NCBI GenBank assembly: GCA_027065555.1
Contig: JAMONS010000040.1
Location: forward strand, 1 to 43,424
Length of the DNA stretch: 43,424 nucleotides
Origin: Hyphomicrobiales bacterium
GTDB taxonomy: Bacteria > Pseudomonadota > Alphaproteobacteria > Rhizobiales > Devosiaceae
Direction of reading: 5' to 3'
Part shown: positions 1 through 43,424 of the stretch, piece after piece
Position numbering within the stretch: position 1 is the first letter of the stretch
Layout: each line of letters opens with the position of its first letter
Notes under the pieces: generated by a model
Told to the model about the DNA's origin: nothing
What the model saw: the letters and a program-made list of their open reading frames with translations, nothing else
The model's database searches: none
Position numbers and translations under genes: made by a program

Positions 1-1
1 A

Positions 2-40
2 AAACAAATTAAACAATGGGTTAAACAATATTTAAACTAG
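2..40 (+). CDS. Possible C-terminal end of a gene cut by the window edge
   Basis: A frame open from base 2 reads KQIKQWVKQYLN and stops with TAG at 38-40. It is too short to identify. The surrounding bases repeat a TTAAACAAT-like word, so this may be non-coding. It is listed only because the window begins inside it and the following gene lies 66 bp downstream on the same strand. Confidence 0.2.
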   Translation, partial: KQIKQWVKQYLN

Positions 41-106
41 TTATCTAGGACAGCCCCAATTATAATAAAGTGATTATCATTATTAGAGAATATAACAAAT
101 ATTATT

Positions 107-292
107 ATGAATAAAAAAACCTCAAATGCCAATACAACAATAAAAGAGCGGGCAATAAAAGAAGCTCAAGTTAGACGTGAAAAATATCTTGCAGATGAAA
201 AAAAGCAAGAAAAAGAAGTTGGTGGGCGCAAAGGGCTCAACCCAACTCGTTATGGCGATTGGGAAAAAAAGGGCATAGCTTCAGATTTTTGA
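107..292 (+). CDS. DUF1674 protein, succinate dehydrogenase assembly factor 4 (SdhAF4) homologue
   Basis: A 61-residue protein. The N-terminal half is charged and probably disordered or helical. The C-terminus carries the family hallmark GGRKGLNPTRYGDWEKKG followed by SDF at the very end. The eukaryotic relatives (SDHAF4/Sdh8) bind the flavinylated SdhA subunit and assist assembly of succinate dehydrogenase; the bacterial members are assumed to do the same in the cytoplasm. The length is normal for alphaproteobacterial DUF1674 proteins. The ATG at 107 has no good Shine-Dalgarno; a GAGA lies about 20 bases upstream. No sdh genes are in the window, so the assignment rests on the C-terminal motif alone. 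Confidence 0.88.
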   Translation: MNKKTSNANTTIKERAIKEAQVRREKYLADEKKQEKEVGGRKGLNPTRYGDWEKKGIASDF

Positions 293-302
293 CAAAAATA
301 AA

Positions 303-330
303 CGCCCCTCTTTTGAAGGGGCGCTATTTT
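303..330. terminator. Hairpin between convergent genes
   Basis: A perfect 7-bp stem, CGCCCCT at 303-309 with AGGGGCG at 317-323, encloses a 7-base loop. The plus strand continues CTATTTT. It lies 11 bases after the DUF1674 stop and 43 bases beyond the DUF2852 stop on the other strand. It is a plausible terminator for the plus-strand gene, although the T-tract is interrupted. Confidence 0.6.
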
Positions 331-365
331 GAAAATAATCACTGGAGGGGGATAAATTATTTTCG

Positions 366-809
366 TTATTTGGTTTTTTTGCTTTTAGCACTTGTAGTGC
401 TTTGAGAAAAACCATCACCTTGTTGGCTTCGAGAATCCATATAGCGATCAAATTCTTCACGATCTCTTGCCTTTTGCAAATTGTCCATATAATCAGAAAA
501 TTCATTTACTTCTTTATCAAGACGGCGGCGTTCTTCATCCAAACGTCTAAATTGCTCATCACGATATTCATCAAATGCTTCATTGCCGCTTGAATTATTA
601 CGGCCTTTATAATGGCGCTTTTGTTTTCTTGCCCATTCCTTTTTTCCATCAACCCATTTCTCAGCTTTTTCAGCAGAACCGCCAAAATTCTCGCCCCAAA
701 TAATATAGGCCAGCATGCCCAAGCCTAGCGGCCACCATAAAATGAAGCCGAACACCATTATTACTATGGTAAAAAATGACCATCTCGGTTTAATAATTGC
801 AGTACTCAT
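366..809 (-). CDS. DUF2852 domain-containing membrane protein
   Basis: A 147-residue protein of unknown function typical of Hyphomicrobiales. It starts MSTAIIKPRW, has one hydrophobic segment at about residues 10-38 (rich in Trp, Gly and Ile), and then a long charged helical region. That region contains the family signature SGNEAFDEYRDEQFRRLDEE, followed by EFDRYMDSR. The C-terminus is Ser/Thr/Lys-rich. The frame remains open for 15 codons upstream, but AGGAGA sits 6 bases before the ATG at 809 and family members begin just ahead of the membrane segment, so 809 is preferred. I infer a single-pass inner-membrane protein with a cytoplasmic coiled coil. Confidence 0.85.
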   Translation of the reverse strand: MSTAIIKPRWSFFTIVIMVFGFILWWPLGLGMLAYIIWGENFGGSAEKAEKWVDGKKEWARKQKRHYKGRNNSSGNEAFDEYRDEQFRRLDEERRRLDKEVNEFSDYMDNLQKARDREEFDRYMDSRSQQGDGFSQSTTSAKSKKTK

Positions 810-905
810 CCATTGTCTCCTAATGTTTCTTGTCTCTTCTTTGTCGAACAACACAGATATGGGAAGAATAAATGGACAATCAAGTTAAAAAAATTAATTT
901 TTTAC

Positions 906-926
906 ACTTGAAATTGACATTCAAGT
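906..926. promoter_or_regulatory. Palindrome in the divergent DUF2852/metY promoter region
   Basis: ACTTGAA at 906-912 and TTCAAGT at 920-926 form perfect 7-bp arms around a 7-base spacer. The site lies about midway in the 282-bp intergenic region between the DUF2852 gene and metY. This shape fits a dimeric regulator's operator. No regulator gene is adjacent, so its identity is unknown. The rest of this AT-rich gap shows only a good Shine-Dalgarno (GAGGG) about 8 bases before the metY ATG. Confidence 0.35.
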
Positions 927-1091
927 TTCTAAAGCAAACTTTATATTTCAATTATTATTGCTAATAATCACCCAAAAATTAGGTTTTTATTTCTAGCTGG
1001 CAATATTTTCAAAAAGCAATTCCGCAATTTTTATAGCAACTATTGAAATAAAAGTGTAAGCTGATGGTTAGTTAAAACGAGGGATAATAAT

Positions 1092-2363
1092 ATGAAATTA
1101 GAAACACTTGCATTACATCACGGCTATAAATCAGAAGAAACCACAAAATCTGCTGCCGTTCCTATTTATCAAACCACTAGCTATACATTTGATGATACGC
1201 AACATGGCGCAGATCTATTTGATCTTAAAGTTGCGGGTAATATTTATACTAGAATTATGAACCCAACAACATCTGTTTTAGAGCAAAGATTAGCTGAAAT
1301 GGAGGGCGGTATTGGTGCTCTTGGTGTAGCATCAGGAATGTCAGCAATTACTTATGCAATAGAAACTATTGCGCAAGCTGGTGATAACATTATCTCAACA
1401 TCGCAACTCTATGGCGGCACGTATAATCTTTTCAAACATAGTTTTCCTAAGCAGGGGATTGATGTTCGCATGATTTCTTATGATGAGTTCGATAAAATTG
1501 AAAAGCTTATTGATGATAAAACTAGAGCGATTTTTTGCGAGTCAATCGGCAATCCTTTAGGTAATATTGTTGATATAGAGGAGTTGGCAAAAATTGCGCA
1601 CAAACATGGTGTGCCCCTGATTGTTGATAATACTGTGGCTACTCCTTATTTATGTCGCCCATTTGAATATGGTGCAGATATTGTTGTTCATTCGCTAACT
1701 AAATATATTGGCGGGCATGGCAATTCTATTGGTGGTATTATTATTGATAGTGGCAAATTTGATTGGGTAAAAAACAAAGAACGTTTTGCTATCCTAAATG
1801 AGCCTGATCCATCTTATCATGGTGTTATTTATACTGAGGCATTGGGGGAAGCTGCCTATATTGGTCGGGCACGGGTTGTGCCTTTACGTAATAAAGGTGC
1901 AGCAATTTCTCCGATGAATTCATTTTTAATTTTACAAGGGCTAGAAACATTGGGACTTCGTATGGAGCGCCATTGTGAAAATGCGCTTGCGGTTGCCAAA
2001 TGGCTTGAAAAGCACCCTAAAGTTAGTTGGGTGAATTATGCAGGCCTTAGTGATAGTCCATTTAATAAAGTTGCTAACAAAATCACTAAAGGTCATGCCT
2101 CTGGCATTTTAAGTTTTGGCATTAAGGGCGGCAAACAAGCTGGTGCTAATTTTATTGATGCGCTTGAACTTATATTGCGCCTTGTTAATATTGGTGATGC
2201 AAAATCGCTTGCTTGCCATCCTGCTTCAACCACCCATCGTCAGTTAAATGAAGATGAGCTTAAAAGCGCTGGAGTTAGTGAAGATTTGGTGCGGATTTCT
2301 GTTGGCATTGAGCATAAGGACGATATTATTGCAGATATTTCTCAGGCGCTTGAAAAAGCATAA
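1092..2363 (+). CDS. metY: O-acetylhomoserine sulfhydrylase (O-acetylhomoserine aminocarboxypropyltransferase)
   Basis: A 423-residue cytoplasmic PLP enzyme of the Cys/Met metabolism transsulfuration family. It condenses O-acetylhomoserine with sulfide to give homocysteine in direct-sulfhydrylation methionine synthesis. The PLP lysine is Lys204 in SLTKYIGGHG. Other visible motifs are YTRIMNPTT (about 52-60), ASGMSAI (80-86), GGTYNLF (108-114) and VDNT (178-181). The length and the insertion after the lysine match MetY rather than the shorter MetB/MetC/MetZ enzymes. The start is set by GAGGG shortly before the ATG. A strong terminator follows. Substrate preference (acetyl versus succinyl) is inferred from family. 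Confidence 0.92.
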   Translation: MKLETLALHHGYKSEETTKSAAVPIYQTTSYTFDDTQHGADLFDLKVAGNIYTRIMNPTTSVLEQRLAEMEGGIGALGVASGMSAITYAIETIAQAGDNIISTSQLYGGTYNLFKHSFPKQGIDVRMISYDEFDKIEKLIDDKTRAIFCESIGNPLGNIVDIEELAKIAHKHGVPLIVDNTVATPYLCRPFEYGADIVVHSLTKYIGGHGNSIGGIIIDSGKFDWVKNKERFAILNEPDPSYHGVIYTEALGEAAYIGRARVVPLRNKGAAISPMNSFLILQGLETLGLRMERHCENALAVAKWLEKHPKVSWVNYAGLSDSPFNKVANKITKGHASGILSFGIKGGKQAGANFIDALELILRLVNIGDAKSLACHPASTTHRQLNEDELKSAGVSEDLVRISVGIEHKDDIIADISQALEKA

Positions 2364-2378
2364 TTGCTGTTTTGGTAC

Positions 2379-2412
2379 AAAAAACCGCACTAAATATTAG
2401 TGCGGTTTTTAG
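2379..2412. terminator. Bidirectional rho-independent terminator between metY and the chemoreceptor gene
   Basis: The arms at 2380-2393 and 2397-2410 form a 14-bp perfect stem with a 3-base loop. The core is CCGCACTAA/TTAGTGCGG flanked by A and T runs, so it would work in both directions for two convergent genes. Confidence 0.92.
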
Positions 2413-2429
2413 CTTTGAGTATAGATAAT

Positions 2430-4529
2430 TTAAGCAGCGGCAACTTTTGATAAGAATTCATCAACGGTTTTTCTTAAACTATCAGCTTGCAATGAAACGC
2501 CCTCTGATGCTTCAAGAACTTGCGCCGCACTTGTATTGGTTTCCCCAACAGAAGTGGTAACTATTTGCATAGAGCCAACAACTTGTTTTGTGCCGCTTGC
2601 TGCTTGCGCTACTGATTGCGAAATTTCAGCGGTGGCTGCACCCTGCTGTTCTACCGCTGAAGCAATAGAAGCAGTGTAAGAATTAACTTCTGCCATAGTA
2701 CGAGTTATTTCTTCAATCGCTGAAACCGCATCAGAAGTTGAGTTTTGAATATCAGCAATTTGCGCCGAAATCTCTTCTGTTGCAGTTGCAGTTTGATTGG
2801 CAAGGCTTTTAACTTCTGATGCCACAACCGCAAATCCTTTACCAGCTTCCCCCGCTCGTGCTGCTTCAATAGAAGTATTAAGTGCCAATAAGTTGGTTTG
2901 CTCGGCAATATCTTGAATAAGAGAAATAACATCGCCAATTTTTTGTGCCGCATCAGCAAGTGCTGTTACTTTTTCATTAGTAGAGTTTGCAGCTTTATTA
3001 GCATCATTAACAATCGAATTTGTCTTTGATACCTGGCGTGATATTTCTTCAATCGAAGCCGCTAATTGCTCAGCGGCTGCCGCCACTGCTTGCACATTTT
3101 CAGAGGCAGATTGCGATGAATTTGCCGCCTCATTAGCTTGGCCAGAAGTATTATTAGCAATGGTAGTTAATGTGTTAGCGGTTGAGCTCATTTGCACAGC
3201 ATTGCTTGATACGGCCTCAAGAGCCTCACCGACTTGATCTCTAAATGTGCCTATTAAATTATCAACTTGTTCTTGGCGCTCAGCTCGAATTAATTGCTCG
3301 CTTTCGCTTTCGCTTTCAAGACGTTTACGTTCAATGCCGCTTTGTTTGAACACCTCAACCGCACGTGCCATATCACCAAGCTCATCGCCTTTATCAATAC
3401 CGGGTACATCAAGATTAAATTCACCCTTTGCTAGTTGGCTCATAGTTTTTTGCAAACTACCAATTGGCCCAGTAATTGAGCGAATAATTACGAAAGCAAG
3501 AGCAAGTGTTGCAAATAGAATTACAATATTTATCACAATGATAGACCATAAACCGCCTTGAGCATCTTTTGCTTCAATTTCAGCTTCATGCACTAAATCA
3601 CTTGCAAGGGTCTTTTCAACTTTGGTCAAAGCGTTGATTTTATTAGTAATAGCTTCAAACCAATCTAGCCCAGTAATGCCAATAAGCGTGCCGCCAAATA
3701 GTGAAGCTGCTGCTTTGCTACGGTATGAACTTATATTAGTTGCGCTATTATTGCTAAGAAGTTCAGTATATAGGCGCTTTTCTTCTTCACTAGCAAATTG
3801 AAGGAAATATTGAATTGAATTATCTGCTTTTGCTCCAAAACTAATAAACTTCTCAAATGTTGCTTGATTAAATGCACCACTACCAAAACCTATAGCACCC
3901 TGTGCCCTTTCAAGGCCTGAAGCTTCAATAGAATTTATTATTGCTATATAGGCGATAGAGAGTTGCATTAATTCAGGAGTAGTTGTTTCTCCTGCGGCTT
4001 CTTTTATAACTTTTATGAAATCATTGATTATCGAAGTATATAGGTTTGCCATTTCAGGAGTTGTAGCAGTGCGAGAATTAACTCTTTCACGCATAGAATT
4101 TAATTGATCAAGTCGAGAAACCGTAGAATTTAACATTGAAGAAAATACTAAAACCTTGCCCTGCGTTTTAAGATTGTCTATTTCTGTTTTTAGCGTAGAA
4201 ATTGCACTGTCAGTTTGCGGGCGTGAATTGCGCAAACTATCAGCAAAAGCTGTTTGAGATTTTCCTAAATAACCAGCCGAGCGCCCTCTTTCATTTTGCA
4301 AACCATGTACAACAGCAGAAACTAGCGGCGCAATAGAAATAGCTTCAATGACTTTATTAGCATCTCTTACATAGTTCAACTCTTTTAGGGCTGCTTGTGT
4401 GCCAAGATATAGAACTGCCAATATTGGTATAACGCATAATAGCATTACCCTTCCCTTGACTGAAAGGAGTATATCTAAAAAACCTTTTCTTGTGCTTATA
4501 TTATTTTCATTTGCTAATTGTTGTTCCAT
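2430..4529 (-). CDS. Methyl-accepting chemotaxis protein with a periplasmic NIT sensor domain
   Basis: A 699-residue inner-membrane chemoreceptor. In order: a transmembrane helix at about 27-45; a periplasmic helical domain at about 60-315 with [12 protein letters not shown], typical of NIT (nitrate/nitrite-sensing) domains; a second helix at about 328-352; HAMP at about 353-410; and a cytoplasmic signalling domain whose tip reads [18 protein letters not shown]. There is no NWETF-type C-terminal pentapeptide. Start: AAGGA lies 6 bases before the ATG at 4529, so the five upstream codons are probably untranslated. It would feed the CheA/CheW pathway encoded 14 kb away. The ligand is unknown; the NIT name does not prove nitrate sensing. 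Confidence 0.9.
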
Positions 4530-4664
4530 TATAGTTCCTTTCAATATGAATATAATTATTCAAATTTAGTTGGCTCTATGTTGAAACTATTAGCGTTAAT
4601 CTGTGGTAGAGTTAGCGCTATGCGTAAATACTTATTACGAGCATATCTAATAATATTTAGAGTT

Positions 4665-5642
4665 TTATGATGTTTCTAATTTCTTAAATTCACCATCTTT
4701 TCTAAAGCGCCACATATAGGTAGGCAAAATGGCTTGCATTGTGGTTAGTTTAATTCCCAATGATTTAATATCTCGTTTTTGTTTTATCGCTTGTTCACAA
4801 ACTACATTATCTGTTTCTAGCTGAGTAATTTGATCCACTGTTACTAAAGGGGAGGGTAATATTTGTAAGAAAAATGCTTTGCTTTTTGCAATCCAACTTG
4901 GCACATTTAGCAAATAATTATTGCGTCCTGTTTGTGTTGTAATTTCTTGCATCAACTCACGCATTGATAAGATCTCTGCTCCACCTAGCTCGTAAATTGT
5001 GCCGTTTTTTGCTTTGCCTTTTGCCGCAAGGCTAAATGCTGTGGCAACATCGCCAACATAGATGGGCTGAAATAATGTCTTTGCGCCAATTACTGGTAGG
5101 ATTGGGGAAAGGGCTGAAATTGCGCCAAATAGATTAAAAAACCCGTCACCTTGTCCAAAAATAAGCGATGGACGCATAATAATAGCATTTGGAAAGGCTT
5201 TAAGAACTTGTTTTTCGCCCTTTGCTTTTGAGCGAGAGGAAATGCTTTTACTTTCAACATCTGCTCCAAGTGCTGACATGTGAATTAGGTTTTTTACATT
5301 GGCGTTTTTTGCCGCTTGTGCAATATTTTTTGCACCCAATTCATGCACCGCTTCAAAAGTCTGCTTGCCTGATTGCGATTTTATCCCAACCAAATTTATA
5401 ACAATATCAGCGCCTTCAACCGCTCGAGCCACAGAATCATAATTGCGAATATTTGCTTGAATTGGAATTATTTGCCCAACATTTCCAAGCGGCACAACAT
5501 GTCCTGCTAAATCTGGTCGGCGCACTGCTACTCTTATACGAAAATTTTCTTGAGCTAATTGTTGCACCACTTGCGTGCCAACAAACCCATCACCACCAAA
5601 AATTGTAACTAATTTATAATCTTTGCTCATTTTTCTGCTCAT
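4665..5642 (-). CDS. NDUFA9-like NAD(P)-binding atypical short-chain dehydrogenase
   Basis: About 325 residues. A Rossmann-type glycine motif, FGGDGFVG, sits at about residues 15-22 (the atypical SDR pattern). It is followed by AVRRPD, ADIVINLVGI and a HMSALGAD segment. There is no classical YxxxK active site, as expected for the complex I NDUFA9-like family common in Alphaproteobacteria. Mitochondrial NDUFA9 is an NADPH-binding accessory subunit of complex I. A bacterial role in complex I is inference, and no nuo genes are here. Starts at ATG 5642 or ATG 5630 (MSKDYK) are both possible; neither has a clear Shine-Dalgarno. Confidence 0.8.
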   Translation of the reverse strand: MSRKMSKDYKLVTIFGGDGFVGTQVVQQLAQENFRIRVAVRRPDLAGHVVPLGNVGQIIPIQANIRNYDSVARAVEGADIVINLVGIKSQSGKQTFEAVHELGAKNIAQAAKNANVKNLIHMSALGADVESKSISSRSKAKGEKQVLKAFPNAIIMRPSLIFGQGDGFFNLFGAISALSPILPVIGAKTLFQPIYVGDVATAFSLAAKGKAKNGTIYELGGAEILSMRELMQEITTQTGRNNYLLNVPSWIAKSKAFFLQILPSPLVTVDQITQLETDNVVCEQAIKQKRDIKSLGIKLTTMQAILPTYMWRFRKDGEFKKLETS

Positions 5643-5710
5643 TTTCAACGCAAGAATTTCTTTTGCTTTTAACTCGTCTTTTTAACTCTGTCGAGAGCAA
5701 AGAAATAATG

Positions 5711-5745
5711 TTATAGCCTAATCAAATAATTTTGATAGGCTATAA
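5711..5745. repeat. Long hairpin downstream of ispG
   Basis: TTATAGCCTA at 5711-5720 pairs with TAGGCTATAA at 5736-5745. The stem continues inward (5722-5726 with 5731-5735) after one bulged A. It lies between ispG and the NDUFA9-like gene, both on the minus strand. In that direction no clean T-run follows, so it could be a weak terminator or a processing structure. Confidence 0.6.
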
Positions 5746-5822
5746 GGTGCGAAGAGCGCCCGGCGCTTATGCACCGCACCTCGTGTAGGCTCTTGCGTAG
5801 CAAGAAATAGCCGTGAGCGGAA
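5744..5822. repeat. GC-rich palindromic intergenic element
   Basis: This block is visibly more GC-rich than its surroundings and holds two hairpins. AGCGC (5755-5759) pairs with GCGCT (5763-5767). TCTTGC (5791-5796) pairs with GCAAGA (5800-5805), nested inside GGCT/AGCC. Also present are GGTGC at 5746-5750 and GCACC at 5771-5775. It ends just past the ispG stop codon. The composition and stacked hairpins resemble a dispersed REP-like repeat, but no second copy is in this window. Confidence 0.5.
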
Positions 5823-5827
5823 AATAA

Positions 5828-7033
5828 TTATCGTCCAAAGCGCTTTTCAATATATTCTTTTAGCATTTCCTTAAATTGTTCAGCAATATTATCACCATGT
5901 AATGTGATGATTTTTTTGCCCTCAATAAAAACTGGGGCAGAAGGGTGCTCCCCAGTTCCGGGAAGTGAAATACCAATATCGGCGTGCTTGCTCTCACCCG
6001 GACCATTAACAATACACCCCATCACCGCAACATTTAGATTTTCAATGCCTTTATATTTATTGCGCCATTTAGGCATAGAGGCAATTAAATATTGCTCAAT
6101 TTCTTTTGCCAAAACCTGAAAAACACTAGAAGTAGTACGCCCACAACCTGGACATGCCACAACTTGCGGTTCAAACTTTCTAAATCCCATACTTTGCAAT
6201 AATTCTTTAGCAACTTTTACCTCAAGAGTTCTATCACCATCTGGCTCAGGGGTAAGCGAAATGCGAATAGTATCACCAATGCCCTGTTGTAAAAGAATAG
6301 CCATTGCAGCACTTGAAGCAACAATACCTTTTGAGCCCATACCAGCTTCGGTTAATCCTAAATGTAGCGCATAATCTGAGCGTTTTGAAATATCTTGGTA
6401 GATTTTAATTAAATCTTGCACGTTTGAGGTTTTGGTAGAAAGAATTATCCTATTTTGCCCCAAGCCGATTTCTTCAGCTCTTTTGGCGCTTAATAAAGCG
6501 GATTGAATAATCGCCTCACGCATAATAAAGTTAGAACTATGTTGTTCAGCTTGATTGGTGTTTTCATCCATTAGGCGAGTGAGCAATTCTTGATCAAGCG
6601 ATCCCCAATTCACCCCGATGCGAATTGCTTTGTCATATTTAATTGCCAATTCAATAAGGGTAGTAAATTGCTTATCACGCTTGGCCTTAAAACCAACATT
6701 TCCGGGATTAATGCGATATTTTGCTAATGTTTTAGCGCAATCAGGAAATTTACTTAATAGGCTATGACCAATATAATGAAAATCACCAACTAACGGCACA
6801 TTAATGCCCATCTTATCAAGTTCATCACGAATATAGGGCACAGATCTTGCTGCATCTTCTCTATCCACAGTAATGCGCACAATTTCAGAACCAGCATTTG
6901 CTAATTGCGCCACTTGCTTAACAGTTGCCTCAATATCGGCAGTATCGGTATTGGTCATTGATTGCACAACAATAGGCGCACCACCGCCAACCATCACACC
7001 TCCAACATTTACCCCAATAGTTTTTTTTCTCAT
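5828..7033 (-). CDS. ispG: 4-hydroxy-3-methylbut-2-en-1-yl diphosphate synthase (GcpE)
   Basis: About 401 residues. It catalyses the penultimate step of the MEP isoprenoid pathway, reducing MEcPP to HMBPP with a [4Fe-4S] cluster. The N-terminal TIM barrel begins with [20 protein letters not shown]. The C-terminal reductase part holds the cluster ligands: CPGCGRTTS (about Cys294 and Cys297) and CIVNGPGES (about Cys340). The frame opens four codons earlier, but GAGAG five bases before the ATG at 7033 supports this start. The length is typical for the alphaproteobacterial short form. The gene is divergent from the DUF1232 gene, with about 150 bp of AT-rich sequence between them. Confidence 0.95.
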
Positions 7034-7185
7034 TTTGGCTCTCATTAGTTTTTAATATTTAATTACTCACTTCAAGCAATAGTTGCAACTTTTTCATAAA
7101 ACAAATTCTTATCATCTGAGTGTTAGCTAAGCATCTTTCTTTTTTGCCTCCTTGAAAAAATCAATTTTATACCTATATTGATAGT

Positions 7186-7524
7186 ATGATTAGAATAATA
7201 TCTTTTTTGCGAATTTTTCAGGGGCAGTTAAAAGCTCTTTGGCGTGCTTTTTGGCACAAGAAAACACCGCTATATATTAAAATCTTAATGGTGCTTGTTG
7301 TGGCATATTTATTAATGCCGATAGATATTATTCCCGATTTCCTACTATTATTTGGTCTAGTAGATGATATTCTTATCATATCACTAGCCATGAGTTGGAT
7401 TATGAAACGCCTGCCAGCTGAAATTTTTGGTGAGCCACGAAGCACACGAGCTCAAAGAACTAATGGTAATTATGCAGATGTTGATGATGGCGTAACCATT
7501 GATGGTACTTCTAAACGCATGTAG
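7186..7524 (+). CDS. YkvA-like DUF1232 small membrane protein
   Basis: A 112-residue protein with the DUF1232 core: a basic amphipathic start, then KTPLYIKILMVLVVAYLLMP followed by IDIIPDFLLLFGLVDDILI. The IDxIPD motif and the VDD pair are the family hallmark. One or two membrane helices span about residues 30-70. The C-terminal 40 residues are hydrophilic. The function of the family is unknown. The ATG at 7186 lacks a clear Shine-Dalgarno. The gene is convergent with pyc, with a 9-bp gap. Confidence 0.85.
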   Translation: MIRIISFLRIFQGQLKALWRAFWHKKTPLYIKILMVLVVAYLLMPIDIIPDFLLLFGLVDDILIISLAMSWIMKRLPAEIFGEPRSTRAQRTNGNYADVDDGVTIDGTSKRM

Positions 7525-7533
7525 GTTGGCGTA

Positions 7534-10500
7534 TTATTCAAAACTCACCAACAGATCTTTTGCATCAATTTGATCACCAATATTGACCAACACTTCTTTA
7601 ATCACCCCATCTGTTTTGGCATGAATGGCGGTTTCCATTTTCATTGCTTCAATAGATAAAAGCACATCACCAGCTTCAATCTTTTGCCCATTTTTTACCA
7701 ATAGAGTTGAGATAACCCCCGGCATTGGTGCACCAATTTCTTTTTCATTGTCAGCTTTTGCTTTAGCACGCACCACAATTTCACTAGATTTTTCTCTATC
7801 AGGCACCCAGATTGAGCGGGGTTGCCCGTTAAGTTCAAAAAACACCCTTACCTGACCCTTATCATTAGTTGCTGAATTACCGAGCATTCGAATGACTAGG
7901 CTAACGCCTTGTTTAAGATCAGCCATAATTTCTTCGCCCGATTGCAATCCATAAAAATAGTTAGGCGTTGGAAGCACAGATGTTGGGCCATAATTTTGTT
8001 GCGCTTTAGCAAAATTGCTAAATACTTTTGGATACATTAAATAAGAAGCCAGCTCGAAATCATTGATTTCCTGTCCTAATTCTTGGCTTATTTCTTCTCG
8101 CTTTTTCTCTAAATCAACAGGCTTTAATTGCGCCCCTGGGCGAGCGCTAAGTGGCTTTTTACCTTTAAGAACTTTTTCCTGTAATGCTTTTGGGAAACCA
8201 TTTGGCGGTTGCCCAAGATCGCCTTTGAAAAAACCAACTACACTATCAGGAAAAGCAATTTCAATATTTGGATCTTCAACATCTTGACGTGTAAGACCTG
8301 ACGACACCATAAATAGCGCCATATCACCAACTACTTTTGACGAAGGGGTTACTTTAACAATATCGCCAAACATCAGGTTTACATCAGCGTAAGTTTTGGC
8401 AACTTCATGCCAACGACTTTCTAAACCCATTGAGCGAGCTTGCTCTTTTAGGTTGGTAAATTGCCCACCCGGCATTTCATGTAAATAAACTTCAGAAGCG
8501 CCAAAGCGTAAATCACTTTCAAAGGCTGCATATTGATTGCGCACACCTTCCCAATAAAATGAAATTTCTCTTATAGCTTTGGCATCAAACCCGCCATCCC
8601 GTTTCGTGTCTTTTAGTGCGGCTGCGATTGAGCCTAAACAGACTTGCGATGTTGTGCCAGACATTGCGTCCATTGCACAATCAACAATATCAACCCCTGC
8701 ATCGCACGCCGCCATAATACTGGCTGACGCTGCACCAGACGTATCGTGCATATGCAAATGAAGCGGAATTGAAACCTCTTGCTTAAGGGTTGAAATGAGT
8801 TTTTTTGCAGCTTCAGGTTTTAGCAATCCAGCCATATCTTTTATACCAAGAATATGCGCCCCTGCTGCCTCTAATTGCTTAGCTAATTTAACATAATATT
8901 TTAGATTATAAGTTGAGCGCTCTTTCTCAAGCATATCGCCCGTATAACAAAGCACACCTTCGCACACTTTACCGCTGTCAATTACTGCATCCATTGAAAC
9001 CCGCATATTATCAACCCAATTTAGACAATCAAATACTCGAAAAACATCAACGCCGCCCTTTGCGGCTTGCTTGACAAAAAACTCAACCACATTGTCAGAA
9101 TAGTTAGTATAACCAACGCCGTTTGAGCCACGCAGCAACATTTGCGTTAATATATTTGGTGCGCCATCTCGCACTTTTGCCAAGCGCTCCCAAGGGTCTT
9201 CGTTTAAGAAGCGCATAGCAACATCAAAGGTTGCTCCACCCCAACATTCAAGCGAGAATAGATTTGGCATGGCTTTAGAATAAGCGCTAGATATTGCCGC
9301 AATATCAAAGGTGCGCATACGAGTGGCAAGCAATGACTGGTGCGCATCACGCATTGTAGTATCAGTAAATAGCACTTGTTTTTGCTCTTTAACCCAATCA
9401 GCTAGCCCTTTTGCTCCCTTTTGCTCTAATATCTGGCGAGTACCAGAAAGATTATCCATTGCTGCAAATTCTGGCACTTTTGGTTTGGCTGCACCTTTTT
9501 TCGGCTTGGCTCTGCCCTTTACTTCTGGGTGCTCATTTATTGAAACATCCGCCAAGTAAGTTAAGAGCTTTGTTGCTCTGTCTTTTCTCTTTGTAATGTC
9601 AAATAACTCGGGGGTATTATCCAAAAAACGAGTTGTATAAGTATTATTGCGAAATTTTTCATGCCCGATAATATTTTCTAAAAATATTAAATTAGTTGCA
9701 ACGCCTCTTATGCGAAATTCTCGTAAAGCCCTATCCATGCGATTAATCGCTTCAATAGGATCTGGTGCCCAGCAGGTTAGTTTTTCTAATAATGGGTCAT
9801 AAAAACGAGTAATAACTGCACCAGAATATGCTGTGCCACCATCAAGGCGCACACCAAATCCAGTCGCCCCACGATAGGCAGTTATGCGGCCATAATCGGG
9901 AATGAAATTTTGCTCAGGATCTTCCGTTGTTATGCGACATTGTAGCGCATGACCATTTAATTTAATATCTTTTTGCGCAGGTATTCCGCTTTGTTTTGTG
10001 CCAATTATTTCGCCGTTCATGACATGGATTTGCGCCTTAACAATATCGATGCCCGTAACTTCTTCTGTTACCGTGTGCTCAACTTGAATGCGTGGGTTTA
10101 CTTCAATAAAATAAAATTCATCACTATTGGCATCCATTAAAAATTCAACCGTGCCAGCGCATTGATAATTTGCTGCATTGCCTAATCTTAAGGCGGCATC
10201 GGTTAGCTCTTTACGGGTTTTCTCATCTAGATATGGCGCAGGTGCACGCTCAACCACTTTTTGATTGCGCCTTTGCACCGAGCAATCACGCTCAAATAAA
10301 TGCACCAAATTATTATGCTTATCACCAAGTAATTGCACTTCAACATGGCGAGCTTGCTCGATTAATTTTTCAAGATACATTTCATCTTTGCCAAAGGCAG
10401 CTTTTGCTTCTCGTTTGCCCTCTGGTACTTCTTGGCGCAAATCTTTTTCGTTCATTATACGGCGCATTCCACGACCGCCGCCGCCCCAAGAGGCTTTTAG

Positions 10501-10974
10501 CATTAAAGGATAACCAATTTTTGCCGCCATTTTAGCAACTTCGTCCATATCATCTGGCAGTGGATCAGTTGCAGGCACAACAGGAACATTTGATTTTATT
10601 GCCATATTGCGAGCCGCAACCTTATTGCCTAAATCACGCATGGTTTTAGCTTTAGGGCCAATAAAGATAATGCCAGCCTCCTCGCAAGCATCAACAAATT
10701 CGGGGCTTTCACTTAATAGGCCATAACCGGGGTGAATTGCGTCTGCACCGCTTAATTTTGCAATGCGAATATATTCTTCAATTTGCAAATAGGCCTCAAC
10801 TGGCCCTAAACCCTCACCAATTAAATATGATTCATCTGCCTTAAAACGATGTAGCGCCAACTTATCTTCATTGGCAAAAACCGCAACAGTTTTTAAGCTC
10901 AACTCGTTGGCTGCACGAAAAACACGAATTGCGATTTCACTACGATTAGCAACTAAGATTTTTTTAATTGGCAT
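7534..10974 (-). CDS. pyc: Pyruvate carboxylase
   Basis: A 1146-residue biotin enzyme that makes oxaloacetate from pyruvate, bicarbonate and ATP (anaplerosis). Domains in order: biotin carboxylase (1 to about 460; LVANRSEIAIRVFRA at the start, the ATP-grasp loop GGGGRGMR, and EVNPRIQVEHTVTEE); carboxyltransferase (about 530-810; TDTTMRDAHQSLLATR and the metal-site HLHMHDTSG); a linker/allosteric region; and a C-terminal biotinyl domain with EAMKMET, in which Lys1112 is biotinylated. The upstream 22 codons are excluded because AGAGG precedes ATG 10974 and the family begins M-P-[IK]-K-K-[IV]-L-V-A-N-R. All expected parts are present. Confidence 0.97.
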   Translation of the reverse strand: MPIKKILVANRSEIAIRVFRAANELSLKTVAVFANEDKLALHRFKADESYLIGEGLGPVEAYLQIEEYIRIAKLSGADAIHPGYGLLSESPEFVDACEEAGIIFIGPKAKTMRDLGNKVAARNMAIKSNVPVVPATDPLPDDMDEVAKMAAKIGYPLMLKASWGGGGRGMRRIMNEKDLRQEVPEGKREAKAAFGKDEMYLEKLIEQARHVEVQLLGDKHNNLVHLFERDCSVQRRNQKVVERAPAPYLDEKTRKELTDAALRLGNAANYQCAGTVEFLMDANSDEFYFIEVNPRIQVEHTVTEEVTGIDIVKAQIHVMNGEIIGTKQSGIPAQKDIKLNGHALQCRITTEDPEQNFIPDYGRITAYRGATGFGVRLDGGTAYSGAVITRFYDPLLEKLTCWAPDPIEAINRMDRALREFRIRGVATNLIFLENIIGHEKFRNNTYTTRFLDNTPELFDITKRKDRATKLLTYLADVSINEHPEVKGRAKPKKGAAKPKVPEFAAMDNLSGTRQILEQKGAKGLADWVKEQKQVLFTDTTMRDAHQSLLATRMRTFDIAAISSAYSKAMPNLFSLECWGGATFDVAMRFLNEDPWERLAKVRDGAPNILTQMLLRGSNGVGYTNYSDNVVEFFVKQAAKGGVDVFRVFDCLNWVDNMRVSMDAVIDSGKVCEGVLCYTGDMLEKERSTYNLKYYVKLAKQLEAAGAHILGIKDMAGLLKPEAAKKLISTLKQEVSIPLHLHMHDTSGAASASIMAACDAGVDIVDCAMDAMSGTTSQVCLGSIAAALKDTKRDGGFDAKAIREISFYWEGVRNQYAAFESDLRFGASEVYLHEMPGGQFTNLKEQARSMGLESRWHEVAKTYADVNLMFGDIVKVTPSSKVVGDMALFMVSSGLTRQDVEDPNIEIAFPDSVVGFFKGDLGQPPNGFPKALQEKVLKGKKPLSARPGAQLKPVDLEKKREEISQELGQEINDFELASYLMYPKVFSNFAKAQQNYGPTSVLPTPNYFYGLQSGEEIMADLKQGVSLVIRMLGNSATNDKGQVRVFFELNGQPRSIWVPDREKSSEIVVRAKAKADNEKEIGAPMPGVISTLLVKNGQKIEAGDVLLSIEAMKMETAIHAKTDGVIKEVLVNIGDQIDAKDLLVSFE

Positions 10975-11065
10975 ATCAGACCTCTTTAATAAAATTATCA
11001 TTATACTGTAGAGCAAATTACAAGCAAAACCGATACCCAAAACTGCTGAAATTAAGTTATTAAAC

Positions 11066-11479
11066 TTAAATTAACTGGTCTTTTAAATAGGCAATATCAT
11101 AGCCAGCCCTAAGAGCGGCGTTTATTATTTCATCAGCGCTCATTTTTCCCTTTTGCGCTAACGCCCAAAGAATTGTACAGCGAGTTCCTGTTTGACAATA
11201 TGCTAAAATAGGTTCTTTTGCACTTTTTAGCACTGTTTTTGTCTTAGCAATCATTTTTTCGCCAATTGCATTACGTCCAGCAACTGGAATATAATAGCAT
11301 TTGATATTTTCTTTATTTGCTACTTCTTCAATTTCATCAAAATCTGGCATTTCTTCAATTTCGCCATCGGGTCTATTAGATATAATACTAGAAAACCCTA
11401 ATTCTTTTATCTGCTTAATATCAGCAATTTCAATTTGATAAGCAACACTTATTTGATCGTTTAATTTAGCAATTTTCAA
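11066..11479 (-). CDS. TIGR01244 family protein (rhodanese/phosphatase-like, BLH fold)
   Basis: About 137 residues. This cytoplasmic family has a cysteine loop; here it is YCQTGTRC, with the nucleophile candidate Cys95 and Arg100. Members are annotated as sulfur transferases or dual-specificity-phosphatase-like; the true substrate is unknown. Family proteins begin M-x-I-x-x-[IL]-[ND]-x-x-x-S-V. That matches a TTG start at 11479 (then KIAKLNDQISV), preceded by AGGAT about 8 bases away. A longer frame from ATG 11506 exists. With the TTG start it overlaps the stop of the upstream binding-protein gene by four bases (TTGA), implying translational coupling. Confidence 0.72.
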   Translation of the reverse strand: MKIAKLNDQISVAYQIEIADIKQIKELGFSSIISNRPDGEIEEMPDFDEIEEVANKENIKCYYIPVAGRNAIGEKMIAKTKTVLKSAKEPILAYCQTGTRCTILWALAQKGKMSADEIINAALRAGYDIAYLKDQLI

Positions 11480-12486
11480 TTTATAGATCCTATCCATTTT
11501 TTCCATATTTCTTTACGCTCACTAACAAACCAGTTAGCAACTTCTTTTGCATCCTTTGTTCCCTCGCTTTGCAAAGCTAATAGCCTATTCATTTCTTTTA
11601 TTGGCATTGATGCCCGCTGGAAATATGCGGCAATTTGTGGGCTTTGAGTAAATAACTTATCTACTAGTATAATAGAAACAGGCTCGGGGGCAAAACTTGA
11701 AGCTTTAAGTTTAGTACACTCAATTTGCGCCAAACATTTTGCGTTTTTGCTATTATATTCACCCATATCAAGTTGCAAAAAATCTAATTGCGCAAGAATT
11801 GAATTTGGCTGCCAATAATAAAATAATATAGCTTCCCTTCTTGAAACAGCATCTGCAATTATATTATCTAATTCGAACCTATCGCTAGGCTCTACAATAT
11901 CAAAATAAGCATTTAAGCCAAGTGCTTTTAACATATTGCGATTAATTACTGAGCATGCCCAGTCCTTTGGACAAGAAATAAACTTTGCTTTTTGTCCATT
12001 AATTGAAAATACTTTGAAATAATCTTTTAATACAAGTGCGCTAGTTAAATCTGGATGGTTTTTAGCAATATAATGAGGAATAAACCAGCCCTCAAGTGCT
12101 GAGCCAGAAAAGCTAGGAGCAGCTTTTCGCATTATATTATTTTCTAAAGCTAAGTTCCATATTTCTGAAATGCGATTTACCCACATTTCAGGAGCGATTG
12201 ATGGCTCATAAGCAGTTGCCATAGAAGATGCTGTTGTAACCATGTCTCCAGAAATTATTTTCACATCACAACCATATTGCTCAGTAATAATTTGCGCATG
12301 AACATAGGCAAGTATTGCAGCGGATGGCCATTGCATTAGAGCAATAGAAACTGGCTCATTGCCACAAGCTGATGGCAAGTTAGAGAGGCCAGTTGGCACG
12401 GTTTCATTATTTTGTGCTAGAGCAATAAAAGGGAATAAAAAAAACATCTTCGCTATGAAAAATAATAAAGTCCTTTTTAATCGCAT
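11476..12486 (-). CDS. Periplasmic glycine betaine/choline-type substrate-binding protein (OpuAC/ProX family)
   Basis: About 336 residues. A signal peptide (MRLKRTLLFF, then a hydrophobic stretch ending in ALAQ) is followed by an OpuAC-like domain. Visible family traits are VSIALMQWPSAAILAYV near the N-terminus, APEMWVNRI, GSALEGWFIPHY and the FYYWQPNSILAQ segment, where tryptophans usually build the quaternary-amine cage. The C-terminus carries the usual Asn-x-Leu-Leu-Ala helix. No permease or ATPase gene is adjacent, so it is an orphan receptor here. The start at ATG 12486 is chosen because it opens the signal peptide; a GTG eight codons upstream is the alternative. Confidence 0.78.
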   Translation of the reverse strand: MRLKRTLLFFIAKMFFLFPFIALAQNNETVPTGLSNLPSACGNEPVSIALMQWPSAAILAYVHAQIITEQYGCDVKIISGDMVTTASSMATAYEPSIAPEMWVNRISEIWNLALENNIMRKAAPSFSGSALEGWFIPHYIAKNHPDLTSALVLKDYFKVFSINGQKAKFISCPKDWACSVINRNMLKALGLNAYFDIVEPSDRFELDNIIADAVSRREAILFYYWQPNSILAQLDFLQLDMGEYNSKNAKCLAQIECTKLKASSFAPEPVSIILVDKLFTQSPQIAAYFQRASMPIKEMNRLLALQSEGTKDAKEVANWFVSERKEIWKKWIGSIN

Positions 12487-12614
12487 TTTTCTAATCCAAA
12501 TTAATTTCACAAATCACTCTAAGTTTGGTTTTGATATTAAATCATATATCAATATTAATAAAGCTGATAAATTCTGGTGACTCTTGGTGCAATTATATGC
12601 AAAGATATTTTTAA

Positions 12615-12629
12615 CGAGATAACATCTCG
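12615..12629. promoter_or_regulatory. Short perfect palindrome upstream of the binding-protein gene
   Basis: CGAGAT at 12615-12620 and ATCTCG at 12624-12629 flank a 3-base centre, within a 218-bp gap between divergently transcribed binding-protein genes. It could be an operator or an RNA hairpin in the leader of the 12705 gene. The remainder of the gap is AT-rich. The AGAGGGAAA Shine-Dalgarno just before 12705 is strong. Confidence 0.3.
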
Positions 12630-12704
12630 CTAAACCATGTTAATTTTTAGGTGTTCTTAAATGCTAATATGGTTTTAACAATAACAAACTTTTAGAGGGA
12701 AATC

Positions 12705-13913
12705 ATGAAGATTTTGAAAAAAACTTTAACTCTTGGCGTAGCCGTTACAGCTCTTCTTGTTGCAGCACCAGCTTTTGCCCAAGATGTAAAATTTGGCTTT
12801 TTAGGCGGCTTTACTGGCCCGATTGAAAGCCTTACTCCACCAATTTTTGAGGGAGCAAAACTAGCAGCCGAACATGTAAATGCACAGGGTGGCATTGTTG
12901 GCGGCACACTTTCATTTGTATCAGGCGATACAACTTGCGCTGATGCAACAGCTGCGGCTAACGCTGCTGATAAGGCCGTAAATACTGATCAAGTAACAGC
13001 GATAATTGGTGCGCTTTGCTCTGGTGCTACTATTTCAGCTGCTAATAATGCTGGCATACCGGGCAATGTTGTAATGATTTCACCAGCTTCAACTTCGCCA
13101 TCTTTAACAACACTTGAAGATAATGATCTAGTGTTTAGAACTGCACCATCAGACGCTTATCAAGGTGATGTTATGGCTCGCCTATTGCTTTCAAAAGACA
13201 TAAAAGAAATTGCTATTTCTTATGTAAATAATGATTATGGCAAAGGCTTTGCCGATGCATTAGCCGCTTCTTTTGAGCAAAATGGCGGAACAGTTGCAGC
13301 ATCTGAAGGACATGAAGAAGGTAAAGCTGATTATCGTGCTGAACTTGGCTCTTTGGCAGCAACTGGTGCGCAAAATCTAGTTATTCTTGCCTATGCTTCT
13401 GGTTCTGGCCAAACAGTTCTTCGCCAAGCCGTTGAAAGCGGTGATTTCACAACTTATATTGGTGGTGATGGCATGGTTGGTGATGAAGCTCTAACTGGTA
13501 TTGATGCAAAGGCAGTTGAGGGCATGATTGCTACAAAACCGGGTTCACCTGAAGTTGCTGGCTCTACTATCTATGCTGATCTTGCAACAGCTGCTGGGCT
13601 TGATCCAACATCAATCTTTGCACCACAAGCCTATGATGGGGCATTTATCTTAGCACTAGCTGTTGAGAAAAATGGCTCTGGCGATCGTGCTGGTCTAAGC
13701 GCCGCCGTGCGCTCTGTTTCTTCTGCACCAGGTGAAGTTATCTTACCGGGCGAATGGGGAAAAGCAGTTGCTCTTCTTAAAGCTGGCAAAGACATAAACT
13801 ACGAAGGCGCTTCAGGCTCACATGAGTTTGATGCAGCTGGTGACGTACCAGGAACTATCGTTGAAATGGTAGTTAAGGGCGGAACATTCGTTGAAGTTGG
13901 CCCTGCTAAGTAG
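12705..13913 (+). CDS. Branched-chain amino acid-type ABC transporter substrate-binding protein (LivJ/BraC-like)
   Basis: A 402-residue periplasmic protein of the type I binding fold. The signal peptide MKILKKTLTLGVAVTALLVA is cleaved after about AFA (residue 25). The mature part starts VKFGFLGGFTGPIE and continues with a GAKLAAEHVNAQGG segment, the Leu/Ile/Val-binding family pattern. Later motifs include SPASTSPSL, AISYVNNDYGKGFADA and a FAPQAYDGAF segment. Two cysteines (TTCADAT and GALCSG) are placed as in family members with a disulfide. No liv permease or ATPase genes are adjacent. The good Shine-Dalgarno and strong terminator suggest a highly expressed monocistronic gene. The ligand is inferred only from family. 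Confidence 0.88.
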   Translation: MKILKKTLTLGVAVTALLVAAPAFAQDVKFGFLGGFTGPIESLTPPIFEGAKLAAEHVNAQGGIVGGTLSFVSGDTTCADATAAANAADKAVNTDQVTAIIGALCSGATISAANNAGIPGNVVMISPASTSPSLTTLEDNDLVFRTAPSDAYQGDVMARLLLSKDIKEIAISYVNNDYGKGFADALAASFEQNGGTVAASEGHEEGKADYRAELGSLAATGAQNLVILAYASGSGQTVLRQAVESGDFTTYIGGDGMVGDEALTGIDAKAVEGMIATKPGSPEVAGSTIYADLATAAGLDPTSIFAPQAYDGAFILALAVEKNGSGDRAGLSAAVRSVSSAPGEVILPGEWGKAVALLKAGKDINYEGASGSHEFDAAGDVPGTIVEMVVKGGTFVEVGPAK

Positions 13914-13945
13914 TTACTAAGTAATTATTTTAGAATAAATTATAT

Positions 13946-13982
13946 AAGCCCGATTGGAAGAAATTCTAATTGGGCTTTTTGT
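13946..13982 (+). terminator. Strong rho-independent terminator of the 12705-13913 gene
   Basis: The arms at 13946-13959 and 13964-13977 form a 14-bp stem with two G-T wobbles and a GAAA tetraloop, followed by a T run. The core is AAGCCCGATT. Confidence 0.93.
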
Positions 13983-13995
13983 TGAGAATTGTAGC

Positions 13996-14056
13996 ACTTC
14001 CCCTCTCCCCTTGCGGGAGAGGGTGGCACGCAAGGCGTGACGGATGAGGGGTTATG
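13996..14056. repeat. REP-like palindromic element
   Basis: CCCTCTCCC (14001-14009) pairs with GGGAGAGGG (14015-14023). CACGC (14027-14031) pairs with GCGTG (14035-14039). The outer CCCCTC can also pair with GAGGGG near 14046-14051. The GC-rich composition stands out sharply. Very similar CCCTCTCCC...GGGAGAGGG elements followed by a short CACGC hairpin are widely scattered in proteobacterial genomes (recalled, not searched). It sits directly behind a terminator, the usual REP niche. Confidence 0.7.
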
Positions 14057-14100
14057 GGTAAAACTATGTATAAATACTGTCGTTCTGTCAGGATAAAAAC

Positions 14101-14129
14101 TTGACAAACTATAGGTTTATCAGCATAAA
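14101..14129 (+). promoter_or_regulatory. Candidate sigma-70 type promoter for rplU-rpmA
   Basis: TTGACA at 14101-14106, a 17-base spacer, then CATAAA at 14124-14129. It lies about 150 bp upstream of the rplU ATG, in a gap otherwise containing only the REP-like element. A consensus -35 at ideal spacing upstream of a ribosomal protein operon is persuasive, though the -10 is imperfect. The implied leader of roughly 140 bases could host autoregulation; I see no strong hairpin in it. Confidence 0.55.
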
Positions 14130-14279
14130 CAGCCAACTTTGCGTAAATATTGAATGTTTGCGTTTAGCCTATATGTTAATTGCAGTTTGAGGTTCACGGT
14201 TTAATTAAGCCAAAAGACTATATTTATAGCACCATAAAGCGCGAAAATAATTCCACATAAGTGGATAAAGAGAGAAAAA

Positions 14280-14960
14280 ATGTTTGCAGTAATAAAAACT
14301 GGTGGCAAGCAATATAAAGTTGCTGAAAACGATATTATTAAAATTGAAAAATTAGAAGCACAGGCAGGACAAGATGTTTTGTTTGACAATGTTTTAATGG
14401 TTGGCTCAGGTGCTGATGTAAGCATTGGTGAGCCATTAGTAGATGGCGCAAGTGTTGTTGCCGAATTAATTGAAACCAAAAAACAAAAAACCATTATCAT
14501 CTTTAAGAAAAAACGTCGTCAAGGTTATCGTCGTCGCAATGGTCATCGTCAGTTGCTAAGCACAGTGCGCATTGTTGAAATTCTTACAGATGGTAAAAAA
14601 CCAAGCCCTAAAAAGGCAGTGGCTAAAAAAGTGGCGGATAAAAAGCCAGCACAAGCAAAAGCTGCTCCAGCGAAAGCGGCTACAAAAAAAGCAAGCGCTG
14701 ATTTTATTGATGACATCAAGCTAATTTCTGGTGTTGGCCCAGCCCTTGAGAAAAAATTACATGCAGCAGGTGTTAAATCACTTAAAGATATTGCAGCTTT
14801 TAAGAAAGCCGATATTGAGCGTGTTGATGCTGAGTTAAAATTTGGTGGTCGTATTGAGCGTGAAGAATGGATTGAGCAAGCAAAAGAACTTATTGCTGGC
14901 AAAGCCCCACGTGCAAAAGTCGATCAAAAAGCGGCTAAAGCAAGCAAAGATAAGAAATAG
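14280..14960 (+). CDS. rplU: 50S ribosomal protein L21 with C-terminal helix-hairpin-helix extension
   Basis: A 226-residue protein. Residues 1 to about 103 are the L21 core ([20 protein letters not shown] at the start, and [16 protein letters not shown] binding 23S rRNA). A Lys/Ala/Pro-rich linker follows at about 104-138. Then a domain at about 140-205 has [20 protein letters not shown], a helix-hairpin-helix-like pattern also seen in DUF4332-type and radixin-like domains. The tail is lysine-rich. Plain L21 is about 103 residues. The extended form occurs in many Hyphomicrobiales; its role is not established. The Shine-Dalgarno is AGAGAG. It is co-transcribed with rpmA 11 bp downstream. Confidence 0.96.
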
Positions 14961-14971
14961 GAGCATAGGAA

Positions 14972-15238
14972 ATGGCACATAAAAAAGCAGGTGGTTCATC
15001 ACGCAACGGTCGTGATACAGCAGGCCGCCGTTTAGGAATTAAAAAATTTGGTGGTGAAAGCGTAGTTGCTGGCAATATTATTGTTCGTCAACGTGGCACA
15101 AAATGGCATGTAGGCAATAATGTTGGTCTTGGAAGAGATCATACAATTTTTGCGCTTATTGATGGCAATGTTTCTTTTTCAAAACGTGCTGGCAATAAAA
15201 CCTTTGTTTCGGTAGATCAAAGAAAAGCAGCCGAATAA
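14972..15238 (+). CDS. rpmA: 50S ribosomal protein L27
   Basis: An 88-residue protein beginning [20 protein letters not shown], the conserved N-terminal arm that reaches the peptidyl transferase centre, followed by LGIKKFGGE and an [14 protein letters not shown] segment. The start is preceded by AGGA at good spacing. It forms an operon with rplU. In many relatives obgE follows further along; here the next genes are a GNAT acetyltransferase and then an oppositely oriented gene, so obgE is not linked in this window. Confidence 0.98.
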
Positions 15239-15303
15239 CCAGTTAAAATTATTTCAAGCTGGTGATTAATTCCCTAGCATGAAATCTATCTTGCAAATAT
15301 TTT

Positions 15304-15335
15304 AGGGGAACTGGTCAATCAGTTCCCCTTTTATT
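15304..15335 (+). terminator. Rho-independent terminator of rplU-rpmA
   Basis: AGGGGAACTG at 15304-15313 pairs with CAGTTCCCCT at 15320-15329 (a perfect 10-bp stem, 6-base loop), followed by TTTATTTT. Confidence 0.93.
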
Positions 15336-15358
15336 TTGCAGCTCCCCTTTTATTTTGG
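15321..15358 (+). repeat. 19-bp tandem duplication including the terminator arm
   Basis: 15321-15339 and 15340-15358 are consecutive 19-base copies differing at two positions; the shared part is TCCCCTTTTATTTTG. The first copy is the 3' arm and T-tract of the rpmA terminator. The second runs into the leader of the GNAT gene. Confidence 0.9.
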
Positions 15359-15366
15359 AAAAAATT

Positions 15367-15891
15367 ATGAATATTTTTGATTTTTTTGCAAAATTACCAG
15401 AGCCAATAATAAGTGAGCGCCTTATCTTAAGGAAATTCAATTCTGAAGATGTGGATATTTTGGCTCATTTGGCGAACAATAAAAAAATAAAAAAATTCCG
15501 TGCAAGCCTTCCGCACCCCTATACTAAAGAACATGCGATTGATTTTATAAATAACCTTGCATGTAATAAAAACGAACATGCTTTTGCTATTACTCTAAAT
15601 GGTGAATTTATTGGTACAATGAGTTTATATGAAAAAAAAGATAAGGTCGAACTTGGTTATTGGTTAGGCGAGCCATTTTGGGGTAATGGTTATGCAACAG
15701 AGGCGGTAAAGACTTTAATAAAGACAGCTAAAAATACTAATATTTGCCCTCCCATTCATGCACTTGTCATTACTGCTAATATTGCATCAATAAATGTACT
15801 AAAAAAATGCGGCTTTAACATAATAGATGAACGCATAGATGATTGCGGAGTGCATAAAGGGATAATGGTTACTTTTCTTAAATGTAAGTAA
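15367..15891 (+). CDS. GNAT family N-acetyltransferase (RimJ/RimL-like)
   Basis: 174 residues from ATG 15367; a TTG four codons earlier is possible. The N-terminus has ISERLILRKFNSEDVD, the acetyltransf_3 pattern. The acetyl-CoA region reads YWLGEPFWGNGYATEAV, where the usual Q/R-x-x-G-x-G/A loop becomes WGNGYA. The end has ANIASINVLKKCGF, the family's N-x-x-S-x-x-[VL]-x-x-K-x-G-F signature. It probably transfers acetyl from acetyl-CoA to an amine or a protein N-terminus; the substrate is unknown. Its place right after rpmA is common in Hyphomicrobiales. It is convergent with the next gene, with a 6-bp gap. Confidence 0.87.
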   Translation: MNIFDFFAKLPEPIISERLILRKFNSEDVDILAHLANNKKIKKFRASLPHPYTKEHAIDFINNLACNKNEHAFAITLNGEFIGTMSLYEKKDKVELGYWLGEPFWGNGYATEAVKTLIKTAKNTNICPPIHALVITANIASINVLKKCGFNIIDERIDDCGVHKGIMVTFLKCK

Positions 15892-15897
15892 TTACCC

Positions 15898-17193
15898 CTA
15901 CGTTAAATCCTGTTTTTGGCGCATTTCGTAGAGTTTGGTTGTTTTATCTGGAGTGGCATTTATTGAGGTAATAAGCTCACCCTTTTTAATAGCGCTAAGT
16001 GCTTTGCCGCCCTCAAGTAGGCCAACTGGAAGGCAAGATTTTTGTTTGGCCTCTTCATATTTCATAGTAAAAGAGCGATAACAAGTTTCTCCTATTGCAT
16101 CTATTTTTTCTCCAGCCATAATATCACGTTTTGCAATGGCGCAAACTTCTGCAACAGGCTTAGAAAGCGGCACCATATCTGCCTTGCCATGAAGCATGAT
16201 GCGGGCAACGCTTAATGGCACCTCAAGCGATGTAAGATGGTAGGGGCGAAAGAAACCATAATATGGCCCTGTGCCAATATGTAAATCGTCCATGCGCTCA
16301 ATAATTCGTGGGTGAGTAGCTTTGGCAATAACAAACACCCCCGGCGCAACCCCCTTGCCAATAGTATAATCCACCACGCCAATATTATTAAGAATACCGC
16401 CATCAGCTTTTGGAATAAGCACTTTTGCTAAATCTTCTCGTGATGCGTTTGGACCGTGCATTCCTGCAATATCAGGCACAAGGCCCGTTGCATTAGCTAT
16501 TGCCGCCATTTCAACAGCGGTTTTTGAGCCGTCAACAAATTCCACTAACAAACGAGGGTTCATATTACGCCTTGCGGCTTCTTCAATATAATCAGCAGGC
16601 ACTGCGCTATGTTTAAGCGGGTTATTTTTTCCCTTTCCAGCCGCAACAATAGTTAACCCCAAGGCTGAGCAAAATTCAATCAGCTCAAGACAAGAAGAGG
16701 GTTCATCGCCTGCTCCAAGCGTATAAATCACGCCCAACTTATCAGCCTGTGCCTTAAGGTATCGTCCAATAGTAATATCGGCTTCAACATTCATCATGAC
16801 AATATGCTTGTTGTGCTGCATGGCTAAAAGAATGAAATCTGCGGCAACTCCAGGTTTGCCTGTTGCATCAATAATTACATCAATTTGCTCTGTGCTTACC
16901 ATGAGTTCATTATCGCTAGTAATTGCAATTTTGCCCAATTCAAGCGCATTTGACATTTGCGATCGGGTATTTACTTCTTGCCCCATTTCGCTATTGCCAT
17001 AAGCAATATTTAGGGCATCAAAAACAGTATGTGGACGGCGGGCGCTAATGGCGGCTATTTCTATTCCGTCCATCAACATAATTTGCGTAACCAAATCTGT
17101 TCCCATTTCGCCACAGCCAATTATGCCAATGCGGATTGGGTTTTTTCTTTGCGCTAAATCGGCGGCAATGCCGCTAAGATGAATATTTGTCAT
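15898..17193 (-). CDS. COG4091-type NAD(P)-dependent oxidoreductase with C-terminal SAF domain
   Basis: 431 residues from ATG 17193 (MTNIHLSGI). The N-terminal Rossmann fold has IGIIGCGEMG at about 22-31, and IDVIIDATGKPGV further on. The middle (GAGDEPSSCLELIEFCSALG and a GKGKNN segment) resembles homoserine-dehydrogenase-like proteins. The C-terminal SAF/antifreeze-like domain includes AKRDIMAGEKID. COG4091 proteins are called predicted homoserine dehydrogenases, but they lack a proven role in threonine/methionine synthesis and are often found in sugar-acid catabolic loci. No such locus is visible here, so the substrate is open. A TTG 16 codons upstream opens a longer frame; the ATG matches the family N-terminus better. 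Confidence 0.75.
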   Translation of the reverse strand: MTNIHLSGIAADLAQRKNPIRIGIIGCGEMGTDLVTQIMLMDGIEIAAISARRPHTVFDALNIAYGNSEMGQEVNTRSQMSNALELGKIAITSDNELMVSTEQIDVIIDATGKPGVAADFILLAMQHNKHIVMMNVEADITIGRYLKAQADKLGVIYTLGAGDEPSSCLELIEFCSALGLTIVAAGKGKNNPLKHSAVPADYIEEAARRNMNPRLLVEFVDGSKTAVEMAAIANATGLVPDIAGMHGPNASREDLAKVLIPKADGGILNNIGVVDYTIGKGVAPGVFVIAKATHPRIIERMDDLHIGTGPYYGFFRPYHLTSLEVPLSVARIMLHGKADMVPLSKPVAEVCAIAKRDIMAGEKIDAIGETCYRSFTMKYEEAKQKSCLPVGLLEGGKALSAIKKGELITSINATPDKTTKLYEMRQKQDLT

Positions 17194-17274
17194 TTTTCTG
17201 CAATAACATTGCTTTGCCAATAAGAAAACGCCATAAAGCAAATATGTATAATTTTACACTTAAAAGATAAGAAA

Positions 17275-18333
17275 ATGCACTTAAAAGAAGTAATTACTTT
17301 TTCAAAAGGCAGGGTTGGTTTTATTCAGTTAAATCGTCCAAAGGCAATAAATGCGCTTAATCTAAATATGATAAATATAATTGATGCGGCTTTAAGCGAG
17401 TTTGAAAATGATACTTCAATAGATGCAGTTTTGCTTGAAAGTGCAACTGAACGAGGGTTTTGCGCAGGTGGTGATATACGTATATCACGACAATATGTTT
17501 TAGATGGCCAGACACAAGAAATGTATGATTTCTTTAAAAAAGAATATCAACTTGATGGCCATATTGCGAAATATAAAAAGCCAATAGTGGTACTAACTGA
17601 TGGCATTGTAATGGGTGGCGGGCTTGGTTTGGCAGGACATGCAACCTATCGTTTTGCAACGAACAATACAATTTTTGCAATGCCTGAGGCAGCAATAGGA
17701 TTTGTCTGTGATTGCGGCATTGATTTTCTATTAGCAAAAATTGAGCGTCATATTTCTTTGGCATTTTTACTCTCAGGACAAGCAATAAGTGCAAATGATG
17801 CTTTGGAGCTTAATTTAACGGATTGCGTGATTTCTCAAGAAGGTTTTCCTCAAATTCGTGAGCAGCTCTTAAAAGCAATGAATGAAGAAAATATAGATGC
17901 AGCAATTAAAAAAATAATCTTAAAAGAAAATGATTCGTCAAAAACAACATCATTAAGTAAAGAAAAATTCAGTGCTAGGGCAAATTCTTGCAAAGCGGCA
18001 TTTTTAGAGGGCAATATTACAAAAATAATAGGCTCATTAGAAAAACAGGCAAAGTCTAATCAAACAGCAAAAGAATTTTATGATATTTTGCAAAAACATT
18101 GCCCAACATCTCTAAGCGCTATAGTCATCTCACATGATAGGGCAAGAATCCATCAAGATATTGATAAAACACTAGAAATAGACCTCGCTCTTGCCACAAT
18201 GATGGGTAAACGAGATGATTTTGCTGAAGGGGTGCGAGCTGTGTTGATTGACAAAGATCAAAACCCAAATTGGCAACCAAAGTGCCAAAATGAGGTTGAT
18301 GAGGGTGCAATTTATGCCCAAATTAATAAATAA
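17275..18333 (+). CDS. Enoyl-CoA hydratase/isomerase family; 3-hydroxyisobutyryl-CoA hydrolase-like
   Basis: A 352-residue crotonase-fold protein. The oxyanion-hole loops are ERGFCAGGDIR (59-69) and VMGGGLGL (112-119). MPEAAIGF supplies Glu138, and Asp146 in VCDCG aligns with the catalytic Asp of human HIBCH (normally F-P-D-V-G). The size of about 350 and the C-terminal extension match HIBYL-CoA hydrolases of valine degradation rather than 260-residue enoyl-CoA hydratases. The flanking P-to-C and V-to-C changes around Asp146 are unusual. The gene is divergent from the COG4091 gene (81 bp apart). Other valine-catabolism genes are not in view, so the pathway role is inferred. Confidence 0.8.
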   Translation: MHLKEVITFSKGRVGFIQLNRPKAINALNLNMINIIDAALSEFENDTSIDAVLLESATERGFCAGGDIRISRQYVLDGQTQEMYDFFKKEYQLDGHIAKYKKPIVVLTDGIVMGGGLGLAGHATYRFATNNTIFAMPEAAIGFVCDCGIDFLLAKIERHISLAFLLSGQAISANDALELNLTDCVISQEGFPQIREQLLKAMNEENIDAAIKKIILKENDSSKTTSLSKEKFSARANSCKAAFLEGNITKIIGSLEKQAKSNQTAKEFYDILQKHCPTSLSAIVISHDRARIHQDIDKTLEIDLALATMMGKRDDFAEGVRAVLIDKDQNPNWQPKCQNEVDEGAIYAQINK

Positions 18334-18405
18334 TAGCGATTTTCTACAGTTTTTTGCATCTAAGTAGAACTTATTAGTAATTCTTAAACCACTAGGTGAA
18401 AGAAT

Positions 18406-18442
18406 CCCTTAACCATAGGCATGAAGCCTGTGCCATTAAGGG
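18406..18442 (+). promoter_or_regulatory. Leader hairpin covering the cheS ribosome binding site
   Basis: CCCTTAA (18406-18412) pairs with TTAAGGG (18436-18442). Inside, AGGC (18417-18420) pairs with GCCT (18426-18429) around ATGAA. AAGGG in the right arm is the apparent Shine-Dalgarno of cheS, 9 bases before its ATG, so folding would hide it. The left arm also contains TTAACCAT (18409-18416), a match to the CtrA half-site reported in Caulobacter. RNA hairpin and DNA operator readings are both possible. Confidence 0.5.
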
Positions 18443-18451
18443 TAAAGCAAA

Positions 18452-18751
18452 ATGGCTAACACACAAATAGTGCAAAATGAAATATTAACCTTGCCACCGG
18501 TTGTGGATTTGGACGCATTAGATTCAATATCGGAGCAACTAATTGAGCAACTTGAGTGTGGCTCAGTAAATATTGATGCAAGTTCGGTTGATCGTGTAGC
18601 GACCAATGCTCTTTTGATGTTGATAAGCGCAGCAAATAGCGCCGAACAGGCCAATATTACCCTCACAATTTCAAACCCAAGCGAGCCTATGCTTGGGGCA
18701 ATAGAGCGATTGGGGCTTAGCGAAAATTTTGCCCCGCTTATAAAAGGATAA
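18452..18751 (+). CDS. cheS: STAS-domain chemotaxis protein CheS
   Basis: A 99-residue single STAS (anti-sigma antagonist-like) domain, with LPPVVDLDALDSISEQLIEQ at the start and VDRVATNALLMLISAANSAE at the conserved helix. In Sinorhizobium meliloti the small protein CheS, encoded directly before cheY1-cheA, binds CheA and speeds drainage of phosphate through CheY1. Size, domain and gene position match here. The residue before ATNALL, where STAS switches often carry a phosphorylatable serine, is Val; family CheS proteins work without phosphorylation as far as known. It is the first gene of the cheS-cheY1-cheA-cheW unit, 8 bp ahead of cheY1. Confidence 0.82.
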   Translation: MANTQIVQNEILTLPPVVDLDALDSISEQLIEQLECGSVNIDASSVDRVATNALLMLISAANSAEQANITLTISNPSEPMLGAIERLGLSENFAPLIKG

Positions 18752-18759
18752 AGTAAATA

Positions 18760-19119
18760 ATGCGTATTCTAACAGTTGATGATTCTAAAACAATGTTGGC
18801 CATGTTGCAGCACACACTTTCTGATGCTGGCTTTGATGTTTTGCAAGCAGAAGACGGCCAGCAAGGGCTTGATGTACTTGCCCAAGAAGAAGTTGATATA
18901 GTCATTACCGATATTAATATGCCTGTTATGGATGGGATTGAGTTCATTAAAAATGTCCGCTCATCTGGCAAATTTCAATCCTTACCAATTCTTATTCTTA
19001 CAACTGAAAGTTCACGTGAAAAACGTGATCAAGGTCGTGCGGCTGGTGGAACTGGCTGGATAGTTAAGCCATTTGATCCTGAAAAATTAATTTCGGTGAT
19101 TAATCGAGTAGTTCACTAA
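18760..19119 (+). CDS. cheY1: Chemotaxis response regulator CheY1
   Basis: A 119-residue stand-alone receiver. The acidic pocket is Asp7/Asp8, the phosphoacceptor Asp51 (ITDINMPVMDG), Thr81/Thr82, and Lys103 in VKPFDP. It lies between cheS and cheA, the position of S. meliloti CheY1, which acts as a phosphate sink draining phosphoryl groups from the motor regulator CheY2 via CheA. That role is therefore inferred from position. Position 100 is Trp (GTGWIVKPF), a common feature of cheA-linked CheY proteins in this group. Confidence 0.92.
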   Translation: MRILTVDDSKTMLAMLQHTLSDAGFDVLQAEDGQQGLDVLAQEEVDIVITDINMPVMDGIEFIKNVRSSGKFQSLPILILTTESSREKRDQGRAAGGTGWIVKPFDPEKLISVINRVVH

Positions 19120-19161
19120 TATTAGTTGAGTATAATTTTAACCTGATTTTGGAAGATCCGA

Positions 19162-21294
19162 ATGAGTGATTTAGACGAATTTAAAGCTACCTATTTTGAT
19201 GAATGTTCTGAGCTATTAATAGATCTTGAGGAGCAATTTATCGCCATTCAAGATGGTGATAAAAGCTCGGATCGTATGAACGCAATATTTCGTGCTATTC
19301 ATTCAATAAAGGGTGGTGCGGGAGCATTTGGCTTCACTTCACTTGTTGGTTTTGCGCATGAATTTGAAACTTTGCTCGATTTTGTGCGTAATGACAAAAT
19401 TGATTTTACTAATGAAGTGATTAAACTTTGTATTCGCTCAAATGATTTAGTTGCTGATTTTGTTGAAGCGGCAAGAAATGGCGAGGAGCTTGATCCTGAA
19501 TACGGGGCGACAGAAAAAGCAAAATTTGTTGCTCTTTGTAAAGCAAGTTCTGGTGATAGTGGTGATGAAAGCGGCGAGCCTATGGAGGAGTTCGATATTG
19601 AGTTTACTCCTGTACTTGTTGAGATGGAAGCGCCAACAGAAAAAGTAACAGAAGGCTGGTTGGTTGAATTTATTCCCTTTAGAGAACTTTATACTAGCGC
19701 AAATGATCCGCTATTATTATTGCGTGAATTAGCAGAGCTGGGGGACGTTGAAGTAAAAGCAATATTAAAAGATATCCCATTATTAACCGATTTTGAGCCA
19801 TTTTCTGTCTATTGTACGTGGGAAATAACTATCAAGGACAAGGATATTGAAGAGGAAAGCATTCGTGAGATATTTGAATTTGTTGATGGCGATTGCGAGT
19901 TAAAAATTACTAAGTTTGAAATGCCAGTAGATGAGCAAGCATTTAAGGAGGACGCAAAAAGCGAAGATCTGGAAGAAGATGAAGATATGCCAAGTTTTGC
20001 AGATCTAGCAGCTGAAATTGCGCCAAAACCAGAACCAGAAAAACTTAAGCCTAAAGTTGCGGATAATGCTGCAGATGGCGCAAAAGCTGCACCAAAAGCA
20101 CCCCCCGTTGGTATGCAATCAATTCGTGTTGATCTTGATAAGGTTGATCGAGTGGTAAATATGGTTGGCGAATTAGTTATTACCCAATCAATGTTAACCC
20201 AACAAATGGACGATAATCTACGTCATCGTTATCAAGAATTAGTTCGTGGACTTGAAGTTTTGGCAACTACCACTAGAGGTTTGCAAGATAGTGTGATGGC
20301 AATTCGTGCCCAACCTGTAAAATCTGTGTTTTCACGTATGCCACGTTTGGTGCGTGAACTTGCTTCAAAAACTGGTAAAAAAATCAAACTCGAAATGGTT
20401 GGTGAAAATACCGAAATTGATAAAACGGTTATTGAGCAACTTTCAGACCCTCTAACGCACATGATTAGAAACTCTGCTGATCACGGCATTGAATCAGTTG
20501 AAAAACGTGTTGAAAGTGGCAAGGAAGAAACAGGCACTATTCGACTTTCTGCTGAACAAGCTGGCGGCTCGATTTTAATAATAATTGAAGATGATGGCGC
20601 TGGCATTAATCGTGAACGAGTATTGCAATTAGCACGTGAAAAAGGCGTGGTTGGTGAAGAACAACAACTTAGCGATGATCAAATAGATAATTTAATTTTT
20701 GCACCCGGTTTTTCAACCGTTGAAGAAGTTTCTGATCTTTCGGGGCGTGGTGTTGGTATGGACGTTGTTCTTTCAAACATCAATAAAATTGGTGGTTCGG
20801 TAATTGTGAAATCTGTTCCCGGTAGAGGCACACGTATGACATTAAGATTGCCGCTAACCTTAGCGGTGCTTGATGTGATGTTGGTTAGAGTTGCTGGCTG
20901 CCCCTATGTTATTCCGCTTTCGTCAATCGTTGAAACCATGCAATGCGCACGAGTTGAATTTGGACGATTACCAACTGGCGCACGTGTATTGAAGGTGCGA
21001 GGGGAATATGTGCAATCAATGGATCTAGCATCTCATTTTGAAATGACAACCGATGTGGATGAAAAAGATCGTTTTGTTGTTCTGTGCGAAGCTGAGGGGA
21101 CTAACAAATTAGCCTTAATTGTTGATGCAATAATTGGGCAGCAGCAAGTTGTTATTAAAAGTTTAGAAGAAAATTTTGAAAGAATTGAAGGAATTGCAGG
21201 CGGCACAATTCTTGGTGATGGATCGGTCGGTCTAATTGTAGATGTTCAGGGTCTAAAAAATTCAATATCTAATCAGCGAACTGTTGCTGCATAA
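19162..21294 (+). CDS. cheA: Chemotaxis histidine kinase CheA
   Basis: A 710-residue cytoplasmic kinase. P1/HPt (1 to about 105) has phospho-His47 in FRAIHSIKGGAGAFGF. A P2-like region lies at about 165-255 (WLVEFIPFRELY onward), then an acidic linker at about 265-310. P3 dimerization begins at MQSIRVDLDKVDRVVNMVGE. P4 ATPase has the N box HMIRNSADHGIE, the G1 box EDDGAGI and the G2 box DLSGRGVGMDVV. The C-terminal P5 CheW-like domain ends near 700. All catalytic motifs are present. GGAAG precedes the ATG. It receives receptor signals through CheW and phosphorylates CheY1, CheY2 and CheB. Confidence 0.97.
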   Translation: MSDLDEFKATYFDECSELLIDLEEQFIAIQDGDKSSDRMNAIFRAIHSIKGGAGAFGFTSLVGFAHEFETLLDFVRNDKIDFTNEVIKLCIRSNDLVADFVEAARNGEELDPEYGATEKAKFVALCKASSGDSGDESGEPMEEFDIEFTPVLVEMEAPTEKVTEGWLVEFIPFRELYTSANDPLLLLRELAELGDVEVKAILKDIPLLTDFEPFSVYCTWEITIKDKDIEEESIREIFEFVDGDCELKITKFEMPVDEQAFKEDAKSEDLEEDEDMPSFADLAAEIAPKPEPEKLKPKVADNAADGAKAAPKAPPVGMQSIRVDLDKVDRVVNMVGELVITQSMLTQQMDDNLRHRYQELVRGLEVLATTTRGLQDSVMAIRAQPVKSVFSRMPRLVRELASKTGKKIKLEMVGENTEIDKTVIEQLSDPLTHMIRNSADHGIESVEKRVESGKEETGTIRLSAEQAGGSILIIIEDDGAGINRERVLQLAREKGVVGEEQQLSDDQIDNLIFAPGFSTVEEVSDLSGRGVGMDVVLSNINKIGGSVIVKSVPGRGTRMTLRLPLTLAVLDVMLVRVAGCPYVIPLSSIVETMQCARVEFGRLPTGARVLKVRGEYVQSMDLASHFEMTTDVDEKDRFVVLCEAEGTNKLALIVDAIIGQQQVVIKSLEENFERIEGIAGGTILGDGSVGLIVDVQGLKNSISNQRTVAA

Positions 21295-21311
21295 AATTAA
21301 AGGAAAATATA

Positions 21312-21800
21312 ATGGAAGCTCTTAATATTAAAGACGATTATGAAAATGGTGAAATATCAGCAGAAAACTCTTTGCAGCTAATAGCTTTTTCTCTTGGTGA
21401 TCAAACCTATTCAGTTGAAATTACTACGGTTCGTGAAATTCGTGCTTGGAATGGGGCAACTCCCCTACCAAATACTCGTGAATTTGTGCGTGGCGTAATA
21501 AACTTACGTGGAACTATTGTGCCAATTTTTGATCTTCGTGCTCGCTTTGGTGATGGACAAACATCTCCTACAAAAACTCATGTGGTTGTTGTTATGTCGG
21601 TTGGTGAAAAATGGGTTGGCATTTTGGTTGATGCGGTTAGCGATATTCTAACCATTAATAAAAACGATATTCACCCAGTTCCCGAAGGCAATTCATCAGG
21701 GGATAGCGAATTATTACGTGGCATTATCACTCATAATGACCAAATGGTTGGCATGATTGATTTACATGCGGTAATTGATGGCGCTAAAATAGAAGAATAG
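21312..21800 (+). CDS. cheW: Chemotaxis coupling protein CheW
   Basis: A 162-residue protein, mostly one CheW domain: LIAFSLGDQTYSVEITTVRE, then the loop TPLPNTREFVRGVINLRGT, IVPIFDLRARFG and WVGILVDAVSDIL. It joins receptors to CheA. The start follows AGGAAA at good spacing, 17 bp after cheA. A strong terminator follows, so it closes the first chemotaxis transcription unit. Confidence 0.95.
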   Translation: MEALNIKDDYENGEISAENSLQLIAFSLGDQTYSVEITTVREIRAWNGATPLPNTREFVRGVINLRGTIVPIFDLRARFGDGQTSPTKTHVVVVMSVGEKWVGILVDAVSDILTINKNDIHPVPEGNSSGDSELLRGIITHNDQMVGMIDLHAVIDGAKIEE

Positions 21801-21824
21801 ATATCTTAAACTATGAGATAAAAT

Positions 21825-21853
21825 AAAAGCGCTGAATTTTCAGCGCTTTTTTA
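21825..21853. terminator. Bidirectional terminator between cheW and cheT
   Basis: AAAAGCGCTG at 21825-21834 pairs with CAGCGCTTTT at 21841-21850 (a 10-bp stem). T-runs are available in both directions, suitable for the convergent cheW and cheT genes. Confidence 0.93.
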
Positions 21854-21862
21854 TTGGCTTAG

Positions 21863-22216
21863 CTAAAATAAATCTACTTCACCATGCTCAATACGTGCTG
21901 ATATACCAGATAGTTTAGGATTTGCTAATTCATCAAGTGTCATGTGCGACCAAATCTCATCAAATTGCTTATTATTGATTGAACCATCTTTCTCGACCAT
22001 TTTGCGAATAGCTTTTGCCATATTGTCACAGCGCTGCTCGATTCTATCTTGACCTTGAAGGGCATGGATAATCTCATTAACAGCCTGTTTATTGGCTTCT
22101 TTACTTGATATATTACTCTCTTGTAAAATATCTAGCGCTTTAATAATTCCGTTCACCAACTCTTTGGTCTGGCGAGTGGTTTCATCAAGTTCTCTAGCTA
22201 GTCTTTTTAATGGCAT
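21863..22216 (-). CDS. cheT: CheT-like putative CheY phosphatase with a CheZ-type DxxxQ motif
   Basis: A 117-residue, almost wholly helical protein. The helix EIIHALQGQDRIEQRCDNMA contains QDRIEQ, a D-x-x-x-Q motif like the catalytic Asp/Gln of E. coli CheZ (F-Q-D-L-T-G-Q). S. meliloti CheT, encoded in the che operon beside cheD, is reported to have a predicted helix with DxxxQ and to speed CheY1-P decay. Size, motif and location agree. Here, unusually, the gene is on the opposite strand, convergent with cheW and divergent from cheD. The C-terminus is GEVDLF, resembling the CheD tail. The ATG at 22216 has no clear Shine-Dalgarno. Homology to CheT is inferred, not aligned. Confidence 0.68.
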   Translation of the reverse strand: MPLKRLARELDETTRQTKELVNGIIKALDILQESNISSKEANKQAVNEIIHALQGQDRIEQRCDNMAKAIRKMVEKDGSINNKQFDEIWSHMTLDELANPKLSGISARIEHGEVDLF

Positions 22217-22320
22217 ATCACAGTGTCCAAATTTTTATAATTAAACTAGCTGAATAATACAGTGAGAATTCCTAAACATATATTGCTAAACTGAATTAAT
22301 TTTTAATTGTTTTAAGTATA

Positions 22321-22337
22321 GTTAGCAATTCGCTAAC
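22321..22337. promoter_or_regulatory. Palindrome in the cheT/cheD divergent region
   Basis: GTTAGC at 22321-22326 and GCTAAC at 22332-22337 flank AATTC. It lies in the 177-bp gap from which cheT and cheD are transcribed in opposite directions, so it is a candidate shared operator or a leader hairpin of cheD. Confidence 0.35.
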
Positions 22338-22348
22338 AAAATATGGTT

Positions 22349-22362
22349 TAGATTGTAATCTA
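22349..22362. promoter_or_regulatory. 14-bp palindrome TAGAT-N4-ATCTA upstream of cheD
   Basis: TAGATTGTAATCTA is a perfect inverted repeat 32 bases before the cheD ATG. The same arms with a different centre (TAGATATTTATCTA) occur in the hrcA/rph divergent promoter at 39270-39283. Two copies in promoter positions suggest a regulator site, although such AT-rich palindromes can arise by chance. Confidence 0.3.
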
Positions 22363-22393
22363 TATTTGGTTCTGATTATTAGGGTAATAATAA

Positions 22394-22984
22394 ATGGCAA
22401 GAAGAGAAGCGCTTCCTAACGGGTTTGATAGAGGTGTAGTCACAACGGTTCATCAGGGCGATTGCCATGTATCGAATGAAAGCGACGTTACGTTTTCTAC
22501 AGTGCTTGGCTCATGTATTAGTGCATGTGTTCGTGATAAGGTTTCAAATGTTGGCGGCATGAACCATTTTCTTTTGGCTGAGCAATCAGGATCTGCTAAA
22601 AATCGCTTTGGCGCTTCCGCTCGTTATGGCGCTTATGCAATGGAAGAATTGATAAATATGGTGCTAAAACAAGGTACTGGCTTAAAGAAAAATCTAGAAA
22701 TAAAAGTTTTTGGTGGCGGAAAAATTAACGCCTCGCTAGCTGATGTTGGCGCTGCAAATATCGACTTTGTGCATAGATTTCTTAGCGATGAGGGATATAG
22801 AATTACTAGTGAAGATATGGGCGGAACATTTGCTCGTAGGGTTCTTTATAATCCAACTAGCGGTCGAGTTCGAATTAAACGACTTGATAGTGAAGCTGGG
22901 CAAAATATTGTTCGTGAAGAATTCAAGATTGCAAGTTCTCAAAAAGTTGCTAAACCAGCAGATGATGATATTGAATTGTTCTAG
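22394..22984 (+). CDS. cheD: Chemoreceptor glutamine deamidase CheD
   Basis: A 196-residue enzyme that deamidates receptor glutamines to glutamates during adaptation. The catalytic pair is Cys41 in TVLGSCISACVRD and His58 in VGGMNHFLL, 17 residues apart as in known CheD proteins. KVFGGGKI and NIDFVHRFLSDEGY are also typical. The C-terminal 30 residues run beyond the catalytic fold and end ADDDIELF, resembling the CheT end. AGGG lies about 9 bases before the ATG. It begins the second chemotaxis block (cheD, receptor, cheR, cheB, cheY2). Confidence 0.93.
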   Translation: MARREALPNGFDRGVVTTVHQGDCHVSNESDVTFSTVLGSCISACVRDKVSNVGGMNHFLLAEQSGSAKNRFGASARYGAYAMEELINMVLKQGTGLKKNLEIKVFGGGKINASLADVGAANIDFVHRFLSDEGYRITSEDMGGTFARRVLYNPTSGRVRIKRLDSEAGQNIVREEFKIASSQKVAKPADDDIELF

Positions 22985-23070
22985 TTGGTAATTACAAGTT
23001 AGCTAAAAGCTCAAGTTTTTCACAATTTATTATCAAATTATTGATTTGAATTCACTCTAGTCATATTTGG

Positions 23071-23078
23071 TTAACCAT
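23071..23078 (+). promoter_or_regulatory. TTAACCAT box upstream of the cluster chemoreceptor
   Basis: TTAACCAT occurs 38 bases before the first possible start of the receptor gene, and a GTTAAC lies nearby at about 23090. The same octamer is in the cheS leader at 18409-18416. It matches a CtrA half-site described in Caulobacter; the full TTAA-N7-TTAA form is absent, so assignment to CtrA is tentative. Confidence 0.3.
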
Positions 23079-23115
23079 TATTCATATAAGTTAACGAAGT
23101 GCTAATTTGCGCAAA

Positions 23116-24648
23116 ATGTCAAATTTAGGATTTTGTGGACTTAAATATATAATGCAAACAAGATTTACTTTTTCGATAATTGTTAGTTTAGCTTTTGCAA
23201 CTGTTTTGGCATTAGCTCTAATCATTATTGCAGTTTTTGGGCTGACAATGTTTAGCCTTGCAATGGTTGGGCTAACTTGGTTGCTTTTAAGCGCCATTAT
23301 TATCTTTCTTGCAAAAGGTTCACAACAAAAAGAAAAAACTCAATTTTCTAAGTTGGCACAATTAGTTGGCTATAAAAACACGCCTCCAAGAAGAAATTTT
23401 ACCTTTATAAAAGAAATTATTGCACATCAATATGCAGAATTATCAAAAACAAAATCATATCAAAAGGCATTTATTCTATTAAAAATTCCAGCTCTTTTGA
23501 TAGATGAAAATAGAGAGATAATGGCAGCTAGCGAGGGGTTTTTAGATCTAAGCCCATCGGTTACAAAAGATATGCCGCTGGCAATTTTATTTGGCGGTAA
23601 TTTCACCCTCCCAAAAGATAAAGAAACTATATCAATGCGTGTTACTCTTGATGGGCGACCTTATGATTGCATAATCACAAAAATAAATGAGACACAATTT
23701 GTAATTAGTTTCAAAAAATCTGGACTTATTGTTGGTAAAGGGCAATTAGCAAAATTTACTAATGCGATTGCTAATGGTAATGTTGGTTTTAGGTTTTTAC
23801 CAAATGATGTAGTTTTGTTCCCAGCTCTTGAAGAGTTAAATATTGGGTTAGATATTCTTGAGAGATCAACAAAAGCAATCGATGAGATTGTGCAAGGTAA
23901 TGTTAGCTCAATTAGCCTTCCAAATGCAGGTCTAAATTCTCAAGTTAATAATGTGCATGAGGCTATCTCAAACCTACAAGAGCAAAAATATAGTGAGCAA
24001 AATCAACGCATTAAGCTTGAAGATAAATTAAATAAAATAGCCAATATGCTAGATGCCTATAAAGAAACATTAGGAAATATCAACCAAGTTGCAAAAAATA
24101 GCCAACATGCGCTTTTGGGCACAAATTCTATTGTTAATAATATAAAAACAAGCGCTAATAAAACTAATAATATTAGCAAGCAGGCCAATGATTTGATCAA
24201 GCAAGCAGGCCAGACAACAAAACAAGCAAATCTATCTATTAAAAATGTTAGCGAGTTAACAGGCGAAATTGATAATATGATGATAGCTATTGAAGATATT
24301 TCATTTAGAACTAATTTATTGGCGCTAAATGCTGCGGTGGAGGCCGCCCGTGCTGGAGAAAAGGGTGCAGGATTTGCAATAGTTGCCGAAGAAGTGCGCA
24401 CTTTAGCAAAAACCAGCGCAAAATCTGCAAAAGAAATAAGAATGTTGGCAAGCAAAGGCCATAGCGAAAGCCAGCAAAGCTCGCAACATAATGATGATTT
24501 AGAAAAAATAATTATAAATTTAGAAGAACATTTACAAAATCTAAGTAATGAAACGTATATAATAGCAGATAATGTTGAAAAAGGTCATGATGAGTTAGAG
24601 AATTTTGAAGGCGAGATTGAGAAAATTGTGAAAATTTCACAAAATTAA
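23116..24648 (+). CDS. Membrane-hairpin chemoreceptor without a periplasmic domain
   Basis: About 510 residues from ATG 23116; TTG 23107 and ATG 23152 are alternatives, none with a good Shine-Dalgarno. Two adjacent hydrophobic helices (about 17-65, [20 protein letters not shown] and [18 protein letters not shown]) leave almost no periplasmic loop. A PAS-like cytoplasmic region at about 100-205 includes [21 protein letters not shown] coiled coil and a signalling tip with [20 protein letters not shown] follow. No HAMP domain or C-terminal tether pentapeptide is evident. Its place between cheD and cheR suggests it is a core receptor of this cluster, sensing an internal signal. In S. meliloti the cluster receptor gene precedes cheS instead. 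Confidence 0.85.
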
Positions 24649-24733
24649 AATATTCTCCTAAATTATTCTTTTTAAAAAATAACTATATTGCCTGCATTTT
24701 AACATCAAACATTAGTTGGAGTTTTGTTATATT

Positions 24734-25597
24734 ATGGAAAATAAAGATATTGAATTGAGCGAAAAAGAATTCTCTATGGTAAAAGAGAGAATTTTTGAAG
24801 TTGCAGGCATTTCATTAAGTGATGCTAAGCGCACTTTGGTTATTTCTCGCCTAAGCAAAGTAATAAAAAAACTATCTCTAAATAGTTTCTTGGATTATCT
24901 AGATTTTCTTAAAGGTTCAAAAGCCAGCAAAAAAGACGCACAAGATTTTGTAAATGCTTTAACTACTAATCTTACCAGATTTTATCGTGAAGATCATCAT
25001 TTTGATCATTTAGAAAATTATATAAAGCAAATCATTGCCACAAAACCACGCACCAGCAATAATGGAAAACCACGTCTTAGGATTTGGTCGGCTGGTTGTT
25101 CATCAGGGCAAGAGCCATATACTATTGCTATGTGCCTATATAATAAATTCCCAGAATTAAAACGTTGGGACTTTAAGATATTAGCTAGTGATATTGACAC
25201 CGAAGTGCTAAAAAAAGCAGCGGGCGGAATTTATCCTGAAACAGAATTAGCTGGCCTAAGCGCAAATCGTGCAAAAATGTTTGAACGTCCAGGAAATGGC
25301 ACAATAGTAATACCAAAATATATACGTGAGACGGTGATTTTTAAACCATTAAACCTGTTTCACAAGTGGCCAATAAAAGGCCCATTTGATGCTATTTTTT
25401 GCAGGAACGTAGCAATTTATTTTGACAAGCCAATACAAAACCAACTTTTTTCTCAACTAAGCGAAGTATTAGCGCCAGATGCCTTCATGTATATTGGCCA
25501 TTCTGAAAATGTTGGCCGCAATAACCCACAATTCTCATTATCTGGAAAGACCCTATATCAATATCATGCGCCGCAAAATTCAAGAGCAGTGGCATGA
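24734..25597 (+). CDS. cheR: Chemotaxis protein methyltransferase CheR
   Basis: 287 residues from ATG 24734; a GGAG lies 12 bases upstream and a TTG six codons earlier is possible. The N-terminal all-helical domain is about 1-85, with NLTRFYREDHHF (family N-L-T-x-F-F-R-E). The SAM-binding domain has RIWSAGCSSGQEPYT and later GPFDAIFCRNVAIYFD. It methylates receptor glutamates using S-adenosylmethionine. No C-terminal TPR is present. It overlaps cheB by four bases (ATGA), so the antagonistic pair is translationally coupled. Confidence 0.96.
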   Translation: MENKDIELSEKEFSMVKERIFEVAGISLSDAKRTLVISRLSKVIKKLSLNSFLDYLDFLKGSKASKKDAQDFVNALTTNLTRFYREDHHFDHLENYIKQIIATKPRTSNNGKPRLRIWSAGCSSGQEPYTIAMCLYNKFPELKRWDFKILASDIDTEVLKKAAGGIYPETELAGLSANRAKMFERPGNGTIVIPKYIRETVIFKPLNLFHKWPIKGPFDAIFCRNVAIYFDKPIQNQLFSQLSEVLAPDAFMYIGHSENVGRNNPQFSLSGKTLYQYHAPQNSRAVA

Positions 25598-26631
25598 GCG
25601 TAAAAGTTTTAGTGGTCGATGATAGTGCGCTTATTCGCTCCGTTTTAACAAAGGTGCTAAATAATGATGCGGGTATTAAAGTTGTGGGTTCTGCAATAGA
25701 TCCGATAGATGCCCGTAAAAAAATCAAAGAATTAAATCCCGATGTTTTAACATTAGATATTGAAATGCCCAATATGAACGGGCTTGAGTTTTTAGATAAA
25801 TTAATGCGCCTGCGCCCCATGCCGGTTGTGATGGTTTCAACATTAACGCAAAAGGGGGCAGAAGAAACGCTTTTAGCTCTTGAATTGGGAGCAGTGGATT
25901 TTGTTGCAAAACCAAATGCCAATCTAACCACAGGCCTTGATGAATTTGGGGCAGAGGTTTGTCAAAAGGTTCATGCAGCTGCAAAAAGCTCTGCCCGCTC
26001 TCGTGGTATGCGAGCAAAAGTCCCGCAAATTGCAATAACTAGCGCTAGCGCACCTCAAGGATCGCTAATAGCCATTGGTGCTTCAACTGGTGGTGTTGAA
26101 GCAATAAGGGCAGTGTTAATAAAAATGCCAAAAGATTGCCCGCCAATTGTTATCACTCAACATATGCCCGTTGGCTTTACTGAGCGATTTGCCACTCGTC
26201 TAAATGATTTATGTGACATTGAAGTTTGCGAAGCGCAAGATCGCATGGTGCTTGAAGTGGGTCATGCCTATATTGCTAAAGGTGGGGTACATTTACGAGT
26301 TGAAAAAAGCTCAGGCCAATTAAAATGCCGCCTTGAGGATAGCGATGAAGTTTCGGGGCACAAGCCAAGTGTTGATGTTTTATTTAAATCGGTTGCTAAA
26401 AATGTAAGCAACAAAGCTATTGGCGTTATTCTAACTGGCATGGGTCGTGATGGTGCAATAGGCCTTAAGGAAATGCAGCAAGCAGGTGCATTTACCATTG
26501 GTCAATCTGAAATATCTTCCCTTGTTTATGGCATGCCAAAAGTTGCTTTTGAAGAGGGGGCTGTTAGTGAGCAAGCAGATATAGATAATGTTGCTTCTCG
26601 CATTGCAATGGCGACAACAAAATTAAAATAA
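25594..26631 (+). CDS. cheB: Chemotaxis response regulator methylesterase CheB
   Basis: A 345-residue protein. The receiver domain (1 to about 120) has phospho-Asp55 in LTLDIEMPNMNGLEFLDKL. A linker follows. The esterase domain (about 155-340) has the catalytic triad Ser164 (GASTGGVEA), His190 (ITQHMPVGFTERFATRL) and Asp287 (LTGMGRDGAIGL). It removes receptor methyl groups and deamidates glutamines when phosphorylated by CheA. The residue numbers nearly equal those of the E. coli enzyme, indicating an intact full-length protein. Confidence 0.97.
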   Translation: MSVKVLVVDDSALIRSVLTKVLNNDAGIKVVGSAIDPIDARKKIKELNPDVLTLDIEMPNMNGLEFLDKLMRLRPMPVVMVSTLTQKGAEETLLALELGAVDFVAKPNANLTTGLDEFGAEVCQKVHAAAKSSARSRGMRAKVPQIAITSASAPQGSLIAIGASTGGVEAIRAVLIKMPKDCPPIVITQHMPVGFTERFATRLNDLCDIEVCEAQDRMVLEVGHAYIAKGGVHLRVEKSSGQLKCRLEDSDEVSGHKPSVDVLFKSVAKNVSNKAIGVILTGMGRDGAIGLKEMQQAGAFTIGQSEISSLVYGMPKVAFEEGAVSEQADIDNVASRIAMATTKLK

Positions 26632-26671
26632 TAAATTTTTATAAGTTTGACAAAAAAGTAACTTTTTCAAT

Positions 26672-26703
26672 CTAAGTATTAATCCTGCTAAGTATTAATC
26701 CTG
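26672..26703 (+). repeat. Perfect 16-bp tandem duplication upstream of cheY2
   Basis: CTAAGTATTAATCCTG occurs at 26672-26687 and again immediately at 26688-26703, with no mismatch. It lies in the 133-bp gap between cheB and cheY2. The identity suggests a recent duplication. Confidence 0.97.
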
Positions 26704-26740
26704 AAATTATAAGTAATGAGCCTTAAGCCCATAAACAGAA

Positions 26741-26762
26741 TAGAGTAGAGTAGAGTAGAGTA
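26741..26762 (+). repeat. (TAGAG)4 pentanucleotide repeat at the cheY2 ribosome binding site
   Basis: Four perfect TAGAG units plus TA end two bases before the cheY2 ATG at 26765. The GAG words are the only Shine-Dalgarno-like sequence available, so a change in repeat number would alter the number and spacing of binding sites without touching the reading frame. Confidence 0.95.
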
Positions 26763-26764
26763 AA

Positions 26765-27154
26765 ATGCCAAAAGCTAGTGCAATTAGTGTGTTAATAGTA
26801 GATGACCAGCAATCAATGCGTGGTATCTGTAAATATATCCTCAATCAACTTGGGTTCAACCAAATCACCGAAGCGAAAAGCGGACGTGATGCGCTTGGAA
26901 AGTTAGAAAAAACTAGAGTTGATCTAATTATTTCTGATTGGAATATGGACGATATTGACGGGCTTACTTTGCTTAAAGTATTGCGCAAACACCCCAAAAC
27001 CGCAAAAATGCCGTTTATTATGGCAACTGGCCGTTCAGATAAAGAACAAGTGCAAGAAGCAATTTCTTGTGGTGTAAATAATTATATTATCAAACCATTT
27101 GATGCAGGTTCAATGAAGAAAAAAATTGAAGCAGTTATTGGCGTTCTAAGCTAA
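26765..27154 (+). CDS. cheY2: Chemotaxis response regulator CheY2 (presumed motor regulator)
   Basis: A 129-residue receiver with Asp13/Asp14, phospho-Asp58 (LIISDWNMDDIDGL), Thr88 and Lys110 (IIKPF). The ISDWNMxxxDG segment is typical of motor-binding CheY proteins, more so than CheY1 of this cluster. It is last in the cheD-receptor-cheR-cheB-cheY2 block. By analogy with S. meliloti, CheY2-P acts on the flagellar switch and loses phosphate back through CheA to CheY1. No flagellar genes are in this window. Confidence 0.93.
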   Translation: MPKASAISVLIVDDQQSMRGICKYILNQLGFNQITEAKSGRDALGKLEKTRVDLIISDWNMDDIDGLTLLKVLRKHPKTAKMPFIMATGRSDKEQVQEAISCGVNNYIIKPFDAGSMKKKIEAVIGVLS

Positions 27155-27250
27155 TTCAATTATTAAAGAAATTATTTATCACCTCAAATTTTTACTAATT
27201 AGCGGTACATTATTTTTAATCTCTAATTTTAATAATCTTACAAACCTTAT

Positions 27251-27328
27251 CTAACCCAAAATACCACTTTCTTTTATGCCGTCAAAAATAAATTGAACGG
27301 CTAATGCGGCGGGCAAAGAAATGTTGCT
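27251..27328 (-). pseudogene. C-terminal remnant resembling a MarC-family membrane protein
   Basis: The minus strand reads SNISLPAALAVQFIFDGIKE plus SGILG and a stop at 27251-27253, with a stop codon directly before it in frame. The AxAVQFxxDGIK pattern is that of the last membrane helix of MarC/SnatA-type proteins. Nothing recognisable precedes it in any frame, so only the last 25 codons survive. It lies in the 274-bp gap between cheY2 and lemA. The rest of that gap shows no gene. A chance resemblance cannot be excluded. Confidence 0.45.
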
Positions 27329-27428
27329 CTATGCTGTTGACATTCTCACATGCTTACTGGTCTAATTTAAATAGTTTTTACTAGATAATACATTATTGGC
27401 CATTAATTATTCTATTAGGAGAAGAAAA

Positions 27429-27989
27429 ATGGAATTAAGTTGGATAATATTGGGGCTAATTGTAATTGGCGCTATCTATGCAATTATTATTTATAATAAT
27501 TTTATCAAAAACCGCCAATTAGTTGAAGAAGGCTGGTCAGGAATTGATGTGCAGCTTAAACGTAGAGCAAATCTTATTCCTAATATGCTTGAAACCGTTA
27601 AGGGCTATATGGGGCATGAAAAGGGAGTGCTTGAGGCAGTAACAAATGCCCGTGCCGCTGTGCAAGGCGCAGGGAACACTGGCCCAGCTGAGCGCTCAAA
27701 ACTTGAAGGATTGCTTTCTGGTGCTTTAGGAAAATTAATAGCTGTTGCAGAAAATTATCCTGACCTTAAAGCCAATACTACTTTTTTGGAATTTCAAGGT
27801 TCTTTGCAAATGGTAGAAGATGAAATTCAACTCTCACGCCGCTATTATAACGGCTCGGTGCGCAACTTAAACGTATTAGTGGAATCCTTTCCATCAAACC
27901 TTATTGCAAATGCTTTTAAGTTTATTAAGGCTGAATATTTTGAACTTGAAAATGAAGCTGAGCGAGCAGTGCCAGATGTTTCCTTTAAT
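27429..27989 (+). CDS. LemA family protein
   Basis: 187 residues from ATG 27429, which is preceded by AGGAGAAGA; the eleven-codon longer frame is rejected on that basis. One N-terminal membrane helix (WIILGLIVIGAIYAIIIYNN) is followed by the LemA helical domain: EEGWSGIDVQLKRRANLIPN, the signature of the family, then ENYPDLKANTTFLEFQ and SRRYYNGSVRNLN. LemA proteins are anchored in the inner membrane with a helical bundle outside; the function is unknown, but they are repeatedly paired with DUF2207 or TPM-domain proteins as here. The frame's stop codon is at 27990-27992. Confidence 0.93.
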
Positions 27990-29922
27990 TAGCAGCTTGC
28001 AAATAACTAAGGTCTTGCAAATAACTAAGGTCTTGCAAAGGTTTATATTTAGCAAAATATTGCTACTCATTAGCTTGTTATTTTTTATACTCCCGCTCCA
28101 TGCTCAAGAAGTAATAAATTCATATTCAACAGATATCGTTGTAAATATTGATGGCTCGGTTGAAATAGTTGAATATATTGATGTGCGTGCTGAGGGGGAT
28201 AAAATCAAGCGTGGGATATATCGAGATATTGCTACCACTATGAAAAATGATGACGGCTCAGATTTTCGATCAGAACTTGAAATTATTTCTATTAAAAAAA
28301 ATGGGCAAGACGAGCCATTTTCTACTAAAAAAATTACCAATGGAAAACGCATTTATATTGGTGAGGCCTCAGTTTTTTTAGAGCCCGGTAATTATCACTA
28401 TATGATTAAATATTCCATGTCACGCCAAGTTAGATTTTTTGAAACCCATGACGAGTTATTTTTCAATGTTATAGGTCATTTTTGGGATTTCCCAATCAAA
28501 CAAGCCATTGCTCGCATTAGGCTTCCCGATGGAGCAATTATTTCGGATTTGGTTGGCTATACGGGCGCAACTGGTTCAACTGAACAGGCGCTAACAATCA
28601 CTAAAACCAGCAATAATAGTGCCGTTTTTCAGGCAACTCGCCCTCTAAATTCTTATGAAGGCATGAGTGTGGCGGTTAAATTTCAAAAAGGCATAATTGC
28701 TGAGCCTGCTGGAATTGAAGAAACAGCGCTTTATCTTTCAGATAGGCGAAATATTATAATTCCCATCAGCGGAGCTTTTTTGATGCTGTTTTATTATCTA
28801 TTTGCATGGAATAAAATCGGACGAGACCCTAAAAAAGGAACTATTATTCCGCTTTTTTATCCACCCAAAGGATTTTCTCCAGCGCTTATTCACTATATTT
28901 GGAAAATGGGCTGGAAGAAAAATGGTTGGACAGCCTATAGCGCTGCTTTGCTTAATCTTGCCATCAAGGGTCTAATAACAATAGATAAAAAGAAGGGCTC
29001 AACAAGAATTGATCTAACTAACGAGCCAGCAATATCTTTGCCACCGGGTGAGCAAATTATTTATGATTATATTCAATCAAAGGGCACGGTATTTTTTAAT
29101 AAGGCACATGGAGTAAAATTAAATAAGACCAGAGAAGAATTTGTCAAAATAATTGGCACCGAAAACCGCCATGCTTTTTTCAAAAATAATGCTTCTTATG
29201 TTATTATAGGGTTTGTTCTTTCTGCTATTAGCTTAATTATGATGATAGTTTTTGGATTATTGAGCCCTGTTTATGCTGTGTTCGCAATGGTCATTGGAAT
29301 TGCTATCGCTTTGATAATTGCTGCATTTAGCAATGTTTGGCTTAAGAGTGGATTTGCAAAAATATTTATTTTTGTTTGGCTATTTATAATGGCATTTAAT
29401 GTGTCTGGCACATTACTATCTTTTGCTCAGATAAATTCAAACATTAGTTCAATAATCGCAACAACTAGCATAGTCGCTCTTAACGTGTTATTTGCATTTC
29501 TTATGCGCGCTCCCACTGTGCATGGACGAAAAACCATGGATCAAATTGATGGCTTTCGCATGTATCTTGAGACAGCTGAAAAACAGCGCCTTAATATGAT
29601 TGATGAGCCAGAAATGAGCGTTAAAAGATTTGAAAAAATATTGCCATTTGCCGTGGCTTTAGGCGTTGAAAAACCATGGTCGCAACATTTTGAAAGCGAA
29701 TTAGCACGAAACGCAGTTTCTGATGCTAGTAGTGGGTATAATCCTACTTGGCTAAGCGGCACTTCTTATTCTGCCTCAAGCCTAAGTAAATCTATGTCAA
29801 AACTAGCAACAGGCATGAGCGCCTCAATGATTGCGGCGCAACCTTCAAGCTCTTCTTCATCTGGGTTTTCTGGTGGTGGTGGAGGCGGTGGGGGCGGCGG
29901 CGGTGGCGGTGGCGGCTGGTAG
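27976..29922 (+). CDS. DUF2207 domain-containing membrane protein with Gly-rich C-terminus
   Basis: About 648 residues from ATG 27976, overlapping lemA by 17 bp. A signal peptide (hydrophobic LLLISLLFFILPLHAQ, cleaved near AQE) leads into a periplasmic DUF2207 domain with a VEIVEYIDVRAEGDKIKRGI segment. A membrane helix follows at about 255, then a cytoplasmic part starting WNKIGRDP, and further helices between about 405 and 500. The C-terminus is Ser-rich then FSGGGGGG through about 16 glycines to a final Trp, a feature common in DUF2207 proteins. The start is uncertain: the signal-peptide n-region carries a duplicated LQITKV. Function unknown; it probably works with LemA. Confidence 0.82.
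   Translation: MFPLISSLQITKVLQITKVLQRFIFSKILLLISLLFFILPLHAQEVINSYSTDIVVNIDGSVEIVEYIDVRAEGDKIKRGIYRDIATTMKNDDGSDFRSELEIISIKKNGQDEPFSTKKITNGKRIYIGEASVFLEPGNYHYMIKYSMSRQVRFFETHDELFFNVIGHFWDFPIKQAIARIRLPDGAIISDLVGYTGATGSTEQALTITKTSNNSAVFQATRPLNSYEGMSVAVKFQKGIIAEPAGIEETALYLSDRRNIIIPISGAFLMLFYYLFAWNKIGRDPKKGTIIPLFYPPKGFSPALIHYIWKMGWKKNGWTAYSAALLNLAIKGLITIDKKKGSTRIDLTNEPAISLPPGEQIIYDYIQSKGTVFFNKAHGVKLNKTREEFVKIIGTENRHAFFKNNASYVIIGFVLSAISLIMMIVFGLLSPVYAVFAMVIGIAIALIIAAFSNVWLKSGFAKIFIFVWLFIMAFNVSGTLLSFAQINSNISSIIATTSIVALNVLFAFLMRAPTVHGRKTMDQIDGFRMYLETAEKQRLNMIDEPEMSVKRFEKILPFAVALGVEKPWSQHFESELARNAVSDASSGYNPTWLSGTSYSASSLSKSMSKLATGMSASMIAAQPSSSSSSGFSGGGGGGGGGGGGGGGW
27996..28031 (+). repeat. Perfect 18-bp tandem duplication inside the DUF2207 signal region
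   Basis: CTTGCAAATAACTAAGGT at 27996-28013 is repeated at 28014-28031, with a third partial copy (CTTGCAAAGG) following. In frame it gives LQITKV twice, lengthening the n-region of the signal peptide by six residues. Confidence 0.97.
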
Positions 29923-29949
29923 TTAAGCACGATGATATGCCTGACATAG

Positions 29950-30130
29950 GCGACAGCTATTCCCGCTCCCTCCAGCGTCATTCCGTGCTTGACACGGAAT
30001 CCAATAGTCCGCTGTCCAGCGGGCAAAAGGCCATACTTGCGCCAAAGACTCTATTGCGCCAAAGACTTGGCTTAACTGCATTCCTGCTTTCGCAGGAATG
30101 ACGAGGGAGGCTGGAATGACAGCGCTCAGG
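29950..30130. repeat. Palindrome-rich intergenic repeat element (MITE/dRS3-like)
   Basis: Within a 339-bp gap before glyS. ATTCCGTG (29980-29987) pairs with CACGGAAT (29993-30000); CCGCTG (30009-30014) pairs with CAGCGG (30017-30022); CATTCCTGC (30079-30087) pairs with GCAGGAATG (30092-30100). TTGCGCCAAAGACT is directly repeated at 30037-30050 and 30054-30067. The ends are imperfectly inverted: TCCCTCCAGCGTCATTCC on the left and GGAATGACGAGGGAGGCTGG on the right. ATTCC-N-GGAAT hairpins of this kind are dispersed repeats in many proteobacteria (recalled, not searched). The last 130 bp before glyS show nothing clear. Confidence 0.75.
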
Positions 30131-30261
30131 GTAGGATAAAACTATCAACCTATTTCAGGACATAACAGTTTTCTTTTACTTAAAACCTTAAACTTAATAG
30201 ACTTTTTGATTAGCACTTGTTAGTCAGTGATTTAATGATTGTAACAATGAAAAGATTAGTA

Positions 30262-32286
30262 ATGTCTGAATTCTTACTTGAACTTTTTAGTGAAGAAATA
30301 CCTGCTCGTTTTCAGCGCAAAGCTGCCAGTGATCTAAAAAAATTAGTTACTAATGCACTAGTAGATGCAGGCCTAACTTACGAAAGCGCTAAAAGTTTTG
30401 TAACGCCTCGCCGCTTGGCTTTAGTTATTACTGGTTTGCCAAAATCTTCACCCAATACAAGGAGTGAGAAAAAGGGCCCAAAAATTGATGCACCAGAACA
30501 GGCCATTGCAGGGTTTTTGCGTGGTGCTGGTCTTAACTCAATTAATGAAGCGACAATTCAAAGTGATGCTAAAAAGGGTGAGTTTTATGTTGCTGTAATT
30601 GAGAAAAAAGGGCTTAGCACCGTAAAAATCCTAAGCGAAATTATGCCCAAAATCATCAAAAATTTCCCATGGGCAAAATCCATGCGCTGGGGAAATGGCA
30701 AGCTAAATTGGGTGCGTCCTTTGCGCTCCATTGTTGCGATTTTTAGCAATGAAATTGATGAAAGCGAAATAATAGAATTTGAAATTGATGGCATAAAATC
30801 AGGTGATGAAACTTATGGTCATCGTTTTTTAAGCCCTAAGCCAATTAAAATAAAACGCTTTGATGATTATGCGCAATCTTTGCAAAAAGCATTTGTAATT
30901 CTTGATATTGATCGACGTATGCAAACCATTGAGCAAGACGCAACTCAGCTTAGCTTTGCTAAGGGGCTAAAATTAATTTCTGATAAAAGATTATTAGAAG
31001 AAGTTGCAGGATTGGTTGAATGGCCAGTACCAATGATGGGCAGTTTTGAGAAAGATTTTTTAAGCCTGCCAAAAGAAGTAATTATCACAACGATTAAAGC
31101 TAATCAGAAATGTTTTTGCCTGACAGATGAAGGGGGCAAATTAACAAATAAATTTATATTGGTTTCAAATATGATTGCCGATGATGGAGGAAAGACCATT
31201 ATTGCTGGCAATGAAAGTGTCATAGTTGCAAGACTTAAGGATGCATTATTTTTCTATGAAAACGATCTTAAAGCCCCACTTGCAGACAGATTACCAAAAC
31301 TAAAATCTATGATATTTCATGCCAAACTTGGCTCGCAATTTGAGCGGGTTGAGCGCATAATTTCTTTGGCAAAAAACATAGCGCCGCAAATTGGTGCTGA
31401 TATAGATTTAACTGCTCGTGCTGCAAATCTTGCAAAAGCGGATCTTGTTTCAGAAATGGTCAATGAATTTGCATCACTGCAAGGTCTAATGGGTCGTTAT
31501 TATGCGCTTGAGCAAGGTGAAGATAAGCGTGTGGCCAATGCTATTCAAAATCATTATAAGCCAGTTGGTGCGAGCGATGAAGTGCCCACTGAGCTGATTT
31601 CTATTGCCGTTGCTTTGGCTGATAAATTAGATTTGCTAAATAGTTTTTGGTCAATTAATGAAAAACCAACAGGCTCAAGAGATCCGTTTGCACTTCGCCG
31701 TGCAGCACTTGGAATAATTAGGATTTTGGTTGAAAATAAAATTGAATTCAAACTTGATGTTGAGCCAGATCTGTTAAGTTTTTTCCATGACAGGCTCAAA
31801 GTAATGTTGCGTGATAATGGCGCAAGGCATGATTTGGTTGATGCGGTAATCACTCCTTTAAGCAATAATATTTTTGAAATTACTTTACGAGTTAATGCGC
31901 TTTCAAGCCTGTTAGAAAAACCAGATGGCATAGGTCTTTTGGCTGGCTATCGTCGTGCGTTCAATATTTTATTGGCAGAAGAAAAGAAAGAGGATAGCAG
32001 TTTTTCTGGTGAGGTAGATTTAAGACTTTTATCTCTTGAGCAAGAGGTTGCATTAAAAAATGCTATTGACGAGGTTTCCGATAAAGTACAAGCACATATT
32101 CAAAGTGATGATTTTTCAGCCGCCATTCAATCTTTAGCTAGTTTACAAAAACCAGTGGATAGTTTTTTTGAGCATGTTTTGGTCAATGATGAGGATAAGA
32201 TTATACGAAAAAACCGTCTTAATCTTTTGGCTTATTTAAGAAATGTAATGCACTTGGTTGCTAATTTTTCAAAAATTGAAGGTTAG
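30262..32286 (+). CDS. glyS: Glycine--tRNA ligase beta subunit
   Basis: 674 residues beginning MSEFLLELFSEEIPARFQRK, the invariant start of GlyS; the 15-codon longer frame is therefore ignored. The body has YGHRFLSP, EVAGLVEWP (the HD-domain region follows), and the C-terminal DALR-type anticodon-binding domain with LNLLAYLRNVMHLVANFSKI. It forms the alpha2beta2 enzyme with GlyQ, which charges tRNA-Gly in the cytoplasm. glyQ, usually just upstream, is not present in the window; LemA, DUF2207 and the repeat element occupy that place. Confidence 0.96.
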   Translation: MSEFLLELFSEEIPARFQRKAASDLKKLVTNALVDAGLTYESAKSFVTPRRLALVITGLPKSSPNTRSEKKGPKIDAPEQAIAGFLRGAGLNSINEATIQSDAKKGEFYVAVIEKKGLSTVKILSEIMPKIIKNFPWAKSMRWGNGKLNWVRPLRSIVAIFSNEIDESEIIEFEIDGIKSGDETYGHRFLSPKPIKIKRFDDYAQSLQKAFVILDIDRRMQTIEQDATQLSFAKGLKLISDKRLLEEVAGLVEWPVPMMGSFEKDFLSLPKEVIITTIKANQKCFCLTDEGGKLTNKFILVSNMIADDGGKTIIAGNESVIVARLKDALFFYENDLKAPLADRLPKLKSMIFHAKLGSQFERVERIISLAKNIAPQIGADIDLTARAANLAKADLVSEMVNEFASLQGLMGRYYALEQGEDKRVANAIQNHYKPVGASDEVPTELISIAVALADKLDLLNSFWSINEKPTGSRDPFALRRAALGIIRILVENKIEFKLDVEPDLLSFFHDRLKVMLRDNGARHDLVDAVITPLSNNIFEITLRVNALSSLLEKPDGIGLLAGYRRAFNILLAEEKKEDSSFSGEVDLRLLSLEQEVALKNAIDEVSDKVQAHIQSDDFSAAIQSLASLQKPVDSFFEHVLVNDEDKIIRKNRLNLLAYLRNVMHLVANFSKIEG

Positions 32287-32294
32287 AGCAATCT

Positions 32295-34127
32295 ATGCCA
32301 ACTCCTTTATTGACCCTTAAAAATATTGAACTTAGCTTTGGTGGTGATGCACTACTTGAGGGGGCTGACCTTTATGTAAATAAAGGGGATAAAATAGCAC
32401 TTGTCGGACGCAATGGCTCTGGTAAATCAACCCTTCTAAAAATAATTTCTGGCCTAGTTGAGCCAGATAAGGGCAAGCGGTTTATGCAGCCTAGCACCAC
32501 AATATGCTATTTGGAGCAAGAGCCAGACCTTAGCAAATATGAAACCCTGCTTGATTATGTGAAATCAGGACTAAGCCCATTAGATGATGAACATTATGCG
32601 CAATATTTATTAAATCAGTTTGGTTTAAGTGATGATAGAAGCACCAAAAACCTCTCTGGCGGTGAAATAAAGAGAGCAGCTTTAGCAAAGGTTTTAGCGC
32701 CAAATCCTGATATATTATTATTAGATGAGCCAACAAACCATCTTGATTTACCAGCCATTACTTGGCTGCAGGAAGAACTTAAAAATCTCAAAGCAGCGCT
32801 GGTGATTATTAGTCATGATAGAAGGTTTTTGTCTGATCTTTCTTCAAGCACTTTATGGGTTGATAGAGGTAAAACACATCAATTAAATTTTGGGTTTGAT
32901 AGGTTTGAGGTTTGGCGTGAAAAGTTTTTTGAGGAAGAGGAAATAGAGCGTCATAAATTAAAACGTAAAATTGTGCGTGAAGAACATTGGGTTCGTTATG
33001 GGGTTACGGCAAGGCGAAAGCGCAATGTTAGACGCATGGGTGAATTAACGGCATTAAGAGAAGAAAAGAAAAATCAACGTGCGCAAATTGGTAAAGTTGC
33101 ATTAAATGCAGCAACGGCAAAGGTCTCTGGCAATATAATTATCGAGGCCAAAAATATTTCTAAATCATTTGGCGATGTTCCTATAATAAATGATTTTTCA
33201 ACTCGCATTATGCGTGGCGATAGAGTTGGCATAATTGGCCCTAATGGTGCTGGTAAAACTACACTTGTTAAATTACTTATTGGCGAACTTGAACCCGATG
33301 GTGGTGAAGTAAAACTTGGATCGAACATTGAATTAGGCTTGCTTGATCAAACACGATCAACCCTATCTCCTAAAACTAGTTTAAAAGATGCTCTTAGCGG
33401 TGGCGGCACTGATATTATTGAAATAAACGGCACTTCTCGACATATTATTTCTTATATGAAGGACTTTCTATTTAGCCCTGAGCAAGCAGGCACACCGCTT
33501 GAAAAACTATCAGGGGGCGAAAGAGCCAGAGTAAGTTTGGCAAAGACGCTCTCCCTGCCCTCAAACCTATTGGTGCTTGATGAGCCAACCAATGATTTAG
33601 ATTTAGAGACGCTTGATTTATTGCAAGAAATGATTGCGGATTATTCTGGCACGGCAATTATTGTTAGTCATGATCGTGATTTTTTGGATAGGGTTGCAAC
33701 TTCTATTATTGCTTATGAAGATAATGGCGATTTTGCTAACGCTTCTACTGCCAACAGCACTTGGACAAAATATATTGGTGGTTATTCTGATTATGAGAGG
33801 CAAGTGAAAAACAAGCCCTCTTCTCAATCACAAGAAAAAACTCCAAGAGAAAAAACCAAGCAACAAAAAAGCTCAATATCAAATAAAAAAAAGAAACTGT
33901 CTTTTAAGCAGCAGCATGCGCTAAAAACCTTGCCCAAAATGATTGATGATTTAACAAAGAACATTGCAAAAATTGAAGAAAAATTGGCGCAAAGTGATTT
34001 TTATTCAACAGACAGAGAAGGCTTTGAGAGATTAAGCAAAGAATTAATAGCGCATCAAGAGAAACTTATTGAGCATGAAAATAACTGGCTTGAAATCGAA
34101 ATGGAGCGTGAGGAATTAGAGGATTAA
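32295..34127 (+). CDS. uup: ABC-F family ATPase (Uup-like)
   Basis: A 610-residue soluble protein with two ATP-binding cassettes and no membrane domain. The first has Walker [10 protein letters not shown], signature LSGGE and Walker [14 protein letters not shown]. The second has Walker [20 protein letters not shown] and [15 protein letters not shown]-terminal coiled-coil region at about 515-610 (basic KKKK linker, then KIEEKLAQ repeats) is the extra domain that marks Uup. ABC-F proteins act on the ribosome or, for Uup, have been linked to DNA-structure and ribosome-assembly phenotypes. It lies 8 bp after glyS and is probably co-transcribed with it. Its stop codon overlaps that of dnaJ on the other strand. 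Confidence 0.9.
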
Positions 34128-35287
34128 TTCTTAAACAGGCCTTTTAATTTGGCAAAAAACCCAGACGAAGTCGGGCTGTTATTTTCTTTTGATATTTTTT
34201 GAAATTCTTCTAATAATTCACGTTGACGTTTAGAAAGGTTTTGCGGAATTTCAACGTCCATTTGCACATATAAGTCGCCAAATTTCGTAGTTCTTAAAAT
34301 TGGCATACCTTTGCCCTTTAAGCGCACTCTTTGCCCCGGTTGCATTCCTTTATCCACTTTTACCTTTGCCCTTTTGCCATCAAGAGTTGGCACTTCAAAA
34401 TCACCACCAAGCGCTGCAACAGACATGGTAATTGGCACACGTGCATAAATATCAGCGCCATCACGAGCAAATAACTCATGAGATTTTATTGTAACAAATA
34501 TATAAAGATCGCCAGCAGGGCCACCACGCATTCCAGCCTCGCCCTCATTGCTTAAGCGAATACGAGTGCCATCTTCAATTCCTTTTGGAATATCAACTGA
34601 AAGTTTACGAGATTTTTGCACCCGCCCCTGCCCCGTACAATCTGTGCAAGGTTGATCCATAGTTTGCCCACGTCCATGACAATGCGGGCATGTGCGCTCA
34701 ATAGTAAAAAAACCTTGCGAAGCGCGTACCTTGCCATGACCATTGCATGAGCTACATGCGCTCATTCCCGTGCCCGGCTTTGCGCCCGAGCCTTCACAAA
34801 TCTCACAAGCGGCCATGCTTGGAACATCAATTTCAACAGTGCGCCCTAAAAACGCTTCATCTAATTCTACTTCAAGATTATATCTAAGATCAGAACCCCT
34901 TAAAGCCGAAGGGCGCTCTCGCCCTCGAGCGCCAGCCGCTCCTGCAGCTCCCCCTGCCGCTCCCATAAAATCGCCAAAAATATCTTCAAACATATCGGAC
35001 ATAGAAGACGAGAAATCATTACCAAAACCTTGCGCTTGCCCTCGTGCGCCCATGCCACCATTTTCAAAAGCTGCATGGCCAAAACGATCATAAGCGGCAC
35101 GTTTTTGCGGGTTTTTTAGAGTGTCGTATGCCTCGCTGATTTCTTTGAATTTATGTTCAGCGCTTTCATCGTTCGGGTTACGATCTGGGTGGAACTGCAT
35201 TGCCAATTTACGATAGGCAGATTTAAGTACCTTTTCATCGGCGCTTTTTTCAACCTCTAATATTTCATAATAACAAATTTTAGACAA
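34124..35287 (-). CDS. dnaJ: Chaperone DnaJ (Hsp40)
   Basis: A 387-residue co-chaperone stimulating DnaK ATPase. The J domain has HPD at 33-35 and [13 protein letters not shown] at the start. A Gly/Phe/Ala-rich region follows at about 80-125. The zinc-binding domain has four CxxCxGxG repeats ([32 protein letters not shown]), then the C-terminal substrate domains. The initiation codon must be TTG at 35285-35287: no ATG or GTG lies near it in frame, and the usual M-S-K-x-x-Y-Y-E start aligns exactly. AAGGG sits about 9 bases before it. The start lies in a 16-bp tandem duplication. Confidence 0.95.
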
Positions 35288-35316
35288 TTTGTAGCACCCT
35301 TAATTTGTAGTACCCT
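35285..35316 (-). repeat. 16-bp imperfect tandem duplication at the dnaJ start
   Basis: On the minus strand AGGGTACTACAAATTA is followed by AGGGTGCTACAAATTG, two consecutive 16-base copies with two differences. The second copy ends in the TTG start codon of dnaJ. The AGGG Shine-Dalgarno is thereby present twice. Confidence 0.9.
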
Positions 35317-35329
35317 ATAAAATGGCTTA

Positions 35330-35345
35330 GGGGCAAACATGCCCC
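35330..35345 (-). terminator. Short GC hairpin between dnaK and dnaJ
   Basis: GGGGCA at 35330-35335 pairs with TGCCCC at 35340-35345 around AACA. It lies in the 87-bp gap between dnaK and dnaJ with no T-run after it on the minus strand. It is more likely a processing or attenuating structure that lowers dnaJ expression relative to dnaK than a full terminator. Confidence 0.45.
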
Positions 35346-35374
35346 CAAACCTTATTTATTGTTAACCAATGATT

Positions 35375-37297
35375 TTATGACTTTTTATCATCATCATTTA
35401 TTTCATCATTAACTTCTTCAAAATCAGCGTCCACAATATCATCGTCTTCTTCGCCTGATTGAGCTTCATCGCTCTCTTGCTCGCCTTCTTCTTGCTGAGC
35501 CTTATACATAGCCTCACCAAGTTTCATTGAAGCCTCACCAAGAGTATCGGTTTTCTCTTTAATCTCGTTCGCATTTTCATCTTCAAGTGCAACTTTGAGA
35601 TCTTCAAGCGCTGTTTCAATCGCTTCTTTATCTTCTCCACCAACCTTATCACTATGCTCTTTCATAGATTTCTCGGTTGAATGAATAAGGCTTTCAGCTT
35701 GGTTTTTCGCTTCAACTAATTCACGCTTTGCCTTATCAGCATCAGCATTTGCTTCTGCTTCTTCGACCATGCGCTCAATGTCCGCATCCGATAGACCACC
35801 AGAGGCTTGAATACGAATTTGTTGCTCCTTGCCTGTGCCCTTATCTTTTGCCGAAACATTTACGATACCATTGGCATCAATATCAAATGCTACTTCAATT
35901 TGCGGAATACCACGAGGCGCTGGCGGAATACCTGTAAGATCAAAACGACCAAGCGACTTATTATCAGAGGCCATTTCACGCTCGCCTTGGAACACATTAA
36001 TTGTCACGGCTGATTGATTATCTTCAGCGGTTGAAAAAGTCTGTCCCTTTTTGGTTGGGATAGTTGTGTTACGATCAATAAGACGAGTAAACACACCACC
36101 CAAAGTTTCAATGCCAAGTGAAAGCGGGCTAACATCAAGCAACAATACGTCCTTAACATCACCTTGCAAAACACCAGCCTGAATTGCCGCACCAAGCGCC
36201 ACAACTTCGTCTGGGTTCACGCCCTTATGTGGGTCTTTGCCAAAAAACTCTTTTACGGTTTCTTGCACTTTAGGCATACGTGTCATGCCACCAACCAACA
36301 CTACTTCATCAATATCACCAGCCTTAAGACCTGCATCTTTTAGTGCTTTTTTAATTGGCTCAACTGTGCGCTTAATCAAATCTTCAACCAAGCTCTCAAA
36401 CTTTGCTCTAGTTAGTTTAAGTTGGAGATGTTTAGGACCTGACGCATCAGCGGTAATGAAGGGTAGGTTAACTTCGGTTTGCGATGAAGAAGAAAGCTCG
36501 ATTTTAGCCTTTTCAGCCGCTTCTTTTAAGCGTTGAAGTGCCATTTTGTCTTTTCTTAAATCAATGCTTTGCTCTTTTTTGAACTCATCAGCAAGATATT
36601 CAACAAGGCGCATATCAAAATCTTCACCACCAAGAAAAGTATCACCATTGGTTGATTTAACTTCAAATACACCATCACCAATTTCAAGGATAGAAACATC
36701 GAACGTTCCGCCACCAAGATCATAAACTGCAATAATGCCAGTATTATCTTTGTCTAAACCATAGGCAAGAGCTGCGGCAGTTGGCTCGTTAATAATGCGC
36801 AAAACTTCAAGACCAGCAATTTTACCAGCGTCTTTAGTTGCTTGGCGTTGGCTATCATTAAAATATGCTGGAACGGTAATAACTGCTTGGGTAACTTCTT
36901 CACCAAGATAGCTCTCGGCGGTTTCTTTCATTTTACCCAAAATCATGCCCGAAACTTCACTTGGTGACATTTTCTTGCCATCAACTTCAACCCAAGCATC
37001 ACCATTATCCCCTTTAACAATTTTATAGGGAACAAGTTTCTTGTCCTTCTTTACCATCGGATCATCATAACGACGACCAATAAGGCGCTTAACTGCAAAT
37101 AATGTGCCCTCAGGATTGGTAACGGCTTGGCGTTTTGCAGGCTGACCAACAAGGCGCTCGCCATCTGCTCCAAAAGCTACCATTGAAGGGGTTGTGCGCG
37201 CACCTTCGGCGTTTTCAATAATTTTAGGATCTTTGCCGTCCATAACAGCGACACATGAATTAGTTGTTCCTAAATCAATTCCAATAATTTTTCCCAT
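35375..37297 (-). CDS. dnaK: Chaperone DnaK (Hsp70)
   Basis: A 640-residue ATP-dependent chaperone. The nucleotide-binding domain has [16 protein letters not shown] at the start, [40 protein letters not shown] and [14 protein letters not shown]. The interdomain linker reads [19 protein letters not shown]. The substrate-binding domain and an acidic C-terminal tail ([14 protein letters not shown], typical of bacterial DnaK) follow. AGAGGA precedes the ATG. A close match to the alphaproteobacterial RpoH promoter lies about 100 bp upstream. Order grpE-dnaK-dnaJ on one strand. Confidence 0.99.
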
Positions 37298-37395
37298 TAT
37301 CTATTCCTCTTAATTTTAGCGAACTTTATTTAACCCCAAATAGCGGCGGTATATTTCAAGTCCCTGATGGGTAAATGCTCAATAGAGCGTTGTGG

Positions 37396-37427
37396 CGTAT
37401 ATAAGGTTCACTTGAGTGACCTTCAAG
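37396..37427 (-). promoter_or_regulatory. Heat-shock (RpoH/sigma-32) promoter of dnaK
   Basis: On the minus strand CTTGAA (37427-37422) is followed after 16 bases by CTTATATACG (37405-37396). This fits the alphaproteobacterial heat-shock consensus (CTTG, spacer, CyTATnTnnG) at every defined -10 position. The expected start point near 37389 gives a leader of about 90 bases before the dnaK ATG. It lies in the 154-bp grpE-dnaK gap; nothing else stands out there. Confidence 0.75.
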
Positions 37428-37451
37428 CACCAAATCAAATATTTTTGTTTT

Positions 37452-38099
37452 TTATGCCTGTTTATCAATATATTGCTTTGAAAAACTTATATCACCGTCT
37501 TCAAATGGCTTTTCATCTACCTTTGGAGGTTTTGAGCCCTTTGCAATTCCAACCAAAGCTGGGCGCAAAATCCGCTCGCCAATTACAAAACCGGGTTGAA
37601 TTTCTTCAACAATAGTTCCATCAGGTTCTGAGCTGTTTGGCACTTCAAACATTGCTTGGTGCTTATGAGGGTCAAACTTTTCGCCCAATGATAAAATCGG
37701 CTTCACACCGTTTGCTTGTAAAAGGCGCTGCATCTCACGATCAGTCATTTCTATGCCCTCAACCAAAGAGTTTAGAACCTTATCTCCACTTTCCCTAGCC
37801 TCTTTTGGAACGGTAGATAAAGCACGAGAAAGATTATCGGTAGCGCCAAGCATATCACGAGCAAAATTGGCAATCGCATAAGTGCGAGCTTCGCCAACTT
37901 CTCTTGCGGTACGCTTTCGCAAATTTTCCATTTCTGCAATAGTGCGCAAAAGTCGATCTTTCATGTCGGCATTATCTGCAACTAAAATCTCATTTTCAGC
38001 ATTTAATGCGGCAATTGGATCAATCTCTTGATTTTCATTTTCCTCGTTAAGAGGCGATTCTAGGTTTTCTTCGTCAATATTATCATTGTCTTCTTGCAT
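37452..38099 (-). CDS. grpE: Nucleotide exchange factor GrpE
   Basis: A 215-residue cofactor of DnaK. An acidic N-terminal region (about 1-30, Glu/Asn-rich) leads to a long coiled-coil helix with RLLRTIAEMENLRKRTAREV, the family's conserved core. The four-helix and beta domains follow, with LVEGIEMTDREMQRLLQANG and the signature GEKFDPHKHQAM(F)EVP, then IVEEIQPGFVIGERILRPA. AAGAG lies 6 bases before the ATG. It follows hrcA on the same strand after 76 bp. Confidence 0.97.
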   Translation of the reverse strand: MQEDNDNIDEENLESPLNEENENQEIDPIAALNAENEILVADNADMKDRLLRTIAEMENLRKRTAREVGEARTYAIANFARDMLGATDNLSRALSTVPKEARESGDKVLNSLVEGIEMTDREMQRLLQANGVKPILSLGEKFDPHKHQAMFEVPNSSEPDGTIVEEIQPGFVIGERILRPALVGIAKGSKPPKVDEKPFEDGDISFSKQYIDKQA

Positions 38100-38175
38100 A
38101 TTTAGCTCTTACTTTATTAAATTATAAATTAGTATAATTGTTCTTAACTGCATATCGGCGTTCTTATTACAGATA

Positions 38176-39258
38176 TCAACTCTTAAGTGCAACAATTCTT
38201 GAAATAACATGTGCTGTATAATCAACTACTGGCACAATGCGAGCATAATTTAGCCTTGTAGGGCCAATTATCCCCAGTGCCCCCACAATATTTTGCGAAC
38301 CGTCCTTAAAAGGGGCAATTATAACCGAAGATCCTGAAAGAGAAAATAATTTATTTTCCGATCCAATGAAGATTCTAACCCCCTCCCCCGAATCAGCGTC
38401 ATTGAGTAAATCAATTAGTCCTTGTTTGCTTTCTAATTCATCAAATAATTCACGCACCCGCACCAATTCTTCAGATGCCATTGTATCATTAATAAGGTTT
38501 GCTCGCCCTCTAACAATTAAAGTTGGCTTGGCTTTTGAGGCAGATTTTGAAAGAGTTGCAATTCCTGCATCGATTAATTTTGCAGTTAAATCATCTAATT
38601 GCATTTGTTGATTTTCATGTTGGTCTAATAAAACATCTCGTGCCTCAGATATAGTGCGCCCCAACATATAATGGCTTAAATAATTACTTGCCTGCTCTAG
38701 CGCATTTGAACTTACACCCTTTTCAACATTAAAAACCCGATTTTCTACCTGCCCATCATCTCCCACCAAAACCGCCATCACAGTTTCACTATCAAGACGC
38801 ACAAATTCTATATGCTTAAGCACCATATCAGTTTTAGAAGTTATCACCATGCCAGCACCCTGACAAAGCCCAGAAAGCAACGTGCTGGCCTTAGTCAATA
38901 AGTCCTCAAGCGCAACATCATCAGTGCCGTGCTCAATTTGCTTTGCAATATTTTGCCGCTCTTCATTGTTAATTGTGCCAGTTTCAAGCATAGCATCAAC
39001 AAAGAACCTTAACCCAGATTGCGTAGGCGCTCGCCCTGCCGAAATATGCGGTGCGGCAATTAGTCCAAGCTCCTCTAAATCCATCATTACATTACGAACC
39101 GATGCAGGGGAGAGGCTAGTTTGTAACATACGGGAAAGCTGGCGTGAGCCAACTGGCTCGCCCGTTTCAATATATGATTCTACTAGGCGCTTAAAAATAT
39201 CTTGTGAACGCTGATTAAGCGAAGTTAGAAATTTTTCTGAATTTGAATTTTTATCCAT
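38176..39258 (-). CDS. hrcA: Heat-inducible transcription repressor HrcA
   Basis: A 360-residue repressor. An N-terminal winged helix binds CIRCE operators: LNQRSQDIFKRLVESYIETG, then SRQLSRMLQTSLSPASVRNV. A GAF-like middle and the C-terminal part (GALGIIGPTRLNYARIVPVVDYTA) complete the family pattern. It normally represses groESL. I find no CIRCE element in this window, so its targets lie elsewhere; dnaK here has an RpoH promoter instead. It is divergent from rph across 97 bp. Confidence 0.96.
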   Translation of the reverse strand: MDKNSNSEKFLTSLNQRSQDIFKRLVESYIETGEPVGSRQLSRMLQTSLSPASVRNVMMDLEELGLIAAPHISAGRAPTQSGLRFFVDAMLETGTINNEERQNIAKQIEHGTDDVALEDLLTKASTLLSGLCQGAGMVITSKTDMVLKHIEFVRLDSETVMAVLVGDDGQVENRVFNVEKGVSSNALEQASNYLSHYMLGRTISEARDVLLDQHENQQMQLDDLTAKLIDAGIATLSKSASKAKPTLIVRGRANLINDTMASEELVRVRELFDELESKQGLIDLLNDADSGEGVRIFIGSENKLFSLSGSSVIIAPFKDGSQNIVGALGIIGPTRLNYARIVPVVDYTAHVISRIVALKS

Positions 39259-39269
39259 ATCCTTAAATA

Positions 39270-39283
39270 TAGATATTTATCTA
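39270..39283. promoter_or_regulatory. 14-bp palindrome TAGAT-N4-ATCTA in the hrcA/rph promoter region
   Basis: TAGATATTTATCTA is a perfect inverted repeat 11 bases before the hrcA ATG, in the shared divergent region. It has the same arms as the site at 22349-22362 upstream of cheD. It could be a regulator site; chance is plausible in such AT-rich DNA. Confidence 0.28.
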
Positions 39284-39355
39284 AAATGCCAAATAAATTA
39301 TGCTTTCAAATATTATTAATAACATATAAAGATTTGCTTTTAAGAGGAAAACAAA

Positions 39356-40072
39356 ATGAGACCATCAGGACGACAATTAAATGAAATGCGAAATGTAACT
39401 ATTGAGCGCAATATTGCTCCACAGGCAGAAGGTTCTTGCCTTATTAGTTTTGGCAATACCAAAGTTTTATGCACAGCATCGGTTGAAACCAAACTACCGC
39501 CGTGGCGACGTGGGCAGGGCGTTGGTTGGGTTACGGCTGAATATGGCATGTTACCACGCTCAACTGGCTCTCGCATGCGCCGAGAAGCAACGCAGGGCAA
39601 ACAAAGCGGGCGAACGCAAGAAATCCAGCGCCTCATAGGTCGCTCAATGCGTGCTATTATTGATATGGAAGCACTTGGTGAAAATCAAGTCACCCTTGAT
39701 TGTGATGTTATTCAGGCCGATGGTGGCACTCGCACTGCCGCAATTTCTGGCGCTTATGTGGCGCTTAGTGAGGCAATTTCTTGGATGATGGCACGAGATA
39801 TTATTAAAAAAAATCCAATTAAAGATAATATTGCCGCAATTTCTTGTGGTATATATCAAGGTGCACCAGTGCTTGATCTTGATTATATTGAGGATAGCGA
39901 GGCTGAAACAGACGCCAATTTTGTTATGAGTGGGTCTGGTAAGATAATTGAAATTCAGGGCACTGCTGAACAGAACCCCTTTTCTCGTGATGAATTAAAT
40001 CAATTATTAGATTTAGCGCAAAAGGGAATTGGCGAAATAATTACAATTCAAAATGAGGCGCTGGCTAAATAA
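39356..40072 (+). CDS. rph: Ribonuclease PH
   Basis: A 238-residue phosphorolytic 3' to 5' exoribonuclease that trims tRNA precursors. It begins [20 protein letters not shown]. Conserved motifs are [79 protein letters not shown], and the C-terminal [16 protein letters not shown]. The full family length is present with no truncation (the E. coli K-12 type frameshift is absent). AAGAGG lies upstream of the ATG. Its stop shares one base with the rdgB start (TAATG). Confidence 0.98.
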
Positions 40073-40722
40073 TGAGCGATTGGTTCAAATTAAAACGTGG
40101 TGATAGATTGCTTTTAGCGACCCATAATAAAGGCAAGCTAAAAGAATTTTCCGATCTATTTGCGCCCTTTGGCCTAGAAATTATTTCAGCAGGGCAATTA
40201 GGCTTAAAAGAGCCAATAGAGAACGGCACAAGTTTTAGAGAAAATGCCGCCATTAAGGCTCATGCTAGTGCAAAGGGGGCTAACATGATTGCGCTTGCCG
40301 ATGATAGTGGGTTGATGGTTGATGCGCTTGATGACGCTCCCGGTATTTATACTGCTGATTGGGCTGAGAAACCTGATGGCACTCGTGATTTTGATATTGG
40401 CATGAAAAAGGTCGAGGACGAATTACAAAAAGCTGGCGCAACTTTACCAAAACAAAGAAAAGCCTCCTTTAATGCCACCCTTTGCCTTGCTAATCCACTT
40501 GGAGATGAGCTATTCTTTGAGGGGACAATAAATGGCGAAATGGTCTGGCCGCCTCGTGGGGATTTAGGTTTTGGATTTGATCCAACTTTTAGCCCTCAAA
40601 ATTATGATATAAGTTTTGGTGAAATGAGTTCTGAAATGAAACATAGTTATAAAAGAGGGGAGCAAGGGCTAAGCCATCGCTCTCGTGCTTTTGCAAAAAT
40701 GATTGAGGCATGTTTTGACTAA
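40072..40722 (+). CDS. rdgB: XTP/dITP diphosphatase (non-canonical purine NTP pyrophosphatase)
   Basis: A 216-residue house-cleaning enzyme hydrolysing ITP, dITP and XTP to monophosphates. LLATHNKGKLKEFSDLFAPF is the family's substrate-binding start; ALADDSGLMVDALDDAPGIYTA contains the catalytic acidic pair; GDLGFGFDPTF and KHSYKRGEQGLSHRSRAF complete the pattern. It is translationally coupled to rph and overlaps hemW, an order conserved in Hyphomicrobiales. Confidence 0.97.
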   Translation: MSDWFKLKRGDRLLLATHNKGKLKEFSDLFAPFGLEIISAGQLGLKEPIENGTSFRENAAIKAHASAKGANMIALADDSGLMVDALDDAPGIYTADWAEKPDGTRDFDIGMKKVEDELQKAGATLPKQRKASFNATLCLANPLGDELFFEGTINGEMVWPPRGDLGFGFDPTFSPQNYDISFGEMSSEMKHSYKRGEQGLSHRSRAFAKMIEACFD

Positions 40723-41896
40723 AAATCTAACTCGAGCAAATGGACTTTTTGGTATTTATATTCATTGGCCATTTTGCGTGGCTAAATGCCCCTATTGCGA
40801 TTTTAATTCGCACGTTCCGCACGCCCGATCAATAGGCGGTGCGTTTAGCGAAGATGAATTTGTTGCAAGCTATAAAATTGAATTAGCGCATTACGCAAAC
40901 TTAAAACCAAAACAAAAAGTGCAATCAATTTTCTTTGGTGGTGGCACACCCTCGTTAATGAGCGCCAAAGCGGTTGGTGCAATAATCGAAGAAATTCATG
41001 GCCTATATGATGTTGCTGATAATGCTGAAATTACCCTTGAAGCTAACCCAAATTCTGTTGAGGTAGCAAAATTTAAGGATTATAAAGCCGCTGGCATAAA
41101 CCGGGTTTCGGTTGGTGTGCAATCACTAAGAGATGACGAATTAATAAAACTAGGACGCACCCATTCAGTATCAGAGGCAAAATCTGCTATTGCCATTGCG
41201 CAAAGTATTTTTGAGCGCTCAAGTTTTGATCTTATTTATGCTCGCCCTGAGCAAACTCTTGAAGATTGGCGAGTTGAACTTAACGAAGCGATTGATATGT
41301 CGGCAGGGCATATTTCGCTTTATCAACTAACTATTGAGCAAGGCACACGGTTTTTTGATTTAGCATATTCTGGCAAATTAATAATGCCAAATGCTGATTT
41401 AAGCGCCGATTTTTATCAGCTAACAAATGAAATATGTAATGAAGCTTTTATGCCAGCTTATGAAATTTCTAATCATGCCGTAAAGGGTGAAGAAAGCTTG
41501 CATAATTTATTATATTGGCGCTATGGCGAATATGCAGGAATAGGCCCAGGGGCGCATTCTCGCCTTGTTTTAGATAATGTGCGCCATGCCTTAGACAATG
41601 AAAGATTGCCGCATATTTGGCACAATAAGGTGAGCAATATTGGGCATGGCATTGTTACAAATGACAAGCTAACCTATGAAGAAGAGGGCGATGAATTATT
41701 GTTAATGGGCTTGCGTCTAAGCGAGGGGATTGACCCTAAAAGATTTGAGCAATTATCAGGGCGAGCGCTTGATAAGCATAAAATAAAAGATCTGTTGGGA
41801 TATGGTTATGTTGAGCATCTTAATAATGGCAATCTAAGAGTAACCAATAGTGGTTTTAGCGTGCTTGATGCGGTGGTTGCTGATTTAGCTGCATAA
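40715..41896 (+). CDS. hemW: Radical SAM heme chaperone HemW
   Basis: About 393 residues. The radical-SAM cluster motif CVAKCPYC (Cys21, Cys25, Cys28) follows FGIYIHWPF. IFFGGGTPSLM, EITLEANPNSVE, INRVSVGVQSL and the C-terminal HemW domain (YWRYGEYAGIGPGAHSR) are present. HemW transfers heme to respiratory enzymes; older annotations call it oxygen-independent coproporphyrinogen oxidase, but it has the heme-chaperone layout. No ATG is available: TTG at 40715, 6 bases after GAGG, is the best start (TTG 40703 is the alternative), overlapping rdgB by eight bases. It is convergent with rpoN, 7 bp apart. Confidence 0.94.
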   Translation: MTKNLTRANGLFGIYIHWPFCVAKCPYCDFNSHVPHARSIGGAFSEDEFVASYKIELAHYANLKPKQKVQSIFFGGGTPSLMSAKAVGAIIEEIHGLYDVADNAEITLEANPNSVEVAKFKDYKAAGINRVSVGVQSLRDDELIKLGRTHSVSEAKSAIAIAQSIFERSSFDLIYARPEQTLEDWRVELNEAIDMSAGHISLYQLTIEQGTRFFDLAYSGKLIMPNADLSADFYQLTNEICNEAFMPAYEISNHAVKGEESLHNLLYWRYGEYAGIGPGAHSRLVLDNVRHALDNERLPHIWHNKVSNIGHGIVTNDKLTYEEEGDELLLMGLRLSEGIDPKRFEQLSGRALDKHKIKDLLGYGYVEHLNNGNLRVTNSGFSVLDAVVADLAA

Positions 41897-41903
41897 ATCA
41901 TTT

Positions 41904-43409
41904 TTAAGTTTGCTGCATTAATTTCTTTTGTCTGCGCCTGATTATCGAAGAGGGAATATTCATAGATTCTCGATATTTAGCAACCGTGCGCCGAGCAATA
42001 TCAACCCCAAGTTCCTCCTGCAACATTTGCCCTATCTTATCATCAGAAAGAATAGCCTTGGCACTTTCTGCTTTGATTAGATTTTTTATACTAAATCTCA
42101 CTGCTTCTGCCGAATGCTCTGCTTGACCAATATTTGAGGCAAGAGCGCTCGTGAAGAAATATTTCATTTCAAATAATCCTCGCTCACAAGAGATATATTT
42201 ATTTGCTGTTACTCGAGAAACAGTTGATTCGTGCATTTCAATTTCATCGGCAACCATTTTTAAGGTCATAGGCTTAAGTCTCGATACGCCATGATGAAAA
42301 AAGCCATTTTGAAAACGCACAATTTCAGTTGCAACTTTAAGAATAGTTTGCGCCCGCTGATCAAGGCTTTTAGTAAGCCAATTAGCCGTTTGCATACAAT
42401 CAGATAGGAAAATCTTTTCTTGTTTATTGCGGAGCTTTTTTGAAACTAAAGCGTAATAATTTTGATTAATTAATATGCGTGGTAAAATTTCAGAATTTAA
42501 CTCAATGAGCCAAGAGCCATCATTGCTTTTGCGCACAAATACATCGGCAATAATCGCCTGCATTGGCGCTCCATCAAAAGCCAGAGCAGGCTTTGGATCA
42601 AGTTCACGCAATTCAGATAACATGTCGCTAATATCTTCTTTACTTGCCCCAATTTCTCGCTCTAAAGTTAAAAAATCATGCCTTTCAATAAAATGTAAAT
42701 TATCAAGCAATTTCATCATTAAAGGGTCAAGCCTATCACGCTCTTTAAGTTGAATGGCTAAACATTCAGGCAAATCCCTAGCAAACACGCCAAGAGGCTC
42801 GCAACTCTGTAATTCTTTTAGAACTGAAATTACCTCATGTTCTTCAATATTAAGCAATGTTGCAATTTCTTCACAAGGACTATCTAAATAGCCTCTTTCA
42901 TCAAGATTATTTACTAATTGGTGGGAAATGATTAGTTTTAATTGATCACTGAACATAAGCGATATTTGCTCTAATAAATGATCGCTTAGGGTTTTCTTGC
43001 TGGCAGTATAAGAATCTATATCTGCGCCTTGTGAATTGTTAAAAACTTCTCCCATTGATTTATAGTTATTTATGGATTGGGAAATCGAATCTTGTCCAAC
43101 TTGTTCAGGAAATAAGTTTTCAGTATCAGTATCAGTATCAAAACTATCGGCAATTTGCTCAGCGCTACCTAATGTATCAGGTAGAGAATGGTTTTCTTCA
43201 CTATTATTAGCATTTTCTTCTGTCCTATCACTATCTTGCGCTCTTTGCTCATCATCACGCTCAATTAATGGGTTGCGCTCAAGCTCCTCATTAACAAAAG
43301 CCGCTAGCTCTAAATGCCCTAATTGCAGCAATTTAATTGACTGCATTAATTGCGGAGTTAGAGTTAGGCTTTGAGATTGCCTTATTTCTAAACGTGGACC
43401 AAGACCCAT
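41904..43409 (-). CDS. rpoN: RNA polymerase sigma-54 factor
   Basis: 501 residues from ATG 43409, which follows GGAG at 6 bases; a TTG four codons earlier is less likely. Region I (about 1-50) is glutamine-rich, with LEIRQSQSLTLTPQLMQSIK and LLQLGHLELAAFVNEELERN, and interacts with enhancer-binding proteins. Region II (about 50-140) is acidic and contains a (Asp-Thr)3 run from a 6-base repeat. The core-binding domain follows, then the helix-turn-helix (MVADEIEMHESTVSRVTANK) and the RpoN box ARRTVAKYRE near the C-terminus, which reads the -24 element. It directs nitrogen and other specialised regulons. All regions are intact. Confidence 0.97.
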   Translation of the reverse strand: MGLGPRLEIRQSQSLTLTPQLMQSIKLLQLGHLELAAFVNEELERNPLIERDDEQRAQDSDRTEENANNSEENHSLPDTLGSAEQIADSFDTDTDTENLFPEQVGQDSISQSINNYKSMGEVFNNSQGADIDSYTASKKTLSDHLLEQISLMFSDQLKLIISHQLVNNLDERGYLDSPCEEIATLLNIEEHEVISVLKELQSCEPLGVFARDLPECLAIQLKERDRLDPLMMKLLDNLHFIERHDFLTLEREIGASKEDISDMLSELRELDPKPALAFDGAPMQAIIADVFVRKSNDGSWLIELNSEILPRILINQNYYALVSKKLRNKQEKIFLSDCMQTANWLTKSLDQRAQTILKVATEIVRFQNGFFHHGVSRLKPMTLKMVADEIEMHESTVSRVTANKYISCERGLFEMKYFFTSALASNIGQAEHSAEAVRFSIKNLIKAESAKAILSDDKIGQMLQEELGVDIARRTVAKYRESMNIPSSIIRRRQKKLMQQT

Positions 43410-43424
43410 TATTTGCTCCAAAAG

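Follow-up and report, generated by a model that had tools for sequence, protein, structure and literature searches.

A CheT-like DxxxQ protein encoded antisense beside cheD as a candidate CheY-P phosphatase in an alphaproteobacterial family

How phosphate is removed from CheY-P in alphaproteobacterial chemotaxis systems without CheZ is an open question, the usual answer being a CheY that acts as a phosphate sink. In CheZ, an aspartate contacts the CheY lysine and a glutamine positions the water for attack on the acyl phosphate. CheT has been reported only recently (original report, Agbekudzi et al. 2024). As reviewed in PMC12654446, CheT of S. meliloti carries a DXXXQ motif, dephosphorylates one of two CheYs, and forms a complex with CheR, and CheS of the same organism is a STAS-only protein. 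Rhizobia are described as being without CheZ (PMC8429497), whereas the genome studied here encodes one.

The window analyzed here is a stretch of 43,424 nucleotides from a Hyphomicrobiales bacterium of the Devosiaceae (GCA_027065555.1, contig JAMONS010000040.1), and all positions below refer to it unless a locus is named. It contains a chemotaxis cluster in the order cheS (STAS), cheY1, cheA, cheW, X, cheD, MCP, cheR, cheB, and cheY2, with X on the minus strand and all other genes on the plus strand. X (21863..22216) is an open reading frame with an ATG start that encodes 117 amino acids. As the sequence-only reading of this DNA had placed it, X lies between cheW (21312..21800; PF01584, E 4e-37) and cheD (22394..22984; PF03975, E 8e-25), and it overlaps neither. 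Compared with its nearest relative, X has a dN of 0.040 and a dS of 0.42 (dN/dS about 0.1), and the differences fall mostly at third positions, indicating purifying selection. The same reading was right to label the product of cheS (18452..18751; STAS_2) a CheS, which is 33% identical to that of S. meliloti (E 4e-13), and to see a second CheY in the cluster. The products of cheY1 (18760..19119) and cheY2 (26765..27154) are 56% and 45% identical to S. meliloti CheY1 and CheY2, respectively. The remaining genes are cheA (19162..21294; Hpt, H-kinase_dim, HATPase_c, and CheW domains), the MCP gene (23107..24648; MCPsignal, E 4e-27), cheR (24716..25597; PF01739, E 3e-60), and cheB (25594..26631; PF01339, E 3e-61).

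X resembles CheT in several ways. Both are small helical proteins encoded adjacent to cheD in a cheS-cheY1-cheA cluster, both carry LQxxDxxxQ and, after it, a short hydrophobic element (KLADM in CheT, TLDEL in X), and both have an acidic C-terminal tail that ends in F (DFEAF in CheT, EVDLF in X). They differ in that cheT follows cheD and shares its strand. The QDRIEQ stretch noted in the sequence-only reading is present within LQGQDRIEQR (residues 53-62; 22031..22060, minus strand), in which Asp57 and Gln61 are putatively catalytic. Q56, D57, R58, Q61, and R62 of LQxQDRIxQR do not vary across 30 orthologs, and neither do W89, E96, L97, and the terminal F117, so that the Q, D, and Q match the CheZ-type DxxxQ with its preceding Gln. 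Orthologs were found in 35 of the 61 genomes searched, all of them among the 37 genomes of the source family; a single-sequence search returned none from the 24 genomes that represent other families in the order, and none was found in plasmid records. The two genomes of the source family that have no X also have no match to cheA, and one of these two is 60% complete.

Profile searches assigned X to no other family. Its sequence and alignment drew only chance-level matches from Pfam, NCBIfam, and PDB sequences, no Pfam or NCBIfam family claims it, and PF04344 (CheZ) gave no match to X up to E 10 and was absent from the families listed for the 30 orthologs up to E 1. The AlphaFold model of X alone, built from a two-row alignment, is weak (pLDDT 62, pTM 0.45). 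It has helices at residues 3-33, 39-53, and 56-77 that form a hairpin, and the motif, which the sequence-only reading had put in a long helix, lies at the start of the last long one; the placement of Gln on a CheY, which that reading named as a check, is beyond a model of this quality. Structural matches to the model (VIA-align) were generic, unrelated helical hairpins with Z up to 9.0, below the 13 advised for helical bundles, and thus no family can be assigned from the fold. CheZ is not among the 50 structural matches listed, which carries no weight either way.

The profile link of X to CheT runs through the wider CheT-like set. Comparison of X with this set (S. meliloti CheT and the four position-selected small proteins described below), to which Shinella CheT and the protein of locus L111 had been added, gave an E-value of 4e-5 with DxxxQ in register, and 7e-4 when L111, which had been chosen by motif, was left out (both single-comparison values). 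The controls, which were unrelated helical proteins of these operons and the sequences of X or of the CheT set in reverse, gave 0.04-0.6. S. meliloti CheT by itself gave no BLASTP alignment with X, and the X-side profile (A1) against it gave p 0.12, with the register correct. Used as a query, it found no homolog among 240 genomes of the class and only Rhizobiaceae matches in plasmids. X is best named a CheT-like DxxxQ protein, neither a CheZ nor a demonstrated CheT ortholog.

A class-wide profile search with the X orthologs showed that related segments also occur in much larger proteins. The matches outside the source family were proteins with an MCP signaling domain and no recognized ligand-binding domain, for which no family name was found. 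After the signaling hairpin they carry LQFQDRxxQR, then a "TLGEMR"-like element, and then the C terminus DDIELF; profile-profile comparison of these C termini with X gave a probability of 96.5 and an E-value of 8e-10. They are like X in the DxxxQ segment, in the short element (here "TLxEMR"), and in the DIELF tail, and they are unlike X in that the module is joined to the MCP signaling domain in one polypeptide, encoded on the sense strand after cheB, as in the three mapped clusters L178-L180. Candidate receptor-phosphatase fusions with the DxxxQ segment and a DIELF-like tail (loci L054-L061, L065, L144-L150, L152-L160, L162, L163, L165, L168, L169, and L172) lie mostly in che clusters near cheD. 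Three further loci from the first class-wide search were discarded: L063 and L064 lack a DxxxQ protein of the type looked for, and the protein at L062 resembled an unrelated hydrolase.

Small che-cluster proteins were also examined in named records. S. meliloti CheT reads LQGIDLAVQ ... GDFEAF, and the unnamed proteins of Komagataeibacter, Ruegeria TM1040, Novosphingobium, and Sphingomonas, which were selected by position, contain [LI]QxxDxxxQ in all four cases. By profile comparison, X belongs to a class-wide module that consists of a DxxxQ helix, a short "TLxEL" element, and an acidic C-terminal tail ending in ELF or DLF. It occurs either as small che-cluster proteins, S. meliloti CheT among them, or as the C terminus of MCP-type proteins that lack a ligand-binding domain. 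Across 28 diverse module sequences, Q54, D57, and Q61 are the sole fully invariant columns, and the C terminus is nearly always [DEG]-[IVLM]-[EDN]-[LF]-F. Of 19 genomes of the class, 16 have a module match no more than 6 kb from cheD, these 19 being the cheD-bearing genomes in which the CheD of the source cluster found a homolog.

The C terminus of the module is shared with CheD. Alphaproteobacterial CheD proteins commonly end in this way, and the CheD of the source cluster ends in DDDIELF, of which DIELF (22967-22981) is nearly invariant in the family. In the source genome, a DNA pattern encoding this kind of C terminus had five matches, and among the open reading frames listed only X and CheD have it at the gene end; the reversed pattern, as a control, gave no match. 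The sequence-only reading had missed both the tail common to X and CheD and the receptor-fused form of the module. By its position and the common C-terminal tail, the DxxxQ cassette is tied to cheD. These are the more surprising parts of our results: we found no published description of the class-wide cassette, the receptor-fused form, or the CheD-shared tail in a literature search that covered few subscription journals.

The relationship to CheZ rests on intermediate sequences, because the direct profile comparison of X with CheZ was not significant (E 0.0095) and was outscored by the reversed X control (0.0019). The receptor-fused C termini matched CheZ at E 1e-5. A profile built from X, the fusions, and the CheT-like proteins, with no CheZ in it, was run over 289 genomes of the class; its next matches numbered 23 at E 1e-4 to 1e-2, of which at least 15 are called CheZ by PF04344. 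Most of the matches to CheZ span 60-70 profile positions, which is beyond the motif alone. CheZ (PF04344; E. coli 1KMI) is like X in that its QDxxxQ catalytic signature lies on a helix that follows another helix. It is unlike X in having an N-terminal part, a lead-in AxxFQD, and a CheY-binding tail of the SQxxIDxLL type. CheZ proteins, at about 200 amino acids, form a long hairpin that dimerizes into a four-helix bundle; X has 117 amino acids, and its weak model gives a hairpin of a generic kind. Overall, the invariance of the motif, the links by profile to both CheZ and the CheT-like set, and the position in the cluster support the CheZ/CheT-type reading of X well.

X is most likely a CheY-P phosphatase of the CheT/CheZ type, its activity, CheY target, and tail partner being putative, and it is best read so because of the Asp/Gln chemistry of CheZ and the activity reported for CheT. 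We consider it probable that X represents, in stand-alone and CheT-like form, a module of DxxxQ CheY-P phosphatases, and for X we infer docking on CheY, loss of phosphate, and tethering by the tail. X would fold as a helical hairpin and dock on a phosphorylated CheY of its own cluster. Its Asp57 and Gln61 would work as their CheZ counterparts do, the Asp contacting the active-site lysine of CheY and the Gln orienting the attacking water, which would speed the loss of phosphate. The EVDLF tail would hold X at a partner in the chemosensory array that is shared with the other proteins carrying this kind of tail, namely, CheD and the receptor fusions.

It must be considered that X may be a degenerate, noncatalytic relative of CheT and CheZ that acts as a scaffold or competitor on CheY or the array, the real drain being CheZ together with the CheS/CheY1 sink. 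The source genome does encode a canonical CheZ (221 amino acids; L101 3898-4563, G000:C137; PF04344, E 6e-10; tail AIDELF). This protein is homologous to E. coli CheZ 1KMI, and its gene lies outside the che cluster, directly after a further CheY-like gene. The two devices acting on phosphate drain that the sequence-only reading had counted, X and CheS, are therefore an undercount. In addition, X is half the size of CheZ and has no CheZ-type CheY-binding tail. Nevertheless, this alternative is unlikely, as Asp57 and Gln61 are invariant in the 30 orthologs and are two of the three invariant columns in the 28 module sequences, and as CheZ was matched in 13 of the 35 X-bearing genomes of the family and had no match in the other 22. 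Because CheZ was not matched there, X is the only DxxxQ candidate found in those 22 genomes. The limited distribution of CheZ also means that X may be the ancestral terminator of the cluster and CheZ an extra in some members.

The tail of X (EVDLF, residues 113-117; 21866..21880, minus strand) is a putative docking peptide whose partner is probably the same for X, CheT, CheD, and the fusions. A CheY-binding helix of the FliM/CheZ type (SQxEIDxLL) is disfavored, as the register differs: CheZ tails in the class end in SQxDIDxLL/F and X ends in GEVDLF. CheR would be the first candidate partner because S. meliloti CheT was reported in complex with it. The canonical CheR pentapeptide is xZxxZ, where Z is F, W, or Y (PMC7390727); EVDLF fits in spacing and charge but has Val at position 2 and so does not qualify, whereas DFEAF of CheT fits fully. 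The CheR of the source cluster is without the loop insertion present in the pentapeptide-binding CheR of Salmonella. The cluster MCP, whose C terminus was read directly, has neither the DxxxQ module nor the tail. It also has no C-terminal pentapeptide, and in most relatives it shows poor conservation (27-45% identity) or was not found, while its neighbors are well conserved.

The orientation of X, which the sequence-only reading had called the unusual part relative to the rhizobial cheD-cheT order, is fixed across the family. X is antisense to its che neighbors and beside cheD in all 20 relatives whose cluster was fetched, and its other neighbor is cheW wherever the fetched stretch extended that far. 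A second family also has an antisense DxxxQ gene beside cheD (locus L111). There, a small protein with the tail EEDVTFF is encoded between cheY2 and cheD (L111 891-1448 / L176 7815-8399) and precedes cheD, like X. Within the source family the gap between cheW and X is variable, sometimes reaching kilobases, and X stays immediately adjacent to cheD. Because the gap varies, X adjoins cheD, and the region between them carries a conserved repeat, X appears to be linked more closely to cheD than to cheW.

The sequence-only reading had credited X with its own terminator and promoter region, of which the terminator is borne out and the promoter is less well supported. An intrinsic terminator (21825..21850, minus strand; 11 pairs, 5 of them G-C) lies between the convergent X and cheW genes, one such element having been found where 0.4 was expected. 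A scan for sigma-70 promoters gave nothing above chance, and nothing at all on the minus strand. The divergent region that X and cheD share is 177 bp long and contains an inverted repeat, GTTAGCAATTCGCTAAC (GTTAGC-AATTC-GCTAAC; 22321..22337, no strand assigned). This repeat is conserved in 21 of 21 genomes of the family, with 13-17 of its 17 positions kept, 86-115 bp from the start of X, and the copy at 22321-22337 is the best such site in the whole source genome. It was not found at the other antisense locus, L111. Since X diverges from cheD across a conserved operator-like repeat, its expression could be set jointly with adaptation, through cheD, and apart from cheA and cheW.

The pairing with cheD can also be taken to mean that X is mainly an adaptation factor, whose tail would recruit CheR, CheB, or CheD-related machinery to receptors and whose DxxxQ helix would be a receptor or CheD contact. 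The divergent arrangement and the tail in common with CheD are consistent with this, as are the complex of S. meliloti CheT with CheR (PMC12654446) and the location of the receptor-fused versions just after cheB. We regard it as distinctly unlikely, given that X retains the catalytic Asp/Gln pair and the preceding Gln as in CheZ and given the reported phosphatase activity of CheT toward a CheY (PMC12654446). That X is a small helical protein of unrelated function with a coincidental DxxxQ is highly improbable and already disfavored, since the absence of a database family and the nonsignificant direct comparison with CheZ are outweighed by the invariant motif, the fixed position in che clusters, the profile evidence relating X to the CheT-like proteins and the fusions, and the retrieval of CheZ by a CheZ-free profile.

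A phosphatase role for X, if true, would supply a function for proteins without any Pfam or NCBIfam model. X is the only such candidate in the 22 X-bearing genomes mentioned above, its module is fused to receptor-type proteins in other families, and it is tied to cheD; the phosphatase reading is thus a concrete, testable hypothesis for CheY-P removal without CheZ. It is possible, though somewhat short of an even call, that Alphaproteobacteria share a portable CheY-P phosphatase cassette, consisting of a DxxxQ helix and an array-docking "DIELF" tail and borne on small proteins (X and CheT being examples) or directly on cytoplasmic chemoreceptors, with CheD docking at the same partner via the same tail. 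If so, some receptors would bring their own signal-terminating phosphatase.

Two other genes in the window were also noted. Upstream of the cluster, an open reading frame at 14280-14960 encodes a ribosomal protein L21-like product with a long C-terminal extension that ends in a helix-hairpin-helix-like segment. Downstream of cheY2 and directly after a LemA-like gene, 27904-29922 encodes a large membrane-like protein with a poly-glycine C terminus.

Follow-up and report, generated by a model that had tools for sequence, protein, structure and literature searches.

Simple sequence repeats have reportedly been engineered by Egbert and Klavins into the spacer of the ribosome-binding site, between a strong Shine-Dalgarno sequence and the ATG, in a design (rbSSR) where the length of the repeat alters the spacing. 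The repeat considered here, a (TAGAG)4 tract in front of the chemotaxis gene cheY2, shares with that design a position beside the ribosome-binding site, but there is no candidate site other than the repeat itself, whose spacing to the ATG is constant. In natural genomes, a close described case is that of marine Beggiatoaceae, for which TAACTGA direct repeats before start codons have been reported, along with indels between two Cyanothece strains that consist mostly of whole units (PMC4679880). The cheY2 tract likewise consists of tandem units that have little Shine-Dalgarno character and stand right before a start codon. However, the reported Beggiatoaceae repeats comprise 169 sets of one heptamer genome-wide (PMC4679880), whereas the cheY2 tract is a single locus with a different unit, and no common binding factor can therefore be argued for the TAGAG repeat. 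In Moraxella catarrhalis, the open reading frame of uspA2 is likewise preceded by a simple sequence repeat, AGAT(n), described as having 13–18 units, as varying both between strains and in fragment analysis, and as bringing a measured change in expression (PMC7302503); the cheY2 tract, in contrast, has four units. A literature search combining cheY, tandem repeats, phase variation and motility yielded no similar case in titles and abstract openings.

The che cluster in the window (the whole stretch of 43,424 nucleotides analysed) runs in the order cheY1 (18760), cheA, cheW, a reverse-strand gene for a 117-aa protein, cheD, a receptor-like gene, cheR, cheB and cheY2 (Table 1), where the names of cheW and of the receptor-like gene are our presumption, drawn from their own sequences. 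The best 80 named relatives of the cheY2 product are 82–92% identical to it and belong to Devosia, Pelagibacterium, Maritalea and Cucumibacter, or to metagenome-assembled genomes mostly labelled Hyphomicrobiales or Alphaproteobacteria. By these relatives the genome falls in Devosiaceae, where we take it to represent an uncultured genus of low GC. For the comparison of sequences upstream of cheY2, 110 loci were reduced to 85 distinct regions. The protein starts with MPKA in 81 of the 85, the remaining four having VPKA (two), MPRA and MPQA, and the start codon is ATG in 83 and GTG in two. The start codon assigned to cheY2 is sound.

Table 1. Features of the cheB–cheY2 region and of related chemotaxis genes (positions in the window unless a contig is named)
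Feature	Position	Strand	Remarks
cheB	25594–26631	+	upstream gene; gap to cheY2 133 bp
TTGA-N7-GTAAC promoter-like element	26647–26662	+	family-conserved before cheY2; resembles CtrA box TTAA-N7-TTAAC
Two perfect copies of CTAAGTATTAATCCTG (16-bp tandem duplication)	26672–26703	+	carries -10-like box
(TAGAG)4 perfect tandem repeat	26741–26760	+	presumed 5' leader of cheY2
TAAA spacer	26761–26764	+	from last unit to start codon
cheY2	26765–27154	+	129-aa single-domain response regulator (PF00072); family orthologues 79–92% identical
117-aa protein	21863–22216	-	inside che cluster; no Pfam or NCBIfam match; C-terminus GEVDLF
cheD	22394–22984	+	C-terminus DDDIELF
cheY–cheZ pair	L157 (G000:C137) 7457–8562	+	away from che cluster
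cheZ of this pair	L157 7897–8562	+	PF04344, 45.9 bits (cut-off 30.7); C-terminus AIDELF

The initial annotation had placed four perfect TAGAG units in the ribosome-binding region, ending two bases before the ATG. The four units, with zero mismatches, and their placement are as described, but the distance is really four bases, and the end coordinate then assigned to the repeat, 26767, takes in the start codon. Tandem Repeats Finder reports the array at 26737–26762, with period 5, 5.2 copies of AGAGT and 95% matches. The sequence TAGAGTAGAG occurs three times in the window, always within the tract, compared with an expected count of 0.04, and none of 100 shuffled windows contained it at least three times. 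Across the 2,062,225-base (2.06-Mb) assembly, at least three TAGAG units are found only at cheY2. In 269,979 sampled bases, made up of 20 stretches and the window, this is the sole perfect tract with at least four units and a period of 4–8, and 20 Markov-1 simulations of the same length produced no four-unit tract of any 5-mer. The tract is longer than chance predicts. General richness in slippage tracts was not seen in the sampled bases, and a genome-wide TAGAG leader motif is ruled out, as all three matches to TAGAGTAGAG in this genome are the cheY2 tract itself.

The same position was compared in four congeners, with one genome per species, of which three (G001, G002 and G003) have a cheY2 orthologue; the fourth, G004, is nearest in DNA sequence (93% across the first 468 query bases), and its assembly breaks inside cheB, without cheY2. 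Directly before the cheY2 ATG there is one unit in G001 (ATAGAGTAA) and about two in G003 (AAGAGTAGAGTAAA), while G002 has two units of a six-base version before its ATG (AAGAGTAAGAGTAAG). With four units here, the fixed repeat number that would have spoken against the initial annotation is not found at the level of species, and the tract is labile between species. In the wider family, tandem units with a period of 5–7 are present in the last 40 nt before cheY2 in 15 of 85 regions (the tract described here included) compared with 1 of 84 in the adjoining upstream 40 nt, base composition being uncorrected. Since these repeats differ in sequence and many are common to close species, the difference is a hint and does not stand for 15 events.

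Pairing energies were calculated against what we take to be the anti-Shine-Dalgarno end of the 16S rRNA, no 16S gene having been found in the assembly. Each unit pairs through AGAGU only (a GAG core), with -2.4 kcal/mol. In this genus, the four genomes that have cheY2 all show this AGAGU-only pairing at -2.4 kcal/mol, compared with a median of -5.5 over the 85 regions, and together with one further locus (L005) they have the weakest Shine-Dalgarno pairing of the whole set. The AGAGGUA of many Devosia reaches -7.1 kcal/mol and is located mostly 8–10 nt before the ATG, in about the same place as the tract. Among 13 other genes in the window, nine have a stronger and four a weaker Shine-Dalgarno sequence than cheY2. 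An energy of -2.4 kcal/mol was also reached by 35.5% of 400 random 20-mers; random sequence thus does equally well, and the reading of the units as Shine-Dalgarno sites is itself weak.

Gain or loss of units had been expected to change Shine-Dalgarno spacing, which these sequences argue against. The AGAGU motifs end 3, 8, 13 and 18 nt before the cheY2 ATG and, because the units are identical, any gain or loss beyond two units leaves both ATG-proximal positions unchanged. In a computed series with 0–8 units, the pairing energy was the same for one to eight units, and with two to eight units the mean unpaired probability stayed within 0.69–0.74 for the site region and 0.37–0.44 for the AUG, in duplex and folding energies that leave out S1, standby binding and cooperativity.

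The conserved part of the gap between cheB and cheY2 is a promoter-like element. The strict form TTGA-N7-GTAA is present in 74 of the 85 upstream regions, and in many Devosia the element is close to TTGAGAGATTTGTAACGCTTGTTGCCTAGTGTTT; the 11 regions where the strict form is missing include one locus with just 44 upstream bases, as well as G002 and G003, each of which has a TTGA form related to it. The distance from the element to the ATG has a median of 84 nt in the 74 regions (quartiles 82 and 86) and exceeds 100 in four of them, with 118 here and 148, 146 and 152 in L013, L016 and L054. Within the genus, the other distances are 87 in G001, 120 in G003 and 117 in G002, where the element has the form TTGA-N7-TTAAC. 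Wherever the element was seen, it precedes the repeat. In the present genome it is wholly upstream of the tract, and the number of units cannot, as had been proposed, change promoter spacing. Contingency loci are characterized by a unit number that alters the reading frame, the promoter spacing or the ribosome-site spacing; the cheY2 tract is non-coding, and its unit number alters none of these. We also considered whether expansion could be proven from leader length (118 being the 87 of G001 plus 16 plus 15), but the argument was dropped because the leaders of G002 and G003 are equally long without the 16-bp duplication or four units, so that the sum proves nothing about direction.

The element differs by two changes from the CtrA box, given as TTAA-N7-TTAAC (PMC7200025) and described as sitting near -35 in activated promoters (PMC6180460). 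The pattern TTRA-N7-KTAAC is not enriched genome-wide, with 65 + 52 occurrences compared to 106 + 135 for the reversed control. The genome encodes a CtrA receiver domain that is 84% identical to the query sequence. A strict long version of the cheY2 promoter pattern was found in 5 of 41 genomes, once in each. A regulon sharing this promoter was rejected, as the place of the match is the cheY2 promoter itself in the four of these five genomes (all but G063) whose cheY2 locus had been located. A literature search for Devosia, chemotaxis, cheY and promoter found no paper combining all four.

Between the element and the repeat lies the 16-bp duplication, and within the window CTAAGTATTA is confined to its two copies. 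The -10-like sequence CTAAGTAT is common to G002, occurs as TTAAGTATTA in G003 and is absent from G001. Since CTAAGTAT or TTAAGTATTA occupies the -10 place in these congeners, the duplication would double a -10-like box, where we infer the -10 assignment from a genus comparison that includes one member, G001, not sharing the box. The duplication might give two start sites 16 bp apart. A scan for consensus sigma-70 promoters was close to shuffled sequence (10 promoter-like sites compared with 7.4, sd 2.3), as was a scan for terminators (2 terminator-like sites compared with 2.4, sd 1.5). A structured RNA in the cheY2 leader was rejected, with no Rfam match in 26500–27500 and no inverted repeat in 26600–26800.

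The tract probably arose by slippage, as an expansion, specific to this lineage, of a Shine-Dalgarno motif that had decayed in the 5' leader of cheY2. The ancestral-type sequence would have been TAGAGGTAA-like and located about 8–10 nt before the ATG, as in many Devosia. In this low-GC genus (GC is 0.389 in the sampled sequence of the present genome), the comparison shows the motif as AGAGTA, and four-fold here, and the presumed direction of change would be from the longer motif to the reduced and then multiplied one. A transcript from the TTGA-N7-GTAAC / CTAAGTATTA promoter would begin downstream of it and include the repeat. Translation would make use of one ATG-proximal GAG triplet, at a distance that is constant above two copies, in an open purine-rich leader, and extra units would have little or merely graded effect. 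The translational effect of the repeat would thus be modest at most, and cheY2 is most likely regulated through the conserved promoter rather than through the repeat. Perfect copies are expected of a recent expansion, and the multiplication looks recent and local. The locus would then illustrate, on a small scale, the decay of a ribosome-binding leader and its re-expansion through slippage next to a promoter that remains conserved. From the family alignment it can be seen which part of the cheB–cheY2 gap is under selection.

The repeat could instead have been selected as a leader with several sites, where a series of weak GAG motifs, or else a single-stranded stretch rich in A and G, raises ribosome capture after the decay of the strong Shine-Dalgarno sequence. 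We give this scenario limited credence. It is in keeping with the lack of the GG of AGAGGU in all four genus genomes with cheY2 and with the presence of at least two AGAGT-like units beside the ATG in three of these four, as well as with the excess of short-period units in the last 40 nt of the family regions, a count uncorrected for base composition. However, the repeats seen across the wider family are not alike in sequence, close species have several of them in common, and two of the four motifs here are more than 12 nt away from the ATG.

A slippage switch or rheostat, as proposed in the initial annotation, would require frequent changes in unit number within a population that set the level of CheY2 and hence the swimming bias. 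The perfect repeat, the sole one of its kind in the sampled sequence and situated in the ribosome-binding region, and the variation of unit number from species to species would be in keeping with it, and upstream repeats that tune expression are reported elsewhere, such as AGAT(n) of uspA2 (PMC7302503). The switch nevertheless appears improbable to us. The tract has only four units (20 bp), compared with the much higher numbers reported for the uspA2 tracts, although an eight-base upstream tract tabulated alongside them goes down to 2 units (PMC7302503); in addition, identical units preserve the proximal spacing, promoter spacing is untouched, and the genome lacks a general richness in such repeats in the sampled bases. 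The most far-reaching version, to which we assign a very low probability, is a rheostat of the chemotaxis response regulator, where slippage in the weak Shine-Dalgarno units generates subpopulations differing in reorientation bias and the 16-bp -10-like duplication, also within the 133-bp gap, provides a second means of tuning. If true, such a rheostat would give chemotactic behavioural diversity an unusual genetic origin, written in the ribosome-binding site. An artefact of assembly or sequencing is scarcely credible, for although the metagenome-assembled genome is a draft of 139 contigs at 93% completeness, a 20-bp tract is far below the usual read length and the motif recurs, in shorter form, at this position in congeners.

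The switch also presumed that cheY2 encodes the motor regulator, a role that is not established. The cheY2 product scores 101.8 bits against the best CheY in the PDB, 97–102 bits against enterobacterial CheY and 93.5 bits against 1p6q ("CheY2"), which we take to be from Sinorhizobium meliloti or Agrobacterium. The CheY linked to CheZ on contig C137, which is 47% identical to the cheY2 product, is closer to E. coli-type CheY, with 133.6 bits, and scores 81.0 bits against 1p6q. The CheY2 of Sinorhizobium meliloti and Agrobacterium is likewise described as a single-domain protein whose gene shares a che cluster with that of another CheY, and in Agrobacterium fabrum the deletion of cheY2 is reported to have the larger effect on swimming (PMC8225110). 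Compared with those species, the genome analysed here adds a CheY–CheZ pair closer to E. coli CheY, and for this reason the motor role of CheY2 cannot simply be carried over. Judged by these similarities, the main motor regulator could be either the cheY2 product or the C137 CheY.

The 117-aa protein encoded inside the che cluster is present in 21 of 37 genomes searched, which corresponds to 21 of 23 in the same family and none of 14 in other families. Its QDRI(E/Q/A)QR block keeps DXXXQ in all 19 of 19 aligned members, and the C-termini are ELF, DLF or EFF. DXXXQ is described as the CheT motif (PMC12654446), and from its sequence the protein looks like a putative CheT/CheZ-like CheY phosphatase. 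CheD, the 117-aa protein and CheZ all finish in an acidic peptide with LF as its last residues (Table 1), perhaps a common docking tail.

Other perfect or near-perfect tandem duplications with units of 16–19 bp were located by Tandem Repeats Finder at 27996–28039, 15320–15357 and 35286–35316, and the genome may favour short duplications of this size. A predicted 672-aa protein encoded downstream of lemA has a glycine-rich repeat at its C-terminus, at 29871–29916 (+).
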